This document shows, piece after piece, positions 1-45,654 of a stretch of DNA of 45,654 bases (position 1 is its first letter; each line of letters starts with the position of its first letter). Source of the stretch: Alphaproteobacteria bacterium. Its GTDB lineage: Bacteria > Pseudomonadota > Alphaproteobacteria > UBA2136 > JAPPOO01. Position numbers and translations under genes: made by a program. Under the pieces are notes generated by a model. The model saw only the letters and a list, made by a program, of their open reading frames with translations. It was not told the origin of the DNA and made no database searches. The stretch spans positions 1-45,654 of the forward strand of contig JAPPOO010000053.1 in assembly GCA_028817875.1 (NCBI GenBank), written 5' to 3'.

Positions 1-31
1 CATACATTATTTTTTAAATATGGAGAGGAGT

Positions 32-382
32 ATGAACCCTGAATTCTTAATGTTAGCAATGCTTGCTGTATTTTTTATAGCCTTTATACTACCAGAAATT
101 GTAAATAACTTTCGTGAAGCAGCTGACTCAAAAGAAATACTGAGAGCCATTGCTGAAATTGTTTTAGAAGACGAAACTAGCGCCCGCCAAGCAACAAAAC
201 TAGCTATTGTTATTTGGGTGAATAATAAAAGAAGAGGGGACGGTAAAGAAGCGTTTTCGAATTCTCACATCGATGCTCTGCTAAAACAGCTTGCAAACCA
301 AGGAGACGTAGAAATAGTAGCTGGTGCCCAGTATAATGATGAATACACGCTAACTAGGCAAGGGGTGGCACGCATTTGCTAA
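32..382 (+). CDS. hypothetical protein with N-terminal membrane anchor
   Basis: ORF 20..382; ATG at 32 follows a GGAGAGGAG Shine-Dalgarno; hydrophobic N-terminus MLAMLAVFFIAFILPEIV. Confidence 0.6.
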   Translation: MNPEFLMLAMLAVFFIAFILPEIVNNFREAADSKEILRAIAEIVLEDETSARQATKLAIVIWVNNKRRGDGKEAFSNSHIDALLKQLANQGDVEIVAGAQYNDEYTLTRQGVARIC

Positions 383-399
383 CAAACGAAACTCAACGT

Positions 400-431
400 A
401 AAAAGACCTTTGTGAATGCAGGGGTCTTTTT
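400..431. terminator. bidirectional intrinsic terminator between convergent genes
   Basis: AAAAAGACC ... GGTCTTTTT inverted repeat. Confidence 0.75.
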
Positions 432-1620
432 AGTTTTTAGCACCTTCTATAATTTTAAGGTGGTTGGTAGGTAAGTTTTCCGTTTGGCGGAGTGCCTGCA
501 TTTTTTGAATCGGTCTTTCTAACATATTGCGACGAGTGGTCGTCAGCTTTTGGAACTCTTGCTGGCTGCTGTCTATCTTTCCACCCAGTTTTTCCATCGC
601 CTCGCAGAATTTATCCCATTGGCCATGAAAGTCATTCAAAAGGTCTAAAATTTGGCCTGCGGTGCGCTCTAAATGGAAGTTATCAACCGCTTGACGAATC
701 ACTGCCAAAATGGCGTAGAGCGTCACAGGCGAGCACAAAATCACCTTATCCTTCATCGCATCATCCAGCAGGGCGCGGTCTTGCTCATGTAAAAAGGTAT
801 AAACCTGTTCATTCGGAATAAACACCAGCACATAATCTAACGTATCAGCACCTTCCGCATAACCACGCTTGGCGGCTTCCTTCACGCGGGCGCGGGCGTC
901 TTTCAAAAACTGTTTTAGGAATTTCTCTTTATCGGTCGGGGTATCTGCGTCCAACCAAAGCAGGTAATTCTCCAGCGGGAATTTTACATCCATATGCACA
1001 ACGCGCTCTTGCGGCATATAAAAGGTGTAGTCGGGGCGGGTGGTTGTTTCCGCATCGCTTTTTGTAAGCTGCTTTTGGTAGTTGATGCCCTCCACAAAGC
1101 CCGCAAGGCGCAGCACGTCCTCTGCCATACGGTCTCCCCATTGGCCGCGCACACGGCTGTTGGCCAACGCAGCCTGTAGGGAGGACGTGGTATTCGTCAG
1201 CCGTTTTGTTTCATCGGCCGCCAGCGTAATTTGTTGGGTGAGGACATCAAACTTGGCCTTACGGTCTTTCTCAATGGTTTGTACCATGTCCTGCACTTTG
1301 TTGAGTTCGCTTTTCATGCCTTGCAGGGTTTGGTCAATCAGAGACTTCTTGCCATCCATCTCCTTGCTATTCGCTTGAGTTTGCTGACCCAACTTGGTTT
1401 CTGCGACTTTCAAAAACTCCTCAGTAGATTTAGACAAAGCCTCTAACGACAGAGCAGAGAAGCTTTCCCGCATTTGAGCGAGCAGGGCATCCGTCTCCTG
1501 CTGTTTTTGTTGGGTCATACTTTTATGGAGGGCTGTTACGTCTCGCACCCTCCAAAAACCAATGCCCAAGCCAATAATAAGCCCTAAAACCAAACCAATA
1601 ACTAAAAATAAAACATCCAT
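430..1620 (-). CDS. rmuC: DNA recombination protein RmuC
   Basis: 396 aa; N-terminal TM, coiled coil, then RmuC-core-like RGQWGDRMAEDVLRLAGFVEGINYQKQ and DVKFPLENYL. Confidence 0.9.
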   Translation of the reverse strand: MDVLFLVIGLVLGLIIGLGIGFWRVRDVTALHKSMTQQKQQETDALLAQMRESFSALSLEALSKSTEEFLKVAETKLGQQTQANSKEMDGKKSLIDQTLQGMKSELNKVQDMVQTIEKDRKAKFDVLTQQITLAADETKRLTNTTSSLQAALANSRVRGQWGDRMAEDVLRLAGFVEGINYQKQLTKSDAETTTRPDYTFYMPQERVVHMDVKFPLENYLLWLDADTPTDKEKFLKQFLKDARARVKEAAKRGYAEGADTLDYVLVFIPNEQVYTFLHEQDRALLDDAMKDKVILCSPVTLYAILAVIRQAVDNFHLERTAGQILDLLNDFHGQWDKFCEAMEKLGGKIDSSQQEFQKLTTTRRNMLERPIQKMQALRQTENLPTNHLKIIEGAKN

Positions 1621-1655
1621 AATTAAAAAATATCATAAAAACCCTAAAAGAGGGC

Positions 1656-1683
1656 TTGAAAATTTTTCGTATACGATTATATT
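1656..1683 (+). promoter_or_regulatory. sigma70-like promoter with embedded palindrome, upstream of ncRNA candidate 1
   Basis: TTGAAA-16 nt-TATATT; spacer contains TCGTATACGA (1667-1676); shares TTTCGTATACGATTATATTGAGG with 2201-2223. Confidence 0.7.
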
Positions 1684-1689
1684 GAGGGA

Positions 1690-2161
1690 ATAACCGCTGG
1701 CCCTACCCTTAACTACCCCGTTAGGCAGGCCAGCATTACCTAAATTTTTTCAATGGAAGCGAGGTTTCAGAAGATGGAGACACCCGACTAGAAATAGTTT
1801 TGGGATTTCCGCAAGAAAACTGCCCCGCAAGGGGTTAGATATTTCCCCTAAGATACGGGGATGGCTTATAGGGACAAATAATTGGATGCGCAGTGCACGG
1901 CGCAGTTGGTAAATTGGTAGCCAACTAGACCTCCGCATGGTCAAACCAAACCAGAGCACCTACAAATGCTATAGCTAAAGACGCTGGGAGTTACCATTCT
2001 CCCTTGTGAAATAAACAGAAATGGCGTGTGGCAGGGGATTTAATCCCCTAGGGAACGACACACCCTCCCTTTGACGGGCTGCTAGTGTTTGTGTAAAAGC
2101 AAACCAGCAGCCCGCATCGTATTTATACGGCCTTCATTTTGCCCCTATGAGGTATTTTTTT
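1690..2161 (+). ncRNA. candidate structured non-coding RNA 1 (~470 nt), family unknown
   Basis: Promoter at 1656-1683; stems 1696-1702/1728-1734, 1787-1790/1795-1798 (GAAA loop), 1823-1826/1831-1834 (GCAA loop), 1844-1848/1857-1861, 1904-1909/1921-1926 inside 1886-1890/1934-1938, 1986-1990/1999-2003, 2026-2030/2059-2063, 2076-2083/2106-2113; terminator at 2131-2161; no good ORF. Confidence 0.55.
2131..2161 (+). terminator. intrinsic terminator of ncRNA candidate 1
   Basis: CCTTCAT/ATGAGG stem (one bulge) followed by TATTTTTTT. Confidence 0.5.
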
Positions 2162-2191
2162 GAAAAAAGTGAAAAAAATTTAAAAAAGGGG

Positions 2192-2219
2192 TTGCAATTG
2201 TTTCGTATACGATTATATT
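2192..2219 (+). promoter_or_regulatory. sigma70-like promoter with embedded palindrome, upstream of ncRNA candidate 2
   Basis: TTGCAA-16 nt-TATATT; spacer contains TCGTATACGA (2203-2212); near-copy of the 1656-1683 promoter. Confidence 0.7.
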
Positions 2220-2225
2220 GAGGAT

Positions 2226-2596
2226 ATAAAGAACAGGAGAAACAGACCGCCTGTCCCAAAATTACTAAAAAAATGGTCTGACATCTTATTATTCGGTTTG
2301 ATAATGGAGGTGCCTAAAAGGTAATCGTCAGAAAATCAAAAATTTCGAGCACAGCTCGTAAAAAATAGTTGATCAATATTTAGAACGAACTACCAAAGAA
2401 ACCACCATAACTATGGAGCGCGAATGAAGAAATTTGCAAAGGGTACTGCCCTCAAAAATAATTTTATTGCAAACTGAAAAACTGAAGCCGGCGGCGGGGT
2501 GTAAAGGCCTCAAAGGTATGCCCCATACCTTAGCCAATTAGAAATTTAAAAAAGGGGACGAAAGGGAGCGAACATTTATGTTTGGCTCCTTTTTTG
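2226..2596 (+). ncRNA. candidate structured non-coding RNA 2 (~370 nt) with predicted 5' H-type pseudoknot, family unknown
   Basis: Pseudoknot 2233-2237/2250-2254 plus 2243-2248/2275-2280; stems 2288-2292/2301-2305, 2346-2350/2354-2358, 2433-2439/2467-2473 enclosing 2440-2443/2449-2452, 2513-2520/2524-2531; strong terminator at 2565-2596. Confidence 0.6.
2565..2596 (+). terminator. intrinsic terminator of ncRNA candidate 2
   Basis: GGAGC-G-AACATTTATGTT-TG-GCTCC followed by TTTTTT. Confidence 0.8.
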
Positions 2597-2607
2597 TTTT
2601 TTAGGGG

Positions 2608-2636
2608 TTGAAAAGAAAGATAACTAAACATACATT
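2608..2636 (+). promoter_or_regulatory. putative promoter of ncRNA candidate 3
   Basis: TTGAAA-17 nt-TACATT. Confidence 0.4.
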
Positions 2637-2642
2637 ACAGAT

Positions 2643-2760
2643 ACTAATAGGTGAAGTCATCGTTCCAAAAACAATGCTTCAGCACCGGAAGCATCTGACT
2701 TTGCTTGTTACGTTTCATTTTATCCCTTGAGCGCCTCCTTTTAGGGGGCGTTCTTGCGTT
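2643..2760 (+). ncRNA. candidate small RNA 3 (~115 nt)
   Basis: Nested stems 2654-2659/2696-2701 and 2674-2680/2688-2694; 10-bp 3' stem 2729-2738/2744-2753 (includes GU pairs) followed by TTGCGTTT. Confidence 0.4.
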
Positions 2761-3296
2761 TAAGCAGCCGCAAATTTAACTTTGTGTTTAAAAAAGGCGG
2801 CAACCGCAGGCCAGTTAGCGTATTTCAACATAGTGATAGCACTGACGCTGACAATCACACCCGTAGACAGCATGATGGGCGCAGAATCAATAAACCAGCC
2901 GTAGAAAATCCAAAGTCCGTTACCAAGCATCATATACCAGCGGAAACACCAAAAATCGTCTCGACCCAAGCGAGCAAGGCCAGAGCAGCTATTACCCAAC
3001 GTTGCCAGTAGCTCCAATGGATTTGCTAGCGTAAACAAGGTGATAACCCATAACGCTGCCACATAGCCGCCTACCAGTTTTTTTAGGTGTTTTTCAGAAA
3101 CTCTTAAAGCCAATAAGGTTAATCCTACAGAAAACAAGCTATAAAAGGCTGTAGCAGGAGAACCGCTAAGCAAGCAATATGTAGCAAGGCATCCGCTAGC
3201 GGAAACGCTAGTAATAAGGCTAAGGCGTGGGTGGTAAAATGCAAAAGCAAGTCCGAACAGCAAAGCCGACGCGTACCCAAGTATTTCCACAGACAT
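2760..3296 (-). CDS. YgjV-like inner membrane protein
   Basis: 178 aa multi-TM protein; YgjV-like pattern ILGYASALLFGLAFAFYHPRLSL. Confidence 0.6.
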   Translation of the reverse strand: MSVEILGYASALLFGLAFAFYHPRLSLITSVSASGCLATYCLLSGSPATAFYSLFSVGLTLLALRVSEKHLKKLVGGYVAALWVITLFTLANPLELLATLGNSCSGLARLGRDDFWCFRWYMMLGNGLWIFYGWFIDSAPIMLSTGVIVSVSAITMLKYANWPAVAAFFKHKVKFAAA

Positions 3297-3401
3297 TATT
3301 TTTGTATACCTTATTGTTTCTTGCTTCTTATAGAGAGTACAGCTAGACTGCGCGCTATATTGACTGACAGGTAAAAATCCAACTAAAAAGAAACCGCCGA
3401 G

Positions 3402-3947
3402 ATGAAATATTTGTTAATGACCTTATTAGGAGTATTTATGATGACTGAAGCCCAAGCTATGGACCTAGAAAACACCCTGTACCTAGAACTAAAAGACGGT
3501 ACAGTAACAATTGAAATGTTCCCAGAAGCTGCCCCAAATCACGTAGCACGCATTAAAGAATTAACACGGGAAGGGTACTACAACGGTAAGCTTTGGCACC
3601 GTGTAATTGGTGGCTTTATGGCACAAACAGGTAGCCCGAAAGGGAACGGCATTGGCGGTTCAGACAAGCCAGATTTAGAAGCCGAATTTAACGATATTAA
3701 ACACGAACGCGGTATTGTTTCTATGGCGCGTACAAACAACCCAGATAGCGCAAATGCTCAGTTTTTCATTATGCTGGCACCGTCCCGCCACTTAGATGGC
3801 CAGTACACCGTATGGGGCCGTGTGGTTGACGGTATGGACTTGGTGGACAACATCAAAAAAGGTGACCAGTACGACAACGGTAGCGTAACTGACCCTGACG
3901 AGATTGTGTCTATGAAGGTTGCGGCGGACGCGCAGTCAGAGCAGTAA
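3402..3947 (+). CDS. cyclophilin-type peptidyl-prolyl cis-trans isomerase
   Basis: N-terminal signal peptide-like segment; motifs FHRVIGGFMAQTGSPKGNG-like, NPDSANAQFFIML. Confidence 0.9.
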   Translation: MKYLLMTLLGVFMMTEAQAMDLENTLYLELKDGTVTIEMFPEAAPNHVARIKELTREGYYNGKLWHRVIGGFMAQTGSPKGNGIGGSDKPDLEAEFNDIKHERGIVSMARTNNPDSANAQFFIMLAPSRHLDGQYTVWGRVVDGMDLVDNIKKGDQYDNGSVTDPDEIVSMKVAADAQSEQ

Positions 3948-3963
3948 GGAAAGAAGCACGAGA

Positions 3964-5250
3964 ATGACAACAGCACTTCAAAACGTTCAACAAGCGATAG
4001 AAGGGTACTACCAAGAAAACCCTGCCTATAAGTTTGATGCGAGCAACCCGATTGTACGTTTGCATGAGCCAACCTTTGGCGCGGCAGAAACATTTGCAGC
4101 GACAGAAACCATGCTCTCCACATTTGTAACAATGGGGAAAAAGGTAAAGGCGTTTGAAAAGAAATACGCCGAGGTTGAAGGCTTCAAATACGCGTTGATG
4201 AACAACTCAGGCTCTTCCGCTAACTTGTTAGCAATTGCTGCGTTATGCTCACCATTGACGCAGGACGGCCTAAAAGCAGGGGATGAAGTGTTGGTGCCTG
4301 CGTTGTCTTGGTCTACAACCATTTGGCCATTGCTACAGCACGGCCTTGTTCCTGTGTTTATCGATTGTGATTTGGAAACGCTGAACATGGATTTAGCACA
4401 GGCTGAAGCTGCAATTACCAGCAAAACACGCGCCATCATGCCTATCCACACTTACGGTAACCCATGCGATATAGATACTATGATGGATTTGGTTAACAAG
4501 CATAATCTTATCCTCATTGAAGACTCTTGCGAAACCATGGGCGGCCGCTACAAAGGCAAGGCAACAGGTAGTTTTGGCCGTGTAGGAACATTCAGTACCT
4601 ACTTCTCTCACCACATTACAACGCTAGAAGGCGGTATTTGCGTAACGGAAGATTTTGATTTATTGGAAGTTATGCGTGTACAGCGAGCGCATGGTTGGTC
4701 TCGAGAAGGGGAAAAGCACGCGGAATACGTGGCTGCCAACCCAACTATTGACCCTCGGTTTATTTTTGTGGATACGGGGTATAACCTCCGCCCAACTGAA
4801 GTTCAGGCCGCGATGGGTTTGATTCAGATTGATAAACTGGCTAGCATTAACAAACGTCGCCAACGGGCTGCCGAGCAATACAAGACTCGTTTTGCCCAAT
4901 ACAGCAACTGGCTGCATATTCAAAAATCAACTGAAGGGGCAGAGCATGTATGGTTTGGCCTACCGATTATTTTGGATGAAAGCGCACCATTTGAACTGAA
5001 GGAAATCACACAGTTCATTCAGAGCAAAAACATTGAAACACGCCCTGTAATTGCAGGGAACATGACACGTCACCCTGTGATGAAAGGGAAGACGTGGCGT
5101 CAGCATGGTGAGCTACCAAATGCGGATGTTGTAATGAGCCGCGGTTTTGCGCTGCCATGCCACCACGATGTGTGTGAAGACGCATGTACGTATGTGTGCG
5201 ATGTTGTTGACCAGTTTATGGCGCAATACACGGCAACGGCTGCTGCGTAG
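3964..5250 (+). CDS. DegT/DnrJ/EryC1-fold PLP enzyme, ColD/RfbH-like sugar 3-dehydratase type
   Basis: Start ATG at 3964 (MTTALQNVQQ); motifs GDEVLVPALSWSTT, EDSCETMGGRYKGKATGSFG; active-site segment STYFSHHITTLEGG has His at the usual PLP-Lys position. Confidence 0.85.
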   Translation: MTTALQNVQQAIEGYYQENPAYKFDASNPIVRLHEPTFGAAETFAATETMLSTFVTMGKKVKAFEKKYAEVEGFKYALMNNSGSSANLLAIAALCSPLTQDGLKAGDEVLVPALSWSTTIWPLLQHGLVPVFIDCDLETLNMDLAQAEAAITSKTRAIMPIHTYGNPCDIDTMMDLVNKHNLILIEDSCETMGGRYKGKATGSFGRVGTFSTYFSHHITTLEGGICVTEDFDLLEVMRVQRAHGWSREGEKHAEYVAANPTIDPRFIFVDTGYNLRPTEVQAAMGLIQIDKLASINKRRQRAAEQYKTRFAQYSNWLHIQKSTEGAEHVWFGLPIILDESAPFELKEITQFIQSKNIETRPVIAGNMTRHPVMKGKTWRQHGELPNADVVMSRGFALPCHHDVCEDACTYVCDVVDQFMAQYTATAAA

Positions 5251-5265
5251 ACCGAAAACAGCTAT

Positions 5266-5295
5266 AAAAAAGAGCCTTTTAAAAGGCTCTTTTTT
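5266..5295. terminator. bidirectional intrinsic terminator
   Basis: Perfect 30-nt palindrome AAAAAAGAGCCTTTT/AAAAGGCTCTTTTTT between convergent genes. Confidence 0.9.
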
Positions 5296-5310
5296 AGTAC
5301 GTGAAGAAAC

Positions 5311-6027
5311 TTAAGCGAGGTGATTTTTAACAAAAGCTTGTGCAAGTGGTAACGCTTCTTCCTTTAAAGAAGGTAGTAAAGCCACAGCTTCGGCACTAGG
5401 CTCTACATCTGCCGTTGTGTAGGCATAACCACCCCATTGTGGTTGGGTGGAAAGGCTGTCCGCTGCTTCCGACAGCGTAAAGCAAGAGCGTTTGACAACC
5501 CATGTTCCCGTACTGTTTGCTGCGGTGGCTTTTTCAATCAATGCGGCAATGTCCTGATAGTTCAGGTACGTAAATGTAGAGTTTGCCGCTAAGCTGAATG
5601 GCCCCGTTTCACCTTTTAAAACACGTACAGCCTGCCCTTGGCGCATGTGCGTACCAAACAATAAACCTGGGCGCAAAATAAGCGGGTTAGTGGCTTTTTG
5701 TTGAACCAGCTCTTCCACCTGTAGCTTGCTTTTCGCGTAAGCATTCAATTCAGGTGCCAGTACATCAACCGAGGAAATAAAAACAAAGTGCTCATGCGGC
5801 AAAGCCAGAAGCGTTTCCGCCAGTTTAAGGTTTTGAGCGTAGTAATCTTCCTCAGTCATGCCTTCGGGAACATTTCCACTAAAAGCACAGTGGATAATGG
5901 TTGAGTAACCTCCGTCTGGTATGGTTTCCGCTGGTTGGTTGATAGAGCGATCAAAAGGCGTAGCCTGAAAGTGATCTTTCAGGTACGCCCCCAAGCCGCT
6001 ACTGCTGCCGCTAACCAAAACCGTCAT
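5311..6027 (-). CDS. short NAD(P)-dependent SDR sugar epimerase/reductase
   Basis: Rossmann GSSSGLG, YAKSK active-site motif; 238 aa. Confidence 0.75.
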   Translation of the reverse strand: MTVLVSGSSSGLGAYLKDHFQATPFDRSINQPAETIPDGGYSTIIHCAFSGNVPEGMTEEDYYAQNLKLAETLLALPHEHFVFISSVDVLAPELNAYAKSKLQVEELVQQKATNPLILRPGLLFGTHMRQGQAVRVLKGETGPFSLAANSTFTYLNYQDIAALIEKATAANSTGTWVVKRSCFTLSEAADSLSTQPQWGGYAYTTADVEPSAEAVALLPSLKEEALPLAQAFVKNHLA

Positions 6028-7026
6028 TTAGCTGGCTTTCGGTAGGTGAGCTTTTTCAGTAAAAGCATTGTAACGTGCCGCAGCAACGTCTTTATTTTGC
6101 TTGTACCATTCAATCGTTTCGCGGATGCCGTCTTCCAGCGAAGTTTGGCAAGTAAAGCCATAACCTTCGGAACGGGAAGTATCCATAATACGCTTGGCAT
6201 CACCTTTTGGCTTAGTGACATCCCACTCAATTGTTTTGTCTGTGGCAGCAGCAACGGCTTCCGCAACCTGCTTGATGGTAATACCAGTGCCAGAACCAAG
6301 GTTGATTGGCTCGTTAATGCCTTGTTCAACAGCCAACATCATGCCTCGGGCAACATCACGCGCGTGGATGAAATCTCTGATAGGGGAACCATCACCCCAT
6401 ACGGAAAGAGGGCCTTCTTCTGTAAGAGCGCGGTGAATAAGGGATGGAATAACCATGGCATTTTCAGGGTCAAAGTTATCAAATGGGCCGTACACGTTAG
6501 CAGGGCGCACAATAGAAATTTTGTCCCAACCGTATTCAATGGCGTAGGCTTGCGCTTGAAGCTCACACATCCGCTTGGCCCAACCTGCAAAACGGTCATT
6601 TGGAGACGGGAAAGTTTCCCATACAGAATCTTCCTTAAAGACATCTGCTGGTTGGTATACACCTACAGAGCTTGTGAATAGGTAATTGCTCACCCCTTGG
6701 CGGCGTGCCGCTTCCATCATATTGATAGAGAAGGTAAGCGTTGGAACAAAGAAACTAGCTGGACGTTCCGCCGTCATCCGTGGGGAACCTTTAACACCCG
6801 CGAGGTGGAAAACAATGTCCTGTCCTTGGGCAGCATCCATGCAGTTATCAAAATTACGCAAATCCAATTGTTTGAACGTTGTACCTGCTGGTGTGCGGGC
6901 GGCATCATCCAAACTGGCAACGGTAACATTAGCACCGGCCTCAACCAGCATTTGGCACAACGGCTGTCCAATAAGACCTGTTCCACCAGTTACAAGAACG
7001 TTTTTACCTTGATAGAAACTCATCAT
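6028..7026 (-). CDS. NAD-dependent epimerase/dehydratase
   Basis: GGTGLIG Rossmann motif; RPANVYGPFDNFDPENAMVIPSLI; extended SDR. Confidence 0.85.
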   Translation of the reverse strand: MMSFYQGKNVLVTGGTGLIGQPLCQMLVEAGANVTVASLDDAARTPAGTTFKQLDLRNFDNCMDAAQGQDIVFHLAGVKGSPRMTAERPASFFVPTLTFSINMMEAARRQGVSNYLFTSSVGVYQPADVFKEDSVWETFPSPNDRFAGWAKRMCELQAQAYAIEYGWDKISIVRPANVYGPFDNFDPENAMVIPSLIHRALTEEGPLSVWGDGSPIRDFIHARDVARGMMLAVEQGINEPINLGSGTGITIKQVAEAVAAATDKTIEWDVTKPKGDAKRIMDTSRSEGYGFTCQTSLEDGIRETIEWYKQNKDVAAARYNAFTEKAHLPKAS

Positions 7027-7049
7027 TTTTCTCCTGTTTCTTTTAAAAA

Positions 7050-8027
7050 TTAAGCAGCTTTTGGTTTAAGAGTTTGGCTGTCGATATTGTCTGACCACCA
7101 TTGCACAGTACGGGCGATACCATCTTCCAAAGAGACTTGCGGCGCCCAACCCAGTTCGGTTGTTGCCAGCGTGTTATCTAAAAATAGGCTTGTTTTAATC
7201 GTCGGTTTAGACAAATCATGCTCAATTTTAAGATTTTTGCCAGAAGCAGCGACAATCTTATTCACCAAATCTTTAATGCTGGTAGCTTTACCAAGGCCGC
7301 AGTTATACAGGCGGTAATTTTCCGGCTGTTTTTCCATAGAAGCTTCAACAAATTTCACCAAGTCATCCACGTGTAGCAGGTCACGCTCTTCCTCACCTGT
7401 ACCCCATACACTAATGTGGTCGTCCGCTGTCATGGTTTTCGTGACAGTAGCACCAAACACATGGCTGCGCTCTAAATCAAATTTATCATGCGGGCCATAA
7501 ATATTAGAGTGACGGATCGCCGTACACTTCATATCACCCAAACCAGCGTAGAATTCCAACATTTTCTCGATGTAAATCTTCGTGTTACCAACTCCGAAGT
7601 AGCGCGGGTGCAATGGTTGGTTTTCATCAAAATCTGTCTCTTTAAGGGCAACTTCACTGCTTTGGTACATAACCGTACAGCTAAAGAAGATAAACTGCTT
7701 AACGTTTTGTTCGTAAGCTTCGCGCAGTAGGTAGCTGTTCATCACAGCGTTGTCCGTCACATGGATGAACGGGCGTTGAACAATATCCTTCGCACCACTG
7801 GTTGTGGCAGCAGCTTGGATAATAACATCCATACCACTTACGATATTTTTAGCGGTTGCAGGGTCACGCAAGTCCGCTTGATGCCATGTTACATTGGCGC
7901 AGCTGTACTCAGGGCGGTTAAAACGAACGGCATGAATTTCTAAATCATCACGCTGGCTGAGTTGTTCCACCATATTACGGCCGATAAAGCCTGTGGCACC
8001 ACAGACCAGAACTCTAGTTTTGGACAT
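7050..8027 (-). CDS. NAD-dependent epimerase/dehydratase
   Basis: GATGFIG Rossmann motif; RHSNIYGPHDKFDLERSHV; extended SDR. Confidence 0.85.
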   Translation of the reverse strand: MSKTRVLVCGATGFIGRNMVEQLSQRDDLEIHAVRFNRPEYSCANVTWHQADLRDPATAKNIVSGMDVIIQAAATTSGAKDIVQRPFIHVTDNAVMNSYLLREAYEQNVKQFIFFSCTVMYQSSEVALKETDFDENQPLHPRYFGVGNTKIYIEKMLEFYAGLGDMKCTAIRHSNIYGPHDKFDLERSHVFGATVTKTMTADDHISVWGTGEEERDLLHVDDLVKFVEASMEKQPENYRLYNCGLGKATSIKDLVNKIVAASGKNLKIEHDLSKPTIKTSLFLDNTLATTELGWAPQVSLEDGIARTVQWWSDNIDSQTLKPKAA

Positions 8028-8068
8028 ATTTCACTCTCCTTTTAGATTCCAATTTGATAATGGGTTTA

Positions 8069-9142
8069 TTAAAACGGGCCTTTAAATTCTTGGATTTCAG
8101 GCTGAACACCTTCTGGCGGTAACCACGTAGCTGTTGGTTGTGCTTTAACCATTTGGTAAGCCTTGGCAGCAATAGTACGGCCGTTCGGGTAGAAGTGGTC
8201 TTCCAAGCAACGCACGGTTGGGCAAGTTGTATCTGCAAAGCCCATACGCGCAACCTGTACAGGTTGGCCATCAGGCCCTGTTAAGCCTTGTTCAGCAATG
8301 CTTGCCAACACTTCCGCACTTAAACCGCAGTTAAGCCAGCCGTTATCAACAACCAAAAGCTTGCCTGTTTTTTGAACGGAATTACCAATGGTTTCCATAT
8401 CCAACGGGCGTAGAGAAACAGGGTCAATTACCTCGGCGGAAATCCCTTCTTCTTTCAGGAATTTGGCGGCACGCATAGATTCAATCGCCATGTGAGAAAC
8501 ACCAAGAATCGTAATATCATCCCCTTGAGACATAATACGCGCTTTACCAATTTCAACTTCGTACAAATCTTCCGGCACATATGCTTCTGCATTACAAAGC
8601 AAACGGTGCTCCATAATAATAACGGGGTTATTATCACGTATTGCAGCAATCATAAGCCCTTTTGCATCGTACGCATTGGTTGGCGCAACCACCTTAAGGC
8701 CTGGGACATGCATCAACATACTATGCAAAGCTTGGCTATGTTGAGCACCTTGCCCCCAACTACGACCGATTGTGCAACGAACAACCATAGGCACTTGAAT
8801 TTGGCCGTTGTACATATAGTGGGCTTTAGCACCCATGTTGATCAGCTGGTTCATAGCCAGCAAAACAAAGTCCATACGAATATGCACGTGAATAGGGCGC
8901 ATACCTGCCATGGCAGCACCAACGGCAACACCAGTCATAGCATCTTCCGACAGAGGCGTACCAAAAATACGGTCTGGGCCAAATTTTTCTAAAAGACCCG
9001 CCGTAGAGCCTTGAATAGCTTTATGGTCATCAACATCAAGCCCGAAGAGGAAAACAGAATCATCACGCGCCATCTCTTGAGAGCACGCTTCCGCGAGGGC
9101 ATCCACAGTACGCAATAAACGTTGGTTACTAAGCATAGACAT
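8069..9142 (-). CDS. TPP-dependent dehydrogenase E1 beta-like (transketolase central/C-terminal) subunit
   Basis: ORF 8069..9265; start at MSMLSNQRLL (9142) overlaps the E1 alpha stop; motifs FGLDVDDHKAIQGSTAGL, DPVSLRPLDMETI. Confidence 0.85.
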   Translation of the reverse strand: MSMLSNQRLLRTVDALAEACSQEMARDDSVFLFGLDVDDHKAIQGSTAGLLEKFGPDRIFGTPLSEDAMTGVAVGAAMAGMRPIHVHIRMDFVLLAMNQLINMGAKAHYMYNGQIQVPMVVRCTIGRSWGQGAQHSQALHSMLMHVPGLKVVAPTNAYDAKGLMIAAIRDNNPVIIMEHRLLCNAEAYVPEDLYEVEIGKARIMSQGDDITILGVSHMAIESMRAAKFLKEEGISAEVIDPVSLRPLDMETIGNSVQKTGKLLVVDNGWLNCGLSAEVLASIAEQGLTGPDGQPVQVARMGFADTTCPTVRCLEDHFYPNGRTIAAKAYQMVKAQPTATWLPPEGVQPEIQEFKGPF

Positions 9143-10085
9143 GGGTGTATAGCTCCTCTTTTGTTGGGAAGGCACTTTGTTCGGCAAAAGTGACGGATTC
9201 GGCAACCAGTTCTTCCACATGGGCATTAATTTCAGCTGTTTTTTCAGTACCAAGCATTTCAGCAAGGCGAGCCACTTGGTCGTTCTCTTTCCATTTTTTC
9301 AGGTCAGCAGGGTTTCTATATGGCGCATCATCGTCATTGTTAGGGCCAACGTGCTCTAACCAACGGTGCGTTTCAATTTCAATAAAAGCAGGGCCATTAC
9401 CAGCACGTACACTTTCAGTAAGGCGAGTCACTTCATCGTGCATTTCAAAAACATCACCGCTTGTAACGTGCCCCATAGGCATGCCGTAAGGCTTAACACG
9501 TTCTTGTATAGAAATCGCCTGCCGACGTTCAATAGGGTTATGAATCGCCATTTCGTTATTTTCACACACAAATAAAATCGGCAGTTTGTGAAGTACCGCA
9601 AAATTAATAGTTTCGGCAAAACAACCTTCTTCCGTAGAACCATCACCAAACATGGCGGTGACAACACGCTGTTCACCTGTTTTCTTCGCTTCATTTTTAA
9701 GAGCCAAAGCGTAACCCGCAGCAACGGGAATTGTTGTACCGACAACAGCGGAAGCACCCAAAATGCCGGATTCAATTTCAACAAGATGCATAGAGCCTGC
9801 TTTACCGCCAGCACAGCCCGTTGCTTTACCGTATAACTCAGCCATCATGGCATTAAGGTTTCCACCTTTGGCAATATGCGTTGCATGGCAGCGGTAGGTG
9901 TTTGAGATAATATCATCTTGGTTGAGGGGGGCACACACTGCGGCAGCAACAGCCTCTTGACCAATGGATAAATGGATAGGACTTTTGATTTTGTCTGATG
10001 GGTAAAGTTCTACCAGCTTTTCTTCAAACCGGCGAACCAAGTGCATTGTCTGGTAAAGAGACTGCACGAGTTCTGGTTGTGTCAT
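9129..10085 (-). CDS. TPP-dependent dehydrogenase E1 alpha-like subunit
   Basis: TPP motif GDGSTEEGCFAETINFAVLHKLPILFVCENN; PIHLSIGQEAVAAA; GGKAGSMHL. Confidence 0.9.
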   Translation of the reverse strand: MTQPELVQSLYQTMHLVRRFEEKLVELYPSDKIKSPIHLSIGQEAVAAAVCAPLNQDDIISNTYRCHATHIAKGGNLNAMMAELYGKATGCAGGKAGSMHLVEIESGILGASAVVGTTIPVAAGYALALKNEAKKTGEQRVVTAMFGDGSTEEGCFAETINFAVLHKLPILFVCENNEMAIHNPIERRQAISIQERVKPYGMPMGHVTSGDVFEMHDEVTRLTESVRAGNGPAFIEIETHRWLEHVGPNNDDDAPYRNPADLKKWKENDQVARLAEMLGTEKTAEINAHVEELVAESVTFAEQSAFPTKEELYTHVYA

Positions 10086-10153
10086 AGCGTCTTTCTTTAA
10101 TTATCTGAGATGTATTCTTGTACCATATAAAGGGTGTGTGATATAGGTTTTTT

Positions 10154-11101
10154 ATGGAAAAAACGGCAAAAATCCTCGTAACAGGGGCATCAGGAATGGT
10201 AGGCGGCAGCTTGGTGCGTTGCTTACAGTCTCAAGGTTTTGAAAACGTATTAACACCAACACATACTGAGTTGGATTTAACGGTTCAAGCGGATGTAAAC
10301 GCATATTTTGAAAACAACCGCCCGCAGTATGTATTTCACCTTGCAGCACGGGTAGGGGGCATACATGCAAACAGTACATACCCAGGCCAATTTATTTACC
10401 AAAACACAGCAATGCAAACCAACGTAATGGAAGCTTGCCGCACCTACAATGTAAGCAAGCTCCTCTTTCCAGGGTCTGCTTGTACGTATCCGAAAATGGC
10501 ACCTCAGCCAATACAAGAAGAAAGTTTTTTAAACGGCCCGATTGAACCTACAAACATTGCCTATGCAGCTGCTAAAATTAATGGCCTTGTAATGGCGCAA
10601 AGCTACGCAAAAGAATACGGTTTAAAAGTAGCCCTACCAATGCCAACAAACACTTACGGCGTTGGCGATAACTTTGACCCACAGGCAAGCCATGTGATTC
10701 CCGCATTAATGACGCGCCTACACGACGCAAAAGAGACTAATCTGCCAGAAGTCGTTTTATGGGGAACAGGCAAACCGCAGCGGGAATTTTTATATGTAGA
10801 TGATTTAGCGGACGCGCTGATTTTTCTGATGAAAACAGAGACAGACGAAAGTATCATCAACGTTGGGACGATGGCGGAGATTTCTATTTTTGAATTAGCG
10901 CAAGAAATTGCCAAAGTTGTCGGCTATACGGGAGAGTTAAAAACAGACCCTGAAAAACCTGACGGAGCGCCGCGAAAGTGTCTGGATAACAGCAAACTTA
11001 AAGCATTAGGGTGGATACCAAAAACAACCTTACAGAACGGTTTACAGCAAATGTACGATTACCACTTTAAAGCAGGGGAAGCACGTCGGACAGGGACGTA
11101 A
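10154..11101 (+). CDS. GDP-L-fucose synthase-like epimerase/reductase
   Basis: GASGMVG; AARVGGIHANSTYPGQFIYQN; GSACTYPKMAPQPIQEE; typical Fcl/WcaG pattern. Confidence 0.85.
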   Translation: MEKTAKILVTGASGMVGGSLVRCLQSQGFENVLTPTHTELDLTVQADVNAYFENNRPQYVFHLAARVGGIHANSTYPGQFIYQNTAMQTNVMEACRTYNVSKLLFPGSACTYPKMAPQPIQEESFLNGPIEPTNIAYAAAKINGLVMAQSYAKEYGLKVALPMPTNTYGVGDNFDPQASHVIPALMTRLHDAKETNLPEVVLWGTGKPQREFLYVDDLADALIFLMKTETDESIINVGTMAEISIFELAQEIAKVVGYTGELKTDPEKPDGAPRKCLDNSKLKALGWIPKTTLQNGLQQMYDYHFKAGEARRTGT

Positions 11102-11600
11102 CCGTATGCGTAGCCGCTGGTGATGTTTGTTCATATTCCCCCGGAAAGAAAATCCGTGTGGGAATATCAGCATTGTCAGCGGCTTCAAGGTCGGATGTTT
11201 TGTCACCAACCATGATAGAGCTAGATAGGTCTAAACTTAGGTCTTTTTGAGCTTGTAAAAACATGCCCGGTTTGGGCTTACGGCAATCACAATCCGTTAA
11301 ATATTTTCCTTGCCCAGCAGTCGGGTGGTGTGGGCAAAAATAAACGCCATCAATAGTTACGCTGTGGCCAGCAAATTGCTGCTTCATCCAATCTGTAAAG
11401 GTGTAGAATATGTCTTCAGTATAGTAACCTCTGCCGATGCCTGCTTGGTTCGTGACGATAACAATCTGATAACCCTTGTTTTGAGCTTGTAAGCACAAGT
11501 CAAAAATACCCTCAATAAAAACACAATCTTCAGCCTTATGAAGGTATTTAGTATCCTCATTTACGACACCATCACGGTCTAAAAAAAGGGCTGGCTTCAT
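11067..11600 (-). CDS. gmhB: D-glycero-D-manno-heptose 1,7-bisphosphate phosphatase (HAD)
   Basis: FLDRDGVVNEDTKYLHK; zinc-motif-like CPHHPTAGQGKYLTDCDCRKPKPGM; 3' overlap with fcl-like gene. Confidence 0.85.
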   Translation of the reverse strand: MKPALFLDRDGVVNEDTKYLHKAEDCVFIEGIFDLCLQAQNKGYQIVIVTNQAGIGRGYYTEDIFYTFTDWMKQQFAGHSVTIDGVYFCPHHPTAGQGKYLTDCDCRKPKPGMFLQAQKDLSLDLSSSIMVGDKTSDLEAADNADIPTRIFFPGEYEQTSPAATHTVTSLSDVLPLL

Positions 11601-11603
11601 AGC

Positions 11604-12308
11604 TTAAGCTGCCAATACAGGCGGAAGCTCTGTTTGGGCACGGGCGTAGTCATCTGGCACGCCAATATCTATAAAGTAACCATCAGTTAAATAACCAACC
11701 GCTTCTAAATCAGGTGCTTTTTGTTGCATGAAATCGTACTCAAAAGAGAAAGCTTGCCCTGTTTGGTAGTCCTCAAATAAGCAAGGAGTAATAGCATAAA
11801 CACCAGCATTTATAAGGCCAGAAACACCTGCTTCACCGCGTTCACCAAAGCTTGTGATAGTATCACCTTCCAGTGTAACAATACCGCTGCGGCTTGTATC
11901 TGGAATATGCCGCAGTGCCATTGTAAGAGAAGTATCGCTTGCGCAATGCTGTTGGTATATAGCGGCATAGTCCATCTCTATAAAGCTATCACCGTTAAGG
12001 ACAAGAATAGGCTCTTCGGAAGAAGACGTTCTCATAGCAAAAACAATACCACCACCTGTACCAAGTGGTTCTTCCTCCAAAGCGTAAGTAATAGGAATAC
12101 TTTCAAAGGTATCACCAAAATGCGCTTCTATTTTTTCATGCTGATGGTGTACGGAAAGGGTAAATTCAGTAACACCAAACTTAAGCATGTAGCGCATCTG
12201 ACGCTCTAAAAACGGAACACCTGCAATTGGTGCCATAGGCTTTGGCACATCACTCACAACAGTCTTTAAGCGTGTACCAAAACCTCCAGCTAAAATAATC
12301 ACTCTCAC
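11604..12308 (-). CDS. hddC: nucleotidyltransferase, D-glycero-alpha-D-manno-heptose 1-phosphate guanylyltransferase type
   Basis: ILAGGFGTRLKTVVSDVPKPMAPIAGVPFLE; EEPLGTGGG; heptose gene context. Confidence 0.75.
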   Translation of the reverse strand: MRVIILAGGFGTRLKTVVSDVPKPMAPIAGVPFLERQMRYMLKFGVTEFTLSVHHQHEKIEAHFGDTFESIPITYALEEEPLGTGGGIVFAMRTSSSEEPILVLNGDSFIEMDYAAIYQQHCASDTSLTMALRHIPDTSRSGIVTLEGDTITSFGERGEAGVSGLINAGVYAITPCLFEDYQTGQAFSFEYDFMQQKAPDLEAVGYLTDGYFIDIGVPDDYARAQTELPPVLAA

Positions 12309-12967
12309 GAGGCAACAACTTCCAATTTATTTGGTTGAGGCTTGGCAACAGATGTAGAAACTGCTTTGCGTTTGGGGTTATACTCACCGTAGAGAACTTC
12401 CTCAACAATACCACAAATAGCATGGCCGAACATAATATGCCCTTCTTGGATTTTAGGTGTGCGCTTGGAGGGGATTTTCAGACAGATATCGCACAGATCA
12501 TTCATAATGCCGCCTGTTTCACCTGTCATTCCAACGGTATGCACACCGATTTTTTTACAAACCTTAAGAGCTTCCACAACATTTTTAGAGGTACCTGAAG
12601 TTGAAATACCAATAAAGACATCTCCAGCACGGCCGACAGATTCAATCTGGCGGGCAAACACTTGCTCGTAACCATAGTCATTTGAAATAGCAGTAAGGGA
12701 AGATGTGTTAACAGTTAACGGTACTGCAGAGATAGGAGGGCGGTCGTAATTCATCATCCCTGCAAATTCTCCAGCTAAGTGCTGTGCATCAGCAGCGCTA
12801 CCGCCATTACCCGCAAACAAAATAGTGTTGTTATTTTTAAGAGACTGAATACATAATTCAGCAATTTTCAAAGCTGTCGTGTGTAATTCTGTATCTGCCA
12901 GCATCTTAGTAACCACCTCATGGGCTTCACTAATATCCGCATGGATAAATTCTAGAAATGATTTCAT
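12305..12967 (-). CDS. gmhA: SIS-domain phosphoheptose isomerase
   Basis: FAGNGGSAADAQHLAGEFAG; ISTSGTSKNVVEAL. Confidence 0.85.
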   Translation of the reverse strand: MKSFLEFIHADISEAHEVVTKMLADTELHTTALKIAELCIQSLKNNNTILFAGNGGSAADAQHLAGEFAGMMNYDRPPISAVPLTVNTSSLTAISNDYGYEQVFARQIESVGRAGDVFIGISTSGTSKNVVEALKVCKKIGVHTVGMTGETGGIMNDLCDICLKIPSKRTPKIQEGHIMFGHAICGIVEEVLYGEYNPKRKAVSTSVAKPQPNKLEVVAS

Positions 12968-14035
12968 TTAACTTGCTTTCTTTTGGTGAATAATGTCTCT
13001 GTCTGCGTAAACTTTCGCATCGTAATCTTTGTGGTCATGCATGACAATACGTGTCCCTTGGTACTCAAGTTCAATAGGCACGTAAATAAGGTCACTCAAT
13101 GCTTCTCTAATCTGAGCCTGTTGTTCAGGCTTCGCAAAAACAAGGAAGAAACCGCCACCACCAGCACCAAGCAATTTACCACCAATAGCGCCAGCCTTAC
13201 GAGCTGTTTCATACATATCATCAATATACGTGGGAGATACACCAGCAGCAAGGCCGCGCTTAAGTTGCCATGTTTCGTGAAGAAGCTCACCAAACTCAGT
13301 AATATCTTTTCCATAAGTCAAAATATCTTTTGCGACATCCACTAACTTCGCCATTTCGTGCAAATTAGTCTTTGTTTTATTTTCTTTCCCACTGGATTTA
13401 AGGTTCTTTTCTTTCTCTACTTCCATAGTTGCAGCAGAGCGAGATGTGCCAGAGAAGAATAGCATCATGTGGTCCTGAAGTTCTTTACGGCGCTCAACTG
13501 GAAGAATAAGAGGGCTAACAGTAAAGTCCCCATCTTGTTGAATAGTGACATGGTTCAATCCGCCAAAAGCTGCGGCAATCTGATCTTGAATACCACCGGC
13601 TTCTGCAAGAAGTGTGCGCTCTAGGTAGATAGCATCTTGCGCCAATTTCTTTTTATCAACAGCTTTACCTTGTAGTGTGTAAAGGGCATTAAGCAGGCCC
13701 ACACCAAAGGTAGAACTAGAACCCAAGCCTGCACGGGCAGGAAGGTCACTAAGGACGGAAATATCAATCCCTTTATCCTTACCAATATTCAGCCATTCCA
13801 ATGCACCACGCACAGCAGGATGCTCAATTTCTTCAATATGGTTAGGCCGCTCTAGTTTTGACCATGCAACACGGTGTTTGTGGTCAAAAAATGGCGGAAG
13901 ATAACGGCATGTTAACCAAGAGTAATGGTTAATAGTGCAAGATAGTACAGCCCCACCATGTTCGTTAAACCAAGCAGGCAAGTCTGTACCACCTCCAAAG
14001 AAAGATATACGGTAAGGTGTTTGAGTAATAATCAT
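12968..14035 (-). CDS. hddA: GHMP kinase, D-glycero-alpha-D-manno-heptose 7-phosphate kinase type
   Basis: TPYRISFFGGGTDLPAWFNEHGG; LPARAGLGSSSTFGVGLLNAL; LLGAGGGGFFL. Confidence 0.85.
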   Translation of the reverse strand: MIITQTPYRISFFGGGTDLPAWFNEHGGAVLSCTINHYSWLTCRYLPPFFDHKHRVAWSKLERPNHIEEIEHPAVRGALEWLNIGKDKGIDISVLSDLPARAGLGSSSTFGVGLLNALYTLQGKAVDKKKLAQDAIYLERTLLAEAGGIQDQIAAAFGGLNHVTIQQDGDFTVSPLILPVERRKELQDHMMLFFSGTSRSAATMEVEKEKNLKSSGKENKTKTNLHEMAKLVDVAKDILTYGKDITEFGELLHETWQLKRGLAAGVSPTYIDDMYETARKAGAIGGKLLGAGGGGFFLVFAKPEQQAQIREALSDLIYVPIELEYQGTRIVMHDHKDYDAKVYADRDIIHQKKAS

Positions 14036-14081
14036 AAGTTTTCCCTCTCACTATCTAGATTATTATTGATAACCTAAGTCA

Positions 14082-15089
14082 TCAACGGTTCATATAACGG
14101 CGCTTCTTAACTTGAGTGCGCCAGTAATCTAATAAATCTTGCATTGTTTGTTCAAAAGAAATTTCAGGCTCCCACCCAGTAGCTTCTTTAAATTTTGTAC
14201 AATCAGGAACTTGCAGGTCTGCATCGATAGGACGTAAACGGGCTTGCTCGGTCTCAACCTTAATATCTTTTTCCATAGGAGAAAGAGAGAGTAAGTGCTG
14301 GAGCATATCTTTAATACTACAAGTATAGCTGCCGCCAATGTTGTAATAAGCGCCTGGTGTTGGGTTAACAGTAAGTAACATGTGGTAAGCACGCACAGCA
14401 TCCCGAACATCTGCAAACGTACGCAAAGAATCAAGGTTACCCGTTTTCAAAATAGGCTCTTGTTGCCCTGCTTCAATCATAGCAATTTGTTTTGCAAAGG
14501 TTGATTCAGCAAAAACATCACCTCGCCGTGGGCCTGTATGCGTAAACATGCGTGTTGTCATAACAGTCATGTTATTTGCCTCGGCGTAGTAACGGCCGAT
14601 AAGGTCTGTCCCTACTTTAGAAATGGCGTAAGGAGAGGCAGGGTGGAACGTACATTCTTCATCGATAGGTAATTTATCCTTACTAACACGTCCAAAAACT
14701 TCGGAAGAGGCACAAATATGAATCTTAGCATCTTTAGCATGACGGTATAAGGCTTCTAAAATACGGGCTGTGCCTTGAATATTCGTATCGAATGTATCTA
14801 GAGGATTGGAAAAACTTGTTTTGGGGTAACTTTGGGCAGCAAGGTGAAAAACGTAATCAGGCTTAACGTCTTCAATAAGGTTAAAAATGCCAATGGTATC
14901 TCTAAAGTCAGCATAATGTAAAAACATGCGGTCTTTCGCATCAACTTTAGGAAGCAAGTGTTCAAGGTTATCAAGCGGGCTACGCCAGCGACACTGGCCG
15001 TGAATCTCCCAGTCGGTATTTTCTAATAAGTAATCCGCCAAATGCGAACCAACCATGCCGGTAACACCGGTGATAAGTGCCTTTGTCAT
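14082..15089 (-). CDS. GDP-mannose 4,6-dehydratase-like SDR (possibly GDP-manno-heptose dehydratase)
   Basis: TGVTGMVGSHLADYLLE; AAQSYPKTSFSNPLDTFDTNIQGTARILEAL; SSEVFGRV; YAISKVGTDLIGRYYAE. Confidence 0.8.
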   Translation of the reverse strand: MTKALITGVTGMVGSHLADYLLENTDWEIHGQCRWRSPLDNLEHLLPKVDAKDRMFLHYADFRDTIGIFNLIEDVKPDYVFHLAAQSYPKTSFSNPLDTFDTNIQGTARILEALYRHAKDAKIHICASSEVFGRVSKDKLPIDEECTFHPASPYAISKVGTDLIGRYYAEANNMTVMTTRMFTHTGPRRGDVFAESTFAKQIAMIEAGQQEPILKTGNLDSLRTFADVRDAVRAYHMLLTVNPTPGAYYNIGGSYTCSIKDMLQHLLSLSPMEKDIKVETEQARLRPIDADLQVPDCTKFKEATGWEPEISFEQTMQDLLDYWRTQVKKRRYMNR

Positions 15090-15265
15090 AAAGAGTATTT
15101 AATTCAATAACTAATTGTTTAAATTCAGTCTTTTCATAGTGCCTAAAATCCTTACCCTTAAGCATCTGAACCTAAAGCTAACATAAGGTATTTGTTTTTG
15201 CTATGTGAAAATCACTGGCAAGTTGTGTGAGGAGCAAATAATGCACGTTGCGAGGAAAGTATTGT

Positions 15266-16507
15266 ATGCCTATACTGCGCGTCATGTCTCGGCAAAATTT
15301 ACGCATGCTTATTAAAGATACCAGTCAAGTATACCTTTCCCAGATATTGGGAGTGCTAGTAAGTTTTGGGGTCGGTATTCTTGTTGCTCGCTCCCTTGGG
15401 GCAGATGGGCGTGGCGCTTACGGTTTGATAACAGCTTACTTATTTACAGGAATTCAGTTAGGGCAATTTGGCTTAGATACACTTAACCGACGCATGGCAG
15501 CGCAAAACATTTCCATGGCTTCCGTACTAGCGGGAAATAGTATTATTCAGTCAGTTGTTTTAGGAAGTTTAGCCGCATTATGCCTGTTTATCTTTGGTTG
15601 GTTTCAGCCAATTGGGCAAATGTACCCACAAGCGTTAGCAACGGGTATGGCGGTTATTCCTTCAGCTATTCTGTTAGGGGTTTGGAACTCCCTAGCAACA
15701 GGTATGGGGCATGCTTCTGTATTGGCCCGTTCGGAAATAATGCAGCGTTGTTTATTTGTGCTTTGTGTAGGGGCAGTCTACTTATTTATCGGTATGAAAG
15801 TATGGTTGCTGATGTTCGCTTTTTTCCTAGCTTCAGGCGGTACAACTCTTTACATAGGTTGGCAACTACACAAACTGTTAGAAGGGAAATGGGGATACAA
15901 CTTAGCACTTTTCTGGCACGAACGGAAATTGCTCTTTTCAGCCTTTATTGCAGGTTTATCAACGTACTTTTTACTCAAAATAGACATGATATTGCTTGGT
16001 TTTTGGCGCCCGCTAGGGGAAATTGGCCATTATGCCGTGGCACAAACTTTAGTAGACGCCATGCTGATCTTACCAACCTCAATCGCCTTTTTGCTGCTAC
16101 CAAGGTTGGCGGCTGAAAAAGACGTTAAAAAGCGAAAAAAATTCTTTTTATGTGTACTAGGCGGAGTAGGTCTTGGGTTTGCCGCTGTAAGTGCTATTGC
16201 CGCTATTGTAGGTATATGGGCGATTCCGTTTTTATATGGCGTTTCTTTTGTAGAATCCGTTCCCATGTTCCAGTATCTTTTAATAGCAGGGGTTTTGGTG
16301 GCTATTTTTCAGGTTTGCCAAAATGCTGTAGCAGGGTATGGTAGGGCACGTTACATCTTGCTTGCGCCCGCTATTGGCCTATGCGCAAAAGTTATAGGGG
16401 GAGTGCTATTGATCCCCGAGCAAGGCGTTATAGGGGCAATTACAGCAAGCATTATCGCCTATATTTTGGCAATTACAGTTGGCCTTATGTTTGCGCTAAA
16501 AAAATAA
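15266..16507 (+). CDS. polysaccharide flippase (Wzx/MATE-like)
   Basis: ATG 15266 preceded by GAGGAAAG; ~12 predicted TM segments; GVLVSFGVGILVARSLGADGRGAYGLITAYL. Confidence 0.8.
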   Translation: MPILRVMSRQNLRMLIKDTSQVYLSQILGVLVSFGVGILVARSLGADGRGAYGLITAYLFTGIQLGQFGLDTLNRRMAAQNISMASVLAGNSIIQSVVLGSLAALCLFIFGWFQPIGQMYPQALATGMAVIPSAILLGVWNSLATGMGHASVLARSEIMQRCLFVLCVGAVYLFIGMKVWLLMFAFFLASGGTTLYIGWQLHKLLEGKWGYNLALFWHERKLLFSAFIAGLSTYFLLKIDMILLGFWRPLGEIGHYAVAQTLVDAMLILPTSIAFLLLPRLAAEKDVKKRKKFFLCVLGGVGLGFAAVSAIAAIVGIWAIPFLYGVSFVESVPMFQYLLIAGVLVAIFQVCQNAVAGYGRARYILLAPAIGLCAKVIGGVLLIPEQGVIGAITASIIAYILAITVGLMFALKK

Positions 16508-16532
16508 AGAGACGAGAGAAAGTACAAGCAAA

Positions 16533-17543
16533 TTGAAAAAAGCAGCTTTTGTTCCGATTGCACCAAATTACCTGAATAACCGTATGTTTGACCGCGCTGG
16601 CGCGGTAAGCCTTAACCATGAGTTAGAAGTATTTTACGCACTACATGATGCACTAAAGGAGCGTGGGATTGAGATTGCAACGTATGACATCCATACGCCG
16701 GAAGAATCAGACTTTATCATCTACCTTGAGATGCCAAAGCAGTTACCAAAGAAAGAGCATATCCATAAAAGCTACCTAATTATCGGTGAAGTTGCAGCTG
16801 TACGCCCCGGAAACTGGGATATGAAGAAGCATGAATATTTCCATAAAATTTTTACATTTTGTGATGACATTTTAGATGGAAAAAAATACGTAAAGCTTAA
16901 CTCTTGTCGTCCATTCAGTACTGACATACCTCAAGATATATCTCACAAAGAAAAACTATGTACATTAATTGCCGGCAATAAAATCTCTAACCATCCTTTA
17001 GAGCTATACTCTGAAAGATTGGCTGCTGTACGTTGGTTTGAACAAAACCACCCCGACGAATTCGACTTTTATGGAATGGGTTGGCACAAAAAAGTGTTTA
17101 GCGGTCTACTAAGACCTTTCAACAGAGTCCACACCATAGGAAAATTGTGCCGCCCGCGTTTTAAAAGCTACAGAGGGCCTGTAGATGATAAGCAGGAAAT
17201 GTTGAAAAAATACAAATTCGCAATTGGTTTTGAAAACGCGCGAGAAATTAACGGTTATGTAACAGGGGATAAAATTTTTGACCCGATGCAAGCTGGAACA
17301 GTACCTATTTATTGGGGCGCGCCAAACATAGAAAAATATGTACCTAAAAACTGTTTCATTAACTGGGAGGATTACGGTAACTGGCCGGATATGTACCAGT
17401 ACATTAAAAACATGCCCGATAGCGAATATTTAGATTATTTAGGTCATATTACCGAGTATATTCAAAAAACAGCGGTATCAGGCGATTTTAGCGAAAAAGT
17501 ATACGTTGAAACATTGCTACGTGAAGTGGATCAGGCGAAGTAA
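16533..17543 (+). CDS. glycosyltransferase family 10 (fucosyltransferase-like)
   Basis: TTG start; KYKFAIGFENAREINGYVTGDKIFDPMQAGTVPIYWGAPNIEKYVPKNCFIN is the GT10 donor-binding pattern. Confidence 0.8.
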   Translation: MKKAAFVPIAPNYLNNRMFDRAGAVSLNHELEVFYALHDALKERGIEIATYDIHTPEESDFIIYLEMPKQLPKKEHIHKSYLIIGEVAAVRPGNWDMKKHEYFHKIFTFCDDILDGKKYVKLNSCRPFSTDIPQDISHKEKLCTLIAGNKISNHPLELYSERLAAVRWFEQNHPDEFDFYGMGWHKKVFSGLLRPFNRVHTIGKLCRPRFKSYRGPVDDKQEMLKKYKFAIGFENAREINGYVTGDKIFDPMQAGTVPIYWGAPNIEKYVPKNCFINWEDYGNWPDMYQYIKNMPDSEYLDYLGHITEYIQKTAVSGDFSEKVYVETLLREVDQAK

Positions 17544-17549
17544 ATTTTT

Positions 17550-18506
17550 ATGTCATCCACATTGTTACTTCGGCTGGTAGGTATCACGCTCATAACAACG
17601 TACTTCGTTATAGTACTAGGTGGTGCAACTCGTGTATGGGAGGCAGGGATGAGTTGTCCGGATTGGCCTAAATGTTATGGCCTGTGGTGGCCATGGCCGG
17701 AAAGCCGTGTAGCAGGCGGCTATATGGTAGATGGCACGCACTACCAAGCATACCAAGTTGCGTTAGAATGGGGGCACCGTTTACTTGCAATGCTGACGGG
17801 GTACATGCTTTTAGGAATAACAGTGATAAGCTTTCTGCCAAAATATAGAAGCTTCAGAATATGGCCAATTGCCATTTTGTCTTGCGTTGTATTGGCTGTG
17901 CAAGTGAAATTAGGAGGCGTGACAGTTTGGTATAACAATGTACCGTGGAGTGTTGCTCTGCACCTAGGAAACGCTCTTATCTTTTTTGCCGCGTTACTAT
18001 GGCTGAGGCGTAAAGTTGCTTTGGTAGGCCAAATAGCAGTACCACCGTCAGTACCAACTTGGTTGAAAGGTTTATTTATTGGTTTTGCAGGGCTTGTTCT
18101 TCTTATAATGATGGTAGGCGCAACGGTATCTTCGTCTTACGCTGGTGGAATATGTGGTGGCTTGCCAAGTTGTGGTGGCATGTGGTGGCCGCAAGACAAT
18201 TTGCAGCAAGTGCACATGATACACCGCGCGGCAGCATTGGCTGTGTTCGCGCTATCTATCGTTTTGATGATTTGCGCAAAAAAAGTAGCACCGGAACTGC
18301 GCAAAACAGCAAAAGGGCTGCATATTTTAGTATTAGTTCAAGCAGTCTTCGGCATCATCACGTTATATAGTTTTTCTCATTATCCTTCATGGTATCAGCA
18401 GCTTAGCCTTATACACCTAGGGTGGGGGGTGTTCGTTTGGATGGGGGCCGTAGGAAGCTTGCTGACGTTACGGTATGGTAAGGCAGGAAGCTTTCATGAA
18501 CGGTAG
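17550..18506 (+). CDS. ctaA: heme A synthase COX15/CtaA family
   Basis: GGATRVWEAGMSCPDWPKCYGLWWP; HRLLAMLTGY; VKLGGVTVWYN; HMIHRAAAL. Confidence 0.9.
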   Translation: MSSTLLLRLVGITLITTYFVIVLGGATRVWEAGMSCPDWPKCYGLWWPWPESRVAGGYMVDGTHYQAYQVALEWGHRLLAMLTGYMLLGITVISFLPKYRSFRIWPIAILSCVVLAVQVKLGGVTVWYNNVPWSVALHLGNALIFFAALLWLRRKVALVGQIAVPPSVPTWLKGLFIGFAGLVLLIMMVGATVSSSYAGGICGGLPSCGGMWWPQDNLQQVHMIHRAAALAVFALSIVLMICAKKVAPELRKTAKGLHILVLVQAVFGIITLYSFSHYPSWYQQLSLIHLGWGVFVWMGAVGSLLTLRYGKAGSFHER

Positions 18507-19386
18507 CGTTATTAAAGATGTTTTCCAGTTAGGAAAACCAAAAATTATTGTTCTATTAGCAATTACCTGTGTAGCAGGATATTTAGTGGCAACACGAGGC
18601 AATACAGACCTCATCAACCTGAGCACTTTGTGGTGGAGTACTTTTGGCCTGTGTCTTTCCGCCATGGGAGCCAACACCATCAACATGTGGTGGGATAGAG
18701 ATATTGATTGCGTGATGAAGCGCACCCAAACAAGGCCGCTACCTAGCCGACGGATGCAGCCCAACACTGTTCTAGCTTTAGGAATAGCAGAAGGTATATT
18801 AGCATTTGTACTACTATGGGGAACGGTAAACCTTTGGACGGCTCTTATGGCTGCCAGCGGCTATCTATTTTATGTGCTCGTCTACACAATGCTGTTAAAA
18901 AGGCGAACGGTTCAAAATATTGTTATTGGCGGTGCTGCAGGAGCATTTCCTCCGCTTGTGGGGTGGGCAGCCGTGCAAGGTGATGTATCCAGCCCCATAC
19001 CTTGGGTGATGTTCGCCATTATCTTTTTTTGGACACCACCCCACTTTTGGGCATTGGCACTCATGGCAAATAAAGATTACGCAAAGGCAGGTATTCCCAT
19101 GCTACCTGTTATAAAAGGTGTGGCTGAAACAAAAGTACAAATTATGTATTACTTGTTGATATTGATTCCTATCACGCTAACGCTTGGGTTATTTGCGCCA
19201 TTTGGCTTTTTATACCTAAGTATGGCAGCAGCTTTGGGCGCATGGTGGTTATGGTTGGTGCGGAAATTACTCCTTGCAGGGGATATGGAAACGGTAGATT
19301 TTCCGCTGACAAAAAAATGTTTTATGTTCTCAGTTTATTATTTGGCGGCCCTCTTTTTTATCATGGTGTTGGATACGTTTGTTTAG
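18496..19386 (+). CDS. ctaB: protoheme IX farnesyltransferase
   Basis: Start at MNGSVIKD after AGGAAG; NMWWDRDIDCVMKRTQTRPLPSRR, WTPPHFWALAL. Confidence 0.93.
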   Translation: MNGSVIKDVFQLGKPKIIVLLAITCVAGYLVATRGNTDLINLSTLWWSTFGLCLSAMGANTINMWWDRDIDCVMKRTQTRPLPSRRMQPNTVLALGIAEGILAFVLLWGTVNLWTALMAASGYLFYVLVYTMLLKRRTVQNIVIGGAAGAFPPLVGWAAVQGDVSSPIPWVMFAIIFFWTPPHFWALALMANKDYAKAGIPMLPVIKGVAETKVQIMYYLLILIPITLTLGLFAPFGFLYLSMAAALGAWWLWLVRKLLLAGDMETVDFPLTKKCFMFSVYYLAALFFIMVLDTFV

Positions 19387-19434
19387 CCTTACTGCCCTCA
19401 ACCTTTTTATAAAAGGTGAGGACAGGTAGAGCAT

Positions 19435-19803
19435 TTATTGAGCCATTATAGCAGCCAAAGCCTTTGTAAACTCAAGGCTGCTACCTTCCAGATTAATTTC
19501 AGGCGCATTTCCTCCAAGTACCGCCGCTATTGCAATATCTCCGGTGCCTGTTATTTCGCTACAAACAACAGTCGTTAAAGATACATTAGAAAGTCGTTCA
19601 ACCAACACAACGTACTCCGTTCTGAGAACGCAATCATCTTCAGTTGTGGAGCCGTCATCAACTAACTGAGCATCAGTTGGTATGCTGATCTGCAATGAGT
19701 GTCCAATAGGTAAACTTTGAGGTACCGAAGTTACATAAGCTACATAAACAGGTTTGTTATCAGTAGCTTGTCCTACATAGGTAAAATTATTAGGTGTAAA
19801 CAT
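19435..19803 (-). CDS. hypothetical protein
   Basis: 122 aa ORF; upstream TTGACG-18-TATACA promoter on the minus strand; no recognised family. Confidence 0.5.
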   Translation of the reverse strand: MFTPNNFTYVGQATDNKPVYVAYVTSVPQSLPIGHSLQISIPTDAQLVDDGSTTEDDCVLRTEYVVLVERLSNVSLTTVVCSEITGTGDIAIAAVLGGNAPEINLEGSSLEFTKALAAIMAQ

Positions 19804-19912
19804 AAATTAGCCTTTACTGATGTTTCTACCCCCAGTAGGGGTATTTATTTTTAATGTATTTTGTATACGAAAATTTTACTCGTATCGTCAAGTGTTTTTG
19901 GTACAGTAGGCT

Positions 19913-20449
19913 ATGTCAAATTTCAGATTATTACTTTTATTGGCACTGGTTGTGCCTGTTATGTTAGGGGTAAGCTACGCATTTGTGCCGCTATACCGTA
20001 CGTTTTGCCAAATTTTTGGTATCCCCGTACCCACAGTTGCCGTAGGGCAGGAAGGGGAACCAAAAGGGGATTTTGAAGCTTCAGATAGATATGTAACAGT
20101 TCGGTTTATGGGGAACCAAGCAAATAAATCTCCTGTGACACTCAGGCCAATGGACACAAAATTACGTGTACAGTTAGGCCAACCTGTATTAACGGCCTAT
20201 AAAGCCGTGAACAACAAGCCAGAAGAAATGACAGGAGTAGCGGTTCACACAATTTTAGCCATGGGGCAACCAGGTGGAAACGACGCAGCCCAGTATGTGG
20301 AGTTAGAGCAATGCTTTTGTTTTGAAGAACAAATTTACCCCGCTAGCGGTACAGTCAACCTGCCACTATCGTTCACAATAACGCCAAATTTACCGAAAGA
20401 GATTCATACAATTACATTCGGTTATACGCTTTTTGAAGAACAAGGATAA
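19913..20449 (+). CDS. ctaG: cytochrome c oxidase assembly protein Cox11/CtaG
   Basis: VSYAFVPLYRTFCQIFGIP; KCFCF-type ELEQCFCFEEQ. Confidence 0.92.
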   Translation: MSNFRLLLLLALVVPVMLGVSYAFVPLYRTFCQIFGIPVPTVAVGQEGEPKGDFEASDRYVTVRFMGNQANKSPVTLRPMDTKLRVQLGQPVLTAYKAVNNKPEEMTGVAVHTILAMGQPGGNDAAQYVELEQCFCFEEQIYPASGTVNLPLSFTITPNLPKEIHTITFGYTLFEEQG

Positions 20450-21271
20450 ATGATGAGAAAAGCTATTTTGTTTATTTTCAGCGCTCTGCTCGGTTTGTAT
20501 ATTTTGGCAAATGGGTATCTATATAGTACGCAGGACAACCAAATATACACCCAGCGGGTAAACCGCATTGAAATTGCAGAGCTGCCAAACTATGCAATTA
20601 ATCTAAAAACAGCTGGTGGTATTATTTTGAGTGGTGTTCAGTTACCAAGTCAAAAAGAAGATGCGCCTATTATCTTAACATTTGGCGGTAATGCGCATGA
20701 TGTAACAGGGCTTGCACACTTTTTATGGAAGGATGTTTTTGAACAGCAGGCAGGGGTTGTTGGTATAAGTTACCGCGGCTACCCAAATGCCGTGGGTCAG
20801 AGCGGCGGTGTTCCCAACCAAAAAGCGTTGGAACAAGACGCACTTCAAATTTACGATATGTTTAGCCAAGAAAACAGGCCCGTTTACACAGTTGGGTATA
20901 GTTTAGGAACATACTTTGCTACTTATGTAGCAAGCCAGCGCGATGTAGCTGGCGTCGGGCTAATTGCGCCCTTTGCAAGTATGCTTAAAATGGCAACGGA
21001 TAAATACCCGTACATGTTGGTAAAACCTCTCTTAAAATCACCTTTAAGAACAGATGAATTATTGAAGGGTGTAAAAGCACCCGTCCATATTTTTGTAGCG
21101 GGGCAGGATGGCTTGATACCAGATACTCACCCATTAATATTAAAAGAAAAAGTAAAACAATTAGCAACTTACAAGGTACTAACTCACGCAACACATAACA
21201 ATGTTCTGCATGAGCCCAAGTTAGTATTAAGTTTAAGGGAGCTATTAAATAAAGATGATGTTGGCCATTAA
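20450..21271 (+). CDS. membrane-anchored alpha/beta hydrolase
   Basis: N-terminal TM; GYRGYPNAVGQSGG-type ISYRGYPN; nucleophile elbow VGYSLGTY. Confidence 0.8.
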   Translation: MMRKAILFIFSALLGLYILANGYLYSTQDNQIYTQRVNRIEIAELPNYAINLKTAGGIILSGVQLPSQKEDAPIILTFGGNAHDVTGLAHFLWKDVFEQQAGVVGISYRGYPNAVGQSGGVPNQKALEQDALQIYDMFSQENRPVYTVGYSLGTYFATYVASQRDVAGVGLIAPFASMLKMATDKYPYMLVKPLLKSPLRTDELLKGVKAPVHIFVAGQDGLIPDTHPLILKEKVKQLATYKVLTHATHNNVLHEPKLVLSLRELLNKDDVGH

Positions 21272-21323
21272 GAAATAACCTGTTAAACTTCGCTCAAAAT
21301 ATGTTTCAAGGAGATTTTTTCTG

Positions 21324-22880
21324 ATGGCTGAAGCCCCTGCAAAAAGGAACTTTTTGTACTACTTAACCACTGTAAACCATAAGGACATCGGGATGATGTA
21401 CCTTATGCAGGCACTCACATTTTTATTTGTGGGCGGCTTTATGGCGTGGATTATCCGAGCTGAATTAGCCCAGCCTGGCCTACAATTCGTAGATGGCCAG
21501 ACGTTCAACCAAATGACAGCTATGCACGCAAGTGTAATGATTTTCTTTGTAATCATTCCCGCGTTTGCAGGCTTTGCAAACTATTTTATGCCAATTATGA
21601 TTGGTAGCCCCGATATGGCGTTTCCACGTCTCAATAACTGGAGCTTTTGGATTATGCCATTTTCTGCCATGTTGGCAGTTGGTTCTCTGTTTGTTCCGGG
21701 GGGAGCAATTGCAGCAGGGTGGACAGCTTACCCACCATTATCCAACGCGCTATATTCCCCGGGAGCTGGGATTGATATGTGGATTTTAGCGGTACACTTA
21801 GCAGGAGCCAGTTCCATTTTAGGAGCCCTTAACATGATTGTGACCATGTTAAACATGCGCGCACCGGGCATGACGCTTTTCAAAATGCCAATGTTCCCGT
21901 GGGCAGTTATGGTAACAGCTTGGCTGCAATTAGTTGCAACACCTGTTCTAGCAGGTGCCATTACAATGCTATTAACAGATAGAAACTTTGGGACAGCGTT
22001 CTTCAACCCTGCGGGTGGAGGGGACCCTGTCCTTTTCCAACACATTTTCTGGTTCTACAGTCACCCAGCCGTGTACATTATGATTTTACCGGGCTTTGGT
22101 ATTGTGTCTGAAGTAATTTCCACCATGAGCCGTAAAAAGCTATTCGGCTATACCAGCATGGTATGGGCGTTAATTGCTATTGCTCTGCTTGGGCAAGTTG
22201 TATGGGCCCACCATATGTACACGGTGGGGATGGATGTAAAAGCACAAGCTATGTTCATGTTTATGACAATGCTTATTGCCGTACCAACAGGTATTAAAAT
22301 CTTTAACTGGCTCGCCACAATGTGGGGTGGTTCTATTGAGTTTACAACAGCAATGAAGTTCTCTGTTGGGTTTCTTATTTTATTTACCATCGGTGGCCTT
22401 TCAGGTGTTGTACTGGCGAGTGCCCCCGTGGATTACATGATGCACGATACGTACTACGTGGTTGCACATTTCCATTACACCATGGCGGCAGGGGCGCTAT
22501 TTAGCATTATGGCTGGTGTGTACTATTGGTTCCCTAAAATGTATGGCAGAATGCTGAGCGAAAAAATCGGTTTTTTCCATTTTTGGTTAACGTTCATCGG
22601 TATGAATGTAACATTCTTCCCGCAACACTTTTTAGGAATGATGGGCATGCCGCGCCGCATTGCAGACTATAACCCCATTTATGCAGATTTAAATTTCCTA
22701 TCCAGCATGGGAGCATTCATATTTGGTTCGGCTCAGTTATTACTCGTAATTAATGTTATTCTAACTATGCGCAAACCCCAAAATGCAGGCGATAACCCTT
22801 GGGGTGGCCACACACTGGAATGGACGGTTTCATCCCCACCACCAGAGCATAACTTCCATAAAATTCCAGTAGTAAGTTAG
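21324..22880 (+). CDS. ctaD: cytochrome c oxidase subunit I
   Basis: 518 aa; NHKDIGMMYL, HASVMIFFVIIPAFAGFANYFMPIMIGSPDMAFPRLNNWSFW, FWFYSHPAVYIMILPGFGIVSEVI, DTYYVVAHFHYTM. Confidence 0.97.
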   Translation: MAEAPAKRNFLYYLTTVNHKDIGMMYLMQALTFLFVGGFMAWIIRAELAQPGLQFVDGQTFNQMTAMHASVMIFFVIIPAFAGFANYFMPIMIGSPDMAFPRLNNWSFWIMPFSAMLAVGSLFVPGGAIAAGWTAYPPLSNALYSPGAGIDMWILAVHLAGASSILGALNMIVTMLNMRAPGMTLFKMPMFPWAVMVTAWLQLVATPVLAGAITMLLTDRNFGTAFFNPAGGGDPVLFQHIFWFYSHPAVYIMILPGFGIVSEVISTMSRKKLFGYTSMVWALIAIALLGQVVWAHHMYTVGMDVKAQAMFMFMTMLIAVPTGIKIFNWLATMWGGSIEFTTAMKFSVGFLILFTIGGLSGVVLASAPVDYMMHDTYYVVAHFHYTMAAGALFSIMAGVYYWFPKMYGRMLSEKIGFFHFWLTFIGMNVTFFPQHFLGMMGMPRRIADYNPIYADLNFLSSMGAFIFGSAQLLLVINVILTMRKPQNAGDNPWGGHTLEWTVSSPPPEHNFHKIPVVS

Positions 22881-22888
22881 GAAGTATT

Positions 22889-23038
22889 ATGAGTTCTGTT
22901 GAGCACACCTATAAGCAAGGAACAATGGCGCCGGAAGAGCGTCAAAAGCAGCTAGCAAAACAAAATTGGATTGTTATGCTAGTTATGGTGGCTTTAGTAA
23001 TAGCCGTTGTTGCAAGTGTATTTATGGTAAGAAGTTAA
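22889..23038 (+). CDS. 49-aa single-TM protein (CoxF-like position), absent from supplied ORF track
   Basis: Translation MSSVEHTYKQGTMAPEERQKQLAKQNWIVMLVMVALVIAVVASVFMVRS*; 8 nt after ctaD stop; charged N-terminus then TM. Confidence 0.75.
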   Translation: MSSVEHTYKQGTMAPEERQKQLAKQNWIVMLVMVALVIAVVASVFMVRS

Positions 23039-23050
23039 AGGAAATACGAT

Positions 23051-23305
23051 ATGGCCGCTAAAAAGAAAAATGAAAAGCTTCATTACGATAAAGAAGCTTT
23101 AGAGAAAGAATATACCCAAACATATGCCATGTTTATGAAGGTCATGGTGATTGGTATTGGCGGAGCCGTAGCGTTTTTCTTTGGGATGATTGTTTACCTC
23201 GGTGGTTGGAGCCACACGCCTCATAAGGAATTTTTCGACACATTCAAAGATAGATTTACAGTAGAGTACGAAGGCACAAAACTGCCGATGTATGAAAGTG
23301 AGTAA
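23051..23305 (+). CDS. 84-aa single-TM protein in oxidase operon
   Basis: One TM helix (VMVIGIGGAVAFFFGMIVYLGGW) flanked by charged tails; tightly packed between ctaD and coxC. Confidence 0.75.
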   Translation: MAAKKKNEKLHYDKEALEKEYTQTYAMFMKVMVIGIGGAVAFFFGMIVYLGGWSHTPHKEFFDTFKDRFTVEYEGTKLPMYESE

Positions 23306-23323
23306 AGGTAAGGAAAGAACTTA

Positions 23324-24106
23324 ATGGCACACGCACAAGATCACGATTTTTTTATTCCTAACCGATCCATCTGGCCGCCGGTAAGTTGCTTAGGCATAGG
23401 CATTTTATTTTTTGGTATTATTTGTTTTTTACATGTAACGCCAACAGTTATTGGCAGTATTATGATGGGTGGAGGGCTTCTCCTTGCGCTACTGGGTGCC
23501 ATAAGCTGGTGGCGGGATAGCATTAACGAAGCGCGCGAGCGTGGTTACCAAAATGTACCAACAGTGCTGGAGTTGGCAAATCGCTACGGCATGCTGTTTT
23601 TTATCGTGTCAGAAATTATGTTCTTTGCTGCCTTCTTTGCTGCGTTCTTTTACCTTGGTAACTATAATATTTCATGGCCACCTGAGAACATTCCTTCCAT
23701 TGATATCCACTTGCCAATCATTAATACATTACTGTTGTTAACATCAGGTGTAACCATTACATGGGCGCACCACGCAGTGTTAGATGGTCACCGCAAAACA
23801 GCTATTTTAACAACTATGCTCACATGGCAGTTGGGCGTACTATTTTTAATAGCCCAAGCATATGAATACATGCACGCGGGCTTTGGTATGAGTGGCGGCG
23901 CCTACGGGACAGTATTCTACATGCTAACAGGCTTTCATGGTTTCCACGTCCTTGTTGGAAGTATCATGATAATGGTGCTACACAACCGTTTGGCAAAGGG
24001 CGATTTTTCCGAAAAACATCACTTCTACTTTGAAGCCACCGCATGGTACTGGCACTTTGTAGATGTTGTATGGGTTGGATTATTCCTATTTGTGTACGCG
24101 CTGTAA
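23324..24106 (+). CDS. coxC: cytochrome c oxidase subunit III
   Basis: FIVSEIMFFAAFFAAFFY; TGFHGFHVLVG; FEATAWYWHFVDVVWVGLF. Confidence 0.95.
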   Translation: MAHAQDHDFFIPNRSIWPPVSCLGIGILFFGIICFLHVTPTVIGSIMMGGGLLLALLGAISWWRDSINEARERGYQNVPTVLELANRYGMLFFIVSEIMFFAAFFAAFFYLGNYNISWPPENIPSIDIHLPIINTLLLLTSGVTITWAHHAVLDGHRKTAILTTMLTWQLGVLFLIAQAYEYMHAGFGMSGGAYGTVFYMLTGFHGFHVLVGSIMIMVLHNRLAKGDFSEKHHFYFEATAWYWHFVDVVWVGLFLFVYAL

Positions 24107-24285
24107 TAAAATAGCGCCTTGGTGTTGACACAATTCCTATTTGTGGCAGCATATTGGCATGATGACTAACGTTCTAGTTCTAGTGGTGGTGAATGTGCTG
24201 GCTTAGCCAGTACATGTTGTTTCCCCCACAAGACCTAAACGTTTCTTTTTAAAATTCCTAAGCTTAGCATGAAGAGGAGTCTGCG

Positions 24286-24651
24286 ATGAGCAGCATACTG
24301 TTGGTAGAAGGTTCGCCTCAGCCTATGTTTACCCATGTGGGTGATATCATCTGGTTTTTAAAAGAGAAAGAAGTAATAGATAAAGAGTTACATGCAGATA
24401 AACTGCGCTTTCTACTACTTCAGGCAGATGAGGTCATAATTAGAACATCACAAAATTCTGAAGAGCACAAAGCTGCAAAAGCTTTTAGAATAGTAATAAA
24501 TCAGCAAGTTAACTGGTATAAGAAGCTTGGCCAGAAAGGGCCATGTTTCCTTACTATTACAGAAGCAGCTAACGCCTTTGCAGAAGCCATTGGTGAGCAG
24601 AAATTGGTGATGGAACTTTCAGAAACAAAGAAACAGGTGCAAGCCGCCTGA
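24286..24651 (+). CDS. hypothetical protein
   Basis: 121 aa; GAGGAG Shine-Dalgarno upstream; no recognised family. Confidence 0.55.
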   Translation: MSSILLVEGSPQPMFTHVGDIIWFLKEKEVIDKELHADKLRFLLLQADEVIIRTSQNSEEHKAAKAFRIVINQQVNWYKKLGQKGPCFLTITEAANAFAEAIGEQKLVMELSETKKQVQAA

Positions 24652-24658
24652 GTGACGA

Positions 24659-24695
24659 GTTTAAACCCTGCTGCGTAGTGTAGTGGGGTTTAAAC
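24659..24695 (+). terminator. inverted repeat, possible terminator
   Basis: GTTTAAACCC ... GGGTTTAAAC perfect 10-bp stem; no strong T-run. Confidence 0.45.
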
Positions 24696-24732
24696 ATTTG
24701 CTTTTACAAGATATTTAGTTAGACTGCGATTT

Positions 24733-25536
24733 ATGGATTTAATGCAGGCTTTTTGGTTGGCGGTTGTTCAAGGAATAACCGAATTTCTCCCCGTTTCTTC
24801 AAGTGCTCATTTGGTTATTTTACCGCATGTTATGGGGTGGACTGACCAAGGTATTGTATTTGATATCGCCGTGCATGTGGGCACGTTGTTGGCTGTCATG
24901 CTGTATTTCAAGCGAGACGTCATAACCATAATCGGCGGTAAGTTTGATATTGTCCGCGGTCGGTGGGATACCGCCGGCGCGCGCCTTATTATGCAGCTAG
25001 TCATCGCCACAATTCCCGTAGTAGTAGCGGCTTTGCTGCTGGGGGACTGGCAAGCCAGCGTGCGAGATAACATCGCCCTTATTGCTTGGGGCTCCATTGG
25101 TTTTGGGGTTCTGTTGGCAATTGTGGACTACCCCACGCCAAAACACTCGCGCACACAAGGTGTTAGCCTTTTCCACGCGCTGATTTTCGGGCTGTTTCAG
25201 GCGGCTGCTATCTTTCCGGGAACCTCCCGAAGTGGTGCCTGTGTAACGGCCGGAAGGCTTTTGGGGTATGACCGAGAGACGGCAGGGCGCTTCGGAAGTC
25301 TCATGGCGATGCCCACAATTCTGCTGGCGGGGCTGTATAGCTTGGTGAAGACGGATTTGGCAGGCCTGAACTGGCAAAACGACGCCATGTCTCTATTGGT
25401 GGGGATGGCCTTTTCCTGCATGTGCGCCTTAGTTGGTATCCATATTCTTATGAAATTCCTAACAAAAACAGGCTATTGGCCGTTTGTGATTTACCGCGTC
25501 GGCCTCGGAATTGTGTTGCTTATGTGGTTCGCATAA
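24733..25536 (+). CDS. uppP: undecaprenyl-diphosphatase
   Basis: VVQGITEFLPVSSSAHL; FPGTSRSGACVTAGRLLGYDRETAGRF. Confidence 0.95.
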   Translation: MDLMQAFWLAVVQGITEFLPVSSSAHLVILPHVMGWTDQGIVFDIAVHVGTLLAVMLYFKRDVITIIGGKFDIVRGRWDTAGARLIMQLVIATIPVVVAALLLGDWQASVRDNIALIAWGSIGFGVLLAIVDYPTPKHSRTQGVSLFHALIFGLFQAAAIFPGTSRSGACVTAGRLLGYDRETAGRFGSLMAMPTILLAGLYSLVKTDLAGLNWQNDAMSLLVGMAFSCMCALVGIHILMKFLTKTGYWPFVIYRVGLGIVLLMWFA

Positions 25537-25682
25537 TTTTTACGTAAAATTTCATTTTTTTCCCAAAAAAAATTACGATGTAAAAAACATAAAAATCAGT
25601 AATAAATGAGGCAAAATAAGGCTTAATTCAGTATTAAAAAGTGATATTTGAAGTTAAAAAAGAGTAAAAAAAGGCACAAAAA

Positions 25683-25707
25683 TGTCAAAAAAAGTTAAAT
25701 TTTGACA
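25683..25707. promoter_or_regulatory. 8-bp dyad overlapping a consensus -35
   Basis: TGTCAAAA-9 nt-TTTTGACA; TTGACA at 25702-25707 then TATATT at 25724-25729 (16-nt spacer). Confidence 0.5.
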
Positions 25708-25736
25708 CTCATTTCAGCATTTATATATTTTCCGTA

Positions 25737-25795
25737 AAACAGCGCAACGAACTAACGAAAGAAAGGAAGAGATATTTCACTCTTCCTTTCTTTAA
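25737..25795 (+). ncRNA. candidate short (~57 nt) RNA between convergent genes
   Basis: TTGACA-16-TATATT promoter immediately upstream; ends in the 14-bp hairpin at 25758-25793. Confidence 0.35.
25758..25793. terminator. strong hairpin terminator between convergent units
   Basis: AAAGAAAGGAAGAG-ATATTTCA-CTCTTCCTTTCTTT, 14-bp perfect stem. Confidence 0.8.
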
Positions 25796-25809
25796 GATGT
25801 TCACAAATT

Positions 25810-26322
25810 TTAAGATTTAGGCATACTTATCTGCATGGCTTGAATCTCTTCTTGGAGGTTCAGTTGATCTAGAACATTAAGGTCAAGCCCAAGCTTCTCA
25901 AACCACATATATACCAGCTCTTTACCAGTAGCAGGGGGCACCAACATAAGTGCTGTAATAAGGTACTCAAATGGTAGAGTGCTTTGACCAACGCGGATGT
26001 TGTTCCATTTACTTCCTTTAAGGATAGGAGCATTTTCATTCATATTGGGAAAATACGTTCGTATTGTTAAACAAAAACCGGAGATTTTTGCCCATGCCTT
26101 TGCAGTTTTAAGCTTCTCAATGATGGCTACCAAAATAGGCCTTTGAAGCTCGTCTCTCTTGCCTATTTTCTCAAAAGAGGAGAGTTCTGTACCGTTAGGA
26201 ATCTGTGTGGCGTTAAAAGCAACCAGCAAAATATTGCCAAGTTTGTTAGGAATCCTCCCTGCAAACATGGCACAGTTTTCAGGGTATTCAAAAGTTTTAT
26301 GAATATTAATGGTTTCTGACAT
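25810..26322 (-). CDS. hypothetical protein
   Basis: Start at MSETINIHK (26322) after AGAAGGAAC; no recognised family. Confidence 0.6.
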   Translation of the reverse strand: MSETINIHKTFEYPENCAMFAGRIPNKLGNILLVAFNATQIPNGTELSSFEKIGKRDELQRPILVAIIEKLKTAKAWAKISGFCLTIRTYFPNMNENAPILKGSKWNNIRVGQSTLPFEYLITALMLVPPATGKELVYMWFEKLGLDLNVLDQLNLQEEIQAMQISMPKS

Positions 26323-26454
26323 CAATGTGTTCCTTCTAGGTTCGTAAAAGTTCCGAGAAATCCTGCTGTAAACGCAGGTTAGATAAATAATTGCATACAT
26401 ATAGATGGATGCAGACACTCTTGTAAAGATAATTTATAGAAGGGAGGGGACTGA

Positions 26455-26712
26455 TTACAGAAAAAGTTCCCTATACGTCAAATCAAAAATGGCCATAAAA
26501 TTTGTTAACTCCGTCACGGTGATGGGTTGGGAGAACGTTTCAATACGGTATAGCCGTTCTTCGGTAATGTTCATGCGTTGAGAAAGTTCTTGTTGGCTAA
26601 GGCCACGTCTTCTTCGGTAGCGTCTTATTTTGCGCGCAAGCTTTTGGTTCCAGTGTAAAGGCAGGTCAAGTGGGTAATTCACAACGGTACTAACTCCTTG
26701 TTTATTCAACAA
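26455..26712 (-). CDS. XRE-family helix-turn-helix regulator
   Basis: KIRRYRRRRGLSQQELSQRMNITEERLYRIE. Confidence 0.8.
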   Translation of the reverse strand: MLNKQGVSTVVNYPLDLPLHWNQKLARKIRRYRRRRGLSQQELSQRMNITEERLYRIETFSQPITVTELTNFMAIFDLTYRELFL

Positions 26713-26736
26713 AAAAGCTGCTTAGTTTTAAGCAGC
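26711..26736 (-). terminator. intrinsic terminator on minus strand
   Basis: Minus strand: GCTGCTTA-AAAC-TAAGCAGC-TTTTTT. Confidence 0.8.
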
Positions 26737-26796
26737 CGGAGGTTCGAAACCGTAACAAACGAAACGGCCAGTGCTTTTGGGCATAGCCTTGGACAT
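26728..26796 (-). CDS. candidate 22-aa small protein, absent from supplied ORF track
   Basis: GGAGG Shine-Dalgarno 7 nt upstream of ATG; MSKAMPKSTGRFVCYGFEPPAA*; stop lies inside the terminator hairpin. Confidence 0.45.
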   Translation of the reverse strand: MSKAMPKSTGRFVCYGFEPPAA

Positions 26797-27006
26797 AACA
26801 CTGCCTCCGGCTATAACCGAAAGCAGCGTTTTGATTTCGGTGACGCAACACCGCGTTCATTAGAGGTTTCGAAGCCCCACACCTGTAACTCACAAGTGCA
26901 GGGGCACAATAGCATACGGAGAAGTCAGTTGTATATGTTTGATAGCTCAAAAAACGAATCCGCCCCACCACACACATTAAAAATGCATGGAGCAGGGCGG
27001 GAGACG

Positions 27007-27915
27007 TTATTCAGTAACATAGCTGTGGTGTCTAGTTACACTTCTAGTGATAGTAATTTCATATTCAAGCGAGTTGAAATTGCTATCTCCTATAAGGGAG
27101 GTGCGGAAGTATATAGCCATTGCCGTTACAAAAATAGCGGCCAATGCCCACATTAACGCGATAAAATAGAAAGTACCTGTAAAGTAAGTACTCGTGATAA
27201 GTGCTTTATCTATATAAGCAAATGCGCCAAGGCCTCCAATAATAAGAAGCAAATGCAGCCACGGCACCATAAAGTGTCGCTGAGTTGCTTTGATCTTTTC
27301 TTGAAGATCAGGTGCTTGCTTTTGTAGCTGTTTTTTCACGCCATCCATCCGATATTCCGAAAACTGCACAAGCACCAGCCAGCAAATAAACACAACAGCT
27401 GATAGCGCATAAACCCAGTACGGTGAAACACTCCAGTTGTGAAAATGAAACCAATGCATCAGCATTGTCTGCAACAGTTGGCTAATAACAAACAAAGAAG
27501 CTGTTGTAAATGTCAACGCGATCAAACAATTAATCATCACATCGAGGCCGGGAGACATAAGATACCAATATCGGTCATAGATAGGGGGAGAGAGCATAAA
27601 TATGACGAAGAAAAGAAATGCAAAAACAAATGCTAACCCTATTCCTAATATAACAACTACCGTAAAGGTAAGGTAATTGAAGAAACAGCTAGCATATCCG
27701 CAGTCATACTCAGATTGAAAAATCCTCAGAGAATAAGGGAGTAGATCATCATACGTCGTAACTCCAAAGCCATAGAGTGCCAAAAATAGCTTTGATAGTG
27801 TAACAAGCATTTCTGGGTTAATAGTATTAATAACAAAAGCAACCAAGTATATTAAGGCACAAAAAGCTGCTGTGAAGAGTAGGTTATACCAAATAGTTTT
27901 TACATTGATCGGCAT
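27007..27915 (-). CDS. multi-TM membrane protein, unknown
   Basis: 302 aa with several long hydrophobic segments; AGAGGAATT upstream. Confidence 0.7.
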   Translation of the reverse strand: MPINVKTIWYNLLFTAAFCALIYLVAFVINTINPEMLVTLSKLFLALYGFGVTTYDDLLPYSLRIFQSEYDCGYASCFFNYLTFTVVVILGIGLAFVFAFLFFVIFMLSPPIYDRYWYLMSPGLDVMINCLIALTFTTASLFVISQLLQTMLMHWFHFHNWSVSPYWVYALSAVVFICWLVLVQFSEYRMDGVKKQLQKQAPDLQEKIKATQRHFMVPWLHLLLIIGGLGAFAYIDKALITSTYFTGTFYFIALMWALAAIFVTAMAIYFRTSLIGDSNFNSLEYEITITRSVTRHHSYVTE

Positions 27916-27960
27916 ATTTTGAATTCCTCTAGGGTTAGAAAACGGGTTGATAGTTCAGTG

Positions 27961-27980
27961 AATAGTATTTGTATACTATT
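27961..27980. promoter_or_regulatory. perfect inverted repeat, candidate operator
   Basis: AATAGTAT-TTGT-ATACTATT, ~45 bp upstream of the minus-strand membrane protein gene. Confidence 0.5.
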
Positions 27981-28029
27981 TAGCGTATAATCCTAAAAAT
28001 GCAAGCTTTTTTATACCCAAAATGGCGAA

Positions 28030-28049
28030 TGCCCGACAAACGTCGGGCA
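28030..28049 (-). terminator. hairpin downstream of minus-strand gene
   Basis: TGCCCGAC ... GTCGGGCA 8-bp stem. Confidence 0.55.
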
Positions 28050-28071
28050 CTCTCGAAAACAAGAAATAGAA

Positions 28072-28404
28072 TCAGGCAGCTTGATTCTTCAAAAAATATT
28101 GAGTTTTGATAAATCTCTGCTTCAAACGCATCAATGGACCTGATTCAGAGAACTTAAGCTGAACTTTCCCCAAAAATTCGGTAAGACTCTCAGTAGACTT
28201 AAGCAAGTCTCCAAAAGCAGTAGCCAAAATTTTTTGGTCAAGCGTCCAGTCAAGTGAGTCCTTGAACTCAACAACAACTGTCTCGAACTGTTCTGCCAAG
28301 CTGTTAAGCAATTCAGTAAGTTCGCTAATTTGATCCTGATTAGGTTGAAAACCATCATCTGCAATAATGCAGACATGGTTTCCATCAGATTTTACATTAA
28401 ACAT
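28072..28404 (-). CDS. hypothetical protein
   Basis: Start MFNVKSDGNHVCII at 28404 with GAGG upstream; no recognised family. Confidence 0.6.
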   Translation of the reverse strand: MFNVKSDGNHVCIIADDGFQPNQDQISELTELLNSLAEQFETVVVEFKDSLDWTLDQKILATAFGDLLKSTESLTEFLGKVQLKFSESGPLMRLKQRFIKTQYFLKNQAA

Positions 28405-28579
28405 AAAAGTAACCTCGCTATGTAAAGATGCTTCTTGATTTCGCAGAGTGGTATAGGTGCTTTTGGGGGTAAAAACAAGTAGGGAGGAGGAGGGGAAGAG
28501 AAAAAACATGCATTTTTTGGTGGGTTTGCTATAGTCCAACTCTATTTACACCCAAAATTGAATGAGTTGAGAGAGACTG

Positions 28580-31414
28580 ATGGCGAAAGAGAAAAATCCT
28601 TATTCCGATACACTGAACTTGCCGCAAACGGATTTCCCCATGCGCGCAGGTTTACCTGTGAACGAGCCCAAGTGGGTACACCGCTGGTTGGATGAGGATA
28701 TTTACGGAAAAATTCGTGCAAAAAGAATGGCTGAAGGCGCGGAAAAATTCATTCTGCACTTGGGGCCTCCCTACGCTAACGGCCACATGCACATGGGGCA
28801 CGCACTAACGTACGTACTGAAAGACTTTATCGTGCGCTCTAAATTCATGGCAGGGTACGATAGCCCGTACGTGCCAGGGTGGGATTGCCACGGCCTGCCA
28901 GTAGAATGGAAAGTTGAAGAGGGTATCCGCAAGGAAGGCAAAACAAAGTACGATTATTCGACGAAGGAAATCCGCGACCGCTGCCGCGCCTACGCCAACA
29001 AATGGATTGACGTTCAAAAAGGTGAATGGCAACGCTTTGGCGCACTGGGCGATTGGGATAGACCTTACAAAACCATGGACTACGCTAACGAAGCCGGCAT
29101 TGTGCGCGAATTGGGCAAAATGGTTGCCCGCGGTTTGGTTTACAAAGGTTTGCGTTCCACCATGTGGAGCACCGTGGAAGAAACTGCCTTAGCCGAAGCT
29201 GAAGTAGAATATAAAGACAAAGAATCCACCTGCATTTACGTTAAATTTGCAATAGAAGGCAAAGAGAACGAGTACATCGTCATCTGGACCACAACGCCGT
29301 GGACCATGCCATCTAACCGCGCCATTGCCTACGCGGCAGACGAAACCTACGTAGCCCTTAAAGTAGAAGGTTCAACGGACGAAAGCCTTGCCAAAGTGGG
29401 CGATACCCTATGGGTGGCCGCCAAACTGCAAGAGGAACTTATCCGCACCTGCGGCATAACGGAATTTGCAACCGTCGGCACACAACAAGGAACAGATTTT
29501 GATGGCTGGGTGACAAAGCACCCATTCTACGAGCGTGAATCCAAATTGCTAGAAGGCTTCCACGTTACCACAGACAGCGGAACGGGCTTTGTGCATATTG
29601 CTCCTGCCCATGGACAGGAAGACTTCCAAATTGGTCGTGAGCAAGGTTTGGAACTGCACTGCCCTGTGCTTGGCAACGGCGTGTACGATGAAACCGTAGA
29701 GATTTTCGGCGGCCAACATATTTGGAAAGCGCAGGAAAAAATCGTTGACCTCATGCGTGAAAACGGCAGCCTGCTGCACACATACAAATACACACACAGC
29801 TACCCCGTAAGTTGGCGGAGTAAATCCCCGCTTATCTTCCGCGCCACGCCACAGTGGTTTATCGCGCTGGATGAAAAAACAGAGGCTCTCAACGGCAAAA
29901 CACTGCGGGAAAAAACGTTGGAAGCCATCTACGGCGGTGGCGATTTGAAAAAAGTCAACTGGGTTCCCGAGTACGGTGAAAACCGCATCGGCAGTATGAT
30001 TAAAAGCCGTCCGGATTGGTGTATCTCCCGTCAACGGGCATGGGGCGTGCCAATTACCGTCTTCCTCAACCGCAAAACGGATAGCATCATTGACGACCCA
30101 AAAGTGTTTGAACACATTGCTAAACTGATAGAACAGGAAGGCATAGACGCGTGGGACAGCCGCATTGAAGCGGGTAAAGTAGAAGAGCTTTTCCCTGCGG
30201 GCTGGTTGGCAGAAAATAACGTAAACGTGGATGACCTTGACCCACAGCGCGACATTATGGATGTGTGGATTGACAGCGGAACAACCCATGCTCACGTGCT
30301 ACGGGCGGATAGCGGCGAAGGCCAGCGTTTCCACCGTACAGACGGCAAGCGTCCCGCGGACTTGTATCAAGAGGGAAGCGACCAGCACCGTGGTTGGTTC
30401 CATAGCTCAATTCTAACAAGCGTAGCCTGTTACGACGATGCACCGTATGAAGAAGTTGTCACCAGCGGATTTGTGGTAGACGGCGAGGGGCGTAAGTTCA
30501 GTAAATCCCTTGGTAATGGAGTGGAGCCGCGTGAACTGTTAGACACCTACGGGATGGATATCATCCGCCTGTGGGTGGCATCGTCCGACTACAGCGAGGA
30601 CATCCGCTACAGCGATGAAATTATGAAAGGCGCGTCCGACGCGTACCGTCGGTTCAGAAATACCTTCCGCTTTTTGTTGGGTAACCTGCACGGCTTCTCA
30701 GCGGAAAAAGCAATGGACGTCACCAACATGCCCGAGCTGGAGCAGTACATGCTGCACCGCTTGCATAAGGTGTTAACGGAAGTACGCACGGCGTACGATA
30801 CGTACAAAATTCACCACGCCTACCGCGCCCTGTACGATTTCTGCAATACGGAACTCTCCAACTTCTACTTTGATGTACGGAAGGATGTTTTGTACTGCGA
30901 TGCGAAGGAAGGCGACCGCCGTTTGGCTTGCCAAACAGTGCTGTGGCACCTGCTGCAATCTCTCACTACGTACTTGGCGCCTATCATCCCGTTCACAACG
31001 GATGAAACCTACCGCCAGTGGTTTGGGGAAAACGAAAGCGTGCATATGCAAACCTTCCACGGGCCTGAAGCTAATTGGCAGAAAGATGCCGCCTTTGAAG
31101 AGCAGTGGAATAACGTATTGAATACGCGTGACGCCGTAAACCAAAAGATTGAATCCCTCCGTGCGGAAGGAGAAGTTGGTGCCAATACGGATGTGGCGGT
31201 AACACTACCTTTAAATGGCTTAACGGCTGAACAGTGGGTGGAAGTTTTGGTTGTCTCTCAAATTGCGGAAGGGGAGGGCGTAACTGTCGCCAAAGCCTCT
31301 GGCCATAAATGCCCACGTTGTTGGATGTACCACGAAACATTGGCGGAAAGCGGCGTATGTACCCGTTGTGACGAAGCCTTAAAAACAGACGGCCATACCA
31401 CCAAAGCCGCCTAA
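28580..31414 (+). CDS. ileS: isoleucyl-tRNA synthetase
   Basis: HLGPPYANGHMHMGHALTYVLKD (HIGH region), GRKFSKSLGNGVEP (KMSKS region), C-terminal CPRCW...CTRC zinc motif. Confidence 0.97.
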   Translation: MAKEKNPYSDTLNLPQTDFPMRAGLPVNEPKWVHRWLDEDIYGKIRAKRMAEGAEKFILHLGPPYANGHMHMGHALTYVLKDFIVRSKFMAGYDSPYVPGWDCHGLPVEWKVEEGIRKEGKTKYDYSTKEIRDRCRAYANKWIDVQKGEWQRFGALGDWDRPYKTMDYANEAGIVRELGKMVARGLVYKGLRSTMWSTVEETALAEAEVEYKDKESTCIYVKFAIEGKENEYIVIWTTTPWTMPSNRAIAYAADETYVALKVEGSTDESLAKVGDTLWVAAKLQEELIRTCGITEFATVGTQQGTDFDGWVTKHPFYERESKLLEGFHVTTDSGTGFVHIAPAHGQEDFQIGREQGLELHCPVLGNGVYDETVEIFGGQHIWKAQEKIVDLMRENGSLLHTYKYTHSYPVSWRSKSPLIFRATPQWFIALDEKTEALNGKTLREKTLEAIYGGGDLKKVNWVPEYGENRIGSMIKSRPDWCISRQRAWGVPITVFLNRKTDSIIDDPKVFEHIAKLIEQEGIDAWDSRIEAGKVEELFPAGWLAENNVNVDDLDPQRDIMDVWIDSGTTHAHVLRADSGEGQRFHRTDGKRPADLYQEGSDQHRGWFHSSILTSVACYDDAPYEEVVTSGFVVDGEGRKFSKSLGNGVEPRELLDTYGMDIIRLWVASSDYSEDIRYSDEIMKGASDAYRRFRNTFRFLLGNLHGFSAEKAMDVTNMPELEQYMLHRLHKVLTEVRTAYDTYKIHHAYRALYDFCNTELSNFYFDVRKDVLYCDAKEGDRRLACQTVLWHLLQSLTTYLAPIIPFTTDETYRQWFGENESVHMQTFHGPEANWQKDAAFEEQWNNVLNTRDAVNQKIESLRAEGEVGANTDVAVTLPLNGLTAEQWVEVLVVSQIAEGEGVTVAKASGHKCPRCWMYHETLAESGVCTRCDEALKTDGHTTKAA

Positions 31415-31433
31415 AACAACACCCATAAACAGC

Positions 31434-31466
31434 AAAAAGGGCAGCCACATGTGTGCTGCCCTTTTT
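31434..31466 (+). terminator. intrinsic terminator of ileS
   Basis: AAAAAGGGCAGC ... GCTGCCCTTTTT. Confidence 0.85.
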
Positions 31467-31489
31467 GTATAAAATCGCTCGTAAATTTG

Positions 31490-31951
31490 TTATGCCGCTA
31501 CTTTCACATCCGTCCTGTGGATCGGTTGAAAGTTAGCATCATGGTTTTTGTTGATTATTTGAACAAGGTTTGAAAAGTCAAAAACCTTTTTCAATTGCTT
31601 TTTTCTCTTCGCTCTGGCTTCAGTGAACTTTTTCTGAATGCCGTTCCAAATTCTTTCAGCTTTCGCCCAAATTTCTTGGTGGAAAGCTGTCTTTTGCTTA
31701 GTGACAAACTCTGACCATGATTGATCTTTTTTCCAGATCATAATTGACCACAAGTTGTCACCCTTCTGGATGTAACATGCATAGTGCTTGGCACCTTGCC
31801 AAAAAATAGTGAAGGGCTTGCTAACGCTAAAATCTTCTTGCCCAAAAAAACTACGAAGAAGAGCAGAGATTATTCTTTTGGCTTTCAGGCCGCTTTTATT
31901 TTTAGCTCTATTAAATTCAGTCATCATCAGTTCATGCATGGATTTGCTCAT
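31490..31951 (-). CDS. hypothetical protein
   Basis: 153 aa, Lys/Trp-rich; AAGGAGCTT upstream; no recognised family. Confidence 0.55.
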   Translation of the reverse strand: MSKSMHELMMTEFNRAKNKSGLKAKRIISALLRSFFGQEDFSVSKPFTIFWQGAKHYACYIQKGDNLWSIMIWKKDQSWSEFVTKQKTAFHQEIWAKAERIWNGIQKKFTEARAKRKKQLKKVFDFSNLVQIINKNHDANFQPIHRTDVKVAA

Positions 31952-32136
31952 AGTACATAAGCTCCTTTATAGTTCTTTTCTAGCAAACGGTATGGTGGTA
32001 CTAAATATACAATATGTATACATAGTTATCAGTTGTAAACAGCTTTGGCAAGTAAAAATAAAGCTTGTTTTCAACACACGCAAAAGTTGTTTTGGTAAAT
32101 GTAGCCATCTAAACCCGACTATGCTATGACAAAAAC

Positions 32137-32766
32137 ATGACATCCGAAAAGAACGTTCAATCTGTTTTGCCGTTGGAGGAGAAAGAGCCTAATCAGGCGG
32201 AGAACCCTGTTCAAACGCACGGTTTTTGGCGGGCGCGGCGGTTGGGTTTTGCTGTAGCGTTAGCCGCAGCAACGGTAGATATTTTGACGAAGTTGCTTGT
32301 TTTAGCAAAAATTTCCAGCCTGCCCATAGCCGTTATTCCAAGTTTTTTTACGCTGACGTTTGCATGGAACCGCGGTGTTTCTTTCAGCTTTTTGGCAGAT
32401 GCCGAAACGCCATTAAACATATTTGGCTTAATTATTCCTGCTGAAGCGTGGCTTCCGGCACTTTGGAGTACCGTGGCTGTGGTTGCCATCGGCCTTTTTG
32501 TGTGGTGGTTAGGGAAAGAAGAAAAAATACTGCCACAAGTTGCTATTGGGCTAATTATTGGCGGTGCTGTAGGTAATTTAATTGACCGTTTAGTGCACGG
32601 CGCAGTGGTTGATTTTCTACTGTTTTATTGGGATAATTGGTATTTTCCTGCCTTTAATATGGCAGATACATGGATTAGTTGCGGCGTAGGGCTTCTCTTT
32701 TTGGATGCTTTGCGGCAGAATAGCCCAACGAAAAAGAAGGGGGATGAAAAACCTGATGATGCGTAA
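32137..32766 (+). CDS. lspA: lipoprotein signal peptidase
   Basis: AWNRGVSFSFL; GGAVGNLIDRLVHGAVVDFL; FNMADTWISCGVGLL. Confidence 0.95.
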   Translation: MTSEKNVQSVLPLEEKEPNQAENPVQTHGFWRARRLGFAVALAAATVDILTKLLVLAKISSLPIAVIPSFFTLTFAWNRGVSFSFLADAETPLNIFGLIIPAEAWLPALWSTVAVVAIGLFVWWLGKEEKILPQVAIGLIIGGAVGNLIDRLVHGAVVDFLLFYWDNWYFPAFNMADTWISCGVGLLFLDALRQNSPTKKKGDEKPDDA

Positions 32767-33169
32767 TGTACTGGTTTTGTTTGTGGTTCTAAGTTTAGCA
32801 GCCTGTGGCGGCGCACGGTTGGTAGGCAGTAAGTCTCTACCAGATGAAACGGTTGTGCTGGATGCCCCACCGCTCACGTTGCCCCCAAATTTTGATTTAC
32901 GTCCGCCACGCAGCGGCGAAGGTAATGGTGAAGATGTTTTGCGTCAGTACGAGCCTCAGCCTATAGAAGAGGACGATGCATGGCTGATTAAAGAAGCAGG
33001 ACGTTCCGACCCGAATATTCGTCAAAAATTAGCAGCGCCTGTTGAGCCTATGGACGCAGAACAGGAAAACTCTGGCAAAGAATCAGAAGCTATCGAGCAA
33101 GAACCGCAAAGCGAAAGTGAGTTCTGGAACATTTGGGGTGGATGGAAACCAGCAGATGAACAGAAGTAG
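32744..33169 (+). CDS. DUF3035 (BamF-like) lipoprotein
   Basis: Start at MKNLMMRN; lipobox LAACGG; PDETVVLDAPPLTLPPNFDLRPP; follows lspA. Confidence 0.8.
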   Translation: MKNLMMRNVLVLFVVLSLAACGGARLVGSKSLPDETVVLDAPPLTLPPNFDLRPPRSGEGNGEDVLRQYEPQPIEEDDAWLIKEAGRSDPNIRQKLAAPVEPMDAEQENSGKESEAIEQEPQSESEFWNIWGGWKPADEQK

Positions 33170-34532
33170 TTCCCTTAAACAAAAAGTGTATGGGGCGGCA
33201 ATGGCTGCCCTACTAACCGTTGGATTAATATCAGAAAGTGAGGCAATAACAATGCAGGAAGCAACCCTAGAGAATGGCATGCGTGTCATTATAGTGCCAG
33301 ACCATCGCTCTCCTGTTGTATTGCATAGCGTGTGGTTTCAAGCAGGGAGCGTGGACGAAGCCGAAGGCGTAACAGGTATTGCCCATATGCTGGAACACAT
33401 GATGTTCAAAAGCACCAAAAACCGTACAAATGAAGAACGAGAAAAGCTTATTCAACGTAACGGCGCGCAAGAAAACGCCTTTACCAGTCGCGACTATACA
33501 GCCTATTACCAAAAAGTTGCGAAAGACCGCCTTGGCCTGATGATGGACCAAGAGGCTGACCGTATGGTGAACTTGGCGTTGACGGATGAAGTATTCCAAC
33601 CAGAGCGAAAAGTTGTGCTGGAGGAACGTCAGCTCAGAACCGAAAGCAACCCTGTAAACAGATTTTACGAAAAGTTGGTTTCCAAGCATTTTGGTAAACA
33701 CCCTTACGAACACCCAGTTATCGGCTGGCGTGAAGATATTGAAGGCTACAAACTTCAGGATAATTTGGATTGGTACAACACCCATTATGCGCCAAATAAC
33801 GCAACCATGATTTTGGTGGGAGATATCACGCTAGATGAAGCGTTACCGATGGTGAAAAAGCACTATGGTGATTTAAAACCTGCCGAAACACCTAAGCGTA
33901 AACTTCCGGAGCAGCCGCTACGAGAAGAGGAGGTACGTTTTGTAGAAGTCGATAAAGACGTGCAAGTACCGTTGTTTGTGCAGTTCTACCGTGCGCCATC
34001 TGCCCAAGCAAAAGTCGCAGGAATACACGGAGATACTGCCGATGCCCCTGCTTTGGAAGTGCTCGCAGATATTCTAGGTGGTGGGCAAACCTCTCGCCTT
34101 TATAAAGCCTTGGTAACAGAACAAAAAATAGCAGATTCTGCCAGCTCAGGATATGATGAAACAGGCGCAGGCGAAAGCAGTATTGATGTTTACGCCCAAC
34201 CAAAGCCAGATGTAACACTCGACCGTATTGAAAAAGCAGTAGACGATGTAATTGCAGAACTTCTTAAAAAAGGTGTGACAGAAGATGAGGTCAGCCGCAG
34301 CATTATGGCACTGAAATCCAGCCACGTTTATGGGCAGGATGACCTGTTTAATACAGTCTACCGCTTAGGTTTATGGCTAATGGCAGGGGGAGATACTAAA
34401 GGCTACAACGCGTACATTGGCAAGGTTGAATCTGTAACAAAGGGTGACGTGCTACGCGTGGCCAAAAAATACTTTGTTAAACAACACCGCACAACAGGGC
34501 TGCTTGTGGCTGAAGAATCTCAGCTAAAGTAA
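33156..34532 (+). CDS. M16 family zinc peptidase
   Basis: Start at MNRSSSLKQ (33156); zinc motif HMLEHMMF. Confidence 0.9.
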   Translation: MNRSSSLKQKVYGAAMAALLTVGLISESEAITMQEATLENGMRVIIVPDHRSPVVLHSVWFQAGSVDEAEGVTGIAHMLEHMMFKSTKNRTNEEREKLIQRNGAQENAFTSRDYTAYYQKVAKDRLGLMMDQEADRMVNLALTDEVFQPERKVVLEERQLRTESNPVNRFYEKLVSKHFGKHPYEHPVIGWREDIEGYKLQDNLDWYNTHYAPNNATMILVGDITLDEALPMVKKHYGDLKPAETPKRKLPEQPLREEEVRFVEVDKDVQVPLFVQFYRAPSAQAKVAGIHGDTADAPALEVLADILGGGQTSRLYKALVTEQKIADSASSGYDETGAGESSIDVYAQPKPDVTLDRIEKAVDDVIAELLKKGVTEDEVSRSIMALKSSHVYGQDDLFNTVYRLGLWLMAGGDTKGYNAYIGKVESVTKGDVLRVAKKYFVKQHRTTGLLVAEESQLK

Positions 34533-34539
34533 ACGTTAT

Positions 34540-35400
34540 ATGACTTGGATTATAGCAGCTCTTTGCTCTGCTTTCTTTCAGTGTTTGTTATCGGAAACAA
34601 ACCGACGCTATAAAATATCTGGCGCAGAGCTAAACTGTGCACGCGTTTTTGTAGGTACGCTAGCTCTACTGCCTATCGTAGTATGGTTGCCGTGGCCAAC
34701 AAACCCATATTTTTACTTAATTGCTTTTATTAGCGGTGCTATTGGTGGGCTTGGTATGCGCTACTTTTTTAGAATTTCAGCCCAATACAACGGGCGGGTA
34801 GCTAACCTATACAAACCGCTGAGAATATTTTTAATGTTTTCCATTTGGTTTTGTATTGATCAAAGCTTTCGTCATAATTTTTTACAAGATCCTTGGGTAA
34901 TGATGGGCATTTTAGGGTGTATGGCCATAGCAATTTCCTCAGTTTTAATAATGCGGAAAAATAGTATAGGGTGGGAAGCATTTTTGGCCAGCGTACCAGT
35001 ATCCATCATGTTTACTATCTCTGATGTTACAGTGAAATTAGTAATCCCATGGGATATGCTCGTAGAAAATATTTTTGTATATGTATTTATCTCATTTTTT
35101 ATCACCGCATGTTTAGAAACAGTCAACTTGACCCAACAAGGTAAGTTAAAGCTTGTATTTTTACCAAGTACACTAAAGGCTGCTTTAGTGGTGGGGCCAT
35201 TAAGTTTAGCAGTTCTGTTTTTTGCTGTTATGGGGTTTGTACTAGCCCCAAACCCAGCTTATGCAAGTATGATTACGCTATTAGTACCCGTCTTCTTACT
35301 TGTTTACCACCGCATAGCAAATATACCCGATGACGCCAGCCCACTGGCAGGAACAGTATTAGCACTATCGGCCTTGGCATTTGCGTTTTTAACATTGTAA
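34540..35400 (+). CDS. DMT/EamA-like membrane permease, paralogue 1
   Basis: ~9-10 TM; NPAYASMITLLVPVFLLVYHRIANIPDDASPLAG. Confidence 0.7.
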   Translation: MTWIIAALCSAFFQCLLSETNRRYKISGAELNCARVFVGTLALLPIVVWLPWPTNPYFYLIAFISGAIGGLGMRYFFRISAQYNGRVANLYKPLRIFLMFSIWFCIDQSFRHNFLQDPWVMMGILGCMAIAISSVLIMRKNSIGWEAFLASVPVSIMFTISDVTVKLVIPWDMLVENIFVYVFISFFITACLETVNLTQQGKLKLVFLPSTLKAALVVGPLSLAVLFFAVMGFVLAPNPAYASMITLLVPVFLLVYHRIANIPDDASPLAGTVLALSALAFAFLTL

Positions 35401-35490
35401 GGCAAGGCGTGGCAGAAGAAGCGCAGCCATAGCCGCTTTTGTTCTTTTCTGATTGGCAGGTAGAAGGGGGGTGGTAAGCTTTACCCCACT

Positions 35491-36363
35491 ATGTGGATTA
35501 TTTTTGCACTACTTTTAAGCATCACAACGGCAATGATGGCCGAGTCTAACCGTTACTTTAAAATGGAAGGAATGCGCCTTAATTTTTTTAGAGTACTAGG
35601 TATCGCGTTGCTGCTATCACCTAGCGCTCTCATACTAGACTTTCCCCCGCCGTCTATGTTTTATGTTGCCGCTGTATTAAGTGGAACAGCTATTGCCGTA
35701 GTGCCTGCCATTAAAATGACGTTATCCGCCCATAAAATGGGGCGTGTTACAACACTATCCCTCCCTGTAGAAACATTTGTTGCTTTCGGCCTATGGTTAA
35801 TGGTAGACGCCGCTTTGCGGGAGTATATGCTGGGTGATATCTGGCGTATTCCTACAGTATTAATTTCATTAGCATTGGTAGCAGTGTCCATGTTTGTCAT
35901 GCGGCAAAATGACGCCAGTTGGCGAACCTTCTTAATTGTCGCGCCATTGGGCGTACTCTCTGCTCTTTCTGCCGTATTTGCAAAATATGTACTGCCGCCG
36001 TCTCAATCTATGGATGATATTATTGCCTTTATGCTCTGTGCAGATATATGGGCAGTACTCATGGGCGCTTGCTTTTTAGCACTACGAAAAGACTTTGGCA
36101 CAAAAAGAGATAAGCTATGCCCGCCCGGCATGTTAAAAGCCGCTATTTTTTACAGTATGCTAGGGCTGTGCGGTCAGTCTCTCTTTTTTACGTCTATTCA
36201 ATACACACCGAACCCTGCGTACATTGTTGCAATCATTATGTTATCACCCGTATGGATTATGCTGTGGCATAAAATGACAGGCACAAAAGACGATGCAAAC
36301 CCACTAGCAGGTTTGGTGATGGTATTGGCAGCAGTATTATTAATTATTGTGACGAACATATAA
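35491..36363 (+). CDS. DMT/EamA-like membrane permease, paralogue 2
   Basis: NPAYIVAIIMLSPVWIMLWHKMTGTKDDANPLAG, matching paralogue 1. Confidence 0.7.
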   Translation: MWIIFALLLSITTAMMAESNRYFKMEGMRLNFFRVLGIALLLSPSALILDFPPPSMFYVAAVLSGTAIAVVPAIKMTLSAHKMGRVTTLSLPVETFVAFGLWLMVDAALREYMLGDIWRIPTVLISLALVAVSMFVMRQNDASWRTFLIVAPLGVLSALSAVFAKYVLPPSQSMDDIIAFMLCADIWAVLMGACFLALRKDFGTKRDKLCPPGMLKAAIFYSMLGLCGQSLFFTSIQYTPNPAYIVAIIMLSPVWIMLWHKMTGTKDDANPLAGLVMVLAAVLLIIVTNI

Positions 36364-36374
36364 GGAAAAAATAG

Positions 36375-37250
36375 ATGATTTTGCAAGATTGGCAAATACT
36401 CTCCCTCTTAACAAGTTTTGCAACGGCTGTTTACATCCATGTAAACCATACACAAAAAATTTGTGGGCTTACGCTTGTGCTGCTTCGCGGTTTATTCATG
36501 GTAGTTTTACTAGGAAGCATCGCCCTCTTTTTACCGTTACCACAGCAGGACTGGTTCTTTTACTTCTGTGCCCTAGCCATTGGTTTTTGCGTTGTATGGG
36601 GAGACAAGCATTTGCTAAACGCCGCCGCCAAACATGGCGGGCGTTTAACCAGCTTATTCATTAGTATGAAAATATTCCTCCTATTTACAGTATGGAGCAT
36701 CATAGAGCCGTCATCATTTTTATCGTTGCTGACACAGCCTTGGGTGATGGTCGGAATGTTAGCGTGTTACATTGCCATGGTAGCCGCTATGTTAGGGTTA
36801 CGGCGGCAAGACCATACGGCGGCAGCGGTAGTAGCCGTAGTGCCGGCAGCAGTTTTTTTGAGCGGTGCGGATATATTCACCAAACTGGGGTTGGACGAAA
36901 CAGCAGGGTTTGCTGATATGGTGTACTTCCTTTTGGTTGGTCAGGCAGGCTGTGTAGTTGGCAGTGCTGTACTATTAAGGAAGGATTTATGCACGCGCTA
37001 TCGTCATGTATTTAGTAAAAAACACCTTAAGGGAACAGCCATTATACTCGTACCATTTTTGGCACTCGTAGTAACGTTTGTATCTGCTGTTTCGCGCGCG
37101 CCAAACCCTGCTTATGTTGGTGCCATCACAGTACTTACCACCGTTTGGTTAACGGTCTATTACAAACTAACACGTGGAGACAGCGCAAACTGGCAATCTA
37201 CCTTCGTATTAGTTGCTGCTGCTATGGGGCTTACATTGCTAACAAGCTAA
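36375..37250 (+). CDS. DMT/EamA-like membrane permease, paralogue 3
   Basis: NPAYVGAITVLTTVWLTVYYKLTRGD, matching paralogues 1 and 2. Confidence 0.7.
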   Translation: MILQDWQILSLLTSFATAVYIHVNHTQKICGLTLVLLRGLFMVVLLGSIALFLPLPQQDWFFYFCALAIGFCVVWGDKHLLNAAAKHGGRLTSLFISMKIFLLFTVWSIIEPSSFLSLLTQPWVMVGMLACYIAMVAAMLGLRRQDHTAAAVVAVVPAAVFLSGADIFTKLGLDETAGFADMVYFLLVGQAGCVVGSAVLLRKDLCTRYRHVFSKKHLKGTAIILVPFLALVVTFVSAVSRAPNPAYVGAITVLTTVWLTVYYKLTRGDSANWQSTFVLVAAAMGLTLLTS

Positions 37251-37843
37251 ACATCTTTACGGGCAATAATAAGCCCGTAGGCACTGCCTACAAATTTACG
37301 TTCTTTGACAACGGTTAACCCTGCTTGTTGAAGAGCCAACAGCAGTTCTGCATGGCTAAAGCGTTCTGCTGGATAGTTAAAAAGGTTGCGAATAATGGGA
37401 AACTGCAAAAAAGAACGGTAAATTTCTTCACATAAAAAATATCCACCTGGGCGAAGAACGCGAGCAACTTCGTTAACTGCTCGGTGCCAGTCTGGCACAT
37501 GGTGAATAGCGCCAAAGTTAAATACAACGTGAAAACTCGTCTCATAAAAAGGCAGGGCTGCGGCATCGCCTTGCCGTACTTTAGGTTGGGGGGTAAGCTC
37601 ACGTGTATTTTTAAGAGCCAAATTGACCTGACTCGTATCAAAATCAATTCCCGTTAAATCATTAGGCTGTAGTTTTTTATGGATAAGTTCCAGCCCATGC
37701 CCACAGCCACATCCAACCTCTAAAACATCGCAACCTTGGTGTAGGGAAGTATTATTCAAAAACCAATTCATAGCCCGCGGCTGCTGGATTTTACTGCGGA
37801 GGGAACTATTGACGAAATTTTTTTCAAAAGAACTTAATTTCAT
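37247..37843 (-). CDS. class I SAM-dependent methyltransferase
   Basis: VLEVGCGCGHGLELI; FNFGAIHHVPDWHRAVNEVARVLRPGGYF. Confidence 0.85.
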   Translation of the reverse strand: MKLSSFEKNFVNSSLRSKIQQPRAMNWFLNNTSLHQGCDVLEVGCGCGHGLELIHKKLQPNDLTGIDFDTSQVNLALKNTRELTPQPKVRQGDAAALPFYETSFHVVFNFGAIHHVPDWHRAVNEVARVLRPGGYFLCEEIYRSFLQFPIIRNLFNYPAERFSHAELLLALQQAGLTVVKERKFVGSAYGLIIARKDV

Positions 37844-37905
37844 AAGGGGACAGCCTTTCTTCTTTCCGTTATGCTGCTGGGCTAGATAAAGAATGGAGAA
37901 GAACA

Positions 37906-39207
37906 GTGCTTTTACGCAAGTTTTTTTTGAGTATGTTAATAAGTTTAGGAGTCATAATGACTGCAAATAGTGAACCTAAAATCCAAACGGTAACAACCCC
38001 AAAGGGGATAACAGCATGGCTGGTAGAAAGTGATAGCATCCCCATGGTATCAATGGAAATAGCCTTTAGAGCTGGTGCAGCTTTTGACCCAAAAGGTAAA
38101 AACGGGCTGGCAAACCTAACAAGTTCTTTGTTAGACGAAGGTGCAGGTGATTTAGATATGGAAGCCTTTCAACAAAAATTGGAAAGCATTGGTGCGCGTT
38201 TTGGAGCAGGAGCAGGCACGCTTGATTTTACAGTAAACCTCACAACTCTTTCCGAGAAAAAGGAAGCGGCTTTTGATTTATTGGCACTGGCACTAACACA
38301 ACCACGGTTTGATGAAGAAGCCGTGAACCGCGTGAAAGATGCCATCATGACAGGGCTGAAACAAGCGGAAGAACGCCCTGGTTCCGTTGCTGGCAAAGCG
38401 TACCAAAAGGCTCTGTACGGAGACCACCCTTACGGTAACCCTACAAGCGGCACGTTAGAAAGCGTACCAACCCTAACACGGGCGGATATCCGCAAATTCT
38501 ACGGTGAGTACATTACCAAAGCTAATATGGTTGTAAGCGTTGTAGGGGACATCACGGCGGAAGAATTGGCAAAATTGCTAGACGCAAGCCTAGCAGACTT
38601 GCCTGCTGGCAAAAAACGGGCTGAAATTGCAGAAGCACCGCAACCGATTGTGCCGCAAGTTGTACGGATTCAAAAAGATATCCCACAGTCTCACGTTATT
38701 TTTGGGCACTTGGGAATTGATCGGCACGACCCCGATTACTTCGCATCTTACGTGATGAATGATATTTTAGGCGGTGGCGGTTTCCGTAGCCGTTTTATGG
38801 ACCAAGTGCGGGAAAAACGCGGACTGGCGTACTCAGTCTACAGTTACTTTGCGCCAATGCCGCACGCTGGTAGCTTTACTGCACAGGTGCAAACCAGTAA
38901 TGACAAAGTGGATGAAGCCATCAACCTGATGAAAGACCAAATGCGCGATATTCAAAACAAGGGCGTAGAAAAGGATGAATTTGCGGATGACGTAAGTTAC
39001 CTAACAGGCTCTTTCCCCCTTAGGTTGGACAGTAACGATAAAATCCTAGGCTACCTAACCGTTATGCAAATGGAAAACTTGGGTAAAGATTACCTAACCA
39101 CATGGGCGGATAAAGTGAGCGCACTCAAACAGGAAGACATGCAACGTGTTGCCAAGCGCCTGCTACACCCTGAAAACGTCGTGACGGTCATCGTCGGTGG
39201 GGAGTAA
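37906..39207 (+). CDS. M16 family peptidase-like protein lacking the zinc motif
   Basis: M16 fold patterns (FRAGAAFDPKGKNGLANLTSSLLDEGAG; GGGGFRSRFMDQVREKRGLAYSVYSYF); no HxxEH. Confidence 0.88.
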   Translation: MLLRKFFLSMLISLGVIMTANSEPKIQTVTTPKGITAWLVESDSIPMVSMEIAFRAGAAFDPKGKNGLANLTSSLLDEGAGDLDMEAFQQKLESIGARFGAGAGTLDFTVNLTTLSEKKEAAFDLLALALTQPRFDEEAVNRVKDAIMTGLKQAEERPGSVAGKAYQKALYGDHPYGNPTSGTLESVPTLTRADIRKFYGEYITKANMVVSVVGDITAEELAKLLDASLADLPAGKKRAEIAEAPQPIVPQVVRIQKDIPQSHVIFGHLGIDRHDPDYFASYVMNDILGGGGFRSRFMDQVREKRGLAYSVYSYFAPMPHAGSFTAQVQTSNDKVDEAINLMKDQMRDIQNKGVEKDEFADDVSYLTGSFPLRLDSNDKILGYLTVMQMENLGKDYLTTWADKVSALKQEDMQRVAKRLLHPENVVTVIVGGE

Positions 39208-39209
39208 AT

Positions 39210-40439
39210 GTGTCGGACTTATTCAGTTACGTTGAAGAGATAGAGCTGGACGAACCTGTTGCCGCTCAGCCTGTTGTACTAAGCGTGGCAGAACTTTCCA
39301 GCTCTCTCAAAAGAACGGTGGAAGATACCTTTGGCTGCGTGGCTGTTGAAGGGGAAATCGGCACGTGTTCCCACGCAGGGTCAGGCCACAGCTACCTAAC
39401 ACTGAAAGACCAAAAAACAGATGCAACGCTAGATGCCGTTGTGTGGCGTAGCCGTACGGTTAACCGAGATTTACTCAAACAAGGTAATCTATTAGTAGCA
39501 CATGGGCGGCTAACAACCTTTGCCCAGCGGAGCCGTTACCAGTTGGATATCGAACGTGCCGAACCTGTAGGGTTAGGGCAACTGCTTAAACTGCTAGAAG
39601 AACGCAAACAGCGTTTAGCAGAAGAGGGGCTATTTGACGTAGAACGTAAAAAGCCTATCCCATTCTTGCCGAAAAAAATCGGTATCGTAACGTCACCAAC
39701 GGGTGCCGTTATTCAGGATATGCTCCACCGCATTTCAGCGCGATGCCCGCGGCCTGTTATGCTGTGGCCCGTAGCCGTACAAGGTGTTGGGGCAGCAGAG
39801 CAAGTTGCTGAAGCCATTGCAGGCTTTAACCAACGGGAAGAAAAGTCTGACGTTATCATCGTCGCACGCGGTGGCGGAAGCTTGGAAGACTTGATGGCCT
39901 TCAACGAAGAATGTGTGGTAAGGGCAATTGCAGCATCTGATATTCCTATCGTATCAGGCGTTGGGCACGAGCCTGACACAACACTTTGCGACTACGCGGC
40001 AGACCTGAGAGCGCCCACACCCACAGCAGCGGCGGAAGCAGTAACACCCGTGCGGGAGGATTTGCTCTATACACTCACAACGTTAGAGCAACGGCAAAAA
40101 AGAGCTATACAGCAGGTAATCTTAGACAAACAACGTTTTTTAGATATGCTGGAAAAAGGACTGCCCGACTTAAGCCAAATGCTAACGCAGGTAAAACAAC
40201 AGCTGGCAGAAGCACAACGGCGGCTAAACACATCTTTCACAACGAAATTAACCCGTTGGCAGGACAAGGTAAGCCACCTAGGTCACGTATTAACAACCCT
40301 CTCGCCGGAAACATCCCTTAAACGCGGGTTTATTTATGCGACAAAACCAGACGGAACAGTTGTAACAAGCGCCCAAGCGCCCGTAACGGATGTAATGCTG
40401 ACTTTCCACGATGGTACGCGGGAAGCGACGCTGAAATAA
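39210..40439 (+). CDS. xseA: exodeoxyribonuclease VII large subunit
   Basis: VEGEIGTCSHAGSGHSYLTLKD; GIVTSPTGAVIQDM; ARGGGSLEDLMAFNEE; SGVGHEPDTTLCDYAADLRAPTPTAAAE. Confidence 0.96.
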   Translation: MSDLFSYVEEIELDEPVAAQPVVLSVAELSSSLKRTVEDTFGCVAVEGEIGTCSHAGSGHSYLTLKDQKTDATLDAVVWRSRTVNRDLLKQGNLLVAHGRLTTFAQRSRYQLDIERAEPVGLGQLLKLLEERKQRLAEEGLFDVERKKPIPFLPKKIGIVTSPTGAVIQDMLHRISARCPRPVMLWPVAVQGVGAAEQVAEAIAGFNQREEKSDVIIVARGGGSLEDLMAFNEECVVRAIAASDIPIVSGVGHEPDTTLCDYAADLRAPTPTAAAEAVTPVREDLLYTLTTLEQRQKRAIQQVILDKQRFLDMLEKGLPDLSQMLTQVKQQLAEAQRRLNTSFTTKLTRWQDKVSHLGHVLTTLSPETSLKRGFIYATKPDGTVVTSAQAPVTDVMLTFHDGTREATLK

Positions 40440-41221
40440 TGTACCTGCTCATACTAATATTCACACTGTTTGCTGCCATCCCCACATGGGCGGTAGAGCT
40501 ATATGGAGCTTGGCAGCAGGGTGGTTATATTTATGGCCAAGCTGAGGCAGGCGCGCAAGTAACCATAAACGGTAAAAAAGCGATAACAGCGGAGGACGGA
40601 CGGTTTTTATACGGGTTAGACCGACACTTTAAAGCAGAAGCCGTTGTACAAATAAAAAACGCAGAAAAAACATTTGAGCGGACACTCATTATCGAGCCAA
40701 GGTCATACAAAACACAGCATATAAAAGGGGTATCTTCTAACAAAGTAAACCCAAATACCAAAGAGCTGGAACGCATCCGCGCGGAAAAAGCAGCCATCAC
40801 CAAAGCCCGAAAAACACTATCAACGGCGAACTTTCCTATAAAAATGGCCTACCCTGTATCAGCACCATTAAGTGGCGTATATGGCTCCCGCCGTACATTC
40901 AATGGGCAAGAAAGAAGTTGGCATAAAGGGGCAGATTTAGCCGCACCAAGCGGCACACCGGTGGTAAGCCCTGCAAGCGGCAAAGTGATATTTGCCGATG
41001 AGACATTTTTCAGCGGTAATATAGTCATCGTTGACCACGGGTTTGGCCTGTTCGGCCACTTTGCACACTTAAAGGATATCACCGTACGTGTGGGGGAAGA
41101 GGTAGATACGAAAACCATTCTTGGTCATGTTGGGTCAACAGGACGCTCCACAGGCCCGCACCTACATTGGGGGCTTTATTTCCAAAATGTTGCGGTAGAC
41201 CCCCTCCTATGGCTACAATAG
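40439..41221 (+). CDS. M23 (LytM-type) peptidase
   Basis: Signal peptide; GSRRTFNGQERSWHKGADLAAPSGTPV; GRSTGPHLHWGLY. Confidence 0.93.
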   Translation: MYLLILIFTLFAAIPTWAVELYGAWQQGGYIYGQAEAGAQVTINGKKAITAEDGRFLYGLDRHFKAEAVVQIKNAEKTFERTLIIEPRSYKTQHIKGVSSNKVNPNTKELERIRAEKAAITKARKTLSTANFPIKMAYPVSAPLSGVYGSRRTFNGQERSWHKGADLAAPSGTPVVSPASGKVIFADETFFSGNIVIVDHGFGLFGHFAHLKDITVRVGEEVDTKTILGHVGSTGRSTGPHLHWGLYFQNVAVDPLLWLQ

Positions 41222-41249
41222 AGGTAATTGGTTAGGAAAGAGCAGGGCA

Positions 41250-41690
41250 ATGATACTGATTAAGTTTGTTTTAAGCATGCTGCAAAGCGTTGTCACCATG
41301 GGAGTATTGGCATTATCTGTCGATTTTTATAACCCTGCTGTCTTTGCTTATGAAATTCCTCAAATTCTTGAAACACTTGTTGTCGCAGGGGTTGTAGGTG
41401 TGTCCCTCTTTTGGGCTATTTTGCATGTGGTTGTCGCTGGTTTGCTCGGGTTGGCAGCAAATGGTGTCGTAGATGGCATCCGCATGGGGCTGCTATTAGG
41501 GGTAGGGCTTGGCATCTCTCGCCTATGGCCGCACTGCCTTGCTTGGGGTGCTGGTAGCGTTATTGCTGAAGGCCCGCTATGGCACGCTATAGGGCTTGGC
41601 GTCATTGCTTTAGTGTTATTGGTACTGAACAGCGCCATGCGGTATTTTTGGAGTACTGTTCAGGGCGGCATTTTTGGCGGTAGCCACTAA
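41250..41690 (+). CDS. hypothetical membrane protein
   Basis: 146 aa, Gly/Leu/Val-rich multi-TM. Confidence 0.65.
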   Translation: MILIKFVLSMLQSVVTMGVLALSVDFYNPAVFAYEIPQILETLVVAGVVGVSLFWAILHVVVAGLLGLAANGVVDGIRMGLLLGVGLGISRLWPHCLAWGAGSVIAEGPLWHAIGLGVIALVLLVLNSAMRYFWSTVQGGIFGGSH

Positions 41691-42664
41691 CGCAAAATTT
41701 TCTCAATTTCAGCTGTAATATTTTGCCAGTCATCACCTGATAGGTGCAAAGGAATTGCCGTAATATTTTCGGCCTGACGTTTCGTCAAACGGGCAAAATC
41801 TTTCTCTGTTGTCACAAGTGTCGCGCTATTTTTGTTAGCCTGATTTTTTAAATTTTGGATGTCTTTTTCAGTATAAAAATGGTGGTCAGCAAAGGCAATT
41901 TTTTGCAAAATTTTTAGCCCGTTTTTCTCAAGTTGGCCAAAAAATTTATCAGGATAAGCTAACCCTGCAAAAGCAATAATATTTTTATTTTTTAATGGTT
42001 TAAGCGCTTCATTCTCAAGTGTTGCTTTAAGGCGGTAAGCAGGGGTGTGAAAGTACTTGGGAGTACCCTCCACAGGGTTCATCACAACAGCAAAGTGCGC
42101 GCGTTTAAGGGCGGGCAAAGGGTCTCTTAATGGCCCTGCCGGAAGGCAGTAACCATTGCCAAAAGGGTGCTCGCCACGAAGGATAACAATATCGACATTG
42201 CGCCCAATATCATCTCTCTGAAAACCATCATCCAAAATCAAAAGAGTCGCTCCTGAACGTTCCGCCCGAGCTGCCACCGCAGGGCGTTGACGACCCACCC
42301 AAACCTGAACAGGCAAGTGTGCCAATTGGCGGTGAAGCATAACAGGCTCATCGCCAACATCTATGGCAGTGCTAGTATCGGTAACTTGGGTTGGCTCAGT
42401 GTGTTTACCGCCGTATCCGCGGCTAAGAATAGCCACTTGGTAACCATTTTCAGCAAAATGGCGGGCTAAAGCAGCAACAAAAGGCGTTTTGCCGGCACCA
42501 CCCGCTGTTATATTGCCAACGCTAATAACGGGAACACCTGCCCAATACTGGTTCTTCAAACGTTGCCAACGGTGGATGGAGCGCCCCATAAGGTACAACT
42601 GGCTAACAGGCCACAAAAAGTAGGCTAGCAAGTTCTTATTCTGCCAGTGTTGGGGCGTTTTCAT
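41687..42664 (-). CDS. lpxK: tetraacyldisaccharide 4'-kinase
   Basis: PVISVGNITAGGAGKTPFVAALA; LSRGYGGKHTEP; LILDDGFQRDDI. Confidence 0.95.
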   Translation of the reverse strand: MKTPQHWQNKNLLAYFLWPVSQLYLMGRSIHRWQRLKNQYWAGVPVISVGNITAGGAGKTPFVAALARHFAENGYQVAILSRGYGGKHTEPTQVTDTSTAIDVGDEPVMLHRQLAHLPVQVWVGRQRPAVAARAERSGATLLILDDGFQRDDIGRNVDIVILRGEHPFGNGYCLPAGPLRDPLPALKRAHFAVVMNPVEGTPKYFHTPAYRLKATLENEALKPLKNKNIIAFAGLAYPDKFFGQLEKNGLKILQKIAFADHHFYTEKDIQNLKNQANKNSATLVTTEKDFARLTKRQAENITAIPLHLSGDDWQNITAEIEKILR

Positions 42665-42673
42665 GGAAAAAGC

Positions 42674-43927
42674 CTACTCCGTTTGGTCAATAAGGTTAAG
42701 CAATAATGTAGACGTCACCGCAGTAGCACCTGCCAAGTGCGGCATTGTTTGGTTGATGTGTAGTTCCTGCTTTTCGCGAGCATCGTCATCAGTTAAGTAG
42801 GGAAGAACCTCACAGGCCAGCTCTTCCAGCGTAGAAACAGTTTGAAGAACCTTCTTCTCAGTTAGCCACGGCAACATATCTTTAAAGTTAAACATATAAG
42901 GGCCTGTAAAAGTAGTTTTACCCAGTTTAAGCGGTTCTAACGGGTTGTGCCCACCATGCGGAACAAGCGAGCCACCAATAACAACAACATGCGCCAGCTT
43001 CAACCAAAGCCCCATTTCGCCCAAAGTATCGGCAACGTAAAGAGAGGTAGCGGTAGAAATATCCTTATCCTTCGTACGTTGCTGAGCACCTATCTGGCGG
43101 GAAATTTCTGTACCGCGGTGAGGGTGGCGTGGCACAATAATCGTCAATAAATTCGGTATGTCTTTTTCAAGAATCGCATGAAGTTTTGCCGCCTGCGTTT
43201 CTTCCCCTGCATGGGTACTGGTAATCGCCAAAACAGGGCGGTCACCAATCTGTTCTTCCAAGTCGCAAAGGTCTACGTCATCACACTCAAGGGGCATCGC
43301 ATCAAATTTCAGGTTCCCTGCGGCTTTAACCTGCTTAATACCCAAGGCACGAAGGCGGCGAGCATCTTCTTCCCTCTGTGCTAAAGCTTGAGGAATTTTG
43401 CGGATAATCGGGCCAAAAAACCAACCATATTTGCGGTAGCGCGGAAAAGAACGGTCTGAAACACGAGCGTTCAACAAAACGGGCTTAGCTGTAGTAATCA
43501 GTTCCGGCCAAAATTCAGATTCTACAAAAGCCGTAAGGGTTGGCTGCCATGTACGGTAAAAAAGCGCAACGCACGGCCAAAAATCAAAAGGAATATACTG
43601 GTGAAAAACCCGCTGCCCTTCAGGAAGTTGAGGCAAACGCTTGGCAATAAGGTTGGCTGAAGTCCGTGTACCCGTTGTGATAAGAACATGCACATCCGCT
43701 CGCGTAATTAAAATTTGCTCAACAAGCGGTAAAATACTGAGGGATTCCCCAACTGAAGCGCCATGAATCCAAATAAGAGAAGCTGTGGGACGAGGTTTTG
43801 TCGCAAAGCCAAAACGCTCTGGCAAGCGAGATAAACTCTCTTTCCGCCACAAAACACGCCATAGCAAAATAACAATCACAAAAGGCAGTAAAACAAGCCA
43901 CAAAAGGCGGTAGAGCCAGATTGTCAT
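42674..43927 (-). CDS. waaA: 3-deoxy-D-manno-octulosonic acid transferase
   Basis: IWIHGASVGESLSILPL; GGSLVPHGGHNPLEPL; ATGA overlap with upstream gene supports 43927 start. Confidence 0.94.
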   Translation of the reverse strand: MTIWLYRLLWLVLLPFVIVILLWRVLWRKESLSRLPERFGFATKPRPTASLIWIHGASVGESLSILPLVEQILITRADVHVLITTGTRTSANLIAKRLPQLPEGQRVFHQYIPFDFWPCVALFYRTWQPTLTAFVESEFWPELITTAKPVLLNARVSDRSFPRYRKYGWFFGPIIRKIPQALAQREEDARRLRALGIKQVKAAGNLKFDAMPLECDDVDLCDLEEQIGDRPVLAITSTHAGEETQAAKLHAILEKDIPNLLTIIVPRHPHRGTEISRQIGAQQRTKDKDISTATSLYVADTLGEMGLWLKLAHVVVIGGSLVPHGGHNPLEPLKLGKTTFTGPYMFNFKDMLPWLTEKKVLQTVSTLEELACEVLPYLTDDDAREKQELHINQTMPHLAGATAVTSTLLLNLIDQTE

Positions 43928-44622
43928 GCAGACCACTCCTTATGTCCAACAGCATCATCAACCTCTTGCGTCAGTGTTTGAAGAGATGTTTCGATTTGCA
44001 TTAAAAACGCAATCCGTTCTTCTTTGCTGGCTTTTCTATCAATCATCAACGGTTCGCCATAACGCAATACAAAAGTCGTAAACGGGTAGGGAAGAACAAA
44101 ACGGTCCTTCGTATTAAGCTGCTTGCCACGGGTTGTGCTCACAGCGCAGGGGATGATAGGCAAGCCGGAAAGGCGCGCCAACTCAGCAACGCCTTTAGCA
44201 CAGGTGTAGGCTTTTTGCGGCGGCGCATCTGGGGTAATAAGAAGGGAACAACCATTTTTTGCATCAGCCAGCATTTTGCGTACGCCAGTAGCCCCTCCCT
44301 GTGTAGAAGAACCCTGAACAGTTTTATGGCCAAAAAGCTCAAGGGTATAGGCGATAATACGGCCATCCTTATGGTTAGAAGTAAGCACGGTAACATGAAC
44401 ATCGTTAGGGGCAAGGTAGGGGATAAGACTCAAGCGTCCATGCCACAAAGTCAAAATAACAGGCTGGTCACTTTGCCAAAATTGTGTGGCGTTAAACTCA
44501 TGCTCACTTTGCCAACGGCTGGTATAACGCAGCAACAAAATGTAGGCGGCAATTACTGCCGCCAACATTTTTTGAAACCACCGCTTCTGAAAGAGGTGCT
44601 TAAGCCTCACAAGATGTATCAT
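43924..44622 (-). CDS. DUF374 / lysophospholipid acyltransferase-like protein
   Basis: LTLWHGRLSLIPYL; TSNHKDGRIIAYTLELFGHKTVQGSSTQGG; ITPDAPPQKAYTCAKGVAELARLSGLPIIPC; start among 44649/44622 uncertain. Confidence 0.85.
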   Translation of the reverse strand: MIHLVRLKHLFQKRWFQKMLAAVIAAYILLLRYTSRWQSEHEFNATQFWQSDQPVILTLWHGRLSLIPYLAPNDVHVTVLTSNHKDGRIIAYTLELFGHKTVQGSSTQGGATGVRKMLADAKNGCSLLITPDAPPQKAYTCAKGVAELARLSGLPIIPCAVSTTRGKQLNTKDRFVLPYPFTTFVLRYGEPLMIDRKASKEERIAFLMQIETSLQTLTQEVDDAVGHKEWSA

Positions 44623-45112
44623 CTCCTTTGCAACAAGACTTACGACCATACCAAAAGCTCAGCAAAATACCGCCACCAGCATAGCTGATAAAGTCACCAA
44701 TAACCCACATTTGAAGGATTTTTGCAGGAACAGGCTGTGTAGCATAAGTAATCATCATCACCCCTGTAACAAGCAAGGTAAACAAAATACCGAAGCGTAA
44801 ACCTTCACGCCAACCCGTATTTGTAAAACCTGCTTTAAAAATAATAGCGGCAATCACAGCCATAAGAATAATCCCCCCGTTTAACCAACCCAACATGCTT
44901 TGCATTTCAGGGTGAGGGCGCCATAGGTTAGCTGTTTGCTGGTACATATCGGCCATAATCATGCCGTGCCAAACCCAAGCAACTACCGTAAACCAAACGG
45001 CCATAATAACCATACCGATGATAATTTGCGGCTTACAGCACAGGGAAAAACCCGTAATCGGGCAGGCAAACCCGCTGCCGCCGCAACATTTTTTATTGTT
45101 AGAATCTGTCAT
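44600..45112 (-). CDS. membrane protein with Cys-rich termini
   Basis: N-term KKCCGGSGFACPITGFSLCCKP, four TM-like segments, C-term KSCCKGDDTSCEA. Confidence 0.7.
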   Translation of the reverse strand: MTDSNNKKCCGGSGFACPITGFSLCCKPQIIIGMVIMAVWFTVVAWVWHGMIMADMYQQTANLWRPHPEMQSMLGWLNGGIILMAVIAAIIFKAGFTNTGWREGLRFGILFTLLVTGVMMITYATQPVPAKILQMWVIGDFISYAGGGILLSFWYGRKSCCKGDDTSCEA

Positions 45113-45184
45113 GATGAATTCCTCCTTTATCGGATAAGAAGTCTAACAGATTCTAACAAAAGAGTGAATAGTTCTACCAAACTA

Positions 45185-45541
45185 CTACGCAGGGAAAATC
45201 CTGCTAGCTGCCAAGTTAATAACAATACGAACGGTTTCTGTCAGGTGCTTACAGCCTAGTAGTTCTTGAAGGAGTTCCAGCTTATCATAAGTGTTCTCTG
45301 GCAAGGTAAGCTGGTAATATTTTGCTCTTTCTTTACCTACCTTATGTACACGTGCATGTTGAAGAGCTTTAGATGAAAAATTCTTCAATGTAGACTTTTT
45401 TGTAAGGCAAAAATTTACAGCATATTCAATAACTTGGCACCACGCATGAACACGCCAATAAGGAGCTAATTCGTTAAGGTTATCACGGTTCTTTTGATAA
45501 AATGAAAACTGATGTTTTCGCCGACGTTTTATTGCAGTCAT
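45185..45541 (-). CDS. hypothetical protein with possible ribbon-helix-helix C-terminus
   Basis: C-term YYQLTLPENTYDKLELLQELLGCKHLTETVRIVINLAAS; basic N-terminus. Confidence 0.5.
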   Translation of the reverse strand: MTAIKRRRKHQFSFYQKNRDNLNELAPYWRVHAWCQVIEYAVNFCLTKKSTLKNFSSKALQHARVHKVGKERAKYYQLTLPENTYDKLELLQELLGCKHLTETVRIVINLAASRIFPA

Positions 45542-45654
45542 AAGATTACCTCTTCAAAAGATGGAAAGTGCAAAAATTATTAAATTATTTCCCAATATTG
45601 TAAAGAAAGAAAAATGAGATACTAATGGCAAGAAGCCACCTCATGACACTACAT

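Follow-up and report, generated by a model that had tools for sequence, protein, structure and literature searches.

Three candidate tandem noncoding RNA genes, two of them behind a repeated palindromic promoter, in the gap between rmuC and a ygjV-like gene

What occupies an intergenic gap of 1139 nt in a small alphaproteobacterial genome? The gap (1621-2759) lies in a 45,654-nt stretch of DNA, hereafter the window, on one contig (C93) of an assembly of 1.58 Mb in 95 contigs. As an earlier, sequence-only reading of this DNA had pointed out, it is far longer than the others in the window, being about twice the length of the next longest (588 nt). That second gap (26419-27006) has a minus-strand fold with a z-score of about -4.1 and, at 26958, the strongest terminator-like hairpin in the window. 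The longer gap is bounded by rmuC (430-1620; Pfam RmuC, 4.7e-66) and a gene for a ygjV-like inner-membrane protein (2760-3296; Pfam Imp-YgjV, 8.5e-9), both on the minus strand. Pfam searches of five ORFs in the gap returned no match, and a protein pseudogene was rejected on these grounds. The sequence-only reading had described three consecutive plus-strand units of promoter, structured body and hairpin terminator. We recovered them near the positions it had given, here as RNA1 (1690-2161), RNA2 (2226-2596) and RNA3 (2643-2757), with weak terminators in RNA1 and RNA3 and only moderate structure in RNA2. Its argument that these units are not leaders of the flanking genes, which are encoded on the opposite strand, is supported by the sequence. 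The reading that we favour, by a modest measure of confidence, is that of three tandem, separately promoted ncRNA genes on the plus strand, trans-acting and particular to this lineage, with RNA1 and RNA2 controlled by one regulator and RNA3 independent of it.

The region from 1500 to 3400 contains nine sigma-70-like promoter matches, compared to 3.2 +/- 1.7 in shuffled sequences. Putative promoters P1 and P2 lie within the two copies (1637-1693 and 2173-2229) of a 57-nt direct repeat, 82% identical and spaced 536 nt apart. P1 combines a -35 element TTGAAA (1656-1661) with a -10 element TATATT (1678-1683), and P2 combines TTGCAA (2192-2197) with TATATT (2214-2219), both at 16-nt spacing. The spacers carry the palindrome TCGTATACGA, at 1667-1676 in P1 and 2203-2212 in P2. 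A 22-nt core (TTCGTATACGATTATATTGAGG) is identical in the two promoters; the 18 nt at its centre occur exactly only at these two sites genome-wide, and the next best genomic site has three mismatches. The third promoter, P3 (AGGGGTTGAAAA, 2603-2636; -35 TTGAAA at 2608-2613, -10 TACATT at 2631-2636, 17-nt spacing), has the -35 context AGGGGTTGAAA in common with P1 and P2 and lacks the palindrome. With zero mismatches, the pattern AGGGSTTGMAA, which was picked after seeing the promoters, occurs at exactly three sites in 45.6 kb, namely P1, P2 and P3. The bodies of RNA1 and RNA2 do not align; only their promoters do. An identical core ahead of unalignable bodies suggests that the promoter was kept by selection or copied. 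The alignments fit a promoter copied by itself as well as a duplicated unit of which nothing but the promoter was retained, and under both scenarios the promoter appears to be the constrained part of the RNA1 and RNA2 units.

The position of the palindrome suggests how the two units could be controlled. A regulator dimer bound to TCGTATACGA between the -35 and -10 elements would block RNA polymerase until induced, and relief of the block would turn RNA1 and RNA2 on together. RNA3, with the same -35 context and no operator, would be expressed independently. Once transcribed, the RNAs would act in trans, through pairing or protein binding. The twin operator-promoter thus makes co-regulation of RNA1 and RNA2 a clear and testable prediction. 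A third exact copy of TCGTATACGA is present in the genome on contig C8 (2376-2385), in a promoter-like region that also contains, about 20 nt off, a second copy with one mismatch. These copies lie upstream of a possible 22-aa peptide frame (MEINKETSLIYKTLYLSGGGGN), preceded by GGGGAG and convergent with the adjoining gene for a 412-aa protein with HTH_3 and SAM-methyltransferase domains. The HTH_3-methyltransferase is a candidate regulator of the palindrome and no more, because genome-wide the 10-mer alone shows no enrichment (3 sites, versus 4 forward and 4 reverse matches for a reversed control). We also considered TCGTATACGA as a known bacterial operator; judged by their titles, none of the 12 papers that contain it concerns one.

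RNA1 is a structured body of about 472 nt without an ORF of note, and ends in seven T residues. Its predicted fold has an energy of -159.9 kcal/mol (z -4.2), and an independent run gave a z-score of -4.7 on the plus strand versus -3.1 on the minus strand. The minimum free energy and centroid structures agree on a 3' multibranch domain (1864-2152), closed just ahead of the T-tract by a long-range stem in which CUUAUAGGG.CAAA pairs with UUUG.CCCCUAUGAG. The local terminator hairpin before TATTTTTTT is weak (-2.8 kcal/mol), so that the T-tract is preceded mainly by the long-range stem. The body also contains a strong hairpin, ACGGGCUGCUAG...CAGCAGCCCG (2074-2114). RNA2, of about 371 nt, is moderately structured (z -2.4 and -2.3) and ends in an intrinsic terminator, AAGGGAGC-GAACAT-TTAT-GTTTG-GCTCCTTTTTT (2558-2595), whose strong U-tract ranks it ninth among 573 T-rich sites in the window. 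Its interior (2409-2475) could also be read as a 17-codon frame, MKKFAKGTALKNNFIAN, five bases downstream of a GGAG, which is likely due to chance.

RNA3, of about 115 nt, folds into a 15-bp stem around two hairpins. An 11-bp terminator-like hairpin (2729-2753) comes next, with a broken, poor T-tract behind it (TTGCGTTT). RNA3 is convergent with the ygjV-like gene and begins directly past the stop codon of that gene, whose 3' end and terminator region could account for the whole unit without an RNA gene. A minus-strand terminator-like hairpin with GTTTTTGG at 2695-2673 is consistent with such an origin, which we consider doubtful although it deserves some weight: the strong fold is confined to the plus strand (z -4.5 versus -1.0 on the minus strand), which argues for a plus-strand RNA, and the -35 context of P3 is common to P1 and P2. 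Folding alone is not decisive, since two of 64 background windows from the same contig (25 shuffles each; mean z -0.5) had z-scores of -4.4 or lower, at -5.9 and -4.45. The attributes of an sRNA gene (its own promoter, no coding capacity and a Rho-independent terminator) are clear in RNA2 and accompanied by a weak terminator in RNA1 and RNA3. The twin promoter and the strand-specific fold of RNA3 are the best evidence for the three candidate ncRNA genes.

Could any of these RNAs belong to a known family? A scan of the whole window identified no Rfam family at the gathering score, and permissive scans of the gap returned only scores to eukaryotic microRNAs and snoRNAs or to Listeria rli32, far under the cut-off. 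Covariance models of tmRNA (RF00023 and RF01849), RNase P RNA (RF00010), 6S RNA (RF00013) and SRP RNA (RF00169) had no match in the gap, and ARAGORN found nothing there. Elsewhere in the window, ARAGORN called a tRNA-His (anticodon atg; 8810-8887, minus strand) within a long minus-strand gene (8069-9265), probably falsely. The genome has its RNase P RNA on contig C1 (234 bits) and a one-piece tmRNA on contig C11 (3860-4289; 139 bits to RF00023; tag AKKSGNVVAFPSRTAAPMAMAA). These results bear out the view of the sequence-only reading that the units are not tmRNA, RNase P, 6S or SRP RNAs. As a separate observation, the permuted alpha_tmRNA model had no match in the genome, though among plasmid records the nearest counterparts of its cytochrome oxidase subunit I are from Alphaproteobacteria. 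SmpB (PF01668) was not found in the genome at E <= 1e-3. The assembly may be contaminated or lack a contig.

A divergent housekeeping RNA, or a tRNA-like or tmRNA-like element, was also considered for the gap. RNA1 contains CAGGGGATTTAATCCCCTAGGG (2032-2053), a hairpin that looks like tRNA-Glu at its T-arm and acceptor end, and after it an acceptor-like strand and TTTGACGGG; the stretch 2032-2068 is 84% identical over 37 nt to the tRNA-Glu 3' halves of other genomes. We judged the hairpin to be a chance resemblance. CCA is absent, the T-loop is non-canonical and neither a D-arm nor an anticodon arm is present, in addition to the negative ARAGORN and Rfam results and the fact that the genome encodes a tmRNA, an RNase P RNA and a tRNA-Glu outside the gap. 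This explanation is highly improbable and close to refuted. A tmRNA-like RNA1 in particular was rejected for its wrong spacing, the lack of CCA, the place of GACGGG within a local hairpin and the existence of another tmRNA in the genome. We likewise rejected the remnant of a tRNA-Glu attachment site, as the genome's own tRNA-Glu agrees at only 18 of the 22 positions and differs in the T-loop. Two functional candidates were dismissed as well. The first was a Csr/Rsm sponge, for ANGGA is not in excess over shuffles (4 in RNA1 versus 2.5 expected; 3 in RNA2 versus 2.3). The second was mutual pairing, the duplex energies being no better than those of shuffles (P of 0.97 for RNA1-RNA2, 0.07 for RNA1-RNA3 and 0.94 for RNA2-RNA3).

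The support that conservation could have lent was sought in a set where this genome is the sole one of its family, alongside 17 others of the order. BLAST searches with the gap in 41 relatives, and with RNA1 and RNA2 in 385 genomes of the class, gave no convincing homologue; all that they returned was A-rich sequence, tRNA or short matches without a pattern. The RNA2 matches in 13 other genomes, for example, are short, scattered along the query and look like noise. The first look scored the best few candidates per genome, and the negative is therefore good and non-exhaustive. Synteny was absent too: in 14 genomes of the same order, the neighbourhood of rmuC, in some cut by contig ends, had no comparable gap. 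The comparison with relatives that the sequence-only reading had proposed yielded no homologue in the genomes searched, which most weakens the reading of the units as ncRNA genes. With no such gap in these neighbourhoods, the island between rmuC and the ygjV-like gene is probably a lineage-specific gain. Its source does not appear to be a phage or plasmid: neither gave a meaningful match, and viral contigs scanned for exact patterns yielded none. A weak inverted repeat flanking the island (1642-1655 and 2733-2746) was considered as transposon ends and read instead as two unrelated hairpins. The nearest named RmuC (48%) comes from a record titled 'Bacteroidetes bacterium 2013_40CM_41_45', a title that may be a misassignment; the value is similar to those of some same-order genomes (best 49%, one family).

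Part of the gap might instead be debris. RNA2, RNA3 or both may be true small-RNA genes, with the body of RNA1 a relic of a pseudogene or mobile element behind a duplicated promoter and the gap otherwise decaying. The weak local terminator of RNA1, its lack of any conserved element and the lineage-specific gain are consistent with this scenario, which we hold to be unlikely: RNA1 is the longer structured body (z about -4.5), the one ORF of RNA1 that was searched (1753-1959, minus strand) has no Pfam match and its promoter core is identical to that of RNA2. Our favoured reading remains three ncRNA genes, most likely regulatory RNAs that act in trans and are particular to the lineage. The sequence-only reading had gone further and proposed an undescribed system. 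Three tandem ncRNA genes agree with the sequence and with the negative Rfam scans; a system is unproven. No homologue was found, and the three RNAs need not form one system, the palindromic promoter being common to RNA1 and RNA2 only.

If transcribed, the units would add new RNA genes from a lineage that has been little sampled; if not, they would be a useful example of promoter-like and hairpin-like features that are convincing in one genome alone. A structured RNA of 470 nt without an Rfam relative would merit biochemical study. A bolder proposal, which we rate as quite improbable, is that RNA1 is the first known member of a new class of structured RNAs of about 470 nt, serving as a ribonucleoprotein scaffold or resembling a ribozyme. 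A dedicated regulator acting at TCGTATACGA would control its derepression jointly with that of RNA2, and the regulon may include the small-peptide and HTH-methyltransferase locus on contig C8.

The units resemble PrrF1 and PrrF2 of Pseudomonas aeruginosa, sRNA genes under Fur control (PMC2851614, PMC7948967) that likewise stand in tandem within a single intergenic region behind matching regulated promoters. RNA1 and RNA2 are, however, three to four times longer, and TCGTATACGA is not a Fur box. Further, the bodies of PrrF1 and PrrF2 are nearly identical, whereas RNA1 and RNA2 have unlike bodies and only the promoter in common. In this they resemble RsmX/Y/Z and CsrB/C, different RNAs with unlike bodies that are co-switched through one shared upstream palindrome. 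The palindrome linked to the RNA1 and RNA2 promoters lies instead between the -35 and -10 elements, and neither RNA has the excess of ANGGA. In being a structured, free-standing gene of hundreds of nucleotides, RNA1 recalls OLE, a large ornate bacterial ncRNA (PMC9723947), and GOLLD and ROOL, yet it is shorter, without an Rfam match, a phage or partner-protein context or any conservation found. A parallel in setting may be drawn with the intergenic sRNAs of Alphaproteobacteria identified by comparative genomics (PMC2245857). The units of the gap are likewise intergenic with their own promoters and terminators, and differ in that they match no Rfam sRNA family and were not conserved among the sampled genomes of the class. 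Orphan intergenic ncRNAs are a common kind, of which RNA1, RNA2 and RNA3, if transcribed, would be new members.
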